A stretch of 64,000 bases of DNA from the NCBI RefSeq assembly GCF_020630935.1, contig NZ_JAHDIG010000015.1:1-64000 (forward strand). The letters are read 5' to 3'. Position numbers and translations under genes: made by a program. This DNA is from Bernardetia sp. (GTDB taxonomy: Bacteria > Bacteroidota > Bacteroidia > Cytophagales > Bernardetiaceae). This document shows, one piece after another, positions 1-64,000 of the stretch. Under the pieces are notes generated by a model, which saw only the letters and a program-made list of their open reading frames with translations, was not told where the DNA came from and searched no databases. Within the stretch, counting starts at the first letter, position 1. Each line of letters opens with the position of its first letter.

Positions 1-24
1 GGCTGCACACTACATAAGGGGTAT

Positions 25-46
25 CACTGATGATATGAAATCAGTG
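25..46. repeat. Short inverted repeat downstream of integrase gene
   Basis: CACTGAT at 25-31 and ATCAGTG at 40-46 form a 7-bp perfect inverted repeat with an 8-base spacer, just past the 3' end of the recombinase gene. It has no T-run, so it is a weak terminator at best; an attachment-site arm or a binding site is equally possible. Confidence 0.3.
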
Positions 47-59
47 CAAATGTAGAGAA

Positions 60-1220
60 TTATTTTTGCTTACGAAAGACAGATGTAAACTCATCTTGTA
101 ATCTCCATCTATCAATAATTTTAGCATAGTGCTTTTCTGTCATTGCTATTGATTTATGTCCCATTAAACGAGACACCGTATGAATAGTAATCCCACTATT
201 GAGAAAGAAAGCTCCTGCCGTAGTACGCCCTAAATGAGAGTGTAAATACTTATCTATCCCTGCACGATAAGCACAGATACGTAAGTTTCGGTTGTATCTA
301 TGATTTGGAGGTACTTCTAGCTTAAAATTATATTTCTCTAAAATTGATATAGGTTGAGGAAGTAACGGAATTTGTTGTAAAGCATTAGTCTTTCCTCTTG
401 TTATACTTATCCAATCCCACTCTTCATTTTCATCAATTTCAATATTACTTTTAAAATCTAAGTTTTTGATTTCATTAAAGGCAAGAGTAGTATAACATTG
501 TAGTAAGAATAAATCTCTGTCTCTTTCTAGTATTTTTTCTTTACTTGAAAAAGTTAGTTTTTCTAACTTATCTAGTTCTTCTATTTCTAAGTATATGTAT
601 TCTTTTTTCTGATTTGGACGATGAAATAACACATACCCAGCAAGGTAATTTTGTGGAATTTTACCTAGTGAAAATCCTAAGTTTAAAGCTGCTTTTACTT
701 TAGAAGTTGATTTTCTTACAAACTCTTCTTTACAGCTTTGACGCATAAATGTACAAAGTTGTTCTAAATGTTTAGGTCTGAATAAGTCGGCATAAAATGG
801 ATTACCTATTTTTTGACAAAATGGAACTAACCATACATCACGAAATGATGTATAGCTTTTTATAGTACCTTCTGTCCAGTTTTCAGATTTTTTACGTGCT
901 ACTAAAGAATCATATAGTTCAATAACAGTAGGTCTATCTAAACCTTCATTATGAACTCTTGCTACTTCTTGAATATGAGTAATTGAATCCTTCATTTGAT
1001 TAAAAACATCTGTCAAATCTGCTCTAATATCACTTAGTGCATCATTAATAGGCTTTGCATTCTTTCCAGTAGCATGGTTTCTTTTCCAAAATCTAGCATC
1101 TACACGTACACCAGTAGAGTATTTTTTGGAACGTTGTCCTTTATAAGAGACATACCAGTAAATTACGGCTAGTCTATTTGAGTTTTTTTGGTCTTTACGA
1201 ATTGAAAAAACAACATTCAT
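60..1220 (-). CDS. IntDOT-like tyrosine recombinase/integrase
   Basis: This is a 386-residue site-specific recombinase of the type carried by Bacteroidota conjugative and mobilizable elements. The N-terminal arm-binding region (about residues 1-90) has the GQRSKKYSTGVRVDARFW signature, followed by a SAM-like core-binding domain and a catalytic domain from about 215. Visible active-site residues are Lys277 (GKTNALQ), His329 and Arg332 (HLGR), His355 (LMGHKS) and nucleophile Tyr365 (EKHYAKI). The first catalytic Arg, normally in TGLRxSE, is Ala247 (TTLAFNE); loss of this Arg is a known feature of the CTnDOT integrase, so the enzyme is probably active. Two terminators, a tRNA and a permuted tRNA-like element lie upstream, which fits an element end near tRNA genes. 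No excisionase or mobilization gene is visible in the window. Confidence 0.9.
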   Translation of the reverse strand: MNVVFSIRKDQKNSNRLAVIYWYVSYKGQRSKKYSTGVRVDARFWKRNHATGKNAKPINDALSDIRADLTDVFNQMKDSITHIQEVARVHNEGLDRPTVIELYDSLVARKKSENWTEGTIKSYTSFRDVWLVPFCQKIGNPFYADLFRPKHLEQLCTFMRQSCKEEFVRKSTSKVKAALNLGFSLGKIPQNYLAGYVLFHRPNQKKEYIYLEIEELDKLEKLTFSSKEKILERDRDLFLLQCYTTLAFNEIKNLDFKSNIEIDENEEWDWISITRGKTNALQQIPLLPQPISILEKYNFKLEVPPNHRYNRNLRICAYRAGIDKYLHSHLGRTTAGAFFLNSGITIHTVSRLMGHKSIAMTEKHYAKIIDRWRLQDEFTSVFRKQK

Positions 1221-1343
1221 AAAACGATTTTTTTTGGCATATATCTAGTGTTTAGTTAAAAAAAATGAGCTACAAACTTAGTGTAAACTATATTTTAAAG
1301 AGTAAACTATACAGTAGATTACATACATAAATAATAAAAAAAG

Positions 1344-1381
1344 AAAAAAGGCTAATAGGATTATCCTACTAGCCTTTTTTT
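1344..1381 (-). terminator. Intrinsic terminator upstream of integrase
   Basis: GGCTAATAGGA at 1350-1360 and TCCTACTAGCC at 1364-1374 give an 11-bp stem with a 3-base loop, flanked by A-runs and T-runs on both sides. The one imperfect position is a G-U pair on the minus strand but an A-C mismatch on the plus strand, so it favours termination of minus-strand transcripts coming from the tRNA region before the integrase gene. Confidence 0.7.
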
Positions 1382-1418
1382 ATATATTTGCTACTAAAAA
1401 GTATTTTTTATATTCTTT

Positions 1419-1453
1419 AAAAATGGACAGACACCTCACCTATGTGCCTGTCC
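1419..1453 (-). terminator. tRNA-Ile terminator
   Basis: GGACAGACAC (1425-1434) and GTGCCTGTCC (1444-1453) form a 10-bp stem that is fully paired (one G-U) only in minus-strand RNA, followed by ATTTTT. It begins two bases after the tRNA 3' end and is best read as the tRNA terminator. Confidence 0.7.
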
Positions 1454-1455
1454 GT

Positions 1456-1527
1456 AATGAAAGTGGGATTCGAACCCACGTCCCTCTATTTATCAGATAA
1501 ATGCTCTACCGACTGAGCTATTTCATT
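1456..1527 (-). tRNA. tRNA-Ile (anticodon GAU)
   Basis: A 72-base cloverleaf without encoded CCA. Acceptor AATGAAA/TTTCATT pairs at all 7 positions, the D stem is GCTC/GAGC with a GG-containing loop, the anticodon stem TTTAT/ATAGA encloses loop CTGATAA (anticodon GAT), the variable loop is GGGAC and the T arm is GTGGG-TTCGAAT-CCCAC. It starts with A1-U72 and has an unusually A+U-rich acceptor and anticodon stem, unlike the G1-starting tRNA-Ile(GAU) normally found inside bacterial rRNA operons. It sits alone beside a mobile-element integrase, so it may be element cargo rather than the main host copy. Confidence 0.88.
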
Positions 1528-1531
1528 GATT

Positions 1532-1551
1532 GTAATGGTTTTACTCATTAC
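1532..1551. repeat. Small hairpin between tRNA-like element and tRNA-Ile
   Basis: GTAATG (1532-1537) and CATTAC (1546-1551) are perfect 6-base inverted arms with an 8-base loop. The hairpin lies in the spacer just 5' of tRNA-Ile on the minus strand and could separate the two RNAs during processing. Confidence 0.35.
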
Positions 1552-1587
1552 CCAAATTTTTATAATGACTAATTTTCTACTCAAATG

Positions 1588-1677
1588 ATAACTCTTGCTC
1601 TGCCACTGAGCTACGTTCGCATAGTTAGAAAGAGTTATTGTGCGAACGAGGAGATTCGAACTCCTGCACTAAGTTAT
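1588..1677 (-). ncRNA. Circularly permuted (two-piece) tRNA-like element
   Basis: On the minus strand the 3' half of a tRNA comes first: T stem AGGAG/CTCCT around a canonical TTCGAAT loop (1649-1665), then CGTTCGC plus discriminator A (1641-1648). After a 20-base spacer (1621-1640) comes the 5' half: GCGAACG (1614-1620), TA, and a D arm GCTC-AGTGGCA-GAGC (1597-1611). The two acceptor strands pair perfectly over 7 bp. ATAACT (1672-1677) before the T arm can pair with AGTTAT (1588-1593) after the D arm, in the place of an anticodon stem. The spacer also carries ATAACTCTT, complementary to AAGAGTTAT (1588-1596), giving a pseudoknot topology in the precursor. I cannot identify an anticodon. It is not a tmRNA by sequence, since the D arm is canonical. 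A rearranged tRNA pseudogene remains possible. Confidence 0.55.
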
Positions 1678-1719
1678 ATATACCGAAAATCAGAATTATA
1701 AAAGTTTGTTTTAAAACTT

Positions 1720-1836
1720 ACACTATGAACAAGACGCTTACGCTAAAGAAGCAAACCTATTAAGTCCTGCCTCCGAAATGTGTTGCTCGGGACTGTCTGC
1801 TTTTTCATACTGAAGCTAAGTCTTAGGCTGTGTTCA
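1720..1836 (-). ncRNA. Candidate structured RNA upstream of tRNA-like element
   Basis: The minus strand contains nested complementary blocks: GAAC...GTTC outermost, AAGAC...GTCTT inside it, then AAGCAGAC pairing with GTTTGCTT over 8 bp (one G-U), and within that AGTC...GACT and CCGA...TCGG. No convincing ORF overlaps it. It does not match the conserved cores I know for RNase P RNA, tmRNA, SRP RNA or 6S RNA. It could be the leader or long 5' part of the adjacent permuted tRNA-like transcript. The evidence is base pairing found by eye only. Confidence 0.35.
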
Positions 1837-1976
1837 TTTCTTTTATGTTGTCTCTATTAGTAACCATAAACGAGGTTCGAAACTGTTGTTTAGGGAATAT
1901 AGAGAAAAATAATCTCTTTTATCTAAGTACTTCAACCCAAATGTTTTTAGAAAAGTTCGGACAGGAGAAAATAAAT

Positions 1977-2573
1977 TTAATAATTCCCATCTCGTTTTTG
2001 AAGCTGAATAACAATTTTTTTCAACTCTTTTAAAGTGCGATGTAGTGCTACTCTAACAGCATTCACAGTAGCATAGTCTTGTTCTTTTGCAACTTCTGAA
2101 TATGATTTGTTTTCCATAAAACATTCTGCTACAAGCATATAGCTTCTTGGGGGAAGTTTTGAAAGAGCTTCATTAAGTTGTTGAATCTGTAACTCTGAAA
2201 GCCATTCATCACCATCATCATCATATTCTATATTTTCTATTTCCTTTAAATTTTTATCTAAAGAAGAATGTAGATTGTTGTATTTTGATTGTTTTCTTCC
2301 TTGTTCTAAGATCATATTTCTACCAATGCCAAAAATCATAGTTTTGATGCTAGAAGTTATTTGTCGTATTGTAATTTTCTTAGCTTCAATTTTTTCATAC
2401 ATACAAATACAAGCATCATCAAAAATGGCTTGAATTTGGTGTTCACTAAGTAACTTTAATTTATCTTGTTTTTTACAAAAGAAATAAAACGATTCTGAAA
2501 AGCTATTGAAATATTTCAATACAGGACGATAGTTGCCATCATTGATATAATCGAAAATGTCTTGATTGGTCAT
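1977..2573 (-). CDS. Sigma-70 family (ECF-like) RNA polymerase sigma factor
   Basis: The 198-residue protein has the two-domain layout of an ECF sigma factor: a region-2-like helical half (about 15-95, with FDDACICMYEKI and the following helices) and a region-4 helix-turn-helix (about 130-185: LPPRSYMLVAECF, then SYSEVAKEQ and NAVRVALHRTLKEL). Region 2 is divergent, and the acidic linker (DDDGDEW) is unusual. No anti-sigma factor or regulated outer-membrane protein lies next to it. The location beside the recombinase and tRNA elements suggests it could belong to the accessory region. The target promoters are unknown; assignment to the sigma-70 superfamily is solid, the subfamily is not. Confidence 0.8.
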   Translation of the reverse strand: MTNQDIFDYINDGNYRPVLKYFNSFSESFYFFCKKQDKLKLLSEHQIQAIFDDACICMYEKIEAKKITIRQITSSIKTMIFGIGRNMILEQGRKQSKYNNLHSSLDKNLKEIENIEYDDDGDEWLSELQIQQLNEALSKLPPRSYMLVAECFMENKSYSEVAKEQDYATVNAVRVALHRTLKELKKIVIQLQKRDGNY

Positions 2574-2931
2574 TTTAGGAAAGGCTCAGGTAAGGGAAAT
2601 AGGGGAATTAGAAGTAAGGGAATAATAGTTTTTTAAGAACAAGCAGAATATTTTATTTAAAAGTAACGAATTAGAATGTGTAATGATATTCCTACTAATT
2701 TTCTAAGACGATATAAAACTTGCTTTTTTTTATAATTTGAAGTTATATTGAGATATAGGTCAATAAAAATCTTGAATAAGTTCAATAAATGCGTTTGTAT
2801 TCTAAAAAAAACACTTATGTTTTTTGTTGAAATATACTTTAATTAAGAAATAATTGTATGTAAAAAAATATTATGTTTTAATTTGTGTTTTAGTTATTAT
2901 GTGTGAGGTTAAATATGTTTTAGTAGTAAAT
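2574..2931. other. A+T-rich gene-free stretch
   Basis: About 360 bases upstream of the sigma factor gene with many A and T runs, no ORF with coding character, no tRNA and no strong hairpin. It presumably holds the sigma factor promoter, but I could not find a convincing TTTG/TAnnTTTG pair. Confidence 0.5.
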
Positions 2932-2974
2932 AAAAAAAACAGATAAGTTGTTTTTTTGTAGAACTATCTGTTTT
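2932..2974 (-). terminator. MoxR gene terminator
   Basis: AAACAGATA (2937-2945) and TATCTGTTTT (2965-2974) form a 9-bp stem with a 19-base loop; the minus strand continues with a run of eight T. It lies just beyond the stop codon of the MoxR gene. Confidence 0.65.
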
Positions 2975-3001
2975 AGAGTAAATTATAAAATTAATCTTAG
3001 T

Positions 3002-3961
3002 TTACCAAAGTTTTTGAATCAAATCTTCTACTGTAATATTTTCGGCTTCAGCTTTGAAGTTTCGCACAATTCTATGCCTCAAGACAGCAATCGCAATTGC
3101 TTTTACATCTTCAATATCTGGCGAATATTTTCCATTCAAAAGAGCATGACATTTTGCTCCCAAAACTAAATATTGTGAAGCTCTTGGTCCTGCTCCCCAA
3201 TCTAAATAATTATTAGTATCATCTGTCGAACGTTCTGTTCTTGGACGAGTTTTATGAACCAAGTTTACAGCATACTCAATCACATTTTGAGCAACTGGTG
3301 CACGGCGAATAAGCTGCTGAAAATAGATAATCTGTTCTGCTGAAATGATTTTGTTGAGTGTAGGCTTTTCGCTCGTCGTAGTATTGGTAACAACCTGTAC
3401 TTCTTCTTCAAAAGACGGATAACCCAAATAAACACTACACATAAAACGGTCTAACTGTGCTTCTGGTAGTGGATATGTTCCTTCTTGTTCGATAGGGTTT
3501 TGAGTTGCCAATACAAAAAATGGACGTGGCAAATCGTGTTTTACACCAGCAATCGTAACAGCATATTCTTGCATGGATTCTAAAAGAGCAGCCTGCGTTT
3601 TGGGAGGTGTACGATTTATCTCATCTGCTAAAATAATATTTGAAAAAATTGCTCCCTTTACAAACTTCAAATTACGGTCTTTGTCTAGCGTTTCTGCGCC
3701 TACAATATCAGAAGGCATAAGGTCTGGCGTAAACTGAATACGACTAAAATCTAAATCCAAAACTTGTGAAAGTGTACTGATAAGAAGGGTTTTGGCAAGC
3801 CCTGGCACACCAATCAAGAGACAATGCCCTTGTGAAAAAATACTGGTAAGGAGTAGCTCAACAGTTTCGTGTTGTCCGACAATTACTTTCGAAATTTCTT
3901 GTTTTAATTCTTTGTAATACTGGCTTAGTGCGTCGGCTGCTTCTTTGTCGGAATTATACAT
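3002..3961 (-). CDS. MoxR-family AAA+ ATPase
   Basis: A 319-residue ATPase of the MoxR/RavA group, chaperone-like enzymes that help assemble metalloenzymes or envelope complexes. Walker A is GVPGLAKT (51-58), Walker B is LADEINR (111-117), a sensor-1 ATQNPIEQEGTYPLPEAQLD segment follows, and the C-terminal lid helix ends in LIQKLW. In most Bacteroidota the gene is followed by a DUF58 protein and Bat (aerotolerance) VWA proteins. Here it is followed directly by a terminator and has no such partner, so its client cannot be inferred from context. A palindromic repeat lies just upstream of its start. Confidence 0.93.
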   Translation of the reverse strand: MYNSDKEAADALSQYYKELKQEISKVIVGQHETVELLLTSIFSQGHCLLIGVPGLAKTLLISTLSQVLDLDFSRIQFTPDLMPSDIVGAETLDKDRNLKFVKGAIFSNIILADEINRTPPKTQAALLESMQEYAVTIAGVKHDLPRPFFVLATQNPIEQEGTYPLPEAQLDRFMCSVYLGYPSFEEEVQVVTNTTTSEKPTLNKIISAEQIIYFQQLIRRAPVAQNVIEYAVNLVHKTRPRTERSTDDTNNYLDWGAGPRASQYLVLGAKCHALLNGKYSPDIEDVKAIAIAVLRHRIVRNFKAEAENITVEDLIQKLW

Positions 3962-3995
3962 CTTTTTTATGAATGGTAAATGATAAATGAAGTTT

Positions 3996-4029
3996 AAACC
4001 CTAAGGGTCTCCGAAAACCCTTAGGGTTT
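3996..4029. repeat. CCCTAAGGG-type intergenic palindrome, copy 1
   Basis: AAACCCTAAGGGT (3996-4008) and ACCCTTAGGGTTT (4017-4029) are 13-base perfect inverted arms with an 8-base spacer CTCCGAAA. Related palindromes occur at 53311-53346 and 56471-56504, so this is a dispersed family. It separates the divergently transcribed MoxR and 7TMR-DISM genes, so it is not simply a terminator here. Confidence 0.85.
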
Positions 4030-4203
4030 GGATAGAACTACTAACTTACAAAGTTACTACGAAAAATGCACCTCTACAATCGTAAAGTTTGTGAAATGTT
4101 TTTATTACAAATCTATTCCTATATATTCAAAATAATTTTTAATCTTAACTTCCAATCATGTATTTTGCAAGACAAGAACCCCTGCAACCTATCTGCTCCG
4201 TAA

Positions 4204-6486
4204 ATGAAACTGATAACTAACAAAATTATTGAAAATAATCTGAAATTCAAAGTAAATACTTTTTGTTTGTTGGGTTTTGTTTTGATGTTTTCTTGTGGGT
4301 GGCTAAAGGCACAGCCGTTTATAAAAGATGTAGATACAGAACGTTTGCTGGTTTTAGATTCGCTAGAGGAAAAATATGAACTAGAAAACTACTTTGATGT
4401 TTTTAAAGATAAAAACAGCAGTTTTACCTTTGAAGCTCTCAATCCTTACAACTTTTCGCCTTATCAACTCCATGATATTTCGGAGCAAGTGCCTACTTAT
4501 TGGTTACGCCTTTCTATTAAAAACCCTCATTATTCTACTCAAAAACTCCTTGTTCCGACTGGGTTTATAGATTCGGTAATGCTTTTTTTTGAAGAGACAG
4601 AAGGTATTTTTTCTACACAACTGGGAGGTTCATTAGTGCCTCGCTCAAAACGCAATGTAAAGCGTGGTGGAATTTCCGTTTCTGCTTTAGAGATTCCTGC
4701 ATTGAGTACAAAAACATTTTATTTTCGTTTGCATAGCAGTACCAAATTATCAGAACAAGACACTCGTTATTCGCTTCGTCGGTGGTTTACAGCCTATACG
4801 TTAGATGGTTATGAGAAGGAATTTCTGACAGCTCGTAGTTTTCATAACTTTTTTTATGGTGCAATTTGGGTGATGCTCATTTATAATTTGCTTGTCTTTA
4901 TTGCGCTTCGTGATAGACAATATTTGTTTTATGTACTTTATAATTTCTTCATTTTTATCTACATTTTTAGCAATATTGGACAGCTAGGCGAACTTTTTTT
5001 GATGGAGTTTCCTCGTCTGGATGTAGGTGTACGACTTTTTAGTGGAATTTTGTCAGTTTTTGCACTTCTGATGTTTGGAAAAGACCATCTCAAAACAGTT
5101 ATTTTTGCGCCTCGTTGGCACCGTTTTTTGCAAGTGTTGGTGTATCTGACATTAGGAATTACGATTATGTATTTCTTACGCTATTGGCATTTAGGGCGAG
5201 TCTTGACAACGATTATTTTGCCTGTTTCGCTAATTTCTCTCTTGATAGCTGCTTTTAAAAGTTTGAAAGAAGGACACCAAAATGTAAAATATTTCCTTTG
5301 GGCAAATTCATTTTTTGCTGTTGCCATTACCATTTATTCTTTAGAATTACTACTGATTATTGATGCTTCTCGCTATTTGGAAACCGTAGTTTTGGCAAGT
5401 ATTACGCTACAAATGGCTCTTTTTTCTTATGGATTGGCTGCTACATTTAATCAAACAAGAAAACAACTTATTCATAACAAACTCAAACAAGAAAGAGAAA
5501 AACAAGCTCTCATAGAAGCAAAAAATAAAGAACTAGAAGAAAAAGTAGTGGAGCGAACCAATGATTTAACAGAAAAAACTATTCTCTTAGAAGAAAAACA
5601 AGTAGAGATTTTATCACAAAGTGAAAAGCTGCAAGAACAGGCTGACGAAATTTCACACCAGCATAAGCAAATGACAGATTCTATTCGTTATGCTGAAAAA
5701 ATTCAACAAGCAATTTTACCCTCACAAGAAAAGCTACATCAAACTTTTGAAAAGCATTTTGTTATTTTTCGTCCGAAAGATATTGTGAGTGGCGATTTTT
5801 ATTGGACGGCTACTATACAAACGGCTGCACCTTCTAACTTGCCTCGTCGTTCTCCGATTGAGTTGCAGCGTGGAGAGGTTACCAAGAAAATTATTGCTGC
5901 CGTAGATTGTACAGGACACGGCGTTCCGGGGGCATTTATGTCGGTGATTGGAATTATTTTGCTGAATGAAATTGTACATTTAAAGCATACTTACAATTCA
6001 GATAAAATATTAGAAATTCTGCATCAAGAAATCAAAAAAGCATTGCGCCAAGAAGAAAAAGCGAATGCTGATGGAATGGATGTGGCACTTTGTATCGTGG
6101 AAGAATCAACAGAAAATGAACAACGAACAGTCTATTTTACAGGAGCAAAACGTCCTTTGTATTATGCTGATAAAGATAATGTTTTGAAGTCTGTACAAGG
6201 CACACGAAAATCTATTGGAGGAATAAAAAAGAAAGAAAAAGATTTTGTTTGTGAGAAAATAGAACTTCAAAAAGGTGCAAAAATCTATCTTACTAGCGAT
6301 GGATTGATAGACCAACCCAATGCAGGAGGTAAAAAAATAGGGTCAGTAAAATTTGAAGAGACATTACAAAAGATTACTGACCTTCCAATGAAAGAGCAAT
6401 ATGTAGAGCTTATAACGATGTTAGACCAACACCAACAAGACACTCCACAGCGAGACGACATTACTGTAATTGGAATTGAATTGTAG
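4204..6486 (+). CDS. 7TMR-DISM receptor with C-terminal SpoIIE/PP2C phosphatase (paralogue 1)
   Basis: The 760-residue protein has a signal sequence (about 15-36), an extracellular 7TMR-DISMED2-type beta domain (about 45-200), seven membrane helices (about 215-415), a cytoplasmic coiled coil (about 420-490) and a SpoIIE-type PP2C phosphatase domain (about 500-760). The linker has TDSIRYAEKIQQAILP; catalytic metal-binding motifs are SGDFYW, VDCTGHGVPGAFMS and the C-terminal RDDITVIGIEL. It should convert an external, possibly carbohydrate, signal into Ser/Thr dephosphorylation in the cytoplasm. Between FYWTA and IIAAVDC it carries about 24 extra residues (SNLPRRSPIELQRGE region) that both paralogues in this window lack. 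No kinase or anti-sigma partner is adjacent. Confidence 0.92.
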   Translation: MKLITNKIIENNLKFKVNTFCLLGFVLMFSCGWLKAQPFIKDVDTERLLVLDSLEEKYELENYFDVFKDKNSSFTFEALNPYNFSPYQLHDISEQVPTYWLRLSIKNPHYSTQKLLVPTGFIDSVMLFFEETEGIFSTQLGGSLVPRSKRNVKRGGISVSALEIPALSTKTFYFRLHSSTKLSEQDTRYSLRRWFTAYTLDGYEKEFLTARSFHNFFYGAIWVMLIYNLLVFIALRDRQYLFYVLYNFFIFIYIFSNIGQLGELFLMEFPRLDVGVRLFSGILSVFALLMFGKDHLKTVIFAPRWHRFLQVLVYLTLGITIMYFLRYWHLGRVLTTIILPVSLISLLIAAFKSLKEGHQNVKYFLWANSFFAVAITIYSLELLLIIDASRYLETVVLASITLQMALFSYGLAATFNQTRKQLIHNKLKQEREKQALIEAKNKELEEKVVERTNDLTEKTILLEEKQVEILSQSEKLQEQADEISHQHKQMTDSIRYAEKIQQAILPSQEKLHQTFEKHFVIFRPKDIVSGDFYWTATIQTAAPSNLPRRSPIELQRGEVTKKIIAAVDCTGHGVPGAFMSVIGIILLNEIVHLKHTYNSDKILEILHQEIKKALRQEEKANADGMDVALCIVEESTENEQRTVYFTGAKRPLYYADKDNVLKSVQGTRKSIGGIKKKEKDFVCEKIELQKGAKIYLTSDGLIDQPNAGGKKIGSVKFEETLQKITDLPMKEQYVELITMLDQHQQDTPQRDDITVIGIEL

Positions 6487-6496
6487 ATGAAAAACG

Positions 6497-6524
6497 GTAG
6501 GGATAATACCTGCATTATCCCTAC
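6497..6524. terminator. Hairpin between convergent genes
   Basis: GTAGGGATAAT (6497-6507) and ATTATCCCTAC (6514-6524) make an 11-bp perfect stem with a 6-base loop, between the convergent phosphatase and rfbA genes. T-runs are weak, so it is a likely shared terminator rather than a certain one. Confidence 0.55.
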
Positions 6525-6527
6525 ATA

Positions 6528-7409
6528 TTATTTTACAAATTCTCTTTCTTGTGCCAAAAGGTTCAAAAGATATGAACCATATCCACTTTTTACCAATGGC
6601 TTGGCAAGTTCTTCTAGTTTTTCAGCCGAAATAAAACCTTCTCTATAGGCAATCTCTTCAATACAACCAATTTTCAAATCTTGCCTTGCTTCAATAACTT
6701 CTACAAACTGCCCTGCTTGCATCAGCGAACGGAATGTTCCTGTGTCTAACCACGCTGTGCCTCTGTCCATAATTTCAACAGATAGTTTTCCAGTCTTTAA
6801 ATAATGTTTATTGACGTCAGTAATCTCATATTCCCCTCTTGCAGAAGGTGTAAGTCCTTTTGCAATTTCTATCACGTCATTATCATAAAAATAAAGCCCT
6901 GGAACGGCAAAGTTAGATTTTGGTTTGAGTGGTTTTTCTTCAATGGAAATTGCTTTTTTATTTGCATCAAACTCTACCACGCCATAACGTTCTGGGTCAG
7001 CTATGTGATAGGCAAAAACGATTCCTCCGTTTGGATTTTGGCTTTTCTTTAGTGTTTCTTGTAAGCCTGTACCATAAAAAATATTATCTCCCAAAATAAG
7101 AGCCACACTATCATCTCCAATAAATTCTTCTCCAATAACGAACGCCTGTGCCAGTCCATTTGGAACTTCTTGGATAGCATATTGAAAATTACACCCAAAC
7201 TGTGAACCATCTCCCAAGAGATTGACAAAATTAGGGTTGTCGTGTGGTGTTGTGATGATTAGAATATCCTTAATTCCTGCTTGCATCAAGACAGAGAGTG
7301 GATAATAAATCATTGGTTTGTCATAAACAGGCAAAAGTTGCTTGCTCATGACAAGTGTTAGTGGATGAAGTCGTGTGCCAGAACCTCCAGCTAAAATTAT
7401 TCCTTTCAT
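6528..7409 (-). CDS. rfbA: Glucose-1-phosphate thymidylyltransferase RfbA/RmlA
   Basis: The 293-residue enzyme joins dTTP and glucose-1-phosphate to make dTDP-glucose, the first step to dTDP-rhamnose and dTDP-amino-deoxy sugars. The start [18 protein letters not shown] is the nucleotide-binding signature, followed by [45 protein letters not shown] and GTAWLDTGT are further family motifs, and the length is normal. The usual rmlB, rmlC and rmlD partners are not adjacent. Within the window, the WecE-like aminotransferase and WecD-like acetyltransferase (24592-26441) would use a product downstream of this step. Its upstream region carries a CAGTTACCAGT-type repeat. Confidence 0.97.
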
Positions 7410-7413
7410 ATTT

Positions 7414-7450
7414 TCAGTTAGCAGTAAACAGTAATCAGTTACCAGTATTA
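7414..7450. repeat. CAGTTA/CAGTAA short-unit repeat, copy 1
   Basis: Imperfect tandem units of about 6-11 bases (CAGTTAG, CAGTAAA, CAGTAATCAGTTACCAGTA) just upstream of rfbA. A similar array in inverted orientation lies at 7564-7602 and another copy at 9754-9808. Confidence 0.75.
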
Positions 7451-7563
7451 CAATTTTCGTTTCTTCGAATTGGAGTATAAAGGTAAAGTTACTCTCTGTT
7501 TTATAAATATTTTTTAGTTAGAGCTATCAATAAACACTACCTTCATAAAAAGCTGTTTTGTAT

Positions 7564-7602
7564 TTAACTGATTACTGGTAACTGCATTACTGATAACTGA
7601 TT
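7564..7602. repeat. CAGTTA/CAGTAA short-unit repeat, copy 2 (inverted)
   Basis: Reads ACTGATTACTGGTAACTG and then CATTACTGATAACTGAT, the reverse complement of the unit at 7414-7450. The two copies therefore face each other across the rfbA-lepB intergenic region and could form a long imperfect stem. Confidence 0.75.
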
Positions 7603-7604
7603 TT

Positions 7605-8912
7605 TTACATATCGCTTATCAAAGAAAATGCTCTATCCCAACGAATACGACTAAAGAAACCTCCTTTATTGAAATCTGGGTCAATAGACATAAATACTAA
7701 GGTGGCTTTACCTACTACATGGTCTTCTGGAACAAATCCCCACGAACGAGAATCAGCAGAAGAATGACGGTTATCACCCATCATAAAGTAATAGTTTTGC
7801 TTAAATGTATATTCAGAAAGAGTATTACCATCTATTTTGAGTGTTCCATTTGATATTTCTACATTTTCATTTCCTTCATAATCTTGAATATACTTTCCAT
7901 ATAGAGCCATATTTTCAGCCGTTACAGGCATTTTCCAACCTTCTTTTGGTACTTTCAATGCTCCAAAATTATCGACCGTCCAGTTGAAAGCAGATTCTTT
8001 TACTCCTGCTTTTGTCAAGTTCCAGTTAGGGAAAAACATGTTATTGTGTGGAAATAAATTTCCTTGAGTACTTAATAGAGGAGTAACTTCTTTGAAGAGT
8101 TTTGGGTAGGTTTTCATTTTTTCGATTTCTCCTTGGCTCAAATCCATAACATAAGCAAAACCGTCTTGCTTGAGATATTCCTCTAAATTGTCATAGCTAC
8201 CTAAATAACGTTGCTTTAAACGCATTTTCATATCCTCTTTCAATTCTTCTTGCTTTCCAAAAATATCTATATCTCTATAATGATACGGTGTTGGATAAAC
8301 AGCACCTGTTTGGTCGTCTATTGGTATGCCTAATTGATAAAATGTTTTTTCTTCTAAGTATTGTGAAGTAATAACTAAATATTTATGTTGAGATTGTTTT
8401 GGAAACTCTACCTTGCTTCCATTGACATACACTACTCGGTCTTTTACTTCAATCTCATCGCCTGCAATAGCAATACATCGTTTTATATAATTGGTTCTTA
8501 AGTCGCTTGGATGTTGCTCTTCACTTGGGAAGTTGAAAACTACTACATCGTTGCGTTCAATATCTGAAAATCCAGGAAGGCGAAACTGAGGAAGTTGAAT
8601 CCAGTCCAAATAAGATTTTGTAGATTCTGTACCCCAAATAGTCTGGTGTGTGAGTGGAATTTGTAAAGGCGTTTTTGTTGTTCTTGCACCATAATGAACC
8701 TTACTTACAAACAAAAAATCGCCTACCAAAAGTGAGTTTTCCATCGAAGAGGTAGGAATTTGAAAGGGTTCAAATAAGAGCCAACGTATTAAACTAGCTG
8801 CAATAACAGCAAAGAGAATAGAGTCAAACCACTCTCTAGCTGCACTTTTTTTCTTCTTAGGAGTTTTGTTTTTGTCTTCCTCTTCTACTTGATTTTTTTT
8901 AAAAAATGCCAT
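7605..8912 (-). CDS. lepB: Signal peptidase I
   Basis: Membrane-bound serine/lysine peptidase that removes signal peptides from exported proteins. After a charged N-terminus, a membrane helix (about 30-46) leads into box B, IPTSSMENSLLVGDF, with catalytic Ser about 56. The catalytic-Lys box is NYIKRCIAIAGDEI. The C-terminal GDNRHSSADSRSWGFVPEDHVVGKA is box E. At 435 residues it is longer than E. coli LepB because of a roughly 150-residue insertion between the Lys box and box E, as is usual in Bacteroidota. It lies downstream of dapB and DUF5683 on the same strand, a neighbourhood common in this phylum. Confidence 0.96.
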   Translation of the reverse strand: MAFFKKNQVEEEDKNKTPKKKKSAAREWFDSILFAVIAASLIRWLLFEPFQIPTSSMENSLLVGDFLFVSKVHYGARTTKTPLQIPLTHQTIWGTESTKSYLDWIQLPQFRLPGFSDIERNDVVVFNFPSEEQHPSDLRTNYIKRCIAIAGDEIEVKDRVVYVNGSKVEFPKQSQHKYLVITSQYLEEKTFYQLGIPIDDQTGAVYPTPYHYRDIDIFGKQEELKEDMKMRLKQRYLGSYDNLEEYLKQDGFAYVMDLSQGEIEKMKTYPKLFKEVTPLLSTQGNLFPHNNMFFPNWNLTKAGVKESAFNWTVDNFGALKVPKEGWKMPVTAENMALYGKYIQDYEGNENVEISNGTLKIDGNTLSEYTFKQNYYFMMGDNRHSSADSRSWGFVPEDHVVGKATLVFMSIDPDFNKGGFFSRIRWDRAFSLISDM

Positions 8913-9013
8913 AATCTATATTTTTAATTATTGTCTTTAGTTTTTTTAGGAAACGAAATTTCTAAAGGCTTAGATACATTATTGGTAGTTAAGAAAGAGT
9001 AATTATTACAGAC

Positions 9014-9751
9014 CTATAGTTTTAATAAGTCTTTCATTCCAAAAACTCCTTTTTTATCTTTCAAAAATTCGGCTGCCAACACTGCACCTTTTGCAAAACC
9101 TTCTCTTGAATGCGCCTCATGCGTAAGTGAAATATCATCTACTTTTGAAGTATAAAGTGTAGTATGCGTTCCTTTAACATCTTCTTCTCTAACTGCAAAA
9201 ATAGGAATAGTATTTTTAGAATCGCCTTTTGAAGCATTATTTTCTACAAGTTTCCACTTACTTTTGCCTTCGTAATTTTCTAAAATAGCTTCTGCTAATG
9301 TAATCGCTGTTCCACTTGGAGCATCTTTTTTTTCTGTATGATGAATTTCTGTAACTTCTAAATCGTATTCTTTATACTTACTCATCAGTTGGGCTGCATA
9401 TTTATTTATTTCTAAAAAAATATTTACGCCAATGCTAAAGTTAGAAGCCCAAAAGAAGCCTATTTTTTGATTAGAACTTTCAACAAAACTTTCAATTTCT
9501 TTTTTCTGCTCATTCCAACCTGTTGAACCACATACTACCGAAACTCCTTTTTCTAAGCAATATTTTACATTTTCGAAGGCACTTTTTGGAGAGGTAAATT
9601 CAATAACAATATCTGTATTTTGAGTTGATATTTTATGAATGTCATCTTTATTTTCTTTTGAAATTTTGAAGGAAATAGAATGCCCTTTTTGAAGTGCGAT
9701 TTTTTCTATTTCTTTTCCCATTTTGCCGTAGCCCAAGAGTGCAATTTTCAT
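9014..9751 (-). CDS. dapB: 4-hydroxy-tetrahydrodipicolinate reductase
   Basis: The 245-residue NAD(P)H-dependent reductase acts in the diaminopimelate/lysine pathway. The N-terminal Rossmann motif is GYGKMGKEIE (7-16); FTSPKSAFENV and CGSTGWNEQK follow, then the substrate-binding HHTEKKDAPSGTA segment with the catalytic His pair and Lys. Length is normal for Bacteroidota DapB. It is co-directional with DUF5683 (9847-10476) and lepB. The parA-parB genes that often precede this trio are missing here; an unrelated secreted protein gene occupies that side. Confidence 0.96.
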   Translation of the reverse strand: MKIALLGYGKMGKEIEKIALQKGHSISFKISKENKDDIHKISTQNTDIVIEFTSPKSAFENVKYCLEKGVSVVCGSTGWNEQKKEIESFVESSNQKIGFFWASNFSIGVNIFLEINKYAAQLMSKYKEYDLEVTEIHHTEKKDAPSGTAITLAEAILENYEGKSKWKLVENNASKGDSKNTIPIFAVREEDVKGTHTTLYTSKVDDISLTHEAHSREGFAKGAVLAAEFLKDKKGVFGMKDLLKL

Positions 9752-9753
9752 TT

Positions 9754-9808
9754 TCAGTAACCAGTTATCGGTTATCAGTAACCAGTTTTTAATGACCAGT
9801 TACCAATA
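9754..9808. repeat. CAGTTA/CAGTAA short-unit repeat, copy 3
   Basis: Tandem imperfect units CAGTAACCAGTTATCGGTTATCAGTAACCAGT and, after TTTTAATGA, CCAGTTACCAATAAG-type units, placed directly 5' of dapB. It belongs to the same family as the copies flanking the rfbA-lepB spacer. Confidence 0.7.
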
Positions 9809-9846
9809 AGGAGTTATAAAATTTTTAATTTATCACTAATCATTTA

Positions 9847-10476
9847 TTAAAACGTCATGACTAAAGAAACACCACTTACTGTATTTCTATGCATTCCTAC
9901 ATTTTCAATGTGAGGCTTAAACTTAAATGAAATATCATCATCAATATCAAAATTATTGAAGTGTGCTGTGGTGGTGGCTTCTCCAATATTTAAAAGATAC
10001 ATAAGCCCAGTGATAATCATATAAAAATCTCGGTCTCTTCGGTAACTATCACGTTGGCGTTGTACTTGGTCTGCCGAACGATTTACAAAAGAAGGGTCTG
10101 GAACAGTTGCAGGATTTTCATCTTGCATATACAAATAATTTTCTCTAAAAAGACGATAATTGGCGTGATTGGTAATAGAAAGATAAGCAGGAACAGCTAA
10201 CGCTGTATAAACCAATGGCACTTTTATAGCCCATGCTTTTTTATTGTAATATTGTCCAGCTCCAGGAAGAGCAGCCGAAAGAAGAGCTGCACGAGCAGGA
10301 GGACGAAGTTTGAACTTTGGCTCTAGCTTTACTTGTAGCTTTTCATTGTTTTTAGTAGAATCTTGTAGTGTTTCTTTGACAATTATTTTAGAAACAGAAT
10401 CTGCTTTAGTATCTTGACCAAAAACAGAAAAAGATAAAAATACACAAAACACAGATAAGAAAAATAGCCTATTCAT
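9847..10476 (-). CDS. DUF5683-family protein
   Basis: A 209-residue protein with an N-terminal signal peptide (FLSVFCVFLSFSVFGQ) and the DUF5683 core: PPARAALLSAALPGAGQYYN followed by KKAWAIKVPLVYTALAVPAYL and a later helix MIITGLMYLLNIGEATTTAHF. The family is membrane-associated, found across Bacteroidota, and of unproven function. Its gene commonly sits between parB and dapB, which agrees with dapB lying next downstream. The link to chromosome segregation is by neighbourhood only and is weakened here by absence of parAB. Confidence 0.88.
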   Translation of the reverse strand: MNRLFFLSVFCVFLSFSVFGQDTKADSVSKIIVKETLQDSTKNNEKLQVKLEPKFKLRPPARAALLSAALPGAGQYYNKKAWAIKVPLVYTALAVPAYLSITNHANYRLFRENYLYMQDENPATVPDPSFVNRSADQVQRQRDSYRRDRDFYMIITGLMYLLNIGEATTTAHFNNFDIDDDISFKFKPHIENVGMHRNTVSGVSLVMTF

Positions 10477-10597
10477 TAGAAATTATAGATTATCATTATT
10501 AAGTTATCTTGCAAAATAACGAAAAATAAGCCACTTTAAATTTGTACAGAAATGATTTTTAGATAAAATTCAGAATACTTTAACATAAAATACCAAA

Positions 10598-11596
10598 TCA
10601 CTTCCCTTCATGTTCTCTAGGTTTTTGTGGCAAGGTAGGCGCTGCCTGTCCTTCGGCAGGTTCTAGCTCTTTCATTTCTTTATCTAGTTGTTCTTTTGCT
10701 TTTTCAGAAAGCAGTAATTTGTTGAGGTCGGGCTGTCCTGCATCTATCCAACAGGTAAGCCAAAAGTCTCCAACTGTTTTGATAGATTGTCTCATTCTTC
10801 GCTCTACCTGTCCATCAAGCATATCGTGATACGCTTTTGAGAAAGGTCTGGAGTAGAGTTTTTGTGTGATTTTTCCACGAGTTTCATAACTCCATTTTTG
10901 GTCTGCTCCCATTTGTTCAGTAAGTTGTTTTTCAAAACGAAGAACAGAATCTAATGCTATGTGTGCTGTGATGACAGCCTCCCACGCTCTTTCTTGTGTA
11001 TTTTCTATGTATTCAGCCTTTCCTACAAAAAAATCATATTGTAAGGCATACAGCTCTGGCAAACGAGATTCCCAAAAGCCGTGTATTCCATATTGCCCTG
11101 TAAGTTGTCCGTTATAATTTTCAGTAGTATGAAGTGGAACATGAGAGTCTCCAATGTAATGCCCTAAGTCTGCCGAAAGACGGATAATAGCCTCTGCATC
11201 GCCTCTTTCCATCGCATTTGTGAGCTTCCAGCGAAACTGTTCTACTGTCCAAGGAACAATTCCATACGCCATAAGTGTGTCTTCTGAATATTTTTCTACG
11301 GCATCTTTCCAACGATGAGGTAGTTTTGTCCAAGCACTATCTCCATAAATATCCATATCCAAATAATGACGAGGAGCTTCTCCTTCTACAGCATATCTAC
11401 GACGGTCTGGATTGACGGCATTTTCTGTGATGTATTGAATATGAGCTTTATAAAACCCAAACATTTCTGGAGGTAACGTATAAACAGCCATTCTATTGAT
11501 GATACGATGTCCATAAAATCCCCAAGAAAAGGCTTGTGTCGTACAAAAAACACACAATACAAAAGATAAAGAGAGGAAACAGATGAGTTTTTTCAT
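10598..11596 (-). CDS. Secreted zinc-dependent phospholipase C / P1 nuclease-like protein
   Basis: A 332-residue exported protein. After a signal peptide (about 1-24) the mature N-terminus begins WGFYGHRIINRMA, where the terminal Trp and the His are trinuclear-zinc ligands in this superfamily. Further ligand motifs are PRHYLDMD, LSADLGHYIGDSHVPLH and GIHGFWESR. The overall all-helical fold and spacing match the zinc-dependent phospholipase C / S1-P1 nuclease superfamily; phosphodiesterase activity on lipids or nucleic acids is likely, but which cannot be told. The C-terminal 40 residues are charged, proline-rich and probably disordered. It is followed upstream by an ABC permease gene on the same strand, with 34 bases between them. 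Confidence 0.85.
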   Translation of the reverse strand: MKKLICFLSLSFVLCVFCTTQAFSWGFYGHRIINRMAVYTLPPEMFGFYKAHIQYITENAVNPDRRRYAVEGEAPRHYLDMDIYGDSAWTKLPHRWKDAVEKYSEDTLMAYGIVPWTVEQFRWKLTNAMERGDAEAIIRLSADLGHYIGDSHVPLHTTENYNGQLTGQYGIHGFWESRLPELYALQYDFFVGKAEYIENTQERAWEAVITAHIALDSVLRFEKQLTEQMGADQKWSYETRGKITQKLYSRPFSKAYHDMLDGQVERRMRQSIKTVGDFWLTCWIDAGQPDLNKLLLSEKAKEQLDKEMKELEPAEGQAAPTLPQKPREHEGK

Positions 11597-11630
11597 AACT
11601 TATAAAATAGTAAACTCTTGTGTGTTTTGG

Positions 11631-12683
11631 TTATACTCTAACACGTGGGTCAAGCAAAGCATAAATTAAATCTACGGCAATAGTAATAACAACAAACACA
11701 GCAGCTACGACAATTATTGCTCCCATAATCACAGGGAAATCTCGTTCAGAAATGGCATTAATAGTTGTCAGACCTAATCCAGACCAACTAAAAACATATT
11801 CTACGAAAAAAGCTCCTGCAATAAGTGTTGCCAACCAGTTAGAAATAGCTGTTATGACAGGATTAATAGCATTTTTTAAAGTATGTTTGAAGATAACAAT
11901 ATACTGTGGCAATCCTTTAGCTCTTGCTGTTCTGACATAGTCTTTTGATAGTTCTTCTATCATAGCAGAGCGTGTAAGTTGTGTAATAATGGCTAGAGGA
12001 CGCAAACCAAGTGTAAGAGCAGGCAATATTATATTCTTGAGGGCTATTTGTTTTCCATCATACACAGAGCTTGTCCAAAGAGAGCCTGTCATATTTAAGC
12101 CTGTATATTCACTTAAATAATAACCAAAAATTAGAGCAATAAAGATAGCTGCTACAAAAGAAGGTGTAGAAATGCCCAAAACGGAAATAGAGACAAGCGC
12201 ATGGTCTAAGGCAGAGTGCTGTTTTAGAGCGCAGATAATTCCTAAAACTACGCCGAATAAGGTAGCGAAAATCATGGCAGAAACTGCTAAAACAATAGTG
12301 GCACTTACTTTGTCAAAAAGGATGCTATCTACGTCTTTATTTCTAAAATAAGAATAGCCTAAGTAGGGTTTCTTGAGGACAAGAGCAGTGTTGGAGATAC
12401 TAAACAAACGCACATAATTATACCTAGCTTCATTTTTTGGAGTGTCTTTATGCACTGAAACAACAGACAAATCATTAATATAGTAGGCAAGTTGTGTAGC
12501 TACAGGCTTGTCTAAGCCTAACTCCTTTCTAATCATCTCTATCGTTTCAGGTGTTGCTCTAGGACCAGCAATGAGTTTGGCTGGGTCACCAGGTAGGGTG
12601 TATGTAATAAGAAACCCAACTATTGCTACTCCAAAGACAACTAAACAGCCATACCCTATCTTTTTTAATAAATATGCAACCAT
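11631..12683 (-). CDS. ABC transporter permease, DppB/OppB type
   Basis: A 350-residue inner-membrane permease. It opens with the DppB-like IGYGCLVVFGVAIVGFLI helix and PGDPAKLIAGPRATPETIEMIR. Six membrane helices follow, with the EAA loop TRSAMIEELSKDYVRTARAKGLP and ending HTLKNAINPVITAISNWLATL, plus a C-terminal DLIYALLDPRVRV typical of peptide/nickel permeases. A periplasmic loop of about 70 residues between helices 1 and 2 is longer than in E. coli DppB, common in Bacteroidota. The second permease, ATPases and binding protein are not in the window, so it is an orphan by position. It lies 33 bases downstream of the universal stress protein gene. Confidence 0.93.
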   Translation of the reverse strand: MVAYLLKKIGYGCLVVFGVAIVGFLITYTLPGDPAKLIAGPRATPETIEMIRKELGLDKPVATQLAYYINDLSVVSVHKDTPKNEARYNYVRLFSISNTALVLKKPYLGYSYFRNKDVDSILFDKVSATIVLAVSAMIFATLFGVVLGIICALKQHSALDHALVSISVLGISTPSFVAAIFIALIFGYYLSEYTGLNMTGSLWTSSVYDGKQIALKNIILPALTLGLRPLAIITQLTRSAMIEELSKDYVRTARAKGLPQYIVIFKHTLKNAINPVITAISNWLATLIAGAFFVEYVFSWSGLGLTTINAISERDFPVIMGAIIVVAAVFVVITIAVDLIYALLDPRVRV

Positions 12684-12716
12684 GGTTAATTTTCTGTAAG
12701 CTAAATTCCTAAAATG

Positions 12717-13574
12717 TTATATTGTATTTGTTTTCAAAACTAACAATGGAATATCAGTATGAAAACTTATTTCTTTAGCTTTGCTTCTATGCCACAGACT
12801 TTCAAAGAAACCTCTATGTTGTGTAAGCATTACCAAAACACTCGTCTCATAATCTTCTAAATAACTATCAATTCCGTCATCCAAATCATCATTTTCCCTA
12901 AATCTAAAATCTAACATAGAGACAGGAGTTTGTTTGAAAGCAGCTTTTAAATAGTGCAATCTTTCAATATCTTCTATATGCTCTTTTTCGTTGCTAATAT
13001 GTAAATAATCTACTTTAGCATTGGAAAAGTAGCTTGCTAATTCCAAAAGAATCTCAATTACTGTTTTATCTTTTTCTGAAAAGTCTCCTGCATAGACAAT
13101 ACGCTCCCAAGGCGTAAATTGAGAATTGCTAGGAATTGCCAAAATAGCAGGCGTTTTTTCAGAAGCAATTACATCAGCCGTTACACTGCCAAGCAAAATT
13201 TCTTCTGCTCGTGTCATTCCATGCGTTCCCATAACGACCAAAAAAGCATTGTGTTGTTTGGCTGCTTTTTCTATCGAAGGCAGAATGCCATTCTCACTCT
13301 CCAAAATAGGCGTAATTTTGAGCTTCCCACTCCCATCTAAGTAATTTAATTCAGTATATTGATTGGTATAGTAAGTCAATTTTTCTTTGCCTTTTTCAAT
13401 TTCTTCTTTCAATAAACCAATATGAAGATGGTAATTCGTAGCAGAAGGAAGAGGCGCACAGGCAACGTGAAGCAAAATAATTTCAGCTCCAATCACTTGA
13501 GCAAAATGTATAGCATATTTTAAAGCTGCCTCAGAAGGCTCAGAAAAATCAACAGGAACTAATATCTTTTGCAT
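12717..13574 (-). CDS. Universal stress protein, tandem UspA domains
   Basis: A 285-residue cytoplasmic protein of two Usp domains (about 1-145 and 150-285). The first begins MQKILVPVDFSEPSEAALKY and contains the ATP-binding signature MGTHGMTRAEEILLGSVTADV. The second starts WERIVYAGDFSEKD and ends LVMLTQHRGFFESLWHRSKA with a degenerate glycine loop, so only domain 1 looks fully competent for nucleotide binding. Such proteins buffer stress and starvation responses; the specific trigger is unknown. The adjacent permease is probably co-transcribed. Confidence 0.92.
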   Translation of the reverse strand: MQKILVPVDFSEPSEAALKYAIHFAQVIGAEIILLHVACAPLPSATNYHLHIGLLKEEIEKGKEKLTYYTNQYTELNYLDGSGKLKITPILESENGILPSIEKAAKQHNAFLVVMGTHGMTRAEEILLGSVTADVIASEKTPAILAIPSNSQFTPWERIVYAGDFSEKDKTVIEILLELASYFSNAKVDYLHISNEKEHIEDIERLHYLKAAFKQTPVSMLDFRFRENDDLDDGIDSYLEDYETSVLVMLTQHRGFFESLWHRSKAKEISFHTDIPLLVLKTNTI

Positions 13575-13871
13575 AGTGGAAATCTATCAGTGAAAAAATT
13601 ACTAAAGTAAAAAAAATGGTTAGCTTTTATAAGGCAATATACTTTTTTTGAAGCAAAAATCTAAATAGAAAGTATAGATAGGTAGAGAAAAACAACATAG
13701 TTCTATGTAAACCTATTAAATAAATAGTTTCTTTTGTTAATTTTAGTTAGAAAATCCATAAAGTTCTTCCTCTTTTTTTTTATGAATATTTTTTATACAA
13801 ATTTTGAATTAGAAAATTAGGAAACCTCTCCCTTATTCATTTTTAAATAAAAAAACAGAATCTATACTTTT

Positions 13872-15338
13872 ATGATAAAGAATACTCTCCCCCTTATTGT
13901 ATTTTTCCTTTTTAGTAGTTTGTTAGTCTGTTCTTGTACAACAGCCGAAGCTCCACCAAATTACAAAACAGAAAAAACGGATACCAAAAAAATTGAAATC
14001 CCAACTCCAGAAACAGTATTGCGCTCATTACACGATGATGCTTTGGTAGGTTCTCCTGCATATTCTCAGTTGCGTTATTTGTGCAAAGATATTGGCGCAC
14101 GCCTTAGTGGCTCAGAAAATGCTCAAAAAGCTGTTGAATATATGCAAAGAGTTTTGGATTCTATGAACCTAGATAGCGTTTATTTACAGCCCGTTATGGT
14201 GCCTCATTGGGAGCGAGGCGAAAAAGAATTTTGTCAGATTATAGGTAGTCAAGATAAAAATATTGACCAAAAAGTACTTGATATTACGGCTTTGGGTGGC
14301 TCTGTCGGAACGAATGGAAAAGTAAAAGCCGAAGTAATTTCAGTAAATACGCTTTCAGACTTAGAAAAAATTTCTGAGAAAGAAGCCAAAAAATATAAAG
14401 ACAAAATCATTTTCATAACCCAACCAATGGATGCAAAACTAATAAGTACGTTTTCAGCGTATGGAGGCTGTTCTTCTGTGCGAGTAGTTGGTGCAAATTA
14501 CGCTGCAAAGGTAGGAGCAAAAGGCTTTTTGATGCGTTCGCTTACCCTACAAAACGACAACCATCCACATACAGGAGTTATGATTTATGAAGAAGGAACT
14601 AAACAAATTCCTGCTGCTGCACTTAGTACAAATTCTGCAAATTATTTAGAAAAAGCATTGAAAAAAGCAGACAAAGAGAATGCTTCTGTAGAAATTGAGT
14701 GGCAACTCAACTGCGAAACTCTCCCAGATGTTCTTTCTTATAATGTAGTTGGAGAACTACGAGGAAGAGAAAAACCAGAAGAAATTATTACAGTAGGTGG
14801 ACATTTAGATTCTTGGGATTTGGGAGAAGGAGCACACGACGACGGAACTGGCTGTATTCAATCGGTGGAAGTAGTAAGACTTATCAAAAACTTAGAAACC
14901 AGACCTAAGAGAACGATTCGCTGTGTATTATTTATGAACGAAGAAAATGGAGCAAGAGGAGCAAAAAAATATGCAGAGATAGCCAAAGAAAACAATGAAA
15001 ATCATCTTGCAGCTTTAGAATCGGATAGTGGAGGCTTTACACCACGAGGTTTTAGAGTACAAGACTCTACTCGCCTAAAAATTATTCAAAAATGGACACC
15101 ACTTTTCAAACCTTATAACTTACACAAAGTAGAGTACGGTTTTGGAGGTGTGGATATTCGTCCGTTGGGAGAAACAGGAACACTTCTGATTGGTTTAGAA
15201 CCTGATTCTCAACGTTATTTTGACCATCATCACGCCAAAACAGATGTTTTTGAAGCTGTACACGAAAGAGAATTTTTATTGGGTGCAGCAGCTATGGCAA
15301 GTCTGACCTATTTGATGGCTGAATATGGAGTAGAGTGA
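13872..15338 (+). CDS. M28-family metallopeptidase lipoprotein
   Basis: The 488-residue protein has a lipoprotein signal (LLVCSC, lipid-modified Cys about 20) and is expected in the periplasm or outer membrane. A protease-associated-like insert (about 130-250) precedes the catalytic core. Zinc ligands are visible in GGHLDSWDLGEGAHDDGTGC, NEENGARGAK, ESDSGG and the late HHHAKTDVFE. The family removes N-terminal amino acids or acts as a carboxypeptidase-like enzyme. A palindromic terminator follows at 15350. Upstream are nearly 300 bases of A+T-rich sequence without a gene. Confidence 0.94.
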   Translation: MIKNTLPLIVFFLFSSLLVCSCTTAEAPPNYKTEKTDTKKIEIPTPETVLRSLHDDALVGSPAYSQLRYLCKDIGARLSGSENAQKAVEYMQRVLDSMNLDSVYLQPVMVPHWERGEKEFCQIIGSQDKNIDQKVLDITALGGSVGTNGKVKAEVISVNTLSDLEKISEKEAKKYKDKIIFITQPMDAKLISTFSAYGGCSSVRVVGANYAAKVGAKGFLMRSLTLQNDNHPHTGVMIYEEGTKQIPAAALSTNSANYLEKALKKADKENASVEIEWQLNCETLPDVLSYNVVGELRGREKPEEIITVGGHLDSWDLGEGAHDDGTGCIQSVEVVRLIKNLETRPKRTIRCVLFMNEENGARGAKKYAEIAKENNENHLAALESDSGGFTPRGFRVQDSTRLKIIQKWTPLFKPYNLHKVEYGFGGVDIRPLGETGTLLIGLEPDSQRYFDHHHAKTDVFEAVHEREFLLGAAAMASLTYLMAEYGVE

Positions 15339-15349
15339 TTTTTTTGTAG

Positions 15350-15380
15350 CTGACTTGGGTAGAGCTACTCAAGTCAGTTG
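15350..15380 (+). terminator. Terminator of M28 peptidase gene
   Basis: CTGACTTG (15350-15357) pairs with CAAGTCAG (15370-15377), with a further GTAG/CTAC inside, followed by TTGTTTGTTT. It lies 11 bases after the stop codon. Confidence 0.65.
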
Positions 15381-15442
15381 TTTGTTTAGGATAGAAAAGG
15401 TATTTTGCAACTCTATTTTTATTATTTCATTTGAGTAAGATT

Positions 15443-16201
15443 ATGAAAACCACCTACGGTCTGCCTGCCAAGCGAGAAGAAGTTATTGATGTTTTGAATA
15501 CTGCTTTTGCAGAGCAAAATTTAGAAGAATACGAATATGAAAACCGTGTCAAGGAAGCTCTAAATGCCAAGTGTATTGAGGAATTAGAGGTAATAGTTTT
15601 CGATTTTCCAAAGGCAATAAAGAATAAATTATTTCCTAAAGAATCTGCTCCTTCATCTCTTAGAAAGCAAAACACAGATTTTCCTCCTGCTGCCTTTTCT
15701 ACAAAAGCAACCACACATCAAAGCTCAATTCCAACAACAAGACAATATTTTGGACAGCCTTTAAGAGCTACTTTTGCTGCTGAAAAACAACTTATTCCTA
15801 TTTTAGATGAAAATCCTGTGTCGTTTCAAGCTATTTTTGGAACACAAAAGGTAGATTTTAGAAGTTGCCGTTTTGAAGGAACTCATTTTAGACTAGATGT
15901 AGAAAGTATTTTTTCTGAAACTACAATAGACTTGAGAAATCAAGACTTGCACGGTAAACACATAGATATTTTTATAAAAGGAGCATTAAATGAGATTAAA
16001 ATTTACATTCCTCGTGGTGGGTTTGTTCAGAAAAATACACAACTTATTTTGGGAGATTATTCACTAAGAGATAAGAAAAAAGGATTTTTAGGACAAATCA
16101 ATAAGTTTTTAGGAAACGACACACCAGAAAGTAACGATATTTCTTTTACAGTAACACTACACGGAAATATTTTCTTAGGAAATATAAAGGTAGTCTATTA
16201 A
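15443..16201 (+). CDS. DUF1707/LiaF-like domain protein
   Basis: A 252-residue protein counted from the ATG at 15443; an in-frame TTG at 15431 is also possible. The N-terminus (about 1-50) resembles DUF1707/SHOCT-like modules: GLPAKREEVIDVLNTAFAE, then EEYEYENRVKEALNAKCIEEL. The C-terminal half (about 130-252) resembles the LiaF/DUF2154 beta-rich domain: FGTQKVDFRSCRFEG, FSETTIDLRNQDLHG, IKIYIPRGGFVQKNT. No membrane segment is seen, unlike classical LiaF, so it may be a cytoplasmic or peripheral sensor-like protein. Function is unproven. Confidence 0.75.
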   Translation: MKTTYGLPAKREEVIDVLNTAFAEQNLEEYEYENRVKEALNAKCIEELEVIVFDFPKAIKNKLFPKESAPSSLRKQNTDFPPAAFSTKATTHQSSIPTTRQYFGQPLRATFAAEKQLIPILDENPVSFQAIFGTQKVDFRSCRFEGTHFRLDVESIFSETTIDLRNQDLHGKHIDIFIKGALNEIKIYIPRGGFVQKNTQLILGDYSLRDKKKGFLGQINKFLGNDTPESNDISFTVTLHGNIFLGNIKVVY

Positions 16202-16273
16202 TTTTTGAGTCAAGCTAATAAAGTGAGCAATAAAATATGTATTTTAGCAAAAAAATAAAAATGCTGAAATAAC

Positions 16274-17614
16274 ATGGAAAACGCTCTACTTTGGGTCATC
16301 TTGATAGGAATAGGAATAATTATCTTTTTGCTTATAAAACTGATTCAAAACAAAGAAAATACAAACAACAATAAACTTCTTGAAAATCTTCAATTTATTG
16401 AAAGAGATTTACAAAAAATAGAACAGCAGTTCGTTTTTAACCGTCAAGAACTTGCCCAGCAATCTAAAGAAAGCCGAACAGAAAATAACCAAACTTTTGA
16501 GCAGTTTAGAGAAACTTTAGCAAGCGTTTCAGAAAAAAATCAAGACCAACTAGACAAAACCATTCGCCAAATAGCTGAAGCCTTCCGTCATTTCAAGACC
16601 CAACTAGATAGCAACAGACAAGAATCTTTACAAACGATATTGCAGTTTGAGAGTAAAATCAACGAAACAACGTCTTCCAACTTAGAAAATATTCGTAAGA
16701 CATTGGAATTTAAGGTAAATGAATTGCAAAACCAAAATACTCAAAAACTGGATGAGATTCGTGTCATTGTAGATGAAAAACTACAATCTACACTAGAAAA
16801 ACGCTTGGGAGAATCCTTCAAAATTGTGAGTGAAAGGTTAGAACTTGTCCATAAAGGTTTAGGGGAGATGCAACAACTTGCCAACGGTGTAGGCGATTTG
16901 AAAAAGATTTTGAATAACGTAAAAACAAGAGGTGTTTTTGGAGAGTTTCAGCTAGAAGCCATTTTAGAGCAGATTTTGAGCAATGAACAATATGCAAAAA
17001 ATGTAAAACCCAATCCAAATAGCAATGCGATTGTAGAGTTTGTTTTGAAGATTCCTCATGCAAAAGATAAAAATCAAGTAGTTCTGATTCCGATTGATGC
17101 AAAATTTCCAGTAGAAGATTATCATTCCTTAATGGATGCCTATGATTTGGCAGATACTGTGCTTATTGAACAGAAAAGAAAATCTATGATAAACCGAATT
17201 AAATCATCAGCAAAAGATATTAGTCAGAAATATATTGTTCCACCTCATACTACTGATTTTGCTATTATGTTTTTGCCTTTTGAGAGTTTATATGCCGAAG
17301 TGATGCGCTGTGATGGTCTTTTTGAACAGATTCAAAGGGATTATAAAGTTACGATTACCAGCCCGACAACGCTTTCAGCCATCTTGAATAGCTTACAGAT
17401 GGGATTTCGAACCCTTGCCATCGAACAGCGTAGTAGTGAAGTGTGGCAGCTCTTGGGAAGCATAAAAAATGAGTTCTCCAACTTTGGAACAGCCTTAGAA
17501 AAAATCCAAAAGAAATTAGGAGAAGCCAGTAACACATTAGACCAAGCCAATGTGCGCTCTCGTGCTATCGAAAAGCAACTTCAAAAAGTACAGGAAATTC
17601 GAATTGAAGAATAG
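16274..17614 (+). CDS. rmuC: DNA recombination protein RmuC
   Basis: The 446-residue protein has one N-terminal membrane helix (about 5-23), a long coiled coil (about 30-200) and the RmuC nuclease-like domain (about 205-410) with GVFGEFQLEAILEQIL, IPIDAKFPVEDYHSLMDAYD and FAIMFLPFESLYAEV. RmuC limits inverted-repeat recombination and is distantly related to PD-(D/E)xK nucleases; the DAKFP motif is the expected active-site strand. Length is typical. It is followed by a palindromic repeat and the convergent gene at 17687. Confidence 0.95.
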   Translation: MENALLWVILIGIGIIIFLLIKLIQNKENTNNNKLLENLQFIERDLQKIEQQFVFNRQELAQQSKESRTENNQTFEQFRETLASVSEKNQDQLDKTIRQIAEAFRHFKTQLDSNRQESLQTILQFESKINETTSSNLENIRKTLEFKVNELQNQNTQKLDEIRVIVDEKLQSTLEKRLGESFKIVSERLELVHKGLGEMQQLANGVGDLKKILNNVKTRGVFGEFQLEAILEQILSNEQYAKNVKPNPNSNAIVEFVLKIPHAKDKNQVVLIPIDAKFPVEDYHSLMDAYDLADTVLIEQKRKSMINRIKSSAKDISQKYIVPPHTTDFAIMFLPFESLYAEVMRCDGLFEQIQRDYKVTITSPTTLSAILNSLQMGFRTLAIEQRSSEVWQLLGSIKNEFSNFGTALEKIQKKLGEASNTLDQANVRSRAIEKQLQKVQEIRIEE

Positions 17615-17651
17615 ATACAAATTATTGATTTATGACATCATTCTTAAAGCA

Positions 17652-17676
17652 GGGAAAAGCCATGACTTTTCCTTAA
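17652..17676. repeat. GGAAAAG-CATG-CTTTTCC palindrome, copy 1
   Basis: GGAAAAG (17653-17659) and CTTTTCC (17666-17672) flank CCATGA, between convergent rmuC and the gene at 17687. A closely related perfect palindrome occurs at 45719-45738 with the same TTAAC/TAAGG flanks, so it is a dispersed repeat that may also terminate transcription. Confidence 0.65.
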
Positions 17677-17686
17677 CAATCAAATC

Positions 17687-19000
17687 TTAATCTTTCTCAT
17701 TATTTCCATCAAAAAGCGAAATATGTTCGTTTAAAGACATGGCTTCTTGCAAGTCATCAGTAGAATCTATTTGGTGGGATAAATCCTCCAATTCATTTAA
17801 CAAATGCAGTTCTATATCTTCCTCTGACTGAATAGGATTTGTATTTTTCTCAATGTCTTGGTAGGTATTTTCTTCTTGTAAATCATTCAGACGGTGCATA
17901 ATTCCTTGTAATTTCAATCTATGCTCCTTCTGAAATTTTATATTTTTTAAGCGTTTATTTATTTTTTTGAAACTATTGGTACGCATTTGGGCTACTCTAA
18001 TATTTTTCTCTGCTGCTGCAATGAGTTGTAAACCCATTTCAATATTATCTTCACCTAACTCCTTATGAAAATCATCCTCTAAGATATAAGAAGTCAGATT
18101 ATTTGAATTCCTAAACTCATAAATAATGGTTGCATTTGGCATCTTAGCAATATCAAAAGCACTTCTGACATAATAAATAGACTTATAAATCTCCTCTAGG
18201 CTTTCCTCTAATTTTTTAGTAAGAATAATACCATTTTCTAGCATAGCACTATTTTTTGAAATCAGATTATCTAGTCTTGCAATCGTTTCATTGTGTGCAT
18301 GCGTTTCTTCTGTGCTAGAAGTACTTGTCTTTGCTTTTCCTACTTGTTCAAAAGAAATAGGTTCAATTTTCTTTGTAGTGTCTTTTGTAGTAATGTGTTT
18401 GTTATAAATTTTTGAGTAAGTGTCCTCCAAAACACCTAAAAATTCTTCAAAATCGCCTTCCAAGAAAAAGCGATATTCTATCTCTACTCGGTTTCCTCTG
18501 GTGTCTGTAACCACACATTTTGTTTCGGGATGAAAGTCTTGTGTTTTAGTATTCGGACGTTCGAATAAAATAGTAGCGACTTCACCTCTTCTTCTACGAT
18601 GTTTACGATGGTTTTGTCTTTCTATGAGTTCAATTTTTTTGATGTCTTTCAAATCTACCCTCACAGAATCATTATTTGCTCCCCTTCTTACCTCTAAGTA
18701 TTTATTGGTTAGACGAATAGATTTAATTTGCTTTGTCCAATATTCTTTTACTAATGGAATCAGAATAGAAACAGAGACAAAACAAAGTAAGATTTTGAAA
18801 AAAAGAGGCATCCAAATCATACTGTATGCAAAGGTCAGTCCCATGACAAGCTTTCCTATAAAAATATTGCTCATTGGGCGCATCGTATCTAGCTCATAGA
18901 TAGCATCTTTCGAATAAGTAGATGTGTAATGTGAGCTATAATCTGCCATGTATGGCTTTCTTTCGTGTCTAGAATTAAAGTCGTTTATAAAATCTTTCAT
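17687..19000 (-). CDS. Unrecognised two-TM protein with PH-like and coiled-coil regions
   Basis: I do not recognise this 437-residue protein. It has two close membrane helices (about 46-82: IFIGKLVMGLTFAYSMIWM and LFFKILLCFVSVSILIPLV), then a basic beta-rich segment (about 95-200) that resembles the bacterial PH-like folds seen after a helical hairpin (LTNKYLEVRRGANNDSVRVD, DIKKIELIERQ). A helical, coiled-coil-rich C-terminal half follows with an acidic tail. The whole C-terminus should be cytoplasmic. It stands alone and is convergent with rmuC. Confidence 0.75.
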   Translation of the reverse strand: MKDFINDFNSRHERKPYMADYSSHYTSTYSKDAIYELDTMRPMSNIFIGKLVMGLTFAYSMIWMPLFFKILLCFVSVSILIPLVKEYWTKQIKSIRLTNKYLEVRRGANNDSVRVDLKDIKKIELIERQNHRKHRRRRGEVATILFERPNTKTQDFHPETKCVVTDTRGNRVEIEYRFFLEGDFEEFLGVLEDTYSKIYNKHITTKDTTKKIEPISFEQVGKAKTSTSSTEETHAHNETIARLDNLISKNSAMLENGIILTKKLEESLEEIYKSIYYVRSAFDIAKMPNATIIYEFRNSNNLTSYILEDDFHKELGEDNIEMGLQLIAAAEKNIRVAQMRTNSFKKINKRLKNIKFQKEHRLKLQGIMHRLNDLQEENTYQDIEKNTNPIQSEEDIELHLLNELEDLSHQIDSTDDLQEAMSLNEHISLFDGNNEKD

Positions 19001-19280
19001 ACTCTATGGAACTGGATAGGAAATGACTAAAAAAAAAATGAGCCATTTGTCTTATAATCAATGAATTATGAGTTTGGTTTTTCAATTTTTTATTTTCCTA
19101 ATGTTGCTCTATTAAACCAATTTTATTATTAAATTATTTTGATACTTAATATAGCAATTTATTTTGTAATTATAAAGCCAATACTAATCCTCTTTTTACC
19201 AAAAAAAACAGTAAAGTCTCTGTTAATCAGTACGCTACAAACTCTTTTTGAGTTACTTAAAATTAAGTATTATTGATAAT

Positions 19281-20459
19281 TTAGTTCCAAAAAATAATGT
19301 TTTTTAGCGTTCTTAAAAGAGGATAAATCAGCCACAAAAAAGCAAGAGTATATTTCAAATGATTTTTTACATTTATTTTCTCTAAAATATATCCTAGAAA
19401 AAGGGCTAAAAAAGGATATAAAATAGCTAAATAACGCTCTGCATCTACTCTCATTCCTGTTCTTGTAATAAGCATTCCGATAAGGTAAAAACTTATAACC
19501 CAACTAAGGAAGCTGACAAATTGAAAATAATGATTTTTGTTTTCTGAATTACGAAAAACAGATACCAATACTGCTAAAGAAAGTATAAAAACAACAAAAA
19601 GTAAAAGCATACGAATTGTTAGAGGAATAGCAGGAGGAACAAACCAACGACTCAAAATATCGCTATAATTCATAATTTCTTCTGCTAAAGTTCGCTCTGC
19701 CAGACTGTACATAGTAGCAAATTTTCCTGCTGTGGTAGGCTTGGCACGAAACCACCAAAACCAAATAGAAATAGATGAAAAAAGGGTAAATAAAATAGAA
19801 ATTCTAGTATAAGGGTTTTTATATATTGATAGAAAAAAGCTCTTTTGCTTTTTGATGGATGGGAATAAATAGAAAAACAAAATGCCTAAGTTGATGGCTG
19901 CGATAAAATAAAGACCTGCGTTGCGCATGCTCATAAAGAGAAAACCAAAAAGACAAAACAAAAAAGCATATTTCTTAGAGAAATTATTTTTAGCAAAAAA
20001 ATAAAAACTCCAAACACATCCTACCAAAAAGAGTACAAAGGGAGCTTCAGACCAAACAAAATGATGAATAAGATACAGAGGTGTAGAAAAAGCAAAAACC
20101 AAGGTAAGCCACCATTTTGTAGCTGTTTTTTCAAATAGTTTTTCAGATAGGGAAAAGAAAAATGTATAAGTTCCTACAATGCAAAGTAGATTTAGCAAAA
20201 CAGAATCTTTAAAAATAGTAAGTAGAAAAGGAAAACCTAATGCCCACGTTGTATAGGATTTGTCTTGAATAAATTCTTGATGTTGTACTAGATTTTGAGC
20301 AGCTTTCAAATAGTGCCAAGAATCAAAGGTTTTGCCTACTCCCTTCCAAGTACTCCAAATTTGAAAGAAAAACAGCAAGAAGAAACCAAAAAAATAGCGA
20401 AATAGTAAACTAGAAAAAAAATAAGTACAGGAAAATATAAAGGAGGGCATAAAGTACAA
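19281..20459 (-). CDS. Polytopic membrane protein, GT39/ArnT-like
   Basis: The 392-residue protein has about nine to ten hydrophobic helices. After helix 1 it has FDSWHYLKAAQNLVQHQEF, which resembles the first periplasmic loop of PMT/ArnT-type (GT-C) glycosyltransferases with its acidic residue near a YLxxAxxL motif. The late segment RMRVDAERYLAILYPFLALF (with an intervening T and G) is like the conserved R-YL-YP motif of these enzymes. A downstream ATG at 20450 gives a slightly shorter product. A role in transferring sugar from a polyprenyl carrier is an inference; sequence conservation is too weak to be sure. Confidence 0.65.
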   Translation of the reverse strand: MYFMPSFIFSCTYFFSSLLFRYFFGFFLLFFFQIWSTWKGVGKTFDSWHYLKAAQNLVQHQEFIQDKSYTTWALGFPFLLTIFKDSVLLNLLCIVGTYTFFFSLSEKLFEKTATKWWLTLVFAFSTPLYLIHHFVWSEAPFVLFLVGCVWSFYFFAKNNFSKKYAFLFCLFGFLFMSMRNAGLYFIAAINLGILFFYLFPSIKKQKSFFLSIYKNPYTRISILFTLFSSISIWFWWFRAKPTTAGKFATMYSLAERTLAEEIMNYSDILSRWFVPPAIPLTIRMLLLFVVFILSLAVLVSVFRNSENKNHYFQFVSFLSWVISFYLIGMLITRTGMRVDAERYLAILYPFLALFLGYILEKINVKNHLKYTLAFLWLIYPLLRTLKNIIFWN

Positions 20460-20581
20460 CCAAATGTTAGATTATAAAAAATAATGGTGTAAAATACGTT
20501 GCTTTTTTGTAAATTGCCTAATAAAAATAGCAATATTAAAAGTAATACAGCATAATAGAAAAGCCTCTTTTTGTAAAAATT

Positions 20582-21835
20582 ATGTCAGAAAAAACAACAG
20601 AAGCCTTAGACGAACTAGAACTCAAAAAAATTGAGTTAGATTCTCTTATCGACATCATAAAGTCTATCAATGGTAATATCCCAGAACAGGATTTATACCG
20701 TACTTTTATGTTCACATTGCGTTCTTATCCTTATATTTCTAAAATGACACTCTATGTTTTGGATGAAGACACAGAAGTAGATGCCAGTCGAAATAAGTGG
20801 TTTAATAAGGAAGGTTTTGGTACGATGGCTAATTATAGGGATGTGGTGTTGCCAAATGAAATACTAGAAATAGATAAAGTTTCTTCAACCGTTAATTTCA
20901 ACCATTTAGCTCCCTTCAATGAGTTTTGTTTTCTTGTTCCTATTCATCACAAAAAGGAAGTTTTGGCATATTTATTTTTAGGAAGAGCCTACGAGTCACT
21001 GACCGAAGAAGATTTAGACTTACCTTTTATTCAAGCGCTTAGTGATATTATTATTGTAGCAGTAGAAAACAAAAAACTGGCGAGAAAACAAAAAATACAA
21101 GAAGCCTTCAATCGCCAACTAGAAATAGCAAGCGAAGTACAGTCATTGCTTTTGCCAAAGTGTTTGCCAAATGAAGAAAAGTTTAGTGTGGTAGCAAGTT
21201 ATTATCCTCATCATAACGTAGGAGGAGATTATTACGATTATATACAAATCAATGAAGATGAATTTTTGCTTTGTGTAGCCGATGTTTCTGGAAAAGGCTT
21301 TCCTGCTGCTATCTTGATGTCTAATTTTCAAGCTGCTTTGCGTACTATGGCACGCCAAACTACAGATTTAAAAAGAATTGTAGAAGAACTCAATCATCTT
21401 ATTATTCAAAATTCGGGTGGAGGACATTTCATAACAGCATTCTTTTTCATCTATAATAAGAAAACCAAATCAGCTGTTTATATCAATGCAGGACACAATG
21501 CACCTATTTTGATGCACAACGCAAGCCTTGTTCAGCACTTAGAGGAAGGAACAACTATTTTAGGTACGTTTGATACATTACCTTTTCTTACAGTAGCTAC
21601 CATAAATGACCTAAGCGATTTTCTGATTTTCTGTTATACTGATGGCTTTACTGAAACGGCAGCCGAAAATGGAGAAGAGTTTGGCGAAGATAAATTATTA
21701 GAAGGTGTCAGAGAAAATTTCAGCCACTCACACCAAGAACTTCACGAACGATTGTTTGACAAACTTCACCTTTTTAAAGGAAATAATCCGTATCCAGATG
21801 ATATTACTTTGCTTTCTTGTAGAGTGAAAAAATAA
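20582..21835 (+). CDS. RsbU-type PP2C/SpoIIE phosphatase with GAF-like sensor
   Basis: The 417-residue cytoplasmic protein has an N-terminal coiled coil, a GAF-like sensory domain (about 40-165) and a SpoIIE-type PP2C domain (about 185-417). Metal-binding motifs are GGDYYDYIQ, ADVSGKGFPAAILMS, YTDGFTE and the terminal PDDITLL; the entry helix is RQLEIASEVQSLLLP. It resembles RsbU/RsbP regulators that dephosphorylate an STAS anti-anti-sigma factor, but no STAS protein or RsbW-like kinase is encoded in the window. It lacks membrane helices, unlike the three 7TMR-DISM paralogues. Confidence 0.92.
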   Translation: MSEKTTEALDELELKKIELDSLIDIIKSINGNIPEQDLYRTFMFTLRSYPYISKMTLYVLDEDTEVDASRNKWFNKEGFGTMANYRDVVLPNEILEIDKVSSTVNFNHLAPFNEFCFLVPIHHKKEVLAYLFLGRAYESLTEEDLDLPFIQALSDIIIVAVENKKLARKQKIQEAFNRQLEIASEVQSLLLPKCLPNEEKFSVVASYYPHHNVGGDYYDYIQINEDEFLLCVADVSGKGFPAAILMSNFQAALRTMARQTTDLKRIVEELNHLIIQNSGGGHFITAFFFIYNKKTKSAVYINAGHNAPILMHNASLVQHLEEGTTILGTFDTLPFLTVATINDLSDFLIFCYTDGFTETAAENGEEFGEDKLLEGVRENFSHSHQELHERLFDKLHLFKGNNPYPDDITLLSCRVKK

Positions 21836-21893
21836 TCTATTTTTTGTAATTTTGTAACACAGAACATCATTTCTATTCAAAAAAAAGAATACT

Positions 21894-22499
21894 TTGACTG
21901 AAAAAACATTAGCTCAATATCGCCAAATAATGTCTACGTGTAGGCAGTTATTTGACCAAAAAAATAAGGATTACGGTACTTCATGGCGCATTTTGCGTTT
22001 GCCTAGTATAACAGACCAAATCTATATTAAAGCACAGCGCATCCGAACGATTCAAGATAAAGGCAATCAACTCATAGAAGATGATATTGCTTCAGAGTTT
22101 ATCGGAATTATCAATTATGCTTTGATGGCTCTCATTCAGATTCAGCTTCGCAATGATACTCGTCTAGAGATTCCATTGAGAGAAGTAGCTGATTTATATC
22201 AAAAACAATCTGAAATTACGCAACAACTTTTGAGTCGTAAAAACCACGATTATGGAGAGGCTTGGCGTGTGATGCGAATTAGCAGTATGACAGATATTAT
22301 TCTGATGAAATTGCTTCGCATTAAGCGTATTGAAGACAATCAGGGCAAAACGCTAGTTTCAGAAGGCATTGATGCAGGCTATAAAGATATGATAAACTAT
22401 TCTGTTTTTGCTCTTATCTTGATGATGGAACAAAATCAGAATCAAGTAAATTCGAATATCAAAGAACAACATTCTGCTAAAAAACTACAAGAACAATAG
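21894..22499 (+). CDS. DUF1599-family protein
   Basis: A 201-residue protein made of two copies of the DUF1599 unit. Each repeat has the motif KDYG-x-SWR or HDYGEAWR (about residues 24 and 118), followed by SITDQIYIKAQRIRTIQD or SMTDIILMKLLRIKRIED and a helix ending INYALMAL or INYSVFAL. The family has been grouped with proteins linked to nucleotide modification, but has no established activity. The start is a TTG, chosen because it keeps the conserved LAQYRQIM helix; the next ATG (21929) would cut into it. It is followed closely by the DoxX-like gene. Confidence 0.82.
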   Translation: MTEKTLAQYRQIMSTCRQLFDQKNKDYGTSWRILRLPSITDQIYIKAQRIRTIQDKGNQLIEDDIASEFIGIINYALMALIQIQLRNDTRLEIPLREVADLYQKQSEITQQLLSRKNHDYGEAWRVMRISSMTDIILMKLLRIKRIEDNQGKTLVSEGIDAGYKDMINYSVFALILMMEQNQNQVNSNIKEQHSAKKLQEQ

Positions 22500-22529
22500 A
22501 AATTAAAACAAGTAAAGAAAAAAACAGCT

Positions 22530-23639
22530 ATGAAATTTTTTAATCAAGTGGTATGCTTTATTGTAGGAGCATTATTTATTTTTTCAGGTCTCGTAAAAGC
22601 CATTGACCCCAAAGGAACAGCTATTAAGTTAGGAGAGTATTTTGAGGTTTTTGCTACAGACCTCCCCTCAATGAGTAGTTTTTTTCACTTCTTAAATCAG
22701 AATGCTCTTTATTTAGCTATAATTTTTGTGGTTTCAGAGGTAGTATTGGGAACAGCCCTCTTGGTGGGCTTTAAGCGAAAAATTACTGTTTGGTTACTTT
22801 TCCTAATGATTACCTTCTTTACCTTCCTCACATTTTATTCAGCTTACTTCAATAAGGTAACAGATTGTGGGTGTTTTGGAGATTTTCTTCCTCTTGAGCC
22901 GTGGGAATCTTTTACAAAAGATGTGGTACTTTCTGTTCTGATTATAATTTTATTGGTACAAGTAAAAAAACTAACTAATAAATCAAGTTTCTTTACTTTC
23001 GTAACGGTATCTTCAATCACTCTTTTGACAGGTTTTCTGACATTTTATGCAGTCTATTATGAACCTCCAGTAGATTTTAGAGCTTATGCTATTGGAAAAA
23101 ATATTCCAAAGCAAATGGAAGCTCCAGAGCCTGCTCAATATCTCTATCTGATGAGTAAAGATGGACAACAGTATGAAATGGATTCTTATCCAACTGACCC
23201 AAGCTACAAATATGATAGTATGATTCTTTTAAATCCAAAAGAAATTGAACCTAAAATTACAGATTATAGCTTGTGGGATGATGAAGGAGACTTTACAAAA
23301 GAGTCGCTAACAGAAAAGCGTATTTTTATCTTAGTTCAGAATGTAGAAAAAGGAAACTTTAATGAGTTTGATAAGATAAAGAAAATGATAGATGAAGTAA
23401 CCTCAAAAGATGCCACTATAAAAGTAGCTATTCTTACTTCTGATACGAAACAGGCGATTGAAATGCTCAAAAAAAATCAGAATATTGATTTTCCTTTTTA
23501 CTATATTGATGGAACAGTTATCAAAACCATAGCACGTTCCAATCCTGCTTTGTGGATGCTCAATGAAGGTACTGTTGTTGGTAAATATTCACCTAATGAC
23601 ATTCCTAGTTCGGTAGAAGTTTTAGAGCTATTTAAATAA
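22530..23639 (+). CDS. BT_3928-family DoxX/MauE-like membrane protein
   Basis: The 369-residue protein opens with a four-helix DoxX/MauE-like region (about 1-160) containing FIFSGLVKAIDPKGTA and the conserved KVTDCGCFGDFLPLEPW segment. The C-terminal half (about 180-369) is soluble and thioredoxin-fold-like in length and pattern, but without a CxxC. The paired Cys in CGCFGD fits the redox-associated membrane protein group. The family is common in Bacteroidota and its exact role is unknown. It is first in the tight plus-strand run that continues with glycan genes, though the functional link is unproven. Confidence 0.85.
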   Translation: MKFFNQVVCFIVGALFIFSGLVKAIDPKGTAIKLGEYFEVFATDLPSMSSFFHFLNQNALYLAIIFVVSEVVLGTALLVGFKRKITVWLLFLMITFFTFLTFYSAYFNKVTDCGCFGDFLPLEPWESFTKDVVLSVLIIILLVQVKKLTNKSSFFTFVTVSSITLLTGFLTFYAVYYEPPVDFRAYAIGKNIPKQMEAPEPAQYLYLMSKDGQQYEMDSYPTDPSYKYDSMILLNPKEIEPKITDYSLWDDEGDFTKESLTEKRIFILVQNVEKGNFNEFDKIKKMIDEVTSKDATIKVAILTSDTKQAIEMLKKNQNIDFPFYYIDGTVIKTIARSNPALWMLNEGTVVGKYSPNDIPSSVEVLELFK

Positions 23640-23663
23640 AATGTATTTGTTTGATTTTTAATT

Positions 23664-24587
23664 ATGCAACCCCATATTTCTGTAGTAAGCCCAGTTTATA
23701 GAGCTGACAAAATAGTTGATAAACTTGTTGAGCGCATTACAATAGAAGTGTCTAAGATTACAGAGAGCTTCGAAATTATTTTGGTAGAAGATGGAAGCCC
23801 AGATGAATCTTGGGAAGCTATTGAAAGAAATTGTAAAAAGGACGAACGAGTAAAAGGAATAAAATTGAGCCGTAATTTTGGGCAGCACTATGCTATTACG
23901 GCAGGTTTGGACAATGCAAAAGGAGAATGGGTAGTAGTAATGGATTGTGATTTGCAAGACCGACCTGAGGAGATTGTTAATCTATACAATAAAGCTGTAG
24001 AAGGTTATGATGTAGTTCTAGCTCGTCGTTTTGAAAGGCAAGATACATTCTTTAAAAGATTATTTTCTAACCTGTTTTATAAAGTATTGTCTTATCTTAC
24101 AGGCATCAAACATGATGCTTCTATTGCTAATTTTGGAATTTATCATAAACGAGTAGTGGATAGTGTATGTTTGATGAGAGAGAGTATTCGATATTTTCCT
24201 ACAATGATTAAGTGGGTAGGCTACGAGCAGACAAGTATAAATGTACAACATGCTAGTAGAGAAGAGGGTACGACAAGTTATAATTACAAAAGACTTTTTA
24301 ATCTCGCACTAGATATTATCTTGGCATATTCAGACCGTCCTGTACGCTTAACAATTAAATTAGGTTTCATCATATCTTTTATATCATTTCTTCTTGCTGT
24401 ATTTGTTGTAATTCAATACTCATTAGGTGTTATTTCAGTTGCAGGTTACGCTAGTCTAATTATATCTATTTGGTTTTTCTCTGGACTGATTATGATTACA
24501 TTGGGTGTTGTTGGTTTGTATATTGGAAAAACATTTGAAGGGGTAAAAAATAGACCGATTTATATTACTCAAAAAGTTATAAATTAA
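23664..24587 (+). CDS. Glycosyltransferase family 2, polyprenyl-phosphate sugar synthase type
   Basis: The 307-residue enzyme has a GT-A domain starting ISVVSPVYRADKIVDKLV, with EDGSPDESW, the LSRNFGQHYAITAGLD signature and the metal-binding DCDLQDRPEEI. It is followed by two C-terminal membrane helices (about 230-255 and 262-285). This architecture is that of ArnC/GtrB/DPM1-like enzymes, which load a sugar from a nucleotide donor onto undecaprenyl phosphate. It is four bases from the acetyltransferase gene and almost certainly in one operon with it. Confidence 0.93.
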   Translation: MQPHISVVSPVYRADKIVDKLVERITIEVSKITESFEIILVEDGSPDESWEAIERNCKKDERVKGIKLSRNFGQHYAITAGLDNAKGEWVVVMDCDLQDRPEEIVNLYNKAVEGYDVVLARRFERQDTFFKRLFSNLFYKVLSYLTGIKHDASIANFGIYHKRVVDSVCLMRESIRYFPTMIKWVGYEQTSINVQHASREEGTTSYNYKRLFNLALDIILAYSDRPVRLTIKLGFIISFISFLLAVFVVIQYSLGVISVAGYASLIISIWFFSGLIMITLGVVGLYIGKTFEGVKNRPIYITQKVIN

Positions 24588-24591
24588 TTTT

Positions 24592-25305
24592 ATGATAGAA
24601 CATTTGAACTGGGATTCTGATTTTTTTGGATATAAGATTGGAAGAATACATCTGACTACAACCACAAATATTCAAAAAGTATTTCATATAGTTCAACAGT
24701 CTGAATATAAACTAATTTATCTAGTAGTTTCTGAAAGTGTTCATAATGAAAAATTAAAAAAAGAATTAGAAAGTCATGAAATATATTTAGTAGATGAGAA
24801 AATTACTTTTTCTCAAAATGTGCCAATTACAACTAGCTGTAACGATAATTTAGATAATATTAGATTATTTTTGCAAAAACAAGTACATCCAAAACTAATT
24901 GACCTCTCTTTACAAAGTGGTATTTACTCTCGTTTCAAAATAGATAAAAATTTTATTAATCAAGAATATGAGAAGTTATATACAGCTTGGATAGAAAACT
25001 CTGTGGGTGGAAAAATTGCAGATAGAGTTATTGTAGCTTATCAAGAAAATGAAATAGTTGGACTGCTTACACTAGCATTTAAAGATAGTTTTTCAGATAT
25101 AGGAGTTTTGGCTGTTGATGAGCATTGCAGAGGGCAGAAAATAGGACATAAACTTGTAAAAAAGGCTATCTTAGAGACACAAGAGCAAGCCATCAGAAAA
25201 GTAAAAGTAGTTACTCAAAAAGTAAATAAACAGGCCTGTAACTTTTATTTGAAGCAAAATTTTGATATAGAAAAAATAGATTATATTTATCATATTTGGA
25301 AATAA
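24592..25305 (+). CDS. GNAT N-acetyltransferase, WecD-like
   Basis: A 237-residue protein starting IEHLNWDSDFFGYKIGRI, the opening typical of dTDP-fucosamine acetyltransferase (WecD/RffC) relatives. The C-terminal GNAT fold has DIGVLAVDEHCRGQKIGHKL, where the RGQKIG loop binds the acetyl-CoA pyrophosphate, and a late ACNFYLKQNF motif. It directly precedes the WecE-like aminotransferase, so the likely substrate is the 4-amino-4,6-dideoxyhexose nucleotide made by that enzyme. The assignment to this exact sugar is inferred from pairing. Confidence 0.85.
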   Translation: MIEHLNWDSDFFGYKIGRIHLTTTTNIQKVFHIVQQSEYKLIYLVVSESVHNEKLKKELESHEIYLVDEKITFSQNVPITTSCNDNLDNIRLFLQKQVHPKLIDLSLQSGIYSRFKIDKNFINQEYEKLYTAWIENSVGGKIADRVIVAYQENEIVGLLTLAFKDSFSDIGVLAVDEHCRGQKIGHKLVKKAILETQEQAIRKVKVVTQKVNKQACNFYLKQNFDIEKIDYIYHIWK

Positions 25306-25307
25306 TT

Positions 25308-26441
25308 ATGACCTCTCTTCCTTTCAACAAACCTTATCTCTCAGGAAAAGAAACTGACTATATAAAAGAAGCAGTGGCTTCTGGTAAAATCTCTGGAGAT
25401 GGTGTTTTTACAAAAAAATGCCATGAGTTTTTTGAATCTAAATATGGATTTAAAAAATGTCTGCTTACTACTTCTTGTACAGATGCTCTTGAAATGGCAG
25501 CACTTCTCATCGACATTAGAGAAGGAGATGAAGTGATTATGCCTTCCTACACTTTTGTTTCCACATCAAATGCTTTTGTACTTCGTGGTGCAAAAATTGT
25601 TTTTGCCGATAGCGAAGCCAATACGCCAAATATTGATGCTGATAAAATAGAAGAACTTATTACTGAGAATACAAAAGCGATTGTAGTAGTTCATTATGCA
25701 GGAATGGCTTGTGATATGGATAAAATAATGGCTGTTGCTAATAAATACAATCTTTTTGTTATTGAAGATGCTGCACAAGCTATTGATAGTTTTTACAAAG
25801 GAAAACCTCTCGGAAGTATTGGACATTTGGCAGCATTTTCATTTCACGAAACCAAAAATATTATTTCTGGAGAAGGAGGAATGCTTATTATTAATGATGA
25901 AAAATTTATTAAACGAGCCGAAATTATTAGAGAAAAAGGAACAAATCGTTCTGCTTTCTTTAGAGGAGAAATAGATAAGTATGGTTGGGTAGATGTAGGT
26001 TCTTCATTTTTACCTTCTGATATTATTGCAGCGTTTTTGTATGCTCAACTGGAAAATTTGGAAGACATACAAAGCCGTAGAAAATATATATGGAATACCT
26101 ATTATGAAGGATTGAAAGAACTAGATGAAAAAGGCTTGGTAAAACTTCCAAAAGTGTCTAGCTATGCAACTAATAATGCTCATATGTTTTATTTAGTTTG
26201 TGAAAATGTAGAAGAGCGTTCTGCACTAATCCAAACCCTAAAGAAAAATAATATAAATGCAGTTTTTCATTATTTATCTCTTCATAAATCACCTTTTTAT
26301 AAAGACAAGCATGATGGGAGAAAGTTGCAAAACTGTGATAAATATGCAGACTCTTTAGTGCGTTTGCCTTTTTATTACGAACTGACAGAAGTACAAATTC
26401 AAACTATAATTACACAAATAAATTTATTTTTTTCAACCTAA
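25308..26441 (+). CDS. wecE: dTDP-4-amino-4,6-dideoxygalactose transaminase-like
   Basis: A 377-residue PLP enzyme of the DegT/DnrJ/EryC1 family counted from the ATG at 25308. It begins LPFNKPYLSGKETDYIKEA. Markers are TTSCTDALEMAALL, EVIMPSYTFVSTSNAFVLRG, DAAQAIDS and the PLP-Lys motif AAFSFHETKNIISGEGGML, with the TK-NI arrangement characteristic of WecE/RffA rather than the more general sugar aminotransferases. It converts dTDP-4-keto-6-deoxyglucose to dTDP-Fuc4N using glutamate. The neighbouring WecD-like acetyltransferase supports the assignment. Start overlaps the end of the upstream gene region by almost nothing, so translation is probably coupled. Confidence 0.92.
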   Translation: MTSLPFNKPYLSGKETDYIKEAVASGKISGDGVFTKKCHEFFESKYGFKKCLLTTSCTDALEMAALLIDIREGDEVIMPSYTFVSTSNAFVLRGAKIVFADSEANTPNIDADKIEELITENTKAIVVVHYAGMACDMDKIMAVANKYNLFVIEDAAQAIDSFYKGKPLGSIGHLAAFSFHETKNIISGEGGMLIINDEKFIKRAEIIREKGTNRSAFFRGEIDKYGWVDVGSSFLPSDIIAAFLYAQLENLEDIQSRRKYIWNTYYEGLKELDEKGLVKLPKVSSYATNNAHMFYLVCENVEERSALIQTLKKNNINAVFHYLSLHKSPFYKDKHDGRKLQNCDKYADSLVRLPFYYELTEVQIQTIITQINLFFST

Positions 26442-26448
26442 ATCATTT

Positions 26449-27585
26449 ATGACAAACATCCAAAGTTTTTACAAGGATAAAGTAATAGTAGGATTCGGTG
26501 TTGGGGTTTTTTTATTATGTCTAGGTTTTTTTCTATACATTTATATGTATATTCATACTGATATACAATTACACAGTGCTATATTAGAAGATAATTTAGA
26601 AAAAGGTTTATTTCCAGTTCCTCCTCTTTACTATTTTACTATTCATTCTTTGCGTCTTTTGTTAGGGCATTTAGGCAAAGCTAGTATAGTTGTTTTAAGT
26701 ACTGCTGTAGCTCTTAAATATTTGATTTCCATAAAAATTAGCAGTGAGTTTCGCCTAAATAAGTTTGCAACTTTATTATTTTTGTTCTTTATTCTTTTTA
26801 TTACTCCTATAAATATTAATATAGAGTCCAATTTTTTATTAGGTAAATTAGGAATAAATATTTGGCATAACTCAACTACAATATTTTTGATGCCATTTGC
26901 TTTGCTATTGTATTATGTTAGTTACTTGACAATAAAAAATGATATAATTAAGCCTAAGTATATATGGTTAATGTGTATTTTAATATTAGTAAATTCACTC
27001 AGTAAGCCAAGTTTTCTATTTGTTTTTATTCCTGTATTTCCTTTAATGACTATTCTGTTTTCTAAGAATGATTTGCAAAAGGTGGTGTTAGCTTTTTGTA
27101 TGTCTTTTTACTCTGGTTTATTGGTAGTACTAGAGTATTTGTATATATACGTCAAAAAGCCTACTCAAGATGATGGAAGTGTTGCATTCAGTTTTATGTA
27201 TATATTGAAATTGTACAGTAATAATATACCATTAGATATGCTTACCAGCATGCTATTGCCATTAGTCATTCTAATATTATTTTTTAAGAAGACAATAAAA
27301 AATAAGATGTATATCTATGCAGTGTTACTTTTTGTTGTCGCAGTATTAATTTTTCTCTTTGTACAAGAGACAGGCGATAGAGCCAATCACGGGAATTTTG
27401 TATGGCAAGTTATTGTGTGTAATTATATACTCTTTTTGATTTCTACATTTATTGGTTTAGAGCATATATCAGAAAAGGGATGGAAAGATTATAAATCAAT
27501 ACTATTTTTAGTTACTTTTCTTTTACATTTAGTAAGTGGAATATTATACCTTTTTAAAATAATAGCATATGGACAATGGGTTTAA
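26449..27585 (+). CDS. Unrecognised polytopic membrane protein of glycan cluster
   Basis: I cannot assign this 378-residue protein. It has about ten hydrophobic helices, a first periplasmic loop YIHTDIQLHSAILEDNLEKG and then FPVPPLYYFTIHSLRLLL, which resembles membrane enzymes that handle polyprenyl-linked sugars (GT-C or polymerase type). Codon use is more A+T-rich than its neighbours. It starts eight bases after the WecE-like gene and ends the run before a terminator. A polymerase, ligase or sugar-transferase role is an inference from context only. Confidence 0.7.
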   Translation: MTNIQSFYKDKVIVGFGVGVFLLCLGFFLYIYMYIHTDIQLHSAILEDNLEKGLFPVPPLYYFTIHSLRLLLGHLGKASIVVLSTAVALKYLISIKISSEFRLNKFATLLFLFFILFITPININIESNFLLGKLGINIWHNSTTIFLMPFALLLYYVSYLTIKNDIIKPKYIWLMCILILVNSLSKPSFLFVFIPVFPLMTILFSKNDLQKVVLAFCMSFYSGLLVVLEYLYIYVKKPTQDDGSVAFSFMYILKLYSNNIPLDMLTSMLLPLVILILFFKKTIKNKMYIYAVLLFVVAVLIFLFVQETGDRANHGNFVWQVIVCNYILFLISTFIGLEHISEKGWKDYKSILFLVTFLLHLVSGILYLFKIIAYGQWV

Positions 27586-27713
27586 TTCCTATAAATGTTA
27601 AACGGAGGATTTCATGTAAGTCAGACCTTTTTTTCGTTAGAACAGACCAAAATTATATCTACTCTGTTTTAAACAAGTAAAACTCTTATTTTAATCCCAA
27701 GTTTAGGTTAAAT

Positions 27714-27748
27714 AAAAAAGGTTCAAGTTTTTGCTTGAACCTTTTTTT
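27714..27748. terminator. Bidirectional terminator
   Basis: GGTTCAAG (27720-27727) and CTTGAACC (27734-27741), with A6 before and T7 after, between the convergent membrane protein and M13 peptidase genes. Serves both strands. Confidence 0.85.
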
Positions 27749-27753
27749 ATATT

Positions 27754-29850
27754 CTACCAAATCACAATTTGCTTTTCTCTACGCATTTTGTCGCCTTCTT
27801 TTACATCAAAGGCAGTAAAGAAAGGTTCAAAGTTACTGAGAGGTCCATTGGCACGGAACATACCTGGAGAGTGATAATCTGTTTCTATACGATTGCGAAG
27901 CTCATCATCTGTAAAGTTTACACGCCAAATTTGCGCCCAACTCACAAAGAAACGCTGTTCTGGAGTGAGTCCGTCTTGAGATTCTGGCTTCCCATCTCTT
28001 GCCCACGCTTTTTGAAGAGCATCATACGCTACTGCCATTCCACCCAAATCAGCAATATTTTCTCCAAGTGTAGCATCTCCTTTTACATTGATTCCATCTA
28101 AAACTGTATAATCACTATACTGATTCACAAGTGAAGTTGTGCGTTCTTGAAATTGTTTTTTATCTGTATCTGTCCACCAGTTATTCATATTTCCTTCTGC
28201 ATCATACTGACTTCCTTGGTCGTCGAAACCGTGAGAAATTTCGTGTCCGATAACAGCACCAATGCCACCATAGTTTACAGCATCGTCTGCATATTCGCTA
28301 AAGAATGGAGGTTGAAGAATTCCAGCAGGAAATACAATTTCGTTGCTCGTTGGATTATAATACGCATTTACTGTTGAAGGTGTCATGTGCCACTCTGTTT
28401 TATCTACTGGCTGACCTACTTTGCTAAGGTTATCATTCATCCACCATTTGCTGGCATTCATGAAGTTTTGAGCATAGTTGTCTGCTGAAAGTTCAAGTCC
28501 TTCATACGTTTTCCAAGTATCTGGGTAGCCTATTTTTGTTGTGATGGCAGCAAGTTTTGTCAAGGCTTGTTTTTTAGTGTCTTCTCCCATCCATTCTAAA
28601 TTTTTGATATGGTCTTCAAAGGCAGTACGTACATCTTTTATCATAATTTCTGCACGCTCTTTTGCTTTCGGACTAAATGCTTCTTTTACATAAAGCTGCC
28701 CTAAAGAATGTCCTACACCTCTATCAATGACACGCAATACTTTTTTCCAACGCTCTTGCATTTCGCTTTGTCCACGCATGGTTTTGTTGTAGAAGTCAAA
28801 AGATTCTTGTTCAAAGTCTTTATTCAAGAAGTCTGAAAAGTTACTTGCCAACTGATATTTTTGATAATCTTTAAGTGCATCTAAAGAGTTATTTTTTAAC
28901 GTTTTGCTCAATGCTTCAAAAAATTCTGGCTCACCCAAAATTACATGTTCTACACTCTCAATATTTGGAACTCCAATAGCTGACAAATGTGCCTTCCAAT
29001 CTACATTTGGAGAGAGTTTTTGAAGTTCAGCAAAAGTCATTTTATTATAATTCTTTTCTGTGTCTCTGCGTTCAGCTGGCGTGCGAGAAGCCTTAGCAAG
29101 TGCCGTTTCGATAGCGACTACATTTTTGGCTTTTTTAGTAGCATCTTCTTCACTTTCTCCCATCAAGACAAACATATTTGAAACGTGTTTTTCAAAGGCA
29201 GTTAGTTTATCTTTTAAATCTGCTGTTTCGTAATAGGCTTTTGGAAGTGAAGTTCCACCTTGATACATATAAAGTGCGTTGGTAGAGCTATTTTTTTCGT
29301 CTGCTGTTACATACGTTCCAAAAAGACCACCTGCTACAGCTTTCTGATTGGCTGAAACACTTAAAAATTCTTCTAGTGTTGTAGCATTATTGATAGCTTC
29401 CAAATACGGATTAAGTGGAGTCATTCCAAGTTCTTCACGCTTGGCTTCATTCATACCACTTTTATAAATCATGGCTACGTGTCCTTCAGCAGAATTTGGA
29501 TCTACAGAATTGTTGTTAGCAGCATTTTCTGCCACACGCTTCAAGATTTCTCTGTTTCTTTCCAAAATCTCACTAAAACTTGTCCAACGAGTTTCAGAAG
29601 CTGGAATCGGATTGTTTTTAAGCCAACTTCCATTTACATACATAAAGAAATCGTCTTGTGGACGAAAGGTAGTGTCAAAGTTAGCCAAGTCTATAGCTAA
29701 ATAATCAGTAGGTTTGTTGTCTTCTGTTGTTGCTACTTCTTCTGTGGTTTCGTTAGCTGTGGACTTTTTAGGTTCGTTGCAAGAAGTCAGTCCTAAGCCG
29801 AATGTAAGACCAAGGGCAAGCGTACCTACTTTGTAGATAGAATATTTCAT
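27754..29850 (-). CDS. M13-family metallopeptidase lipoprotein
   Basis: A 698-residue neprilysin/PepO-type zinc endopeptidase with a lipoprotein signal (GLTSCNEPKK, lipidated Cys about 24). The M13 N-terminal domain begins DDFFMYVNGSWLKNNPIPAS. The catalytic domain contains NAYYNPTSNEIVFPAGILQ, the zinc motif IGHEISHGFDDQG and the downstream ENIADLGG zinc ligand. The C-terminal Trp is the usual family end, although the preceding conserved Cys is replaced (QIVIW). It probably degrades peptides in the periplasm or at the surface. It is monocistronic, closed by the terminator at 27714. Confidence 0.96.
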   Translation of the reverse strand: MKYSIYKVGTLALGLTFGLGLTSCNEPKKSTANETTEEVATTEDNKPTDYLAIDLANFDTTFRPQDDFFMYVNGSWLKNNPIPASETRWTSFSEILERNREILKRVAENAANNNSVDPNSAEGHVAMIYKSGMNEAKREELGMTPLNPYLEAINNATTLEEFLSVSANQKAVAGGLFGTYVTADEKNSSTNALYMYQGGTSLPKAYYETADLKDKLTAFEKHVSNMFVLMGESEEDATKKAKNVVAIETALAKASRTPAERRDTEKNYNKMTFAELQKLSPNVDWKAHLSAIGVPNIESVEHVILGEPEFFEALSKTLKNNSLDALKDYQKYQLASNFSDFLNKDFEQESFDFYNKTMRGQSEMQERWKKVLRVIDRGVGHSLGQLYVKEAFSPKAKERAEIMIKDVRTAFEDHIKNLEWMGEDTKKQALTKLAAITTKIGYPDTWKTYEGLELSADNYAQNFMNASKWWMNDNLSKVGQPVDKTEWHMTPSTVNAYYNPTSNEIVFPAGILQPPFFSEYADDAVNYGGIGAVIGHEISHGFDDQGSQYDAEGNMNNWWTDTDKKQFQERTTSLVNQYSDYTVLDGINVKGDATLGENIADLGGMAVAYDALQKAWARDGKPESQDGLTPEQRFFVSWAQIWRVNFTDDELRNRIETDYHSPGMFRANGPLSNFEPFFTAFDVKEGDKMRREKQIVIW

Positions 29851-30012
29851 AAAACTTAAATAAAAGGATGAATTATTAAGATGTGTGAGTGTAAATTATT
29901 TATCTCATAGCAAGATACATAAATCATAATCTGTCTTAAAAAATGAAGAAATGATTTAAAGAATATTAGTAAAATAATGTATCTCCTTTTATTTTTTTAG
30001 GGAAATAAAGTG

Positions 30013-30918
30013 CTATTTACTGTTATGAAACAACTTGGAAAATTTAGTAGGCAGGCGTAAACCATTTATTTTATCAGTAACAGAAACTAACTCATCTGTA
30101 AACGGATGAGAAAAAAGCAGTTTGGAAGCGTGTAGATAAATTCCTTTTCCAGTCAAAATTAATCCTTCTTTTCCATATTCTTTATCTCCCAAAATTGGGT
30201 TTCCAATGCTTGCTAGATGCTTTCGGAGCTGATGCCTTCTGCCTGTTTTTGGTCTGAGTATTACTATGTTTAGAAATCCAAATCGCTCTGAAACTACGGA
30301 CTTAAAAACTTTGTATTCTGTGATGGCTTCTTTTCCATCTATTTCTGAATCAATTATTCTTTCCTGTTTCAACGGTGCTTCCATTTTCCCTATCGTCACA
30401 GCAAAATATTTCTTTTGTATTTCTTTATCTTCAAAAAGTTTGTTCAACGCACGAATACTACTAGCTGTTTTTCCAACAAGCAAAACTCCTGTTGTACCGT
30501 AATCTAGGCGATGTACAGGCTGTGGTGTAGTAACGTCTGGCTGTGTGCTTTTTTTGAGGTTTTGAGGAAGTGCATTAGCAATCGTTTTGAAGCTATTTCC
30601 ACTTACCAAAATACCAGCAGGCTTGTGAATAATAGCCAAATAATCATCTTCAAAAAGGACTTTCAAGGGAAATACAAACTCTTTTTTAGCCTTTTTTTCT
30701 TCTTTTGGAACAGACAAGACAATCGTCTCTCCTCCTGTTATGAAAGTTGCTGTGGTAGCAGACTTTCCATTGACGGTTACATAATTTTTCTTTAATGCCT
30801 TTTTCCAAGCCGATTTGGTAGGAACAAGTGAAAAAATACCTACTCCATATTCTTGAAGACGAATAGGAGAAGGGAGGTTTTGGGGGACGATATGAGTTTT
30901 TGTGTAGTAAATATTAAT
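30013..30918 (-). CDS. RluA-family pseudouridine synthase with N-terminal S4 domain, unusual start
   Basis: The catalytic domain has VHRLDYGTTGVLLVGKT (catalytic Asp in HRLD), RPKTGRRHQLRKHLASIGNP and a normal C-terminal half. The first orthodox start codon in frame is a TTG at 30717, giving 234 residues. Upstream the frame stays open to a TAA at 30934 and reads THIVPQNLPSPIRLQEYGVG, then TKSAWKKALKKNYVTVNGKS, which is a typical S4 RNA-binding domain. No ATG, GTG or TTG precedes it; the likely start is an ATT at 30918 (or 30912). It should modify a uridine in rRNA or tRNA. The extended gene is supported by frame and sequence; the start codon is uncertain. Confidence 0.8.
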   Translation of the reverse strand: MNIYYTKTHIVPQNLPSPIRLQEYGVGIFSLVPTKSAWKKALKKNYVTVNGKSATTATFITGGETIVLSVPKEEKKAKKEFVFPLKVLFEDDYLAIIHKPAGILVSGNSFKTIANALPQNLKKSTQPDVTTPQPVHRLDYGTTGVLLVGKTASSIRALNKLFEDKEIQKKYFAVTIGKMEAPLKQERIIDSEIDGKEAITEYKVFKSVVSERFGFLNIVILRPKTGRRHQLRKHLASIGNPILGDKEYGKEGLILTGKGIYLHASKLLFSHPFTDELVSVTDKINGLRLPTKFSKLFHNSK

Positions 30919-31042
30919 CTTTTGATTATTGAATTATGTGCTAATATCTAAAAAATAAATTTGCTAAAAGTAGTTTTTGCTTTTTTTATTAGCAATTTTA
31001 ATTTATTTTTGTAACCATTGTGTAATCTTATTTAACTTGGTT

Positions 31043-32278
31043 ATGAAAAAACATTATTCACTTTCGGAGGCTGCCCAAATATTAGGAAAAAGTAAAGAAA
31101 CATTGAGAAGATGGGATAAAAATGGAAAGTTAGAGGCTATCCGTGAACCAATGAGTAATTACAGAGTATATAAAAAATCTCAATTAGATTTATTTTCAGA
31201 GTTTGTAGAGATAGAAACAGAAGAAGAGACAGACAATTTTGTCGCTCCAAATAAAGAATATAAAGTTTTGGAGCTTTTTGCTGGTGCTGGTGGCTTGGCG
31301 ATTGGACTAGAAAAGGCAGGGGTAAAATGTGCTGCATTAAATGAAATGGATAAATGGGCTTGCCAGACATTGAGAGAAAACAGACCCAACTGGAATATTT
31401 TGGAAGGAGATATAAAAAACTTTGACTTTACAGAATATAAAAATAGCGTTGATATTGTTACAGGAGGGTTTCCTTGCCAAGCCTTTAGCTACGCAGGAAA
31501 AAAATTAGGGCTTCAAGATGCAAGAGGAACACTATTCTATGAGTTTGCAAGAGTAGTACAAGAAGTTAATCCTCTTATTTGTATTGGAGAAAATGTCAGA
31601 GGACTTCTTTCACACGACAAAGGCAAGACGTTAGAAGGTATGATTTCTATTTTGGATGAAATAGGCTACAACGTAGTACCAGTACAGGTTTTGAAAGCTA
31701 TTCATTATAAAGTCCCACAAAAAAGAGAGCGCTTAATTTTGGTAGGAGTTAGAAAGGATATTGACATAAAATATGAATATCCAAAACCATATAAAAAAAT
31801 CTATAATTTGTCTGATGCTTTAAAAAAAGGAGAATTATTTGACACAGATGTTCCAAATTCAGAAGGAGCAAGCTATCCACAACATAAAAAAGAAGTCTTA
31901 GATTTAGTTCCACCAAAGGGATATTGGAGAGATTTACCTATTGAGGTTCAAAAAGAATTTATGGGAAAGAGTTTTTATTTGGGAGGTGGAAAAACAGGAA
32001 TGGCTCGTAGAATTGGTTGGGACGAACCTTGTCTTACTCTTACTTGTAGTCCAGCACAAAAACAAACCGAACGTTGCCACCCAGACGAAACCAGACCTTT
32101 TACCGTTAGAGAATACGCTAGAATACAGACTTTTCCTGACGATTGGAAGTTCATGGGTTCAGTCTCGCAGCAGTATAAGCAAATAGGTAATGCTGTTCCT
32201 TGTAATTTGGGGGAAGAAATTGGTTATTCTGTGATAAGATTTTTAAATGAATATTACAGCTTATCAAAACCTAAGTAA
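31043..32278 (+). CDS. DNA cytosine-5 methyltransferase with N-terminal HTH (type II R-M)
   Basis: A 411-residue enzyme counted from the ATG at 31043; the longer frame to 30977 is mostly upstream leader. Residues 1-50 form a MerR/excisionase-like winged helix (YSLSEAAQILGKSKETLRRW). The methyltransferase has motif I LFAGAGGLAIGLE, motif IV GGFPCQAFSY with catalytic Cys145, motif VI GENVRGLL, motif VIII QKRERLILVG and motif X YKQIGNAVP. Such N-terminal HTH modules can autoregulate the operon or aid DNA binding. The gene is convergent with an Eco47II-type endonuclease and overlaps its 3' end by 25 bases. Confidence 0.95.
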   Translation: MKKHYSLSEAAQILGKSKETLRRWDKNGKLEAIREPMSNYRVYKKSQLDLFSEFVEIETEEETDNFVAPNKEYKVLELFAGAGGLAIGLEKAGVKCAALNEMDKWACQTLRENRPNWNILEGDIKNFDFTEYKNSVDIVTGGFPCQAFSYAGKKLGLQDARGTLFYEFARVVQEVNPLICIGENVRGLLSHDKGKTLEGMISILDEIGYNVVPVQVLKAIHYKVPQKRERLILVGVRKDIDIKYEYPKPYKKIYNLSDALKKGELFDTDVPNSEGASYPQHKKEVLDLVPPKGYWRDLPIEVQKEFMGKSFYLGGGKTGMARRIGWDEPCLTLTCSPAQKQTERCHPDETRPFTVREYARIQTFPDDWKFMGSVSQQYKQIGNAVPCNLGEEIGYSVIRFLNEYYSLSKPK

Positions 32279-33018
32279 TAACCAAAATTCTCAAAGGTAA
32301 TCTCATCTAAAATACTTCTTCCAGATTCTTGAGAAGATTTCTTTATTTCATCAAATGCAGAATTTTGAGTTTTCTTACTACTTTTTTCTATACTTTGTAA
32401 ATAATCTTCAATTGCTTTAGGTAAGACTTTGTATAGTTCAAATAAAGCATTTTGTTTACCTGTAAGGAGTGCATAAAACTTATCTCCAGAGATTTTATAA
32501 ACTCTATCGTGATTGTAGTTGCTTCCATTTATTTTTCCAAACCACCTCTGATTAAAACTACCTTTTGCCCAAATCTGAACCCAATAACATTTTGAATTAG
32601 GGTACACGTCTGCAAACTTCTGTAGCTTTTGATATAGACTTTCAGCAGAACTGCTATTCATTGTGTTATGCTTGTTTTTGATGTCAGCAAAAAGAGAATC
32701 ATCAGTAGCTTTGATATCATAACCACTTGAGTTCCCTCGCTGATAGCCATTAATCCCTCCCAAAATTTCCTCGTGAAATGTTCCTATGGCGTTATTTATA
32801 GACTTATCTATTTGTCTTGCAATTTCTGCTTTTATCAAGGTTTCTTCATCCATTTCATTAAATTTCGAATCAAAGGTTAGCTTGATTGTATCTATCTTCT
32901 GACTGTAGAATTTCTTTTTAGAAATATTATTTTTTGCAGCTAAATATGCAGTATGAAGATTTCCAATACAATTCAAAAGATGTTCGTCAGAAATATATGA
33001 TAAATATTTGTTTGCCAT
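32254..33018 (-). CDS. Eco47II-family type II restriction endonuclease
   Basis: A 254-residue endonuclease recognised by the hallmark DIKNKHNTMNSSS segment (112-124), preceded by ILGGINGYQRGNSSGYD. Together these give the PD-(D/E)xK core (Asp101, Asp112, Lys114). Members of the Eco47II/Sau96I-type group cut GGNCC, so this or a related sequence is the expected target. The partner methyltransferase lies tail-to-tail, sharing 25 bases at the 3' ends, an arrangement that could create antisense control. The C-terminal 40 residues are Ser/Lys-rich. Confidence 0.9.
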   Translation of the reverse strand: MANKYLSYISDEHLLNCIGNLHTAYLAAKNNISKKKFYSQKIDTIKLTFDSKFNEMDEETLIKAEIARQIDKSINNAIGTFHEEILGGINGYQRGNSSGYDIKATDDSLFADIKNKHNTMNSSSAESLYQKLQKFADVYPNSKCYWVQIWAKGSFNQRWFGKINGSNYNHDRVYKISGDKFYALLTGKQNALFELYKVLPKAIEDYLQSIEKSSKKTQNSAFDEIKKSSQESGRSILDEITFENFGYYLGFDKL

Positions 33019-33056
33019 TTTGGGTCGGTTTTTTCATAAATATACCAAAGAATAAT

Positions 33057-34025
33057 CTACTTCTCCCTCTCAATCGCATACTTGACAAGTTCCATAAGTG
33101 AAGTTTTGTGTGCTGAAGTTGGAAAAGCATCTAGCATTTTGATAGCGTCTTGATAATAACTTTGCATTACGTTTTTGGTGTAATCTATTCCCCCTGACTG
33201 TCTTACAAATTCTATGACTTCGTTTATTTTGTCTGCTTTGTTATTTTTATTCTTTACTAAATAAATAATATGTTTTCTATCAGAAACAGACGCATTTTTG
33301 AGAGCATAAATCAAAGGCAATGTCATTTTTCTTTCTTTGATGTCTATTCCTAAAGGCTTTCCTACTTCGGCAGTTCCATAATCAAACAAATCATCTTTTA
33401 TCTGAAAGGCAATGCCTATTTTTTCACCAAAGTCTTTCATTAAGTTGATAATTTCTGTATCTGCACCAGACGAAGCTGCACCCACACCACAACACGCAGA
33501 AATCAGTGTAGCCGTTTTTTGTCTAATAATTTCAAAATAAACTTCTTCTGTAATGTCTAGCTTTCTTGATTTTTCAATTTGTAGCAGTTCGCCCTCACTC
33601 ATTTCCCTAACAGCATTTGAAACGATACGTAAAAGCTCAAAATCTCCATTATCGATAGAGAGTAGCAAACCACGAGAAAGTAAATAATCTCCCACCAAAA
33701 CGGCAACTTTGTTTTTCCAAAGTGCATTGATAGAGAAAAAACCTCGTCTATAATTCGACTCATCTACTACATCGTCGTGTACGAGAGTTGCTGTGTGTAA
33801 AAGTTCTACCAAAGAAGCACCACGATATGTAGTTTCGCCTATTGTTCCACATATTCCTGCGGAAAGAAAGACAAACATCGGACGCATTTGCTTTCCCTTA
33901 CTCTTGACAATATAATTGGTTATTTTGTCTAAAAGCATAACGTCGGAACGCATAAAGTCTCTAAATTTTTGTTCGAAGACTTTCATTTCTGATGCAATGG
34001 GAGCTTGTATGCGTTTAAGACTCAT
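33057..34025 (-). CDS. Polyprenyl diphosphate synthase
   Basis: A 322-residue trans-isoprenyl diphosphate synthase. The first Asp-rich motif is LVHDDVVDESNYRRG and the second FQIKDDLFDYGTAEVGKP, with GKQMRPMFVFLSAG near the N-terminus and GDYLLSRGL between. Both lie as in octaprenyl/heptaprenyl synthases (IspB type), which make the menaquinone side chain; the chain length cannot be read from sequence by eye. It stands alone between the restriction endonuclease and a divergent membrane protein. Confidence 0.93.
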   Translation of the reverse strand: MSLKRIQAPIASEMKVFEQKFRDFMRSDVMLLDKITNYIVKSKGKQMRPMFVFLSAGICGTIGETTYRGASLVELLHTATLVHDDVVDESNYRRGFFSINALWKNKVAVLVGDYLLSRGLLLSIDNGDFELLRIVSNAVREMSEGELLQIEKSRKLDITEEVYFEIIRQKTATLISACCGVGAASSGADTEIINLMKDFGEKIGIAFQIKDDLFDYGTAEVGKPLGIDIKERKMTLPLIYALKNASVSDRKHIIYLVKNKNNKADKINEVIEFVRQSGGIDYTKNVMQSYYQDAIKMLDAFPTSAHKTSLMELVKYAIEREK

Positions 34026-34137
34026 AGAAGATAGAGGATAGAGTTGGAAAAAATGGCTATTTTGTACTCGCTACAAAGGTAGGAATTTGTAATTTTATGA
34101 GCTAATCGTATTTTTATAAAAACAGTCATCATAAACC

Positions 34138-34677
34138 ATGAAAATAGAATATACACTCAAAGAAGAAGATTTTTTAGAATATCAGCTTTATATTACCTCA
34201 CTCTCTAAGTCTATTACAAAAAAACGCCTCATTGCACAGTTTGGTGTTCCTATTTTATATATTGTATTGGCAATTGGCTTTTATTTTTACAACAACAATC
34301 AAGATGCTATTTTGATTTGTGTTTTTTTAGGTGCGTTGTGGCTTTTTATATATCCTTTCTATTCAAAATATAGGTATAAGCGTTTTTACTTGAATTACAT
34401 CAAAAAGAATTACGCAGATAGGTTAGACCACGTCGATTCACTACGATTAGGAAATAAAAAATATTTCTACATTACCGAACAAGGAAATGAGGGAAAAGTT
34501 GAAGTAACAGAAACAGAAAAACTGATAGAACTTAAAAATCATTTTTTTATTCAAATGAAAGCAGGAGGAGCAATTATACTCCCAAAAAGTTATATCTTGA
34601 ATATAGAAACCTTCAAGAAAGAAATAGCCAACTTAAATATTGAGTATCTTGACGATACAAAATGGAGATGGAGCTAA
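34138..34677 (+). CDS. YcxB-like membrane protein
   Basis: A 179-residue protein with a short N-terminal cytoplasmic stretch (YTLKEEDFLEYQLYI), two adjacent membrane helices (about 40-57 and 63-80) and a C-terminal beta-rich domain (FYITEQGNEGKVEV, IQMKAGGAIILPKSYI) of the YcxB-like type. The family is small and of unknown function. It is possibly transcribed with the lipoprotein gene that begins 60 bases later. Confidence 0.75.
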   Translation: MKIEYTLKEEDFLEYQLYITSLSKSITKKRLIAQFGVPILYIVLAIGFYFYNNNQDAILICVFLGALWLFIYPFYSKYRYKRFYLNYIKKNYADRLDHVDSLRLGNKKYFYITEQGNEGKVEVTETEKLIELKNHFFIQMKAGGAIILPKSYILNIETFKKEIANLNIEYLDDTKWRWS

Positions 34678-34736
34678 TGGTTTGGCAAGTTTTGTGAACC
34701 AAGTATTTTTAAAAAATTATAAAACTAAGTAAATAA

Positions 34737-35441
34737 ATGAAAAATACAATCTTATATGTTTTGCTCTTTTGTAGTAGCGTTTTTGTCTTTACATCTTGTA
34801 AAGACGAAGCTCCAGAAACTCCAAAAGATATTACTTTCGGACAATCTTTTTATCCTATTGAGAAAGGACGATTTCAAACTTTTCTTGTAACACAAACTAT
34901 TTATGCACTCAACGAAAATCCCGTTAGAACAACATATCAGTTGAAAGAAGTTATTGGTGATGAGTTTGAAGGAGAAAATGGCGAAATACTCAATGAAGTG
35001 TTGCGTTATGTACGTCCGAATGGCTTAGAAGTATTTCGTTTGGATTCTGTCTTTTCTGTGAGAAAAGATGAAAATGTGGTGGTCAAGATGGAACACAATA
35101 TTCCTTATGTGAAGATGGATTTTCCAATAGAAGAAGGCAAGGTGTGGAATGGAAATCTTTTTAATGCACGTCCAGCTAAAGATTTTTTAGCAGAAGCTGT
35201 TTCGGTTTCAAAGTCGGTAGGAGGAAATACTTTCTCAAATACGTTTACAGTAATTGAAAGTCAAGATTCTAGTTTGGTAGATAAAAATTTGCGCTATGAA
35301 ATTTATGCAGAAGATGTAGGACTAATCTATAGAAGAACCGAAGATTTGATTTATTGTAATCAACCTGAATGTTTTGGACAAAAAATTATAGAACGAGGAA
35401 TTATTTCAGAACTTACCATTTTTGATTGGGGAGTAGAATGA
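34737..35441 (+). CDS. Hypothetical lipoprotein
   Basis: A 234-residue predicted lipoprotein: a signal peptide LLFCSSVFVFTSCKDEAPE gives a lipidated Cys about 21. The rest is beta-rich with no motif I recognise; it contains QTIYALNENPVRTTYQLKE and two Cys near the end (YCNQPECF). Surface or periplasmic location is likely. The gene ends just before a strong bidirectional terminator. Confidence 0.78.
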   Translation: MKNTILYVLLFCSSVFVFTSCKDEAPETPKDITFGQSFYPIEKGRFQTFLVTQTIYALNENPVRTTYQLKEVIGDEFEGENGEILNEVLRYVRPNGLEVFRLDSVFSVRKDENVVVKMEHNIPYVKMDFPIEEGKVWNGNLFNARPAKDFLAEAVSVSKSVGGNTFSNTFTVIESQDSSLVDKNLRYEIYAEDVGLIYRRTEDLIYCNQPECFGQKIIERGIISELTIFDWGVE

Positions 35442-35505
35442 GGAGGGGTTCATACAGCTAAGTACATTACAAATTTATAAATAGCAATTTATTATTTAGC
35501 AAAAC

Positions 35506-35538
35506 AAAAAGCCTAAGAGTGAAAACTCTTAGGCTTTT
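35506..35538. terminator. Bidirectional terminator with GAAA loop
   Basis: AAGCCTAAGAGT and ACTCTTAGGCTT form a 12-bp perfect stem around a GAAA tetraloop (35521-35524), with A and T runs outside. It separates the convergent lipoprotein and DUF1573 genes. Confidence 0.9.
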
Positions 35539-35561
35539 GAATTTTATTTTGTGTCATATTT

Positions 35562-36083
35562 TTATTTATATGGCGCACCAGACTGCTCTCCTACTACATT
35601 TCCTTTGAAAGAAATTAGCGTTTGTCCTCCTTCAATATTAGCTTTTACAGTAGCAGTTTTGTTTACGTTTCCTGGCTTACCTTTAGAATCAAAAGTAAGT
35701 GAAATAGTACCTTCTGCTCCTGGAGCAACAGGGTCTTTTGTATAGTCTGATGCAGTACAACCACAAGATGGTTGAACGGCTGTAAGGATAAGAGGCACAT
35801 CTCCAGTATTTTTGAATTTGAAAATATGTTCTACTTTTTCGCCTTCTTGGATAGTTCCAAAATCGTGTACAGTTTCTTCAAACTCAATAGCAGCTAAATT
35901 AGCAACCACTTCTGTATTTGTAACTTCTGCTGTAGTAGCATCATCAGTTACTGTGTTTGCAATTTCTGTACTTGCAGTAGCGTCTTCTGTACTTGCTTCT
36001 GATTTCTTTTCACCCGAACAAGCTACAAAAAGACTGCTCATTCCGAAGATAAGAAACGTTCCTATGATTTTATTCATTTTCAT
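35562..36083 (-). CDS. DUF1573-domain lipoprotein
   Basis: A 173-residue protein with a lipoprotein signal (SSLFVACSGEKK, lipidated Cys about 22), a Thr/Glu/Ala-rich spacer (about 25-68) and one DUF1573 immunoglobulin-like domain: FEETVHDFGTIQEGEKVEHIF, KNTGDVPLILTAVQPSCGCT and PGAEGTISLTFDSKGK. The motif PSCGC is highly conserved in the family. It is widespread in Bacteroidota, usually near nusB and yajC, and nusB is nearby here. Function is unknown. Confidence 0.93.
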   Translation of the reverse strand: MKMNKIIGTFLIFGMSSLFVACSGEKKSEASTEDATASTEIANTVTDDATTAEVTNTEVVANLAAIEFEETVHDFGTIQEGEKVEHIFKFKNTGDVPLILTAVQPSCGCTASDYTKDPVAPGAEGTISLTFDSKGKPGNVNKTATVKANIEGGQTLISFKGNVVGEQSGAPYK

Positions 36084-36184
36084 ATATGACTGATTTTTAA
36101 TGAGATAATTTGTTTTGTTGTCTTACAAAGATACTACAAATTGTCTTTTAGCGATACAATTTTTATTATTTTTATAGGTCGCCA

Positions 36185-36490
36185 CTATTTTTGAGTACGG
36201 ATTTGAGAGATGAGCGCATCTATTTCAGAACTCAAATCTTCAGTACGTTCGCTAAGTTCAGCAATTATTTTTTTGCCTTCTTCTTGTGCTTCTTTCGAAA
36301 ATACATTTTCGTCTGTCGAATTAATTTTCTCTAAAAGTGAATTTACTCTATCACGAGTACGATACAAGCGATAGTTGAGGCGACTACGAGTATTCTTGCC
36401 CTTGTCTGGGGCATATAAAACTCCAAAAAATGTTCCGATAGCTGCTGCTCCCACTACGCCAGCGAGCCAGCCGATATGCGATGACTTCAT
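36185..36490 (-). CDS. YtxH-domain protein
   Basis: A 101-residue small protein with one N-terminal glycine-rich membrane helix (WLAGVVGAAAIGTFFGVLYAP) directly followed by DKGKNTRSRL and an amphipathic, charged helix-rich tail (about 45-101). This is the YtxH/general-stress arrangement, found in many bacteria and often in the nusB neighbourhood of Bacteroidota. Function is unknown. Confidence 0.85.
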   Translation of the reverse strand: MKSSHIGWLAGVVGAAAIGTFFGVLYAPDKGKNTRSRLNYRLYRTRDRVNSLLEKINSTDENVFSKEAQEEGKKIIAELSERTEDLSSEIDALISQIRTQK

Positions 36491-36669
36491 AATATGATAT
36501 TGTTTTTTAAAAGTAATTTGGCTTTACTGATAAAGATTACCAATTACTTTGTTTTATGTTTTGAGTAATAAGTATGTTTTTGGTTAGTGCTACATGAACG
36601 TATTTCTCTGTGCATTAGTTTAATAAAAAATATTTTTCTATTTCTACTTATTTTGCCTTCCTCTATTTC

Positions 36670-37842
36670 CTACTGATTATCTAAAAGACCACGACCACTT
36701 TTCTTTATTTTGCCCTCGCTCAATAAATATTCTGAAATAGTGTCTAAAATACCATTGACAAACTCCTTACTTTTTGGAGTACTGTAATTTTTGGCAAGTT
36801 CTACATATTCATTTATTGTAACTTTTACTGGAATACTTGGGCAATGCAACATTTCACTAATTGCCATTTTCAAGATAAGTACATCTGTTATGGCTACTCT
36901 ATTGATGTCCCAGTTTTTTAGTCTGTTGCCAATAAGTTCTTCATTTTCTAGGCTTTCGTTTACTGTATTTTGAAAAAGTTCTTCAAAAAATTCTCTATCG
37001 TCTTCCCAATTACGAGAAAGCAAGTAAAGTTCTACAGGTTTGTTTTCTTCAATATTTTCTTTCTCTATATTCTTAACTGTCTTGAGTAGCATATTGCGAA
37101 GCACAGTACGGTTTTCTGACCAGTAAATATCGTTTTCATCAAAATAACTATCCAAGATTTCATTTTTCATAACAAAATCTCTTGCCAATGTTACGACAAA
37201 CTCTTGCTCTTGTGGAAAAGTAGGGTTTTCTAATGAGGTATAAGTTTTGTAAAACTCTTCTTCTTTCAATATTTTGAACCAATGTTTTATGGTTTCGGTA
37301 GTCCAAGATGTTCCTATCAAGAGTTCTTTGAGTTCCTCATGCTTTCTCAAATGATTGATAAGAGAATTATTGGTAAAGTTTAACTCTGAATCAAATACAA
37401 CTTCTTTAGCATATTGCCTTGCCTTACGAGAGTTATAGTCAGCTTCTGAAAGATTGGCAAGCTCTATTAAAAGTTTTAGAAGTTTTAAGTAATCGTCGTG
37501 AATGCCTTCTGTTTTGATAAGCATTTCTTGTTTTTGATGTCTTCTTTCTTTCTGTATTTGAGTATTGTACATACGCATAGCTTCACTTACAGCTACATCT
37601 ACTTCTGAATTTTGACTCTCCGATTTCAGACTTTCGTTCTGATAATTTTCTTCAAAAAGTTTTTTGCCCAATGCTCGTTTTTCAGCTACTTCTTCGGCTG
37701 TTGGAATGACCATCGAATTGAGATTAGGTTCAAATTTTTGATGGATATAGTCCAAAGCTAACTGGTAGTTGGAACGTTGTGCTTGCTCTAAAGCATACAA
37801 TGCCTGCATAGCTTTCAGGCGTAAAATACGACGATTTAACAT
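36670..37842 (-). CDS. nusB: Transcription antitermination factor NusB, long form
   Basis: A 390-residue protein with the NusB helical RNA-binding domain at the C-terminus (about 260-380: DREFFEELFQNTV, NRVAITDVLILKMAISEMLH and NEYVELAKNYSTPKSKEFVNGILD). Its start is NRRILRLKAMQALYALEQ. The central 200-residue insertion is typical of Bacteroidota NusB, which is about three times the E. coli length. NusB acts with NusE at boxA sequences in rRNA leader transcripts. It is co-directional with ytxH and DUF1573. Confidence 0.94.
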   Translation of the reverse strand: MLNRRILRLKAMQALYALEQAQRSNYQLALDYIHQKFEPNLNSMVIPTAEEVAEKRALGKKLFEENYQNESLKSESQNSEVDVAVSEAMRMYNTQIQKERRHQKQEMLIKTEGIHDDYLKLLKLLIELANLSEADYNSRKARQYAKEVVFDSELNFTNNSLINHLRKHEELKELLIGTSWTTETIKHWFKILKEEEFYKTYTSLENPTFPQEQEFVVTLARDFVMKNEILDSYFDENDIYWSENRTVLRNMLLKTVKNIEKENIEENKPVELYLLSRNWEDDREFFEELFQNTVNESLENEELIGNRLKNWDINRVAITDVLILKMAISEMLHCPSIPVKVTINEYVELAKNYSTPKSKEFVNGILDTISEYLLSEGKIKKSGRGLLDNQ

Positions 37843-37970
37843 TTTTATATAGAAAGTATCAAAGCGAGTGAATAAAAAGAATAACCATTTGTTACTCCTG
37901 TCATTTTAACTAGACTGCAAAAGTACGAAAAAATGTTTGAGTAAAGCAGAATTACTGCCTAGATTTATTT

Positions 37971-40181
37971 CTACATTCTTATTCCAGCCAAAATTACATC
38001 ATCAGTTTGTGTATAATCTCCTTTCCATTTCAAAAATTCTCTATCTAAAATTTCTTTTTGTGTTTTCATGGGTAGATTAGAAATTTCAATAAGTTTTTTC
38101 CTAAATATTTTACTCATATACTTCATTCCCTTTTCTCCTCCAAATTGGTCTTGAAAGCCATCAGAATACATATAAAAAATATCTCCTTTTTGGTAGGTAA
38201 TCTCGTGCATAGAGAATGATTTTTCCTTTCTTGATGTTCCTCCAATAGGCGACATAGAACCTTTTGTGAGCAGATGTTCGTTTCCTCGTATATGAAAAAG
38301 TGGGTTTTTTGCCCCAGCAAAATAGGCTTTATTTGTTCCTTCTTCAAAAACTAAAATGACGATGTCCATTCCATCCCTAATTTTTGAACCTTTATTTTGT
38401 CGTTGTGTGGTAGCTGTTGTAATTCGCTCATCTAGTTTATACAAAATCTGATGAGGTTGCCATGTTTTCTGATTATTGACAATTTCATCTAAAGAATCCA
38501 CTCCCATAACGGTCATAAATGCCCCTGGAACACCATGTCCTGTACAGTCTGCCACAACAAATATTTTATAGGTTGTCTCCTCTATCGTTATTTTCCTAAG
38601 CCAATAAAAATCTCCACTCACAATATCACGAGGATGAAAAAGAATGAAAGCATCTCCTAATTCTTTTTCTATGGCTTCGGTATCGCCCAAGATTGCACCT
38701 TGTATGCGTGCTGCATACGTAATGCTGTCTGTCATTTTTTTATTGGTTTCAGTAAGCTGCTCATTTTTCTTATTGATTTGTTCTTTTTGCGCTTCAATTT
38801 CTTGTGTGCGTTCTATTACTTTTTCTTCAAGCTCTTGATTAAGTGTGTTTTGTAGAGCTTGGTTTGCTTTGAGTTGAGCAATGAGTCTGCTTTGTGTTTT
38901 TTGTTTTTCTCTCTCATTGAGTTTCATTCGGTAGCCCAAACCCATAGAAAAAAGTAGAATTTCTGCAACAATTCCGATTTGTATTACTGCTCCTCCGACA
39001 GCTCTAGGAACAAGGTCTAAGAAGTTGAGAATATTTCCAGTAGCTGCTCCAAAAATGAGAGCCAATGAACCAGCCAAGAAAAAATAGATAAGTTTTTTAT
39101 TTACCTTTTTTCTATTTCTTTTACGATTAATGACGAACAAAAGACAAATTAGTAGCACCAAAATAAATAAAGACTGTACTCCAATAGAAATGAAATATAG
39201 AATTGCAATTAGCTTTATATTATAAGTAAAATGATATAGCATCACAAAAGCCACCACACCAAATTGTATATAAATGGCTGCTTTGATAGCTTTGTCTAAT
39301 TTTGGAACAAGTATTTTTGTCTTTAAAAAAGAACGCATGAATAAGAAGTAAAATGCTACACAAAGCCCTGCAAAATACCATATAAAATGAAATAGCTCTC
39401 CATTGATACCATCAAGAGCTAAACTGCTCATGACCATCAAAAACAAGCCTGTTCCTAAAAGATAAAAAGAGTAGTAGAGATATACTTTTTCCTTGTTCAA
39501 GATAAAAATTAAGAAGTTATAAAAGACCATTATCCAAATAAAGCCTTGAAAAACGCCTTGTGTTAGGTTTCTATATTTTACATCTTGCTCAAACTTGTCT
39601 TTCTTTATGAGTTTCAAATCTGCCTTCATCGGACGGTTATTGATATTTTCATAACGAATAAAGAGGGTTTTTTGAGACTTTGGTAAAAAACTAATTTTTA
39701 CTTTGGTTTGAGATACCATCTCATCAATATCTCTTTCAGAAGGAGAAACAAAAATGCCATTGCGTTTGTGTCTGTATTCATTTAGGGCTGGCATAGGGTC
39801 AAATACATCTACAAAATTCAAATCTTTTCCTAAGTGCAATACCCACTCGTGTTCGTGAGGAAGTGTATTTTTGATAGTAATTTTTACCCAATAGGTACAG
39901 TTAGGATTCCAGTTTACTGTATCAGAATACTGAAAAAAGTCATTTTGTAGCCTAACAATTTCTTCAAAGCGTTTCTCTTGATTACAATCTACATACACAT
40001 ACGCCTTTTTGAGCAGACTATCTTGAACAACATTTTCATTCTTTATATCAAAAATAGTATTTGAATAAGTTTCGACAGGTGTATCTATACTCACTTTACC
40101 TGTTTTGTTAGTCTTTTGAGACAGAGCAGGAGAAAATATGAGTACAAGACAAAGAAATAATAATAGTTTGGAGAACTTCAT
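37971..40181 (-). CDS. 7TMR-DISM receptor with C-terminal SpoIIE/PP2C phosphatase (paralogue 2)
   Basis: A 736-residue protein counted from the ATG at 40181, which gives a clean signal peptide (MKFSKLLLFLCLVLIFSPAL); a longer frame to 40244 is less likely. The order is signal peptide, 7TMR-DISMED2-like domain (about 35-185), seven membrane helices (about 200-405), coiled coil (about 410-480) and SpoIIE domain (about 490-736). Markers are TDSITYAARIQGAIL, FHPRDIVSGDFYWLRK, VADCTGHGVPGAFMTVMG and a terminal DDVILAGIRM. It lacks the insert present in paralogue 1. Its gene is divergent from the second glycan cluster. Confidence 0.92.
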   Translation of the reverse strand: MKFSKLLLFLCLVLIFSPALSQKTNKTGKVSIDTPVETYSNTIFDIKNENVVQDSLLKKAYVYVDCNQEKRFEEIVRLQNDFFQYSDTVNWNPNCTYWVKITIKNTLPHEHEWVLHLGKDLNFVDVFDPMPALNEYRHKRNGIFVSPSERDIDEMVSQTKVKISFLPKSQKTLFIRYENINNRPMKADLKLIKKDKFEQDVKYRNLTQGVFQGFIWIMVFYNFLIFILNKEKVYLYYSFYLLGTGLFLMVMSSLALDGINGELFHFIWYFAGLCVAFYFLFMRSFLKTKILVPKLDKAIKAAIYIQFGVVAFVMLYHFTYNIKLIAILYFISIGVQSLFILVLLICLLFVINRKRNRKKVNKKLIYFFLAGSLALIFGAATGNILNFLDLVPRAVGGAVIQIGIVAEILLFSMGLGYRMKLNEREKQKTQSRLIAQLKANQALQNTLNQELEEKVIERTQEIEAQKEQINKKNEQLTETNKKMTDSITYAARIQGAILGDTEAIEKELGDAFILFHPRDIVSGDFYWLRKITIEETTYKIFVVADCTGHGVPGAFMTVMGVDSLDEIVNNQKTWQPHQILYKLDERITTATTQRQNKGSKIRDGMDIVILVFEEGTNKAYFAGAKNPLFHIRGNEHLLTKGSMSPIGGTSRKEKSFSMHEITYQKGDIFYMYSDGFQDQFGGEKGMKYMSKIFRKKLIEISNLPMKTQKEILDREFLKWKGDYTQTDDVILAGIRM

Positions 40182-40334
40182 TAGGGGAAAATGCTTCGTT
40201 ATAGTAGAAATATACGAATACTTATTTGTTACTGCAAAAACCAAAAAAATTTATAGTTTTGTACTTAATTTATAATCTTGTGTCCCATCTTTTAGTTTTC
40301 TCTCGTTGAGTACGTTCTTGATAGCTTTTATTTT

Positions 40335-41192
40335 ATGACTCATTTCTCATTTATTATTCTTACTTTCAATGAAGAAGTACATCTACCTCGCTTATTAGAA
40401 TCCATTAAAGATTTGAATGCACCTATTTTTATACTAGATTCGGGCAGTACAGATGCTACTTTATCGATTGCAGAGGACTATCAAGCAAATATACTTTACA
40501 ATAAATTTGAAAATCATCCTAAGCAATGGGACTTTGCTCTAAATAATTTTGATATTCAGACAGAGTGGATTATTGGGTTAGATGCCGACCAAATAGTTAC
40601 TTCCGAATTGAGAAATAAATTAGCATTATTCGATGAAAATACTGTTTCAAAAGATATAAATGGAATCTATTTTAATCGAAAAAATTATTTTAGAGGGCGT
40701 TGGATAAAACATGGTGGTTATTTTCCAAAATATTTACTCAAAATGTTTCGTAAAGGATATGGGAAATCTGACCTCAACGAAAATATGGATCATCGTTTTG
40801 TAGTAGAAGGTAGAACACAGGTTTGGAAAAAAGGATTTTTGATAGAAGAAAATACAAAGGAAAACGATATTTCATTTTGGCTTTCTAAGCACAATAAATA
40901 TAGCGACCTTGTGGCGCAAGAAGAAGTAGAGCGCATACAAAAACTTCGTTCCCAACACAATACACGAAAGTTTTCTGGAAACCCTGATGAAAGAATTGCA
41001 TTTCTAAAAAATATTTGGTGGAAATTGCCTCTCTATTGGCGACCTTGTATGTATTTTATATATCGTTTCTTTTTTCAGTTAGGCTTTTTAGATGGGAAAG
41101 AAGGACGGATTTTTCACTTCTTACAGGGGTTTTGGTTCAGAGTTATCATTGATATAAAAATAGAAGAACAATTAAAAGCAAAGGAAAAATAA
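40335..41192 (+). CDS. Glycosyltransferase family 2 (WaaE/KdtX-like)
   Basis: A 285-residue cytoplasmic GT-A enzyme. It begins THFSFIILTFNEEVHLPRLL, followed by FILDSGSTDATLSIAEDY and the metal-binding IGLDADQIVTSEL. The central FNRKNYFRGRWIKHGGYFPKY motif is typical of WaaE/KdtX-related LPS core or exopolysaccharide transferases. It opens a tight operon with the acyltransferase (9 bases), AsnB and a family-4 transferase, so surface polysaccharide synthesis is the likely role. Donor and acceptor are unknown. Confidence 0.9.
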   Translation: MTHFSFIILTFNEEVHLPRLLESIKDLNAPIFILDSGSTDATLSIAEDYQANILYNKFENHPKQWDFALNNFDIQTEWIIGLDADQIVTSELRNKLALFDENTVSKDINGIYFNRKNYFRGRWIKHGGYFPKYLLKMFRKGYGKSDLNENMDHRFVVEGRTQVWKKGFLIEENTKENDISFWLSKHNKYSDLVAQEEVERIQKLRSQHNTRKFSGNPDERIAFLKNIWWKLPLYWRPCMYFIYRFFFQLGFLDGKEGRIFHFLQGFWFRVIIDIKIEEQLKAKEK

Positions 41193-41200
41193 TAACTTCA

Positions 41201-42289
41201 ATGCAAAAAGAAAAACACATTATCGGGTTGGATTCTATGAGAGGACTTGCCATTCTCATGGTTTGTCTCTATCACATGTTTGAATCTTTCTTTAGAGGGT
41301 ATCCAGCATTTGATACTAATGGAGTTTTGCAGTTTCCCCCTGTATATCCAGAAACAGCCAAATACTTTTTTAGCTTTAATCTGCGCTTATCTATTCACTT
41401 ATTTTTTGTAGTTAGTGGATACATTATACATGCTTTATACAGTAGCAAAACATTTGATATTCAAGCAACTAAAACATTTGTCTTGAAAAGGTATTTCAGA
41501 ATGGCGCCTGCCTATTATGTATCTATGGTTGTAGCAATTATTGGAGCAATTCTTTTTGGTAGATTTGTCTCTGATTATAAAGACATACTGGCTCACGTAC
41601 TTTTTATTCATAACTTTTTTGACCAGTATAGCTATTCTATACAGTCTTTGTATTGGACAATGGGTATTGAGTTCCAATTTTATTTGCTTTATGCCCTGCT
41701 ACGATTCGTTTTGAAAGATAAGTTTAATATAACTTATATTTTTATTGCCTCTTTGCTACTTTCTTTTGGACTACGCCTGTTTTACTATGAACCTGCTTTG
41801 GCAGAAGAATTAAGATGGCAATTTATGGACAATACACTAATACGTTTTTCAGATTGGGTAATGGGAGCTTTATTATATGAGCATCGTAAAATTATTTTCC
41901 AAATACCTTATAAGATAGTATTATTTATTGCTCTTATTTTAATAGCGTCCTATATGGATAATTTTGGGTTGGCGAGTAGTGTATTTTTAGATGCCACAGC
42001 TGCTCTAGGAATGATGTTATTGGTGGCTCATGTTCTTCAGTATAAAATAGAACCAAAATCATTGAAGTTTGTAGGAGTAATGTCGTATAGTTTTTATCTC
42101 TATCATTTTATTAGCTACTCTGTTTTTGATGTTCTGTGTAGCAAACTATTTGGTTATGAAAGAGAGCCTTCTTGGGAGCGATTGTGTGTGTTTGTTATAG
42201 GTTTTTGTATAACTTTAGGAGTCGGATATATTATGTATAAGGTAATAGAAGAACTCGCTGTAAAATACTTTAAGAAAAAACTCAAATAG
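41201..42289 (+). CDS. Acyltransferase family 3 (OafA-like)
   Basis: A 362-residue membrane protein with about ten helices. The N-terminal motif IIGLDSMRGLAILMVCLYHM, with the catalytic-site His at its end, and RYFRMAPAYYVSM with the paired basic and Tyr residues are hallmarks of the acyltransferase-3 family; LYWTMGIEFQFYLLY follows. Members O-acetylate sugars of LPS, exopolysaccharides or peptidoglycan. There is no SGNH domain attached. It is translationally close to both neighbours. Confidence 0.93.
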   Translation: MQKEKHIIGLDSMRGLAILMVCLYHMFESFFRGYPAFDTNGVLQFPPVYPETAKYFFSFNLRLSIHLFFVVSGYIIHALYSSKTFDIQATKTFVLKRYFRMAPAYYVSMVVAIIGAILFGRFVSDYKDILAHVLFIHNFFDQYSYSIQSLYWTMGIEFQFYLLYALLRFVLKDKFNITYIFIASLLLSFGLRLFYYEPALAEELRWQFMDNTLIRFSDWVMGALLYEHRKIIFQIPYKIVLFIALILIASYMDNFGLASSVFLDATAALGMMLLVAHVLQYKIEPKSLKFVGVMSYSFYLYHFISYSVFDVLCSKLFGYEREPSWERLCVFVIGFCITLGVGYIMYKVIEELAVKYFKKKLK

Positions 42290-42291
42290 AT

Positions 42292-44208
42292 ATGTGTGGA
42301 ATAAATGGAATTATAGATTTTTCGTTGCAAAATAATGTTCATAGAGTTGCTTCTATGAATAAGGCAATGGCACATAGAGGCAGAAACAATGAAGGCATTT
42401 GGAAAGATGAACAAACAAATAGCATAACATTAGGGCATCGTCGCCTTTCCATTATTGACCTTTCTAGTGCAGGAAACCAACCTATGCACTCTCACGATGG
42501 ACGCTATGTTTTGGTTTTTAATGGAGAAATTTACAATTATAAAAGCCTTCAAAAGCAATTAGATTATCCTTTCAAATCAGATTCAGATTCAGAAGTGATT
42601 TTGGCTGCTTTTGCAAAGTGGGGAATAGATTGTGTAAAGCAGTTGGAGGGAATGTTTGCCTTTGCTTTATGGGACAACTTTGATAAAAAGCTATTTTTAG
42701 TTAGAGATAGATTAGGAATAAAACCTTTGTATTATTACAGAGACGAAAATAAGTATATTTTCTCATCAGAAATGCGTTCTATGTTAGCTTCTGGTCTGAT
42801 TCCCAAACATTTAGACCAACATGGGTTAGAAGATTTTTTGCGCTACCAAACGGTACACGCTCCTCGCACCATGATTGAAAATGTCCGAATGCTCCTACCT
42901 GCGCATTATGTAGAGATTTCAGAGACAGAATGGATAGAAAAGTGTTACTGGCAAGCGCATCATACGGAGCAGGAAATAGGAAAAGATTATAAAACCATTA
43001 AGAAAGATATTTACCAACGGCTAAACGAAGCTGTAGAGAAACGTTTGGTAGCAGATGTTCCGTTTGGAGCATTTCTTTCTGGGGGAATAGATTCTAGTAT
43101 TGTGGTAGGGCTGATGAGTAAGATGTCTAATACGAAAGTCAAAACTTTTTGTGTTTCTTTTGATGAAGAAGAATTTAGTGAAGCCAAGTATGCTAAGTTG
43201 ATTGCTAACAGGTTTGGGACAGAACACCACGATATTCGTTTGCACCCTAAAGATTTTTTAGAAGTGATTCCAAACGCTCTCTCTGCGATGGATCATCCGA
43301 GTGGAGATGGAATAAATACATACATTGTCTCTAAAGTAACCAAAGAAAAAGGCATCGATATGGTGCTTTCGGGTTTAGGTGGAGATGAGCTTTTTGCTGG
43401 GTACGACCTTTTTAAAATGCTCAATAAGTTTAATAACAACAAATGGATAGGAAAACTTCCTGTTTTTTTGAAGTCAAATGTAGGCAAACTAAGACAAAAA
43501 TATCGTCCTTCGGTGGCTTCTGACAAACTCTTTGGTTTGCTTTCTCAAAAAGACTGGAAACTAGATTATACTTACCCACTTATCAGACAAGTTTTTTTAG
43601 ATGAGCGTATCAAATCGTTCTTGAAAAAAAATGAGTTGAGTGAAAACCGAGTAAGTGCTGCCTTCAAGAGTTTGGCAAGGCAAAAAGATTTTAGAAAAAT
43701 GCCATTTTTATCTCAAATTTCGGTAGCCGAGCTTTTTACTTATTTGCAAAATGTTCTTCTGCGTGACTCTGACCAAATGAGTATGGCGCATACCTTAGAA
43801 ATTCGTGTGCCATTTTTAGATTACAAACTAATTGAGTATGTTTTGCAAGTGCCTGATAGTTTCAAATACCCTCATTCTCCAAAAAAACTTTTGGTAGATT
43901 CAGTAGGCGAATTGCTTCCTTCTGAAATAGTCAATCGCCAAAAAATGGGTTTTACACTGCCTTGGCAAATTTGGCTTAAAAATGAATTGTTTCGTTTCTG
44001 TGATGAACGAATAGAAAGTTTAGCTAGTCGTCCAGAATTTAACTATGAAAGTATTACAAAGGTATGGAGACAATTCCTAGACAACGACCCTAGAGTTTCG
44101 TGGGCTAGAGTATGGAATTTAGTAGTATTGGAAAATTGGTTGCAAGAACATGGAATTTCTACTTTTTCTTCTCTTGCAATTCCTTCTTTAGATTCTAAAT
44201 TAGTGTAA
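42292..44208 (+). CDS. asnB: Asparagine synthase (glutamine-hydrolysing), glycan-cluster type
   Basis: A 638-residue two-domain enzyme. The N-terminal class-II amidotransferase begins MCGINGIIDFS with nucleophile Cys2, then GHRRLSIIDLSSAGNQPM. The synthetase domain has the ATP-pyrophosphatase loop LSGGIDSSIVVGLM and later SGLGGDELFAGYD, with DSDQMSMAHTLEIRVPFLD near the end. In surface-polysaccharide clusters such proteins often amidate uronic acids instead of Asp, and its position between an acyltransferase and a glycosyltransferase makes that plausible here. Both roles remain open. Confidence 0.93.
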   Translation: MCGINGIIDFSLQNNVHRVASMNKAMAHRGRNNEGIWKDEQTNSITLGHRRLSIIDLSSAGNQPMHSHDGRYVLVFNGEIYNYKSLQKQLDYPFKSDSDSEVILAAFAKWGIDCVKQLEGMFAFALWDNFDKKLFLVRDRLGIKPLYYYRDENKYIFSSEMRSMLASGLIPKHLDQHGLEDFLRYQTVHAPRTMIENVRMLLPAHYVEISETEWIEKCYWQAHHTEQEIGKDYKTIKKDIYQRLNEAVEKRLVADVPFGAFLSGGIDSSIVVGLMSKMSNTKVKTFCVSFDEEEFSEAKYAKLIANRFGTEHHDIRLHPKDFLEVIPNALSAMDHPSGDGINTYIVSKVTKEKGIDMVLSGLGGDELFAGYDLFKMLNKFNNNKWIGKLPVFLKSNVGKLRQKYRPSVASDKLFGLLSQKDWKLDYTYPLIRQVFLDERIKSFLKKNELSENRVSAAFKSLARQKDFRKMPFLSQISVAELFTYLQNVLLRDSDQMSMAHTLEIRVPFLDYKLIEYVLQVPDSFKYPHSPKKLLVDSVGELLPSEIVNRQKMGFTLPWQIWLKNELFRFCDERIESLASRPEFNYESITKVWRQFLDNDPRVSWARVWNLVVLENWLQEHGISTFSSLAIPSLDSKLV

Positions 44209-44211
44209 ACA

Positions 44212-45258
44212 TTGAAAGTCGTTTATCTACATAGAAAGCCACGGCAGTTTGGAAATTTTAGTATTGAATCTTATTTTGAAGATATTCGCTCTTATATTCC
44301 TTCTATTGCTGAAAATATAGAACCTATTGTCTATCAGTCTCCTTTTTTTAGTGATGGAATTATGCCACGCATTAAAAATATTTTGGATGCCAAAAAACAG
44401 ACAAAAAAGTTAGAAAGCGACATCAATCATATTACAGGAGATGTACATTTCCTAACGATGGGCTTGAATCTTAAAAAAACAATCCTTACCGTCCACGACT
44501 GTGCTTTTTTAGAACAACACGATAATTCTTTCAAAGGAAAACTCAAAAGACAGTTTCTTAAAACCTTTTGGCTAGATATTCCTGTCAAGCAAGCTAGATT
44601 CATAACAGCTGTTTCGGAAGCTACAAAAAATGAGATTGTAAAACATACAGATTGTAATCCAGAAAAAATTGTAGTTATTCCCACTACCATCTCGCCAAAA
44701 TTTGCAGAAGCTACTCAAAACTATAATCCTAAAAAATTTAACACAGAAAAACCTGTCATTTTACAACTTGGAGCAGCTTTTAATAAAAACTTAGAACGTC
44801 TTTTTGAAGCCTTAGAAGGAATAAACTGTACGCTTCATATCATTGCACCCCTTTCAGAACATCATTTTGAGTTATTGAAAAGACACAACATTGACTACAA
44901 ACACGAAGACAAAGTAAGTTTTGACGAGCTTATTTTGGCATATAAAAATTGTGATTTGGTTTCTTTTGTTTCTACCATTGAAGGTTTTGGAATGCCAATT
45001 ATTGAAGCACAGACGTTGCAAAAGCCAGTCATTACAAGCAATGTTTCTTCTATGCCGTGGGTGGCTGGAGAGGAGGCTTGTTTGGTAAATCCTTATTCAG
45101 TAGAGGAAATCAGAAACGGCATTTTGAAGATTATAAATGATGAAGAATATAGAAACAATTTGATAGAAAAAGGGCAAGAAAATATTAAAAGATTTGACCC
45201 ACAAACAGTTGCTAGACAATATGTAGCATTGTATCAAAAAGTAGCAAAAGAGCGTTAG
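44212..45258 (+). CDS. Glycosyltransferase family 4
   Basis: A 348-residue GT-B enzyme with a TTG start, chosen because it begins the conserved KVVYLHRKPRQFGNFSIE strand three bases after asnB. The C-terminal domain has VILQLGAAFNKNLERLFEAL and the E-x7-E-type motif VSTIEGFGMPIIEAQTLQKP. The middle segment TAVSEATKNEIVKH is the usual linker. It likely adds a sugar to the growing surface glycan made by this cluster. A small lipoprotein gene follows 37 bases later. Confidence 0.9.
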   Translation: MKVVYLHRKPRQFGNFSIESYFEDIRSYIPSIAENIEPIVYQSPFFSDGIMPRIKNILDAKKQTKKLESDINHITGDVHFLTMGLNLKKTILTVHDCAFLEQHDNSFKGKLKRQFLKTFWLDIPVKQARFITAVSEATKNEIVKHTDCNPEKIVVIPTTISPKFAEATQNYNPKKFNTEKPVILQLGAAFNKNLERLFEALEGINCTLHIIAPLSEHHFELLKRHNIDYKHEDKVSFDELILAYKNCDLVSFVSTIEGFGMPIIEAQTLQKPVITSNVSSMPWVAGEEACLVNPYSVEEIRNGILKIINDEEYRNNLIEKGQENIKRFDPQTVARQYVALYQKVAKER

Positions 45259-45294
45259 GATAATAAAAACCAAATTTTACTCTAAAAAACACAA

Positions 45295-45693
45295 ATGAAA
45301 AAAATAATCATCTTATTATTCGCCACTTTACTTTTTGGCTGTATCAAATATAAAAATGGAAAAACTTTTGATGAAGATGTCAAAATAGAATCTCTAGGCG
45401 AACCTATCAAGATAGAATACTATCAACGAATGAGAACACAGAATAGCAATGAGTTAGAGAAAAATCCAGCCTTCCAAATTACAGAAAAAGCTAAAATTAG
45501 TGGAGCGATGAGTGAAATCAAGACAGCAAAAGATGCTGGACTTTGGAAAGGAATTTGGGATAAAGTAATTATCACTTATCCAGACACAATTTTACAACTT
45601 AGTGTTTCTGAGAAGAAGATAGGATATTACGACCACTTGTATTACTTGAAAGAAAATAATTTTATAGAAAGACATTTGAAGCAACAAGAATAG
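45295..45693 (+). CDS. Small hypothetical lipoprotein
   Basis: A 132-residue predicted lipoprotein: signal LLFATLLFGCIKYKNG puts the lipidated Cys about 16. No motif is recognised in the remainder, which is charged and has a late IGYYDHLYYL segment. It ends the plus-strand run of glycan genes and may be co-transcribed with them, but no role can be assigned. Confidence 0.7.
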   Translation: MKKIIILLFATLLFGCIKYKNGKTFDEDVKIESLGEPIKIEYYQRMRTQNSNELEKNPAFQITEKAKISGAMSEIKTAKDAGLWKGIWDKVIITYPDTILQLSVSEKKIGYYDHLYYLKENNFIERHLKQQE

Positions 45694-45718
45694 TGATTTT
45701 GTTTTAACCATCGTGTAA

Positions 45719-45738
45719 GGAAAAGGCATGCCTTTTCC
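45719..45738. repeat. GGAAAAGGCATGCCTTTTCC palindrome, copy 2
   Basis: A 20-base perfect palindrome between convergent genes, related to 17652-17676 and, in its AAGGC-GCCTT core, to 53552-53571. It may act as a terminator stem as well as a mobile repeat. Confidence 0.7.
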
Positions 45739-45765
45739 CTAACAACAAAAAATATTTTTGCCATA

Positions 45766-45783
45766 GTTGGTGTCTCCACCAAC
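45766..45783. repeat. GTTGGTG/CACCAAC inverted repeat
   Basis: Seven-base perfect arms around TCTC, immediately after the copy-2 palindrome and before the sigma factor gene's 3' end. The TTGGTG/CACCAA words recur in the repeat at 55111-55176. Confidence 0.5.
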
Positions 45784-45790
45784 AACACGA

Positions 45791-46366
45791 TTACACCACA
45801 CCACTTTTGAGTTGATTGTACAAATATGCCTTTGCAACTGTCCAATCTCGTTTTACAGTGGCAGGAGAAATTTCTAGTGCATCAGCAGTTTCTTCGATAG
45901 AAAGACCTGCAAAAAAACGACATTCGACTACTTTTCCTTGTCTTTCGTTAAGGTTTTCTAAGGTTATTAAGGCTTCGTGTAGGCTCAAAATATGCTCTCC
46001 TACTTGCTCATCTGGAATAATATTTTCTACTTTCTGAATATCAACATCGTGTTCTTTTCCTCCACGCTTTTCGGCTGTTTTCATTTTGGCATAATTAACC
46101 AAAATATGGCGCATTGCCTTAGCAGCCACAGCAAAAAAATGTCCTCTACTGACATAGCTCTGATTGTCTTGGTCGGAGAGCTTGAGATAGGCTTCGTGTA
46201 CGAGAGCAGTTGTATTGAGTGTGTAATTTGCCTGCCAGCGCACTCTTAGGCTGTGTGCTACCTTAACAAGTTCATCATAAACTAAAGGAAAAAGTTTTTC
46301 CATTGCTTGTGTATCGCCAGACTGTGCTGCTGAAAGAAGCTGCGTGATAGGTGGTATATTTGTCAT
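45791..46366 (-). CDS. ECF sigma factor (TIGR02999-like)
   Basis: A 191-residue sigma factor counted from the ATG at 46366 (MTNIPPITQLLSAAQ); a longer frame to 46420 is less likely. Region 2 is AMEKLFPLVYDELVKVAHSL to LVHEAYLKL, with GHFFAVAAKAMRHILVNYAK, the typical ECF subgroup that associates with protein kinases or WD40 proteins in other phyla. Region 4 is NERQGKVVECRFFAGLSIEE with the HTH ending ISPATVKRDWTVAKAYLY. No anti-sigma gene is adjacent. It sits on the opposite strand inside the second glycan cluster and might regulate it. Confidence 0.9.
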   Translation of the reverse strand: MTNIPPITQLLSAAQSGDTQAMEKLFPLVYDELVKVAHSLRVRWQANYTLNTTALVHEAYLKLSDQDNQSYVSRGHFFAVAAKAMRHILVNYAKMKTAEKRGGKEHDVDIQKVENIIPDEQVGEHILSLHEALITLENLNERQGKVVECRFFAGLSIEETADALEISPATVKRDWTVAKAYLYNQLKSGVV

Positions 46367-46460
46367 AATTTTGTTTTGTGTCGTACTTTGTTGGTTATGT
46401 AACGGCAATAATACGTCCAATATTGATTTTGTTATATTTTCATCATACCCTCTTTATAAA

Positions 46461-46590
46461 AAAGTTGTTTAAGAATGTATTTTTGTATTCTTATCGGTAC
46501 TGAACTATCGGTCTGACCTTGGTTTATTAGGTCAGTCTCGCCAGAACAGACCTTCAATAATTTGTTTTTTCTCTATTCTTAAACAACTTT
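46461..46590. mobile_element. MITE-like 130-bp element with 16-bp terminal inverted repeats
   Basis: AAAGTTGTTTAAGAAT (46461-46476) and ATTCTTAAACAACTTT (46575-46590) are perfect 16-base inverted ends. The interior has no ORF but includes a second hairpin, CTGACCT...AGGTCAG. A-rich flanks (AAA on both sides) could be a target duplication. The word AGAACAGACC inside is shared with 27639-27648. It could equally be a long leader hairpin of the downstream glycosyltransferase gene, whose ATG begins three bases later. Confidence 0.45.
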
Positions 46591-46593
46591 AAA

Positions 46594-47727
46594 ATGAAAT
46601 TTCATATTGTCCATCTTTCCACTCCTAAAAATTGGCGAGGAGGCGAACAGCAAATCGCTTATTTAGCTACTGAATTAGATAAAAAACAGATACAGCAAAC
46701 TGTTTTGACTCCTCAAAATTCTTCTCTTTCTAATTTTATTCGAAAATATAGAAATGAAAATTCAGATTCTGTATTGCAAGTAAAAGATTTACAAGGAAGT
46801 TCGAAATTTGGACAGGCTCGTTTTTTAGCTCGTTTTTGTAAAGAAAATAAGGCAGATATAGTTCACTTACACGATGCACACGCCCATACGATAGCCGTTC
46901 TTTCAGCCGTTTTTTTTCAAAACAAAACAGACTTTACATTGAGTAGAAGGGTAGATTTTCCTGTAAAGGATAATTTTTTTTCAAAGTATAAATACAATCA
47001 TCATTCTATCAAGAAAATTGTCTGTGTATCGGATAAAATTAAGGAAATTACAGCTCCAAGCATAAAAAACAAGACAAAACTCACAACAGTTCATAGTGGA
47101 ATAGATTTGAGTAAATTTGAAAAAAATAATGCTCAAACCGAAGTTTTAAAACAAGAATATAATTTAGAAAAAGACACTATTTTGATAGGCAATGTAGCTG
47201 CACTTGCTCCACATAAAGATTATATTACTTTTCTAGAAACAGCCAAACAGCTCATTCCAAACCTAGAAAATATAAACAAGAGGGTTCGTTTTTTCTTAAT
47301 AGGAAAAGAAGATGGTTCGGAAAACGATATTCAAAATTGGCTTCATCAGAACAAAGAAATCAAAGATTATTTTATCTTGACAGGCTTTAGAACTGATATT
47401 CCAATTATTTTAAAAGAGTTAGATATATTTCTATTTACTAGCGAAACAGAAGGCTTAGGAACAAGCATTTTAGATGCTTTTGCCAGCCGAGTTCCAGTTG
47501 TGGCGACGGCAGCAGGAGGAGTTCCTGAATCTGTCATTAATGAAAAAACAGGGTTACTTTCCCCCATCAAAGATACTACCTCTTTGGCTGAAAATGTAGA
47601 GAGAATGTTGCAAAATGATGAGTTAAGACAGAAGTTAGTAGAAGGGGCAACAAAGCATTTACAACACTTTACCAAAGAAAATACAGCTAAGAAAACCCTA
47701 GAAATATACAAGGAAATAAGAAATTAG
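46594..47727 (+). CDS. Glycosyltransferase family 4
   Basis: A 377-residue GT-B enzyme. The N-terminus has IVHLSTPKNWRGGEQQIAYL, a donor-side glycine motif, and DIVHLHDAHAHTIAVL. The C-terminal domain has ILIGNVAALAPHKDYITFLE and the E-x7-E region FTSETEGLGTSILDAFASRV, then ATAAGGVPESV. It probably continues the surface-glycan pathway of the cluster at 40335-45258 despite the intervening sigma factor gene. The start follows a 130-bp inverted-repeat element directly. Confidence 0.9.
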   Translation: MKFHIVHLSTPKNWRGGEQQIAYLATELDKKQIQQTVLTPQNSSLSNFIRKYRNENSDSVLQVKDLQGSSKFGQARFLARFCKENKADIVHLHDAHAHTIAVLSAVFFQNKTDFTLSRRVDFPVKDNFFSKYKYNHHSIKKIVCVSDKIKEITAPSIKNKTKLTTVHSGIDLSKFEKNNAQTEVLKQEYNLEKDTILIGNVAALAPHKDYITFLETAKQLIPNLENINKRVRFFLIGKEDGSENDIQNWLHQNKEIKDYFILTGFRTDIPIILKELDIFLFTSETEGLGTSILDAFASRVPVVATAAGGVPESVINEKTGLLSPIKDTTSLAENVERMLQNDELRQKLVEGATKHLQHFTKENTAKKTLEIYKEIRN

Positions 47728-47740
47728 AAGGCATAAAAAA

Positions 47741-47780
47741 ATCCTTTCTTTTACTAAAAAATGGAAAGGACTTTGTCTTT
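47741..47780 (+). terminator. Weak terminator of glycosyltransferase gene
   Basis: TCCTTTC (47742-47748) and GAAAGGA (47764-47770) are 7-base arms followed by CTTTGTCTTT. It lies 14 bases after the stop codon. Confidence 0.4.
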
Positions 47781-47911
47781 ATATTTTAAAAAGTGTAACC
47801 GAATAGTTAAAAAATAAGTAGTTGTAAAAAATTGACTTCTTTCACTTTAGAAATCTCAACCTACCTACTATTCAATCTTGACTTTCTATTTGAATAAACT
47901 TCTAAAAAATA

Positions 47912-48137
47912 ATGTTCTGTTAAAAATGTTGAGAGCAATTCTCCCAAAGCAGAAGCAGTTGAAAAGTTTACATCAAAATTATTTTCTGTATTTGATCTAC
48001 ATAGTTCAAAGCCTTTGCCAATACAGAAAAATTATAGTTTTTATGAAGAAAAATATATAAAAGGCGATTTTAAGACAATGAAGGGTGTTTTTTTATTTTT
48101 AGGAAAAAAATTGGATGAACCATTTTTTTCAAAATGA
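47912..48137 (+). pseudogene. Possible gene fragment without a start codon
   Basis: After a TAA the plus-strand frame is open for about 74 codons to a TGA at 48135 and reads KNVESNSPKAEAVEKFTSK, then PIQKNYSFYEEKYIKGDF and VFLFLGKKLDEPFFSK. Its composition is more protein-like than the overlapping frames, but no start codon precedes it. It may be the 3' end of a decayed gene. The evidence is weak; it lies in the 450-base gap after the glycosyltransferase gene, which otherwise holds nothing I can identify. Confidence 0.2.
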
Positions 48138-48174
48138 AAAGGTGTTTTTCCATTATGAAAATTGAATGGGGAAA

Positions 48175-48636
48175 TTATTCTTTGTTTTTAGCTTCTTCTG
48201 TCTTTAGATTTCTAAAAGATTTATTCATAAATTTTTCAAATTCCTCAAAGCCTTTGTATTCTTGTTTGCTAATCCCTATTTTTTTAAGTTTTTGAGAATT
48301 TTTATCTTTGAGAAAACTAAGTTCAATGATTTTATATACATCATTGAAGGTCTTTATTTCTACTGAGCTCCAAACTTTCAAGTCTTGAAAAGCCCATTTT
48401 TTCTTAGGTAAAAATAAATATGAAACTATCAGTTCTTGTTTAGAAAACACAAAAGAAGTTGGCATAAAGGCAATTTTGAGAAAAAGTAAGAATACAATCA
48501 CTCCTGCCACTCCTAGTATTAAAAACTTCCAGTTGGTTTCCAAAGAAAGCGACCAAGCAGCAATTCCTACTATGCCCACACAAAAAACAGTAAGGGAAAA
48601 AAGTGTTTGAAACTTAAATGAAAGTTTGTTTTTCAT
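48175..48636 (-). CDS. Hypothetical two-TM protein
   Basis: A 153-residue protein with two adjacent membrane helices (about 11-31 and 35-56: LFSLTVFCVGIVGIAAWSL and LILGVAGVIVFLLFLKIAF) and a C-terminal soluble domain with SKQELIVSYLFLPKKKWAFQ, which resembles a small bacterial PH-like strand pattern. It starts 18 bases downstream of the heptad-repeat protein gene and is probably co-transcribed with it, suggesting a possible functional pairing. No family is recognised. Confidence 0.7.
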   Translation of the reverse strand: MKNKLSFKFQTLFSLTVFCVGIVGIAAWSLSLETNWKFLILGVAGVIVFLLFLKIAFMPTSFVFSKQELIVSYLFLPKKKWAFQDLKVWSSVEIKTFNDVYKIIELSFLKDKNSQKLKKIGISKQEYKGFEEFEKFMNKSFRNLKTEEAKNKE

Positions 48637-48654
48637 AATCAGATACTAATTTAA

Positions 48655-49239
48655 TTATTCTTCTTCGTCCTCTTCTTCCTTTAAATCTTCTACCAAATTG
48701 GAAACAGATGTTATTGATTTTTGAGGAGAAATAGCTAAGAGTTTATCTACATATAAAAGTAAAATATCAAGATGTTCGAACATCTCTTCTGCGTGAGGCA
48801 AAAGTCTTTCTGCATGAGGAAGCAAAATTTCACTATGAGGAACTAACTTTTCAACGTGAGGCAGAAGAATATCTTTATACTTTAAGAGCAAGTCAGTGTA
48901 AGGTAAAAGAATATCCAAATATGGCTCAAAGATATGGAAATAAGGCAACAACTCTTCAGAATGTGGTAGCAGTTGGTCGGCGTAGGGCAACAATTTTTCT
49001 GCATGAGGAGCTATTTGGTTGGCATAAGGTAAAAGTTCATCTTTATAAGGCAAAAGTTTTTCTATATGAGGCGCAAGCAAAGAAGATTGGGGCAGTAGAT
49101 TATTTGCATGTGGCATCAGTTCGTCTGCGTGAAAAAGCAAACGAAAGCTATGGGGCAGTAAAGAAGGCGCATTCCGAAAAAGTTCGGGTGCATTCTTCGC
49201 AAATCCTTTTATTAAATTTCTATATTTTTTGTTAGCCAC
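48655..49239 (-). CDS. Heptapeptide-repeat protein, consensus xxLLP[HY]x
   Basis: I do not recognise a family. The 194-residue protein is built of 20 consecutive heptads (about residues 27-166), with consensus x-x-L-L-P-(H/Y)-x. A His or Tyr occurs at exactly every seventh position from 30 to 163 (11 His, 8 Tyr, one Gln at 51), preceded by Pro in 16 of 20 units. The N-terminus is basic (KKYRNLIKGFAKN) and the C-terminus very acidic (DLKEEEDEEE). There is no signal peptide or membrane helix. Regular Pro argues against a plain coiled coil; a repetitive helical or solenoid-like rod, or a metal- or pigment-binding His array, is conceivable. The downstream two-TM gene is 18 bases away. Confidence 0.85.
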   Translation of the reverse strand: MANKKYRNLIKGFAKNAPELFRNAPSLLPHSFRLLFHADELMPHANNLLPQSSLLAPHIEKLLPYKDELLPYANQIAPHAEKLLPYADQLLPHSEELLPYFHIFEPYLDILLPYTDLLLKYKDILLPHVEKLVPHSEILLPHAERLLPHAEEMFEHLDILLLYVDKLLAISPQKSITSVSNLVEDLKEEEDEEE

Positions 49240-49375
49240 CTTTTTCTGAATTGTAAAGACTGATAGTATAGATTTTTTGAACCCAGTTTTTCAATGCTAT
49301 GGGTTATTTAACTTAGTTTCAACTTGTTTGAAGAAAAATTAGTTTATGAAAAAGGATAGGAAAGTGAAAATTTTA

Positions 49376-49409
49376 AAACCCTAAATCTAATTTTTTAGAT
49401 TTAGGGTTT
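49376..49409. repeat. AAACCCTAAATCTAA palindrome (terminator-like)
   Basis: AAACCCTAAATCTAA (49376-49390) and TTAGATTTAGGGTTT (49395-49409) are perfect 15-base arms with a TTTT loop. The outer AAACCCTAA matches the CCCTAAGGG family, so it may be a variant copy. It follows the ridA gene on the minus strand. Confidence 0.7.
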
Positions 49410-49432
49410 AGAATATTGCAAAAGTACAAAAA

Positions 49433-49822
49433 TTATCCTTTTGCTGCTATACAAGAAATTTCTACACGAACATCTTTAGGCAAACGAGAGACCTCAACAG
49501 TTTCTCTAGCAGGAGGATTTTCCTTAAAATATTCTCCATACGCTCCATTGATAGCTCCAAAATCATTCATATCCTTCACAAAAATTCCACATTTCACAAC
49601 ATCAGAAAAAGATAAGCCAGCAGCCTCTAAAATCTGTTTCATATTGTGCATTACTTTGTGAGTTTCTTCTTCTATGCTTTCGCCATTTTGCCCTGTAATT
49701 TTTCCAGTTTTGGCATCCATAGCAATCTGTCCAGAGACAAACAAGGTATTGCCATGCCAAACAGCTTGACTGTAAGGACCAATCGGAGCAGGAGCATTTT
49801 CTGTAAATACGATTTTTGACAT
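49433..49822 (-). CDS. ridA: RidA family enamine/imine deaminase
   Basis: A 129-residue protein counted from the ATG at 49822 (MSKIVFTENAPAPIGPYSQ); an extra four residues to 49834 are possible. Motifs are NTLFVSGQIAMDAKTG, EAAGLSFSDVVKCGIFVKD and PARETVEVSRLPKDVRVEIS, where the Arg in the last contacts the substrate carboxylate. It hydrolyses reactive 2-aminoacrylate-type intermediates. Length is normal. It lies between the heptad-repeat gene and thiolase. Confidence 0.95.
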   Translation of the reverse strand: MSKIVFTENAPAPIGPYSQAVWHGNTLFVSGQIAMDAKTGKITGQNGESIEEETHKVMHNMKQILEAAGLSFSDVVKCGIFVKDMNDFGAINGAYGEYFKENPPARETVEVSRLPKDVRVEISCIAAKG

Positions 49823-49911
49823 TTTTATATTCAATTACGAATTGAAAACCAGCAAAGCTAAATAATTATTCAGCGTAGCTAATTATCCATTCTTCATTAT
49901 TAATTAAAAAA

Positions 49912-51105
49912 CTATTTCTTCAAGTTTTCAATGATAAGAGCCGATGCTCCACCACCTCCGTTACAGATAGCAGCCAAACCGTATTTTCCATTATTTTGGC
50001 TCAAAACATTAGTAAGTGTTGTAACGATTCTTGAACCCGAACAGCCAAGTGGGTGTCCTAAAGAAACTGCACCACCATTTACATTTACAATTTTAGGGTC
50101 AATATCTAACTCTTTGTTGAATGCCATTGTTACAGCCGAAAATGCTTCATTTACTTCAAAGAAATCAATGTCATTTTTTGTAAGTCCTGCACGTTTTAAG
50201 GCTTTTGGTGCTGCAATAGTTGGAGCAGTTGTAAACCATTGTGGTTCTTGTTCTGCATCTGCAAAATCTACAATACGAGCGATAGGTGTAAGTCCAAGTT
50301 CTTTTACTTTCTCCCCACTCATCAAGATAGCAGCCGAAGCACCATCATTTATAGTAGAAGCATTAGCCGCCGTAACTGTTCCATTTGGTGTAAAGACAGC
50401 TCTTAGACTAGGGATTTTGTCAAATTTCACTTTTTTGTACTCTTCATCTTCACTCACTACCACTGGGTCGCCTTTTCTCTGTGGAATCTCTACTGGCACA
50501 ATCTCATCTTTGAATTTTCCTGCATCAGTTGCATTCTTAGAGCGAGTATAAGATTCAATAGCATACGCATCTTGTGCTTCACGAGTAAGACCATATTTTT
50601 CAGCCGTTTTATCAGCACTCACACCCATAGCAGAGTTGTCATACGCATCAGCCAAGCCATCACGCATAAGTCCGTCTATGAGAGTTCCGTGTCCGTAGCC
50701 ATAACCACCAAAGCGAGCTTTATCTAAGTAGAAAGGTATATTTGACATACTCTCCATACCACCAGCCACAACAACATCAGAATGACCTAGCATAATGCTT
50801 TGAGCAGCAAACATAATTGACTTCATACCAGAAGCACATACTTTATTTACTGTCGTACACTGTACAGAATAAGGAAGACCTGCCAAAACAGCAGCTTGGC
50901 GAGCAGGAGCTTGTCCAAGATTAGCTGAAATCACGTTACCCATATATACTTCTTGTACTTCCTTAGGGTCAAGATTTATTTTTTCTAATGCTCCTTTTAT
51001 TGCTGTTGCTCCTAGTTGAGTTGCTGCTATTGCTGCTAAAGAACCATTAAAACTGCCTATTGGAGTACGTACTGTCGAAACTAAATAAACTTCTTTGAGT
51101 GTCAT
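49912..51105 (-). CDS. Acetyl-CoA C-acyltransferase (thiolase)
   Basis: A 397-residue thiolase. The N-terminal motif VSTVRTPIGSFNGSLA, catalytic NKVCASGMKSIMFA with Cys90, the NEAFSAV segment, VNGGAVSLGHPLGCSGSRI and CNGGGGASALII near the end are all present. It condenses or cleaves acyl-CoA; the active-site set fits acetyl-CoA acetyltransferase of fatty acid or ketone metabolism. No beta-oxidation partner lies beside it. It is probably transcribed with ridA on the same strand. Confidence 0.95.
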   Translation of the reverse strand: MTLKEVYLVSTVRTPIGSFNGSLAAIAATQLGATAIKGALEKINLDPKEVQEVYMGNVISANLGQAPARQAAVLAGLPYSVQCTTVNKVCASGMKSIMFAAQSIMLGHSDVVVAGGMESMSNIPFYLDKARFGGYGYGHGTLIDGLMRDGLADAYDNSAMGVSADKTAEKYGLTREAQDAYAIESYTRSKNATDAGKFKDEIVPVEIPQRKGDPVVVSEDEEYKKVKFDKIPSLRAVFTPNGTVTAANASTINDGASAAILMSGEKVKELGLTPIARIVDFADAEQEPQWFTTAPTIAAPKALKRAGLTKNDIDFFEVNEAFSAVTMAFNKELDIDPKIVNVNGGAVSLGHPLGCSGSRIVTTLTNVLSQNNGKYGLAAICNGGGGASALIIENLKK

Positions 51106-51370
51106 ATAAATATATTTTTATTTATGTAAATGTTGTATTGAAAAAATACTGATTGTGCAGTAATTGAGTAGTCTGCAAGTTACGAAAAATGCCTCACTTT
51201 TGCTCAATAAAATGATTAGCCAAAGGGTTTTGAGAGAGTAATAAAAGTAATGTTAATTTTTTTAGCAAAGCTATTTTTGTTAGCAATTTTAGGTAAATAA
51301 TTCTTATATTGTTGAAAAATTCTACCAGCTATATTTTTTAGTATATCATTTTACCAAACACTATTTAATC

Positions 51371-51733
51371 ATGACAACAGAACAAATCGCCAACCGTTTA
51401 GTAGAACTTTGCAGAGTAGGTAATTACGAGCAGGCTCAAAAAGAACTCTATCATCAAAATGCTATTAGTGTAGAGCCTGAAGGAATACCTAACAATAGAG
51501 TAGAAGGCATGGAGGCTATTAGCAGAAAAGGAGAAGAATGGGCTAAAAATGTAGTAGAAGTACACGGAGGTTCAGTTTCAGACCCTATTATATCTAAAGA
51601 CCATTTTTCTGTTATTATGGGGTATGATGCTACTTTTAAAGATAGAGGAAGACTTAAAGAAGATCAAGTAGCTGTCTATAAAGTAGAAGATGGCAAAATT
51701 ACAGAAGAACGCTTTTTTTATTCTATGGGTTAA
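51371..51733 (+). CDS. SnoaL/NTF2-like protein
   Basis: A 120-residue protein of the SnoaL-like polyketide cyclase/NTF2 fold: LVELCRVGNYEQAQKELYH, then AISVEPEGIPNNRVEGMEAI and a C-terminal VYKVEDGKITEERFFYSM. Such small cone-shaped proteins often dimerize and act as carriers or non-catalytic subunits; no catalytic residue can be assigned. It has no partner in an operon. Confidence 0.85.
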   Translation: MTTEQIANRLVELCRVGNYEQAQKELYHQNAISVEPEGIPNNRVEGMEAISRKGEEWAKNVVEVHGGSVSDPIISKDHFSVIMGYDATFKDRGRLKEDQVAVYKVEDGKITEERFFYSMG

Positions 51734-51840
51734 AATAACCTTATAAGCCATCTAATTCTTGCTAATCCTCATGCAATCACATTACAAAAAGTAATTCTGA
51801 TTTAGAGGATTAGCATTTTTTTTTATTGCTTTTCAAGTCT

Positions 51841-51848
51841 TATCTTTG
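51841..51848 (+). promoter_or_regulatory. Putative lpdA promoter -7 box
   Basis: TATCTTTG matches the Bacteroidota -7 consensus TAnnTTTG exactly and lies 44 bases before the lpdA start. No good TTTG -33 box at the usual 19-21 base spacing is seen, so only the -7 element is supported. Confidence 0.4.
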
Positions 51849-51891
51849 AAGTATTAAAAATTAGAAAACCTTAATCCAATCAATACATTTT

Positions 51892-53283
51892 ATGGCAACT
51901 TATGATTTAATAGTAATCGGTTCAGGACCGGGAGGTTATGTAGCTGCAATTCGTGCTTCTCAACTTGGAATGAAAGTAGGCGTAGTAGAAAAAGAATCTC
52001 TAGGAGGAATCTGTCTGAACTGGGGCTGTATTCCTACAAAAGCACTTTTAAAGTCGGCACAAGTATTTGAATATGTACAGCATGCAAAAGATTATGGCAT
52101 TGAAGTAGGCGACTCAAAAGTAAATTTTGGCGATATGATTGGTCGTAGCCGAAATGTAGCTGGTGGAATGAGTAAAGGAATTGAATTTTTATTCAAAAAG
52201 AATAAAATTGATAAAATAATGGGCTTCGGCAAATTAGCTGGAAAAGGCAAAGTTGAAGTAACAGCAGAAGACGGCAAAAAACAAACATACGAAGCCAAAA
52301 ATATAATCGTTGCAACAGGTGGACGTGCAAGAGAGCTTCCAAACCTTCCTATCGATGGAAAGAAAATTATTGAATATCGTAAGGCAATGTCATTAGAGAA
52401 GCAGCCTAAAAGTATGGTAGTTGTAGGTTCTGGAGCAATTGGGGTTGAGTTTGCTTACCTTTATAACTCTATTGGAACAGAAGTAACGATTGTAGAGTTT
52501 ATGGACAGAATTGTTCCTGTTGAAGACAAAGATGTTTCAAAAGAATTGGAAAGACAGTATAAGAAAAAAGGAATGAAAATCATGACTTCTTCGGAAGTAA
52601 CAAAAGTAGATACTTCGGGTAGTGGCTGTAAAGTAACTGTCAAAACAAAAAAAGGAGAAGAAGTTTTAGAGTGTGATGTAGTGCTTTCTGCTGTTGGAGT
52701 AGCTACAAACTTAGAAGGTATCGGACTAGAAGAAACTGGCGTAAAGACAGAAAAAGGAAAAGTAATTGTAGATGATTACTACAAAACTTCTGTCGATGGT
52801 GTATATGCTATCGGAGACATCGTACACGGTCCTGCTCTAGCACACGTAGCGAGTGCAGAGGGAATTATCTGTGTGGAAAAAATTGCTGGACACCACCCAG
52901 AGCCACTAAACTATGGAAATATCCCAGGGTGTACGTATTGTGTTCCTGAAATTGCTTCTGTTGGAATGACAGAAGAAAAGGCAAAAGAAGCTGGTTATGA
53001 AGTGAAAGTAGGTAAATTTCCGTTTTCTGCTTCTGGAAAAGCAAGTGCAGCAGGTGCAAAAGAAGGTTTTGTAAAAGTTATCTTTGATGCAAAATATGGA
53101 GAGTGGCTTGGAGCGCACATGATTGGTGCAAACGTAACAGAAATGATTGCAGAAGCTGTTGTAGCAAGAAAATTAGAAACAACAGGAATGGAAATCATCA
53201 AATCAGTTCACCCACATCCAACAATGTCAGAAGCTGTAATGGAAGCAGCAGCAGCAGCGTATGATGAGGTAATTCATATTTAA
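51892..53283 (+). CDS. lpdA: Dihydrolipoyl dehydrogenase
   Basis: A 463-residue FAD enzyme, the E3 subunit of 2-oxoacid dehydrogenase complexes. The FAD-binding start is YDLIVIGSGPGGYVAAI, the redox disulfide CLNWGC (Cys41 and Cys46), the NAD domain VVVGSGAIGVEFAYLYNSIG, the second FAD motif GVYAIGDIVHGPALAH, and the C-terminal active-site HPHPTMSEAVMEAAAA. It is monogenic here, with no E1 or E2 gene alongside, as is common in Bacteroidota. A palindromic terminator follows. Confidence 0.97.
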   Translation: MATYDLIVIGSGPGGYVAAIRASQLGMKVGVVEKESLGGICLNWGCIPTKALLKSAQVFEYVQHAKDYGIEVGDSKVNFGDMIGRSRNVAGGMSKGIEFLFKKNKIDKIMGFGKLAGKGKVEVTAEDGKKQTYEAKNIIVATGGRARELPNLPIDGKKIIEYRKAMSLEKQPKSMVVVGSGAIGVEFAYLYNSIGTEVTIVEFMDRIVPVEDKDVSKELERQYKKKGMKIMTSSEVTKVDTSGSGCKVTVKTKKGEEVLECDVVLSAVGVATNLEGIGLEETGVKTEKGKVIVDDYYKTSVDGVYAIGDIVHGPALAHVASAEGIICVEKIAGHHPEPLNYGNIPGCTYCVPEIASVGMTEEKAKEAGYEVKVGKFPFSASGKASAAGAKEGFVKVIFDAKYGEWLGAHMIGANVTEMIAEAVVARKLETTGMEIIKSVHPHPTMSEAVMEAAAAAYDEVIHI

Positions 53284-53310
53284 AATGTAACATTTTTGTG
53301 ATACATATTT

Positions 53311-53346
53311 AAACCCTAAGGAGCTTTATAAACCCTTAGGGTTTTT
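53311..53346 (+). terminator. lpdA terminator made of CCCTAAGGG-type repeat, copy 2
   Basis: AAACCCTAAGG (53311-53321) and CCTTAGGGTTT with a T5 run form the stem, with a spacer AGCTTTATAAA between. It is a copy of the dispersed palindrome also seen at 3996-4029 and 56471-56504, here positioned exactly as a terminator 28 bases after lpdA. Confidence 0.8.
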
Positions 53347-53532
53347 CTATTCTATAAAGAATTTATTTCTATTTTTATAGGCTTTCTTTAGTGCCTCATT
53401 TGGCTCACGAAGATTTTCAATGGTTTCAAAAAATAGTTTTTTATCATGTTCTGTTGCTAAGATTTGATTATGCTTTGCAATATCTCTTTTAGATTCTACA
53501 CTAGAGGGCGAATTATTTTCGTAATCTGACAT
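53347..53532 (-). CDS. Truncated DUF1778-like antitoxin remnant
   Basis: A 61-residue ORF. Its C-terminal half, LATEHDKKLFFETIENLREP followed by NEALKKAYKN, resembles the C-terminal tail of DUF1778 (TacA-type) antitoxins, which end in a PPEPNEALKKAL-like segment that blocks a GNAT toxin. The N-terminal ribbon-helix-helix DNA-binding domain is absent; only about 25 polar residues precede the tail. No toxin gene is adjacent. It may be a decayed antitoxin or a short orphan peptide. The similarity is seen by eye. Confidence 0.5.
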   Translation of the reverse strand: MSDYENNSPSSVESKRDIAKHNQILATEHDKKLFFETIENLREPNEALKKAYKNRNKFFIE

Positions 53533-53551
53533 AAAAAAGTGATTATGGTAG

Positions 53552-53571
53552 TGATAAGGCTTGCCTTATCA
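53552..53571. repeat. TGATAAGGC/GCCTTATCA inverted repeat
   Basis: Nine-base perfect arms separated by TT, upstream of the small antitoxin-like ORF. Its AAGGC-GCCTT core resembles the palindrome at 45719-45738, and it could serve as an operator. Confidence 0.5.
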
Positions 53572-53651
53572 TATAGTAAAACAAAATCACAGTATTTCGT
53601 TCCTTTTTAAAAAAATGAGATTGTAGAGATAAGAAAAAGTTTTGATTTCAT

Positions 53652-53696
53652 AAAAAAAGCCCCTTAAAAACAATATTGTTTTTGAGGGGCTTTTTT
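53652..53696. terminator. Strong bidirectional terminator after rseP
   Basis: AAGCCCCTTAAAAACAAT and ATTGTTTTTGAGGGGCTT form an 18-bp stem with a single T/G wobble and essentially no loop, bounded by A and T runs. It terminates rseP on the minus strand and plus-strand read-through. Confidence 0.9.
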
Positions 53697-53715
53697 ATAG
53701 TTTTCTAGGAATAAT

Positions 53716-55068
53716 TTATAGATTTGCCTTTATCAGTTTCCAAATATCATTTCCAAAAATGAAAATCATAAGACAAAGAATCAAGACCATTCCTACTTTT
53801 TGAGCAATTTCTAAGAATTTATCCGAAGGAGGACGACCTGTAATCATCTCATATAAAAGGAACATTACGTGTCCACCATCAAGGGCTGGAATTGGAAGCA
53901 AGTTCATAAGAGCCAATACCATTGATAAAAATCCTGTAATTCTCCAAAAACGATAGGCTTCAAATTCTGTCCCAAAAATCATTACCATTCCGATAGGTCC
54001 ACTCAAAGAATCGGAAGCGTTGATGTCTCCTTTTGCCATTTTCTTATAGGCTTTTGCTTGTACGCCTATCACGCCAAAGGCTGTTTCAGTTCCTACTTTT
54101 AAAGATTCTACAAAAGTATAAGGACGTTCTACATAATCTATATCATAGGCAATTCCTACTCCGATAGTACTGTCTGCTGCTACGCTTACAGGCAAAGTAA
54201 TCGTTTTACCATCTCTTTCCACTACAAAAGAAAGTTCTTTCCCTGCATTCTGATGAAGCATTTTTTGGAAAGAGGCAAAATCTGTAATTGTAGTTTCATT
54301 TACTTTAACAACTTTGTCTTTGCTCTTTAAACCTGCCTTACCTGCATTTCTGTCTGGAGCAACTGCACCAATAGCAAAAGAATATTTGTCTTCACGAATT
54401 GTTATAAATCTTTTCTCTTCATCTTTTAAATCAGAAGAACTATATTTTTGTAAAAACTCGCTTGTGATGTCAATTTTTTTCTGCTCTCCATTTCTTTCAA
54501 TCGTATAATATGAATCGTCATTCAAAATGAAAGATGGGTCTAAAAGGTCTTTAAAGGCTTTTGGTTTTTCTCCATTGATATTGATGATTTTATCGCCTGT
54601 TTCAAGTCCAATACTTCTACCCAAATCATTTACTTCAATACCGTATTTGTTTACTTCTTCTATCGGAATATATTTTTCGCCATACGTAAAAGCAATGGCA
54701 ATCATTATCAAAACGCCTAAAATAACGTTGAAAATAATTCCTCCCAACATAATAATCAGACGTTGCCACGCTGGTTTGGTACGAAACTCCCATGGTTCTG
54801 GGTCTTTGCTCATTTGTTCTGTGTCCAATGACTCATCTATCATTCCAGCAATTTTGACATAGCCACCAAGTGGAATCGCACTTAGGCAATATTCTGTTTC
54901 TCCATATTTAAAACCAAATATTTTTGGGGGAAAACCAATCGAAAACTTTTCTACTTTTACACCAAAATACTTTGCAGCCAGTAAGTGTCCTAACTCGTGC
55001 AGACCTACCAAAATAGAAAGAGAAGCCAAAAGCTGCAAAATGCCAATAATTATGCCTTGTATATCCAA
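53716..55068 (-). CDS. rseP: RIP metalloprotease RseP
   Basis: A 450-residue site-2-type intramembrane zinc protease. The zinc motif LHELGHLL (His24, Glu25, His28) lies in helix 1, and the third ligand is in NLLPIPALDGGH near the C-terminus. Two PDZ-like domains lie between (about 130-205 degenerate, about 215-310 clearer with GLKSKDKVVKVNETTI). It cleaves anti-sigma factors and remnant signal peptides in the membrane. Bacteroidota usually carry dxr next to it; here the upstream neighbour is a voltage-sensor-like gene instead. Confidence 0.95.
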   Translation of the reverse strand: MDIQGIIIGILQLLASLSILVGLHELGHLLAAKYFGVKVEKFSIGFPPKIFGFKYGETEYCLSAIPLGGYVKIAGMIDESLDTEQMSKDPEPWEFRTKPAWQRLIIMLGGIIFNVILGVLIMIAIAFTYGEKYIPIEEVNKYGIEVNDLGRSIGLETGDKIININGEKPKAFKDLLDPSFILNDDSYYTIERNGEQKKIDITSEFLQKYSSSDLKDEEKRFITIREDKYSFAIGAVAPDRNAGKAGLKSKDKVVKVNETTITDFASFQKMLHQNAGKELSFVVERDGKTITLPVSVAADSTIGVGIAYDIDYVERPYTFVESLKVGTETAFGVIGVQAKAYKKMAKGDINASDSLSGPIGMVMIFGTEFEAYRFWRITGFLSMVLALMNLLPIPALDGGHVMFLLYEMITGRPPSDKFLEIAQKVGMVLILCLMIFIFGNDIWKLIKANL

Positions 55069-55110
55069 AATTTATGATTTAATTGTTGATTTATCTTTGA
55101 TTATTTTTAT

Positions 55111-55176
55111 TCTGTGAGTTACAGAACAAGGAAAAAATACCTTTGTTGGTGCTTTAGTGAAAGCAACACCAACAAA
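55111..55176. repeat. About 66-bp dispersed repeat, copy A
   Basis: Reads TCTGTGAGTTACAGAACAAG, then GAAAAAATACCTTTGTTGGT and GCTTTAGTGAAAGCAACACC. It matches 57594-57658 in order and spacing of its blocks. Internal complementarity (CTGTGAGTTACAG; TTGGTG...CACCAA) allows two hairpins. Confidence 0.65.
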
Positions 55177-55339
55177 CAGTAGAAACTGTTTCTAAAACCA
55201 TACAAAAGTAGATTTTAACAATTTACAAAGGTAGTTCTTTTAATTTTTTTTACCAATTTCAGACAAGATGACACTTTTTAATATTTAGCGATTAATTATA
55301 AATCATTAATGGTAGCTTTTTGTATTTCATAAGACTTTG

Positions 55340-56458
55340 TTACTTCCGTTTAGGATTTTTAGTTAATTTTATGCCTGTTTTTTCCTGTTCCCATTCGGCT
55401 TCAATCTCTTCTATGCTTTCTTGAGCAGGAGGACTAAAACCAAACTCTTTTTCTTCTAGTTCTCTTACTTTCCACTGTTTGATAGCAACTTGTTTTTTGA
55501 TAAGTTCTAAGGCTTCACTTATCATTCCTTTCGTTATTTGTCCAAATTGTTGTTGCGATTTTGTATCTATAAGTAGGGCTTCTACTAAAATATCAGTTAC
55601 TTCTTTCAAAATTCGGTTGTCTTTCGTGGTGGTAGCATCTTCCACTAACTGATTGACAACATTAAAAACAATGTCTGCAATGGCTCGTTCTAGGTTTTGT
55701 GCTATAAACTCGCCCATAATAGGAACATTTCCAATAGTTTTTATTTCTGCATTATTTTCTACGGCTTCATTAATGAGAGCTTCTACATAACGTCGGAGTT
55801 CGTATTTGTAGTTCGGATAATTCTGTGCTGCAACAACTTGCACACGTTTGGTTACCCAAGTAGTTAGCAGATTGGAGCGAGGCTGAATTACATCTTCTAC
55901 TATTTTTTCAACAATAGGACTTCCTTTCATTACTTCTCCCTGTACTTCATTCAAAACATTTATCACTACCCTGTCTGAAACTTCTTCTACAAAAATGGAA
56001 AAATACTTTCCTGCTGTCTTGTAAATATACGTATCTGATAAGTTGATAACTTTCATCAAATGTAGTTTGTATAAAATTGCTGCTAGACGCAACACACGAA
56101 GCGAGCGAAATGAAGGTAAACAACCTAAAACATCGTACCAATGGATAAAAGGATAGAAAAACCAACGATGATATGTATTCAAGTAAATAGCAATCGCCCA
56201 ACGAACAATAATATCTGTAATAAAAATTCCGACAAAGACTAAGTCTATAAGGGCAAAATTCTTAAAAACATAATCGTGATAAAAATGATAAAATGAATTG
56301 AGATATTCTTTCAAAAAATCTTGAACCAAATGGGCAGAAAACAGAAAATTGAAAACTATAAGGGTAAGGTTTATCAAAACCAATATCAAGACACCAATAT
56401 CTGCCACTACTTGTGCTGTAGAAACTTTATCTTTTTGTAAATTAGAGAGATTTATCAT
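55340..56458 (-). CDS. Voltage-sensor-like membrane protein lacking a pore
   Basis: A 372-residue protein. Residues 15-135 hold four hydrophobic helices resembling S1-S4 of ion channels: the second has LIDLVFVGIFITDIIVRWAI, with an acidic residue and Arg, and the fourth is an Arg-rich RSLRVLRLAAILYKLHL, an S4-like pattern. There is no S5-pore-S6 after it. The C-terminal 230 residues are helical and soluble with repeated EALINEAVENN-type segments and a basic-acidic tail. The family is not one I can name; channel or voltage-sensing function is inferred from helix pattern only. Confidence 0.65.
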   Translation of the reverse strand: MINLSNLQKDKVSTAQVVADIGVLILVLINLTLIVFNFLFSAHLVQDFLKEYLNSFYHFYHDYVFKNFALIDLVFVGIFITDIIVRWAIAIYLNTYHRWFFYPFIHWYDVLGCLPSFRSLRVLRLAAILYKLHLMKVINLSDTYIYKTAGKYFSIFVEEVSDRVVINVLNEVQGEVMKGSPIVEKIVEDVIQPRSNLLTTWVTKRVQVVAAQNYPNYKYELRRYVEALINEAVENNAEIKTIGNVPIMGEFIAQNLERAIADIVFNVVNQLVEDATTTKDNRILKEVTDILVEALLIDTKSQQQFGQITKGMISEALELIKKQVAIKQWKVRELEEKEFGFSPPAQESIEEIEAEWEQEKTGIKLTKNPKRK

Positions 56459-56470
56459 TTTTTTTCATTT

Positions 56471-56504
56471 AGACCCTAAGGGTTTTCGAAAACCCTTAGG
56501 GTCT
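56471..56504. repeat. CCCTAAGGG-type palindrome, copy 3 (perfect)
   Basis: A 34-base perfect palindrome: AGACCCTAAGGGTTTTC (56471-56487) is exactly complementary to GAAAACCCTTAGGGTCT (56488-56504). It lies between two divergent genes, so a terminator role is unlikely. Copy 1 also separates divergent genes. Confidence 0.85.
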
Positions 56505-56540
56505 TGAAATTAACCTTTTACCAAATTTACTTTAAACTTT

Positions 56541-57518
56541 ATGAAAACCACAACAATTCAATCTTTGCTTACAGTTTTTGTTTTGATTTTTTTAAACAGT
56601 ACAGGCTTTGCTCAAAATAGAGCTAATTATAATTATGGTAATTCTAATTACGATAATTACAGCGACGAACGTCCGACTCAAGTGCTTCCACAAGCGACAA
56701 TTTTGGGAACGAATCTACAAGAACTAGACGCAACTGTTTTGATGAACGTAACAGCAGACGAATATGTGGCTATGTTTCATATCGAACAAAAAGGAAAAGT
56801 TTTAAAAGATGTCCAAGAAAATATGGACAAACGTATTGCTGATTTTCAGAAAGGTTTGTTGGCTCTAGGTATTAAAGAAAACGAAATAATCATTGATTTT
56901 CTTTCTCTTGTTCCAGAGTATGAATATGATATTGAGAAAAAACTCTTTAGTAGAACATATAATGAAGTTCCAGTAGGTTTTGAGCTTAAAAAAAATGTAC
57001 ATATTCGTTTTAAAGATAATAAAATCTTAGACCAAATTATTGCTAAAGCTGCTGAAAATGAGATTTATGATTTGTCTAAGGTAGAATATTTTATCAAAGA
57101 TACTGACAAACTCTATCAGACCTTGCGCCAAAAGGCAGCCCAAATTATCAAGAAAAAAGAGCAAGTATATGATAGCTTAAACATCAAACTTTCAACAGCC
57201 AATAAAGTGGCAGATGAGAGTTTTCAAACTTACTTTCCATTCGACAGATACCGTTCGTATAGTGCTATTTCAAAGGGAAAAACATCTTTTTCAAAAAACT
57301 CAAAAATCAATAATCAAAACCGTTCGCCAAGTGCATTTTATGAAAAGTTGGATTATGATAATATTGAGTGTATCATCAATCCAACAATTTTAGAGCCTGC
57401 TGTTCAACTTGTCTTTACGCTGAAGGTGCGTTATGTACTCGCAAAAGAAAAAGAAGATAAGACTATTTATATTCTGACTGAAACAGGCGACTTGAAAAAA
57501 GTACATTTGAAGGAGTAG
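56541..57518 (+). CDS. SIMPL-domain (DUF541-like) secreted protein
   Basis: A 325-residue protein with an Sec signal peptide (TVFVLIFLNSTGFAQ). An Asn/Tyr-rich patch follows (about 26-45). The SIMPL-like region (about 55-325) has TVLMNVTADEYVAMFHIEQ, a helix MDKRIADFQKGLLALGIKE, NEVPVGFELKKNVHIRFKD and a late LVFTLKVRYVLA. Members are found in the periplasm or outer membrane of many bacteria and have no settled function. It is divergent from the voltage-sensor-like gene. Confidence 0.78.
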   Translation: MKTTTIQSLLTVFVLIFLNSTGFAQNRANYNYGNSNYDNYSDERPTQVLPQATILGTNLQELDATVLMNVTADEYVAMFHIEQKGKVLKDVQENMDKRIADFQKGLLALGIKENEIIIDFLSLVPEYEYDIEKKLFSRTYNEVPVGFELKKNVHIRFKDNKILDQIIAKAAENEIYDLSKVEYFIKDTDKLYQTLRQKAAQIIKKKEQVYDSLNIKLSTANKVADESFQTYFPFDRYRSYSAISKGKTSFSKNSKINNQNRSPSAFYEKLDYDNIECIINPTILEPAVQLVFTLKVRYVLAKEKEDKTIYILTETGDLKKVHLKE

Positions 57519-57835
57519 AATACTAAATACTACTTCAATAAAGTAAGTTAAAGTTGTTTTTTAGAATACTAGACATCCATAGATATTTGTTGTTCTGTAA
57601 GTCACAGAGCATGGAAAAAGTACCGTTCATTGGTATTTTAGTGTAGCGATACCTACAATTTTTTTTATCTCATATCTGCTACTCTAGTTGTTTTTAATTG
57701 TGTGGTTTTTGGTTTTTTCAGAATATTGTTTTGATAAAGTAATGATTGTGCGTATATTGTTCTTAATGAAAGTGTCTTTATTATTCCCTTTAACTATTTG
57801 AGATGCTTTTTAAATAGAATTATTATACTAAACTT
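57519..57835. other. Gene-free region before paralogue 3
   Basis: About 317 bases without a coding frame. It holds copy B of the 66-bp repeat (57594-57658) and otherwise A+T-rich sequence with no other strong hairpin or promoter box that I could identify. Confidence 0.5.
57594..57658. repeat. About 66-bp dispersed repeat, copy B
   Basis: Reads TCTGTAAGTCACAGAGCATG, GAAAAAGTACCGTTCATTGG and TATTTTAGTGTAGCGATACC, matching 55111-55176 block by block with substitutions that keep the arms paired (CTGTAAGTCACAG; TTGGTAT...ATACCTA). Confidence 0.65.
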
Positions 57836-60019
57836 ATGAAGCCAAAAATACTACTACTTGCTACTTTTGTAGTACTGCTTTTTCTTTGTCAATCATTAGA
57901 AGCTCAATCTGAAAAAAACATTTCCTGTAACACTACCGAAAAAATATATAGTGTGGCAGATAAAATGCTGTATTTGGAAGATACAACGAGCCAGTTTATT
58001 TCCAATCCGAAGCAAGTTTTAGATTTGCAGTCAAATTTTGTGAGCAATAACGGCAATGTTCTCAACTTTGCCAATACCCAATCAGCCTTTTGGTTTCGTT
58101 TTGAGGTGGAAAGAAAAATTGATGAAAAAATATACCTTGAGATAAATAATCCAATGCTTGATTCTATTCTTCTCTTTGAGAAAATTGAAAATGAGTTAAA
58201 ACTACTAGGAGAGTCTGGAGCTGCCTTTGATTTTCAAAAAAGAGAAGTGCAATATACAGAGCCTAATTTCTTATTGCCTTTACTAGAAAACGAAAAAAAG
58301 ACATTTTATCTCTATATCAAAAGTAATTTTCCTACACAAACTACGGTTACTATAGGAACAGCCAAAAAACTATTCGAAGAACAGCATCCATTCGATGTAG
58401 CTATCGGAATTTATATCGGAATTATGTTGGTAATGGGTTTTTACAATCTTTTTGTCTTATTTTCTATACGTGATAGACTGTATTTGTATTATGTAGTGTA
58501 TGTTTTTGGAATTTGTTTGGTCTATACCATGTTTAAAGGTTATTCCTTTGAGTTTTTATGGGCTAATACAGCAAATATAAATTACTATGTTCCTCCTATT
58601 TCTTCGCTAGTAGTATTTTTTATGCTACTTTTTGCAAGAAGATTTTTGGAATTACCTAAAAATGCACCAAGACTAGACAAGATAATTTTTGTTCTATTAT
58701 TTTTAAATGCAGTCAGTATTATTATTGGGGTTTTGGGTATTTATGGTTTGAGTGCTATTTTAGGACAACTCGCTGTAATTTTGATGGCAGTTTATCTTTT
58801 GGCTACAACTATCTATTTGCTTGTCAAAGGGTATAAACCTGCTCGTTTCTTTTTGATAGCTTGGTTTGCGTATTTGGTAGGGCTAATTATATTTATCTTG
58901 CAACTTAATGCAGCTATTCCTCACAACTGGTTTACGAACAATGCTATTTTGGCAGGTTCGGCTTTAGAAGTGATGTTGCTTTCATTAGCTTTGGCAGATA
59001 GAATAAATGTCTATAAAAAACAAAAAGACAAGGCACAGAAGGAAATTTTGAAAAAAACACTTGAAAATGAAAACCTCATTAAAGAGCAGAATAAAGTCTT
59101 AGAAACGAAAGTACAAGAAGCTACAGAAGATTTAAAAGTTACTAATGAAGAATTACTCTCTACCAATGAGGAATTAAATTCTATTAATGAGGAGTTGATA
59201 GCCACCGTAGAAACTGTCAAAAAACAGCACAAAGTCATTGAAGATGCTAACAGGAATATTACAGACAGTTTGCGTTATGCTCAAACCATTCAAGATGCTA
59301 TTTTGCCTTTCGAAGAGCGAATGAGTTTGCATTTGCATGAATATTTTACTTTTTATCGTCCGAAAGATATTGTAAGTGGAGATTTTTACTGGCTCACAGA
59401 CCTCAAAGGAAAGATTTTTCTAGCTGTGGCAGATTGTACTGGACATGGTGTTCCAGGGGCTTTTATGTCTATGATTGGCTCAGCTGCTTTAGATGCGCTC
59501 GTAGATAGAAATGAGCTAGAAGAACCAGACAAAATTTTGGAAGAATTACATATTACCATTCAGAAGGCTCTAAAACAACAAAATACAACTAACGATGATG
59601 GAATGGATATCGGACTTTGTATAATGGAATATTTGGACGATGGAAAGTGCAAAATTCGTTTTTCTGGAGCAAAACGTCCTTTGTATTATTTCCAAAAATC
59701 TACACAGCAAATTCACGAAATTAGAGGAACAAGACAAAGTATTGGAGGATATTCTAAGAAAGCAAGAATAGACTTTGAGGTAAATGAACTGATTTTGGAA
59801 AAAGGAGATAGTTTTTATTTATGTAGTGATGGATATGCTGACCAAAATGATTTGACGGACAGAAAATTTGGTTCTCATTATCTCAAAAAAATGCTTCAAG
59901 AAATAGCTATCCTTCCTATGAAGGAGCAAGGCAGAATAGTGAAAGAAAATTTTGATGAACACAAAGGAAATCAGCCTCAACGTGATGATGTAGCCATTAT
60001 TGGAGTGAGAATAGTATAA
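57836..60019 (+). CDS. 7TMR-DISM receptor with C-terminal SpoIIE/PP2C phosphatase (paralogue 3)
   Basis: A 727-residue protein: signal peptide (LLLATFVVLLFLCQSLEAQ), 7TMR-DISMED2-like domain (about 45-180), seven membrane helices (about 185-390), coiled coil (about 395-475, with an EELLSTNEELNSINEELIAT repeat) and SpoIIE domain (about 480-727). Markers are TDSLRYAQTIQDAILP, YRPKDIVSGDFYWLTD, VADCTGHGVPGAFMSMIG and QRDDVAIIGVRIV. It keeps the metal-binding residues and lacks the insert of paralogue 1. A terminator shared with subunit III follows. Confidence 0.93.
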   Translation: MKPKILLLATFVVLLFLCQSLEAQSEKNISCNTTEKIYSVADKMLYLEDTTSQFISNPKQVLDLQSNFVSNNGNVLNFANTQSAFWFRFEVERKIDEKIYLEINNPMLDSILLFEKIENELKLLGESGAAFDFQKREVQYTEPNFLLPLLENEKKTFYLYIKSNFPTQTTVTIGTAKKLFEEQHPFDVAIGIYIGIMLVMGFYNLFVLFSIRDRLYLYYVVYVFGICLVYTMFKGYSFEFLWANTANINYYVPPISSLVVFFMLLFARRFLELPKNAPRLDKIIFVLLFLNAVSIIIGVLGIYGLSAILGQLAVILMAVYLLATTIYLLVKGYKPARFFLIAWFAYLVGLIIFILQLNAAIPHNWFTNNAILAGSALEVMLLSLALADRINVYKKQKDKAQKEILKKTLENENLIKEQNKVLETKVQEATEDLKVTNEELLSTNEELNSINEELIATVETVKKQHKVIEDANRNITDSLRYAQTIQDAILPFEERMSLHLHEYFTFYRPKDIVSGDFYWLTDLKGKIFLAVADCTGHGVPGAFMSMIGSAALDALVDRNELEEPDKILEELHITIQKALKQQNTTNDDGMDIGLCIMEYLDDGKCKIRFSGAKRPLYYFQKSTQQIHEIRGTRQSIGGYSKKARIDFEVNELILEKGDSFYLCSDGYADQNDLTDRKFGSHYLKKMLQEIAILPMKEQGRIVKENFDEHKGNQPQRDDVAIIGVRIV

Positions 60020-60022
60020 AAT

Positions 60023-60060
60023 AAAAAAACGGATATTCATTTTCAGAATATCCGTTTTTT
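60023..60060. terminator. Bidirectional terminator
   Basis: ACGGATATTC and GAATATCCGT with a 7-base loop and A7/T6 flanks, between convergent paralogue 3 and the cytochrome oxidase subunit III gene. Serves both strands. Confidence 0.88.
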
Positions 60061-60073
60061 AATATCTTTAGTT

Positions 60074-60682
60074 TTAATTCAATCCATCTTTAAAGAAATA
60101 GAAGAAGAAGAACAGATATATCCAAAGAAGGTCTAAAAAGTGCCAAAAGGTCATGCACATTGCTATTGTGTTCGTGTTTTTGGAGTGTACTTTAGATTGC
60201 ATTGCCTTTATGAGTGTAATGAAGACAAATATGAGCCCTGCCAAAATATGTGCGCCATGAAGTCCAGAGATAACATAGACAAACGAACCAGCAGGATTAC
60301 TCTTTTCGCCAGCAAAGAAAACGCCTGCATCTACAAGCTGTCCCCATCCTTTTACTTGTACATACAAAAAGACAAAACCTAGAACTAATGTTAGCCAAAG
60401 ACCAATTTTTACTTGTCCGATTTCATTTTTTTTGGCTGAAATATACGCCCAGTGCATCGTAACGCTACTCAAAAGAATTACGCCTGTACTCCAATAAAAG
60501 AGAGAAGGCAAATCAAAAACGAGCCATTCTTTCAAAATATCTCCCTGTCTTACAATATAACCTGAAGTAAGGGCTGCAAAAACCATGATTATACTGACAA
60601 TGAAAAGCCACACGTTGAACCTTTTGGGGTTCATTGCATGAGCGTCTTGTTCTTCTATATATATTTTATTTGTTGTATTCAT
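60074..60682 (-). CDS. Cytochrome oxidase subunit III-like (heme-copper)
   Basis: A 202-residue membrane protein with five helices of the heme-copper oxidase subunit III family (CtaE/CyoC): FNVWLFIVSIIMVFAALTSG, TGVILLSSVTMHWAYISAK, GSFVYVISGLHGAHILAGL and MTFWHFLDLLWIYLFFFFY. The final WHF-D-WIYLF element is diagnostic. It is the last gene of the ctaA-ctaB-subunit III run and would assemble with subunits I and II encoded elsewhere. Confidence 0.92.
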   Translation of the reverse strand: MNTTNKIYIEEQDAHAMNPKRFNVWLFIVSIIMVFAALTSGYIVRQGDILKEWLVFDLPSLFYWSTGVILLSSVTMHWAYISAKKNEIGQVKIGLWLTLVLGFVFLYVQVKGWGQLVDAGVFFAGEKSNPAGSFVYVISGLHGAHILAGLIFVFITLIKAMQSKVHSKNTNTIAMCMTFWHFLDLLWIYLFFFFYFFKDGLN

Positions 60683-60736
60683 TTTGGTTATATTTTCCTC
60701 GTTGATGGTTAAAGTCTCAACGACGGTTAGTAAAAA

Positions 60737-61684
60737 TTATAGTTTATCAAATAATAGAGCTAGTTGTACGATAGGCAGATAAAAAAACGATGAAAACATT
60801 AAGAATAATGCTGATTTGTTATCTCCCTTTTTTACTAAAAGCCACGCAGGAACTAAGAATAAAAGTCCAGCAGCAAAAATGACAATTGCTGAAATTTTAC
60901 CAGACATTCCATAAACGTAAGGCATTAAGCCAACTGGTAGTAAAAAGAGTGTATACATCAAAATTTGAATAGAAGTTCTAAGTGTTTTTCCTCCACTTGG
61001 AAGCATTTTAAAACCTGCTTTTACATAGTCGTCATTTCCAAGCCAAGCAATTGCCCAAAAGTGAGGAAACTGCCAAAGAAATTGAATCGCAAAAAGAATG
61101 AGCGCAAAATGTGTAATTTCTCCATTAGAAGCTACCCAACCAATAAGAGGAGGAAAAGCTCCTGGGAAAGCTCCGATAAAAACAGAAGAAGATGAAATTC
61201 TTTTAGAAGGAGTATAAACGAAAGCATATAAAAAGAGAGAAAGCAGAGCTAAGGCAGCCGTCAGAGAATTGACAAAAGTAACGAGCAAAGCTCCTCCAAT
61301 AATTGCCAAAATAGTGGCAAAAACTATCCCTTCTGCTGGTGAAATAACTCCAGTAGGCAAAGGACGAGTTTTGGTGCGTTTCATATTCTTATCATACTCT
61401 TTTTCAATCACTTGATTGATAGTATTGGCAGAACCTGTAATGATAAAACTGCTAAAGCAAAAAACAGCAAATTTTTTCCAATCAGTAATTTGTTCTACTC
61501 CTAAAGCATAGCCAATAGCAGAAGAAAAAACTACTAAAGCCGACAGACGAAACTTGAGAAGCGCAAAAAAGGCTTTAAGTTTTGATGTTTCTGCATGAAT
61601 AACATCTGTGTTATGTTTGTCTGTTGGTGTTTCTGGAAGTTCTAAGTTTATATCCAAGGTAACGTTATCTGAATTTGTGAGCAT
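60737..61684 (-). CDS. ctaB: Protoheme IX farnesyltransferase (heme O synthase)
   Basis: A 315-residue integral membrane prenyltransferase of the UbiA family (CtaB/CyoE). The Asp-rich-like motifs are NTINQVIEKEYDKNMKRTKTRPLPTG's core NQVIEKEYDKNMKRTKTRP and the loop WAIAWLGNDDYVKAGFKMLP. It converts heme B and farnesyl diphosphate to heme O, the precursor of heme A made by the adjacent ctaA product. Gene order ctaA-ctaB-subunit III is typical of Bacteroidota. Confidence 0.95.
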   Translation of the reverse strand: MLTNSDNVTLDINLELPETPTDKHNTDVIHAETSKLKAFFALLKFRLSALVVFSSAIGYALGVEQITDWKKFAVFCFSSFIITGSANTINQVIEKEYDKNMKRTKTRPLPTGVISPAEGIVFATILAIIGGALLVTFVNSLTAALALLSLFLYAFVYTPSKRISSSSVFIGAFPGAFPPLIGWVASNGEITHFALILFAIQFLWQFPHFWAIAWLGNDDYVKAGFKMLPSGGKTLRTSIQILMYTLFLLPVGLMPYVYGMSGKISAIVIFAAGLLFLVPAWLLVKKGDNKSALFLMFSSFFYLPIVQLALLFDKL

Positions 61685-61736
61685 AGTGATACGAGTTCAG
61701 ACCTTAAAGATGTTAAAAATCTTTAGAGTCTAAGTT

Positions 61737-62699
61737 TCAATATTTTTTCTTGAAGAGTGATTCAAAATTAATAAACAAAATAAGCAGTATATGAATGCCT
61801 AAAGCAACAGAAGCCAAAAGCATATGAACAGGCTGTAAAGGTTTTGGAATAGCAAAATATGCCATTATTGTTCCTGTAATAACTTCAATAACCAAAATAG
61901 CTAAAAGACTTTTTCCAAGTGCTTGGATGCGTCCATTCTTAGAAGTATTTTTCCAAAGCATATAGACCAAGCCCAAATGAAGTAACAAAACCAATATTGA
62001 AAACGAACGATGAATATAAAATGTCATTCCCAAATTTTCTATCCATTCACTTCTAAGAGTATCGCCTAATGTTTTTGAAACTGTATCTACATTTTCTCTG
62101 ACTTGTGTTCCTAAGATAAGTTGAGCAAAAGCAACTATTGCGCTTAAAAATGTAATGAGATTTAACTTTGAGAGATTACTTACTTTTTCAGTCTTCAATA
62201 CTCCATTATACGAACGAACAATCGTATAAATTAGAAGCCCTACAATAACAAGAGCCATTACCATGTGAATGGTTATCATTCCCTCATGTAAATCTGTCGA
62301 AACCACTTTTGCGCCTAGCCAAGCCTGTACTAAAACAAAGACTAAAGCCAACCAAGAAAGAACAGTAATGAGTTTGTCTTTTTTCCAAAATGAAATAGAA
62401 AGAACAGCTGTAATCAAGATGAAAAGCCCAATAAGCGCACCCAAAAGACGGTTTATATATTCTATCCACGTATGAACAGCATTGAAGTCTGCAATTTCAC
62501 GTCCTTGTATAGCATAAATAGTTTTATAATCTTCTGGAAGTTCACTAATATCTGTGGGAGGAACATATTGTCCAAAACATTTAGGCCAGTCTGGACAACC
62601 CATTCCAGAACCCGTGCTACGTACAATTCCACCTACTAAAATGAGTAGATAAACAGCAATGATTGTAGTAATTCCAAATTTACGATAAATGGCAGCCAT
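61737..62699 (-). CDS. ctaA: Heme A synthase, COX15/CtaA family
   Basis: A 320-residue membrane protein with eight helices in two four-helix halves. The N-terminal VGGIVRSTGSGMGCPDWPKC motif and the heme-ligand His residues in HTWIEYINRLLGAL, HMVMALVIVG, FYIHRSFSILVLLLHL and HMLLASVALGIH mark it as CtaA. It oxidises heme O to heme A for aa3 oxidase. It lies upstream of ctaB, so the two steps are probably co-expressed. Confidence 0.95.
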   Translation of the reverse strand: MAAIYRKFGITTIIAVYLLILVGGIVRSTGSGMGCPDWPKCFGQYVPPTDISELPEDYKTIYAIQGREIADFNAVHTWIEYINRLLGALIGLFILITAVLSISFWKKDKLITVLSWLALVFVLVQAWLGAKVVSTDLHEGMITIHMVMALVIVGLLIYTIVRSYNGVLKTEKVSNLSKLNLITFLSAIVAFAQLILGTQVRENVDTVSKTLGDTLRSEWIENLGMTFYIHRSFSILVLLLHLGLVYMLWKNTSKNGRIQALGKSLLAILVIEVITGTIMAYFAIPKPLQPVHMLLASVALGIHILLILFINFESLFKKKY

Positions 62700-62804
62700 A
62701 TATTTTATTTAACCTATTTTTATTGTTAATTTGTTGATAGTTAGGAAAGTAACCGTTCAACAAAAAGGTTTTTGTTTCGGCTGCAAAGGTACAAAAAAAC
62801 ACAT

Positions 62805-62836
62805 AAAAAAGGCTTTCCTAAATGTAGAAAAGCCTA
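62805..62836 (-). terminator. Terminator of transglutaminase-like gene
   Basis: AGGCTTT and AAAGCCT arms (62810-62816, 62829-62835) followed on the minus strand by TTTTTTAT. Located just beyond the 3' end of the gene at 62865. Confidence 0.7.
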
Positions 62837-62864
62837 TTTATTAGAGGATAAAATCTATGAATAC

Positions 62865-64000
62865 TTACTTTTTCTTCAAAATAATGACTTCACGGTAGGC
62901 TTTATTAACTTCTTTTATCATTTTATTCCAATCTTCGAAGCTCTCATTATTCAGAAGTAGATAATTTTTATAATAATTATGTGTGAATTTTACCTTACCT
63001 TCTAGTTTTTCATATTTGATTTCATAACCAAACAAATCGTTTTTGAAACTGCTATTTTCTGGCAAATATTCTATCTCATAACCTTCAGGGATTTTTAAAA
63101 ATGTACTGTTGTTAGTTTGGTACAGATAGTCGTTTTCGATGGGTGCTTTTCGTTCTTCTGTGTCTATTTCGTCGTTGCTAAAGGCTTTTTCCATATTCAT
63201 ATTAATATAAATTTCATCGCCTACAAACTTTGCATAATCTTCAATTCTGAAATCATATTCAATTTTTAGAGCCTCATCTTTTTCATTCAGATTTTTGATG
63301 GCATAATCATCTACAAAAAACTTATTATTACCTTTTGTAAAATAACGGCTCATGTAACGCTGTTCATTTTCCTTTGAAAGTCCGTCTATGTAGTGTGTCA
63401 TGTAGCCTTTTGGATAGCCTTCTGCTTGGTATTTTCCTTTTCCTACTAAGTTTTTATCTGAAATAGAAAGCTCAACAGATTCATTCGAATAGTTTTTTTC
63501 TTTATTAATAATCGGAACTAGAGCCACTTTATGCTCCTCTCTTCCCATTCCTAAAAGAGCTTCCTTGCCTTGTATCATAGACGATGGAAAGCCAAACGGA
63601 GAATACGAATCTGTCGCATCTAAGAAAATAAATTCTCCCTCTTTGTTTTGGTAGGTTACAATCATGTGATTATCTACAATCGGAGTAGGAAGTTCAGAAT
63701 ACTTATAAGGCAAATCCCTAGAACCAATCCAAGTCAGATACGTATTTTCAATACCTGCCATATTGAGCATTTTGTGGATGATAGATGACATTCCTTTGCA
63801 ATCGCCGTAACGCTTGGCATACACAAAACTTGCCTCACTAGGTACAAAACCACGCATTCCATCTTCAAAAGCTACATATTTGATGTTGTCTTGTACCCAA
63901 TAAAAAATATTTCTTACTTTTTCTTCTTCGCTCTCTACATCTTTTATCAGTCCTTGAACCGTTTTGGAAAGCTCTGCATCGTCTTCTAAATTCACTCTAC
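62865..64000 (-). CDS. Transglutaminase-like (DUF3857-type) protein, 5' end outside the window
   Basis: The frame runs to the window edge, so the N-terminus is missing. The visible 376 residues include a transglutaminase core: VRNIFYWVQDNIKYVAFEDG, then YAKRYGDCKGMSSIIHKML with the catalytic Cys, PIVDNHMIVTYQNKEG with the His, and LDATDSYSPFGFPSSM with the Asp. A C-terminal beta-rich region follows. Related Bacteroidota proteins carry a DUF3857 domain at the N-terminus, which would lie beyond 64000. They are usually secreted; the substrate is unknown. Confidence 0.88.
   Translation of the reverse strand, partial: RVNLEDDAELSKTVQGLIKDVESEEEKVRNIFYWVQDNIKYVAFEDGMRGFVPSEASFVYAKRYGDCKGMSSIIHKMLNMAGIENTYLTWIGSRDLPYKYSELPTPIVDNHMIVTYQNKEGEFIFLDATDSYSPFGFPSSMIQGKEALLGMGREEHKVALVPIINKEKNYSNESVELSISDKNLVGKGKYQAEGYPKGYMTHYIDGLSKENEQRYMSRYFTKGNNKFFVDDYAIKNLNEKDEALKIEYDFRIEDYAKFVGDEIYINMNMEKAFSNDEIDTEERKAPIENDYLYQTNNSTFLKIPEGYEIEYLPENSSFKNDLFGYEIKYEKLEGKVKFTHNYYKNYLLLNNESFEDWNKMIKEVNKAYREVIILKKK

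Follow-up and report, generated by a model that had tools for sequence, protein, structure and literature searches.

Circularly permuted tRNA genes are known from some algae and archaea. Among the non-coding RNAs that resemble tRNAs, one report (PMC8394870) describes YrlA as a tRNA mimic whose permuted tRNA-like domain is carried by a stem in place of the anticodon arm, and a second report (PMC10085705) describes the two-piece processing of tmRNA. A third report (PMC12282133) mentions a Listeria phage with non-coding RNAs that are abundant and encoded close to tRNA genes and an Rsr-like gene. A literature search found no paper naming the protein family DUF7873 (PF25283) and no paper linking Bernardetia with noncoding RNA.

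The window, i.e. the whole 64,000-nt stretch of Bernardetia sp. DNA that was analyzed, contains on its minus strand two tRNA halves that, judged from sequence comparison, are truly permuted, conserved and covarying. The initial annotation had placed the T arm and the acceptor 3' strand ahead of the acceptor 5' strand and the D arm, and this order was confirmed (minus strand, 1665-1642 then 1620-1597). The perfect 7-bp pairing of the acceptor strands (CGTTCGC with GCGAACG) was found again, and all seven pairs are of the Watson-Crick type. A 6-bp pairing claimed for the site of an anticodon stem was also recovered within the same limits, as six Watson-Crick pairs and one G-U pair. The module was aligned with its relatives, which yielded 22 modules from 12 genomes, four of them from the own genome (the copy in L084 was excluded). 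The parts of the module are as follows, with the pairing figures taken from this alignment.

1677-1671 with 1594-1588, minus strand: closing stem of the permuted module (helix 1; 89% of cells paired, 5 of 7 pairs changed on both sides)
1665-1649, minus strand: T arm, AGGAG-TTCGAAT-CTCCT (helix 2; 100% of cells paired, 4 of 5 pairs changed on both sides)
1648-1642, minus strand: acceptor 3' strand, CGTTCGC (helix 3; 99.4% of cells paired, 6 of 7 pairs changed on both sides)
1641-1621, minus strand: spacer of 21 nt between the acceptor strands, starting with ACA
1620-1614, minus strand: acceptor 5' strand, GCGAACG, the helix 3 partner of CGTTCGC
1613-1612, minus strand: TA dinucleotide between the acceptor 5' strand and the D arm
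1611-1597, minus strand: D arm, GCTC-AGTGGCA-GAGC (helix 4; stem invariant in 22 of 22 aligned modules, copies that were partly found by that very motif)

The spacer varies among the relatives both in sequence and in length (18 to 210 nt in bacteria, 7 to 38 nt in viruses). The longest one belongs to the excluded L084 copy (4126-4421, minus strand), which retains 7 of 7 acceptor pairs; its 210-nt spacer is rich in inverted repeats and is perhaps an insertion. The initial annotation proposed a spacer pseudoknot in the precursor, and the underlying complementarity of ATAACTCTT and AAGAGTTAT is indeed present in the window copy but, as judged by eye, absent from all other aligned copies. A conserved precursor pseudoknot is therefore unlikely and was rejected. 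The reading of the locus as a tRNA gene in two halves was likewise given up, as the stem at the site of the anticodon arm opens into a 5' domain of ~190 nt and no anticodon loop is present. It was correctly foreseen that standard tRNA finders would overlook the module, since ARAGORN and Rfam at gathering scores report the adjoining tRNA-Ile alone. When 18 further loci were included, Rfam at gathering thresholds reported nothing but tRNAs and one separate phage tmRNA.

The alignment allowed us to analyze the conservation of the fold. Paired cells amount to 96.4%, and 15 of the 23 pairs changed on both sides. Double changes were seen in 80 cells as compared to 21.3 in shuffles, which are the compensatory changes that had been named as support for a function. 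Sliding the partners by 1-3 columns reduced the pairing to 36-47%. Three further tandem copies are located on contig C19 of the own genome, and a DNA search revealed units in all seven genus genomes (15 genus units). At homologous loci an intact ordinary tRNA had been named as counter-evidence; instead, all six congeners carry permuted units. The Pfam search covered the proteins of the window, and the flanking genes of the congeners were compared by eye. In G001, G002 and G004, the units are flanked by a sigma-factor-like gene that appears to be a homologue of the window's neighbour, and in G002 a MoxR-like gene is also found beside the units. As the same sigma-factor-like neighbour is present in the three congeners read, the window copy is probably orthologous and not the result of a local rearrangement. 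One lone stretch, 92% identical to the unit's end from T arm to terminator, lies far from the other copies (L059 1501-1553; G000:C19:60156-60208).

The permuted module belongs to a larger RNA of ~430 nt, a putative transcript that would extend from about 1837 to 1419 on the minus strand. Its parts follow each other from 5' to 3' as a 5' domain of ~190 nt, the permuted module, a small hairpin, a tRNA-like element in ordinary order and a terminator hairpin. The fold of the 444-nt unit has a z-score of -4.05. The elements outside the permuted module are listed here.

1837-1832 with 1730-1725, minus strand: closing helix P1 of the 5' domain, ATGAAC with GTTCAT; conserved in the genus units, with covariation across taxa seen by eye and uncounted
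1830-1810 and 1745-1737, minus strand: AG repeats with a 6-nt period inside P1, CAG-CCT-AAG-ACT-TAG-CTT-CAG and TAG-CGT-AAG
1717-1725, minus strand: TAG-TGT-AAG right after P1, kept in most genus units (by eye)
1551-1546 with 1537-1532, minus strand: linker hairpin, GTAATG with CATTAC, predicted in the four units of the own genome with one pair changed on both sides
about 1455-1527, minus strand: tRNA-like element in ordinary order, tRNA-Ile(GAT) with the acceptor AATGAAA/TTTCATT, found by ARAGORN and above the cut-off with a tRNA covariance score of 73.2 bits
1419-1453, minus strand: terminator hairpin, GGACAGGCAC-ATAGGTGAG-GTGTCTGTCC, followed by a T run

The 3' tRNA-like element seems free to vary. 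Its identity in the own genome is Ile(GAT) in the window and Met, Leu and one irregular form on contig C19. The anticodon loop is regular in the window copy and irregular in 8 of the 15 genus units according to ARAGORN, so that the elements of these eight units are unlikely to decode. The loop of the terminator carries the motif CATAGGNKAGG in the 15 genus units, and looser AGG..AG loops were seen by eye in other families. A scan of the genome contigs for the terminator-loop pattern identified seven stretches, which belong to Bernardetia, Flexibacter, uncultured Cytophagales, Microscillaceae (three) and Microscilla; the Cytophagales pattern was found in no stretch of the viral contigs. Base pairing between the terminator loop and the 5' domain (CCTAA/TTAGG) was considered by eye and rejected, as it is inconsistent beyond the genus. 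Just downstream of the terminator, a gene for a tyrosine integrase (PF00589) occupies positions 60-1220 of the minus strand. The RNA or its tRNA-like element may serve as the attachment site for this adjoining integrase.

The repeats in the 5' domain were analyzed by counting AG pairs at defined distances. In 28 upstream stretches of 215 nt, 100 AG pairs are found at a distance of 6 nt as compared to 34.5 +/- 5.5 in shuffles, and between distances of 3 and 12 no other value is raised except 12, which is twice the period. The 18 bacterial domains contribute 80 AG pairs at period 6 (22.6 +/- 4.8 in shuffles). The signal in the ten viral domains is weaker (20 versus 12.4 +/- 3.2, with 2 of 200 shuffles equally high), and some of the viral upstream stretches contain an upstream permuted module. 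The regular spacing suggests a putative repetitive protein-binding site. DUF7873 would be the obvious candidate for its binder. The AG repeats bear a resemblance to a TRAP-like arrangement, a reading that was not adopted.

DUF7873 came into view because of its position, as its gene lies just upstream of the RNA in several carriers outside the genus. Carriers were scored with R1, a covariance model built here, and the carrier cut-off of 70 bits was chosen after viewing the scores, which show a gap from 71.4 to 61.2. Weaker matches are of mixed nature: those in L113 and L115 (~57-59 bits) correspond to ordinary tandem arrays of tRNA genes, and the 199 of 241 genomes with an R1 match of E <= 1e-4 do not provide a carrier count, because the matches below ~60 bits include Y RNAs and tandem tRNA arrays. 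Among the 241 Cytophagales, DUF7873 was detected in 21 of the 22 strong carriers (R1 of at least 70 bits) versus 10 of the 219 others. The Fisher p of about 1e-21 for this co-occurrence is too small, as the genomes are related and hence not independent. In the set of 59 relatives, all 11 strong carriers contain DUF7873 as compared to 3 of 48 others, and all three of these have a weaker R1 match directly downstream of the gene. A phylum-wide sample of 395 genomes contained DUF7873 in only one, the own genome.

Adjacency was observed in 13 of the 31 DUF7873-positive genomes (G008, G023, G032, G047, G054, G058, G062, G085, G100, G105, G136, G147 and G152), in which an R1 match follows the gene on the same strand at a distance of about 120-320 nt. 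Ten of the 31 lack an R1 match of 70 bits. Five of them (G032, G047, G058, G136 and G085) have a match below this value adjoining DUF7873; G160 also scores below 70 bits, yet contains a full unit, seen by eye, on another contig than DUF7873; the remaining four are G067, G124, G141 and G185. Conversely, the RNA is present in G169 where no DUF7873 match was obtained (a MAG, 79% complete). The strict descriptor of the permuted module matched in only 10 of 30 bacterial DUF7873 stretches, a raw count. Within the genus Bernardetia, the DUF7873 gene and the RNA are found at separate places, as the stretches L119 and L121-L126 contain no R1 match, and this separation in the window's own genus is a point against a simple operon logic. 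The TROVE domain of Rsr/Ro60 was found in 6 of the 11 strong carriers among the 59 relatives versus 10 of the 48 others (p = 0.05). Deinobacterium chartae, which served as a control genome, has matches to both DUF7873 and TROVE.

DUF7873 is also encoded in 79 of 50,697 phage records. In 18 phage records (one of them unannotated), the few hundred bases downstream of the gene mostly contain no annotated protein gene of notable size. These 18 records and two viral contigs make up a set of 20 viral loci, which were hand-picked to span lineages and include pairs of close relatives; TM61, TM16, FBKp24 and D472 were added after relatives had proved positive. Strict permuted modules were detected no more than 650 nt downstream of DUF7873 in 15 of the 20 loci (21 modules) and in 0 of 1000 shuffles. 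An earlier, slightly different descriptor had matched 11 of 16 loci, none of 1600 shuffles and 6 of 572 windows elsewhere, which overlap one another. No module was found by the strict descriptor in the five loci of Lak-C1, Microcoleus, PA-SR01, Keelan and L133. Two of these loci contain modules according to R1, namely Keelan with two and L133 with one. The R1 score alone is unspecific in phage loci, because R1 also matches elsewhere there with up to 41 bits. One of the modules of Pseudanabaena phage Pam2 appears spurious.

The related Rhizobium phages Y65 and TM61 differ from each other by compensatory changes in the acceptor and the T stem. In phages, the tRNA after the module reads as a regular Lys, Ile or Thr tRNA, which weakens the view that the 3' tRNA is not used for decoding. 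An annotated suppressor tRNA (TTA) overlaps part of the permuted module of Klebsiella phage FBKp24 (L178 3012-3091), and this annotation is probably a misreading by a standard tRNA finder. Gordonia phage Phendrix carries a tmRNA (89 bits, RF00023; L169 563-1091) in the same tRNA-rich region as DUF7873. It is possible that some of the phage copies are already called Y RNAs in print.

The 3' end of the acceptor provides further information. NCCA follows directly after the acceptor 3' strand in 14 of the 21 viral modules, including 10 of 11 in phages of proteobacteria, and the acceptor end thus looks functional. The tRNA that directly follows the module is without CCA in all five such loci (D517, D472, K481, Y1_11 and TM16), while the other tRNAs that ARAGORN found in the Vibrio phages D517, D472 and K481 carry it (6 of 6). 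A protein gene separates the module from the next tRNA in the Rhizobium phages Y65 and TM61, and this tRNA has CCA. The actinophages Mimi, NiceHouse and Phendrix have ACCA on their first module, while CCA is found in 1 of 15, 1 of 10 and 4 of 18 tRNAs of the respective stretches; of their three second modules, one has NCCA. This pattern in phages argues that the permuted acceptor, rather than the 3' tRNA-like element, must end in CCA. Among the 22 aligned copies, a full CCA is encoded in the Cytophagales only in L086. A G3-U70 alanine identity pair was rejected as a rule, as G-U occupies the third position of the acceptor in 11 of the 22 copies.

The structure of DUF7873 was predicted with a pLDDT of 81 and a pTM of 0.69. 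Foldseek returned no match to the predicted fold with E <= 0.001, the best VIA-align hits (Z up to 6.3) are unrelated proteins and the best PDB sequence match has an E value of 0.11. A function could not be assigned from the fold as no convincing relative was obtained, a result that shows neither a new fold nor a function.

Several known kinds of RNA were weighed as explanations for the locus. The initial annotation named permuted tmRNA genes from some bacteria but no permuted bacterial tRNA. The order of T arm, acceptor and D arm has a bacterial precedent in the Rfam model of YrlA (RF02553). YrlA is also the best match to the window stretch at relaxed Rfam thresholds (22.2 bits), and the RNA could accordingly be read as a YrlA-type Y RNA, whose permuted tRNA-like domain is tethered to Rsr (Ro60). 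The own genome possesses such a system on contig C1 (L018 3400-5400; G000:C1, about 27400-29400), where about ten Y RNA-like units are arranged in tandem behind rsr, and Rhizobium phage Y65 contains both a TROVE gene and DUF7873. The scores of 22.2 bits in the window and at most 32.1 bits in the C19 copies remain far below the gathering threshold of 69; a low YrlA score alone does not exclude membership, because the own rsr-adjacent array itself reaches only 43.5 bits. Other observations speak against this reading. No TROVE match was obtained in 5 of the 11 strong carriers, including 4 of the 7 genus genomes (two 84 and 92% complete), and the gene that tracks the RNA is DUF7873. The stem motif [AT]TACTTC, which we presume to be linked to Rsr binding, occurs at nine sites in the own Y RNA array and in none of the 15 genus units or the 15 other bacterial copies examined. 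Membership in the Y RNAs is consequently regarded as unlikely. The array on C1 has TG[TC]CGTA at ten sites, and its tRNA-like inserts differ in the type of D arm and T arm. A further tRNA-like element on contig C2 (L022 about 845-972, minus strand; G000:C2) is in ordinary order, with the acceptor GAGGCAG/CTGCCTC and, in place of the anticodon arm, a segment akin to the TTACTTC stem of Y RNA, and is perhaps an un-permuted counterpart of Y RNA.

A divergent two-piece tmRNA, or another aminoacylated RNA of ribosome rescue, would share the permuted acceptor domain with its intervening spacer, and in L019 Rfam gave low-scoring matches to tmRNA_permuted (26.7 bits, cut-off 47) and beta_tmRNA (22.3 bits, cut-off 84). 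These scores are far under the cut-offs, the module has a canonical D arm, casual inspection revealed no reading frame for a tag, a G-U pair at the third acceptor position is present in just 11 of 22 copies and a separate tmRNA is detected at 94-103 bits in 6 of the 7 genus genomes, all of which makes this identity quite improbable. The own draft genome contains no tmRNA over the cut-off (best score 18.8 bits), perhaps due to an assembly gap; the permuted unit as the tmRNA of the genome was rejected, as the six congeners have a separate one. The 7-bp acceptor, the canonical T and D arms and the NCCA of most viral copies would also suit a genuine circularly permuted tRNA gene, from which a working tRNA would arise by splicing or other joining of the halves. 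That is very improbable, as an anticodon loop is absent between the halves and the outer stem of 6-7 bp continues into the 5' domain. Finally, adjacent tRNA genes do yield a T arm followed by a D arm, as the tandem arrays behind the R1 matches in L113 and L115 illustrate and, likewise, the tandem tRNAs behind a weak YrlA match in L020. Chance or a tandem duplication of neighbouring tRNA genes is nevertheless hardly credible as the origin of the module, because its acceptor strands change together across taxa (helix 3, 22 copies), the 5' domain and the terminator loop are conserved, a similar gene flanks the units in three congeners and the identical layout is found downstream of DUF7873 in phages. 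The related idea of a rearranged relic was dropped in view of the covariation over 22 copies and the place of the module in a larger RNA.

We rather favor the interpretation that the locus encodes a tRNA-mimicking module within structured non-coding RNAs of ~430 nt, a new family that would work with the DUF7873 protein. The best reading is that of a tRNA-mimic ribonucleoprotein, analogous to yet distinct from Rsr-Y RNA and two-piece tmRNA, in which transcription, processing and protein binding are inferred. The covarying fold, the architecture of the unit with its repeat domain, the co-occurrence and adjacency with DUF7873, the CCA pattern and the presence of the RNA without Rsr are all seen in the genome sequences. 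The transcript would be cut at the acceptor by tRNA-processing enzymes, with RNase P acting at G1 and trimming of the 3' end. In analogy to permuted tmRNA, cutting would yield a two-piece tRNA-like body that is joined non-covalently and has a genuine CCA terminus. This body would be connected to the repeat domain, the likely binding site of DUF7873, by the stem in the position of the anticodon arm. Such a particle could engage enzymes that recognize the elbow and acceptor of tRNAs by mimicry, e.g. RNase P, the CCA-adding enzyme, an elongation factor or modification and decay enzymes, and it might act as a tether or decoy in tRNA metabolism comparable to Rsr-Y RNA. The 3' tRNA-like element in ordinary order, which is free to change its identity, would be a processing or docking element and not a decoding tRNA.

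For a wider version of this proposal we see as much reason for belief as for doubt. It holds that bacteria and unrelated phages have in common a new class of tRNA-mimic ribonucleoproteins, in which a two-piece permuted body with a CCA end is joined, at the missing anticodon arm, to a 6-nt-repeat domain read by DUF7873, and which would serve to handle, protect or divert the tRNA machinery independently of Rsr-Y RNA and tmRNA. If true, the RNA would provide the first context for the uncharacterised DUF7873 family of 79 phage records, place a further family of tRNA-mimicking RNAs next to Y RNA and tmRNA and offer a testable handle on the means by which phages that bring their own tRNAs protect the tRNA machinery or take it over. 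It would also mean that bacteria and phages keep permuted tRNA bodies, often with an encoded CCA in phages, that are overlooked or misannotated by standard tRNA finders.

The fold of the module itself is of a known kind, that of Y RNA and two-piece tmRNA, though the RNA lacks defining features of both. As in YrlA/Rsr, a permuted body of T arm, acceptor and D arm is attached via a stem that replaces the anticodon arm, and one dedicated protein is the suspected partner. Unlike YrlA/Rsr, the RNA tracks DUF7873 and is without the TTACTTC of the own array; it also differs from YrlA by the domain of repeats with a 6-nt period, by the NCCA after the acceptor in most viral copies and, in Cytophagales, by a second tRNA-like element in ordinary order and a terminator with a conserved loop. 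With two-piece tmRNA (RF04321, RF01850) it shares the leading acceptor 3' strand, the short intervening segment and the probable processing into two paired pieces, whereas the canonical D arm, the scores below the cut-offs and the separate tmRNA in 6 of 7 genus genomes set it apart. The permuted tRNA genes of algae and archaea likewise have the 3' half before the 5' half with a 7-bp acceptor between them; in contrast, the RNA described here has no anticodon arm, is part of a larger RNA and is found in bacteria and phages.
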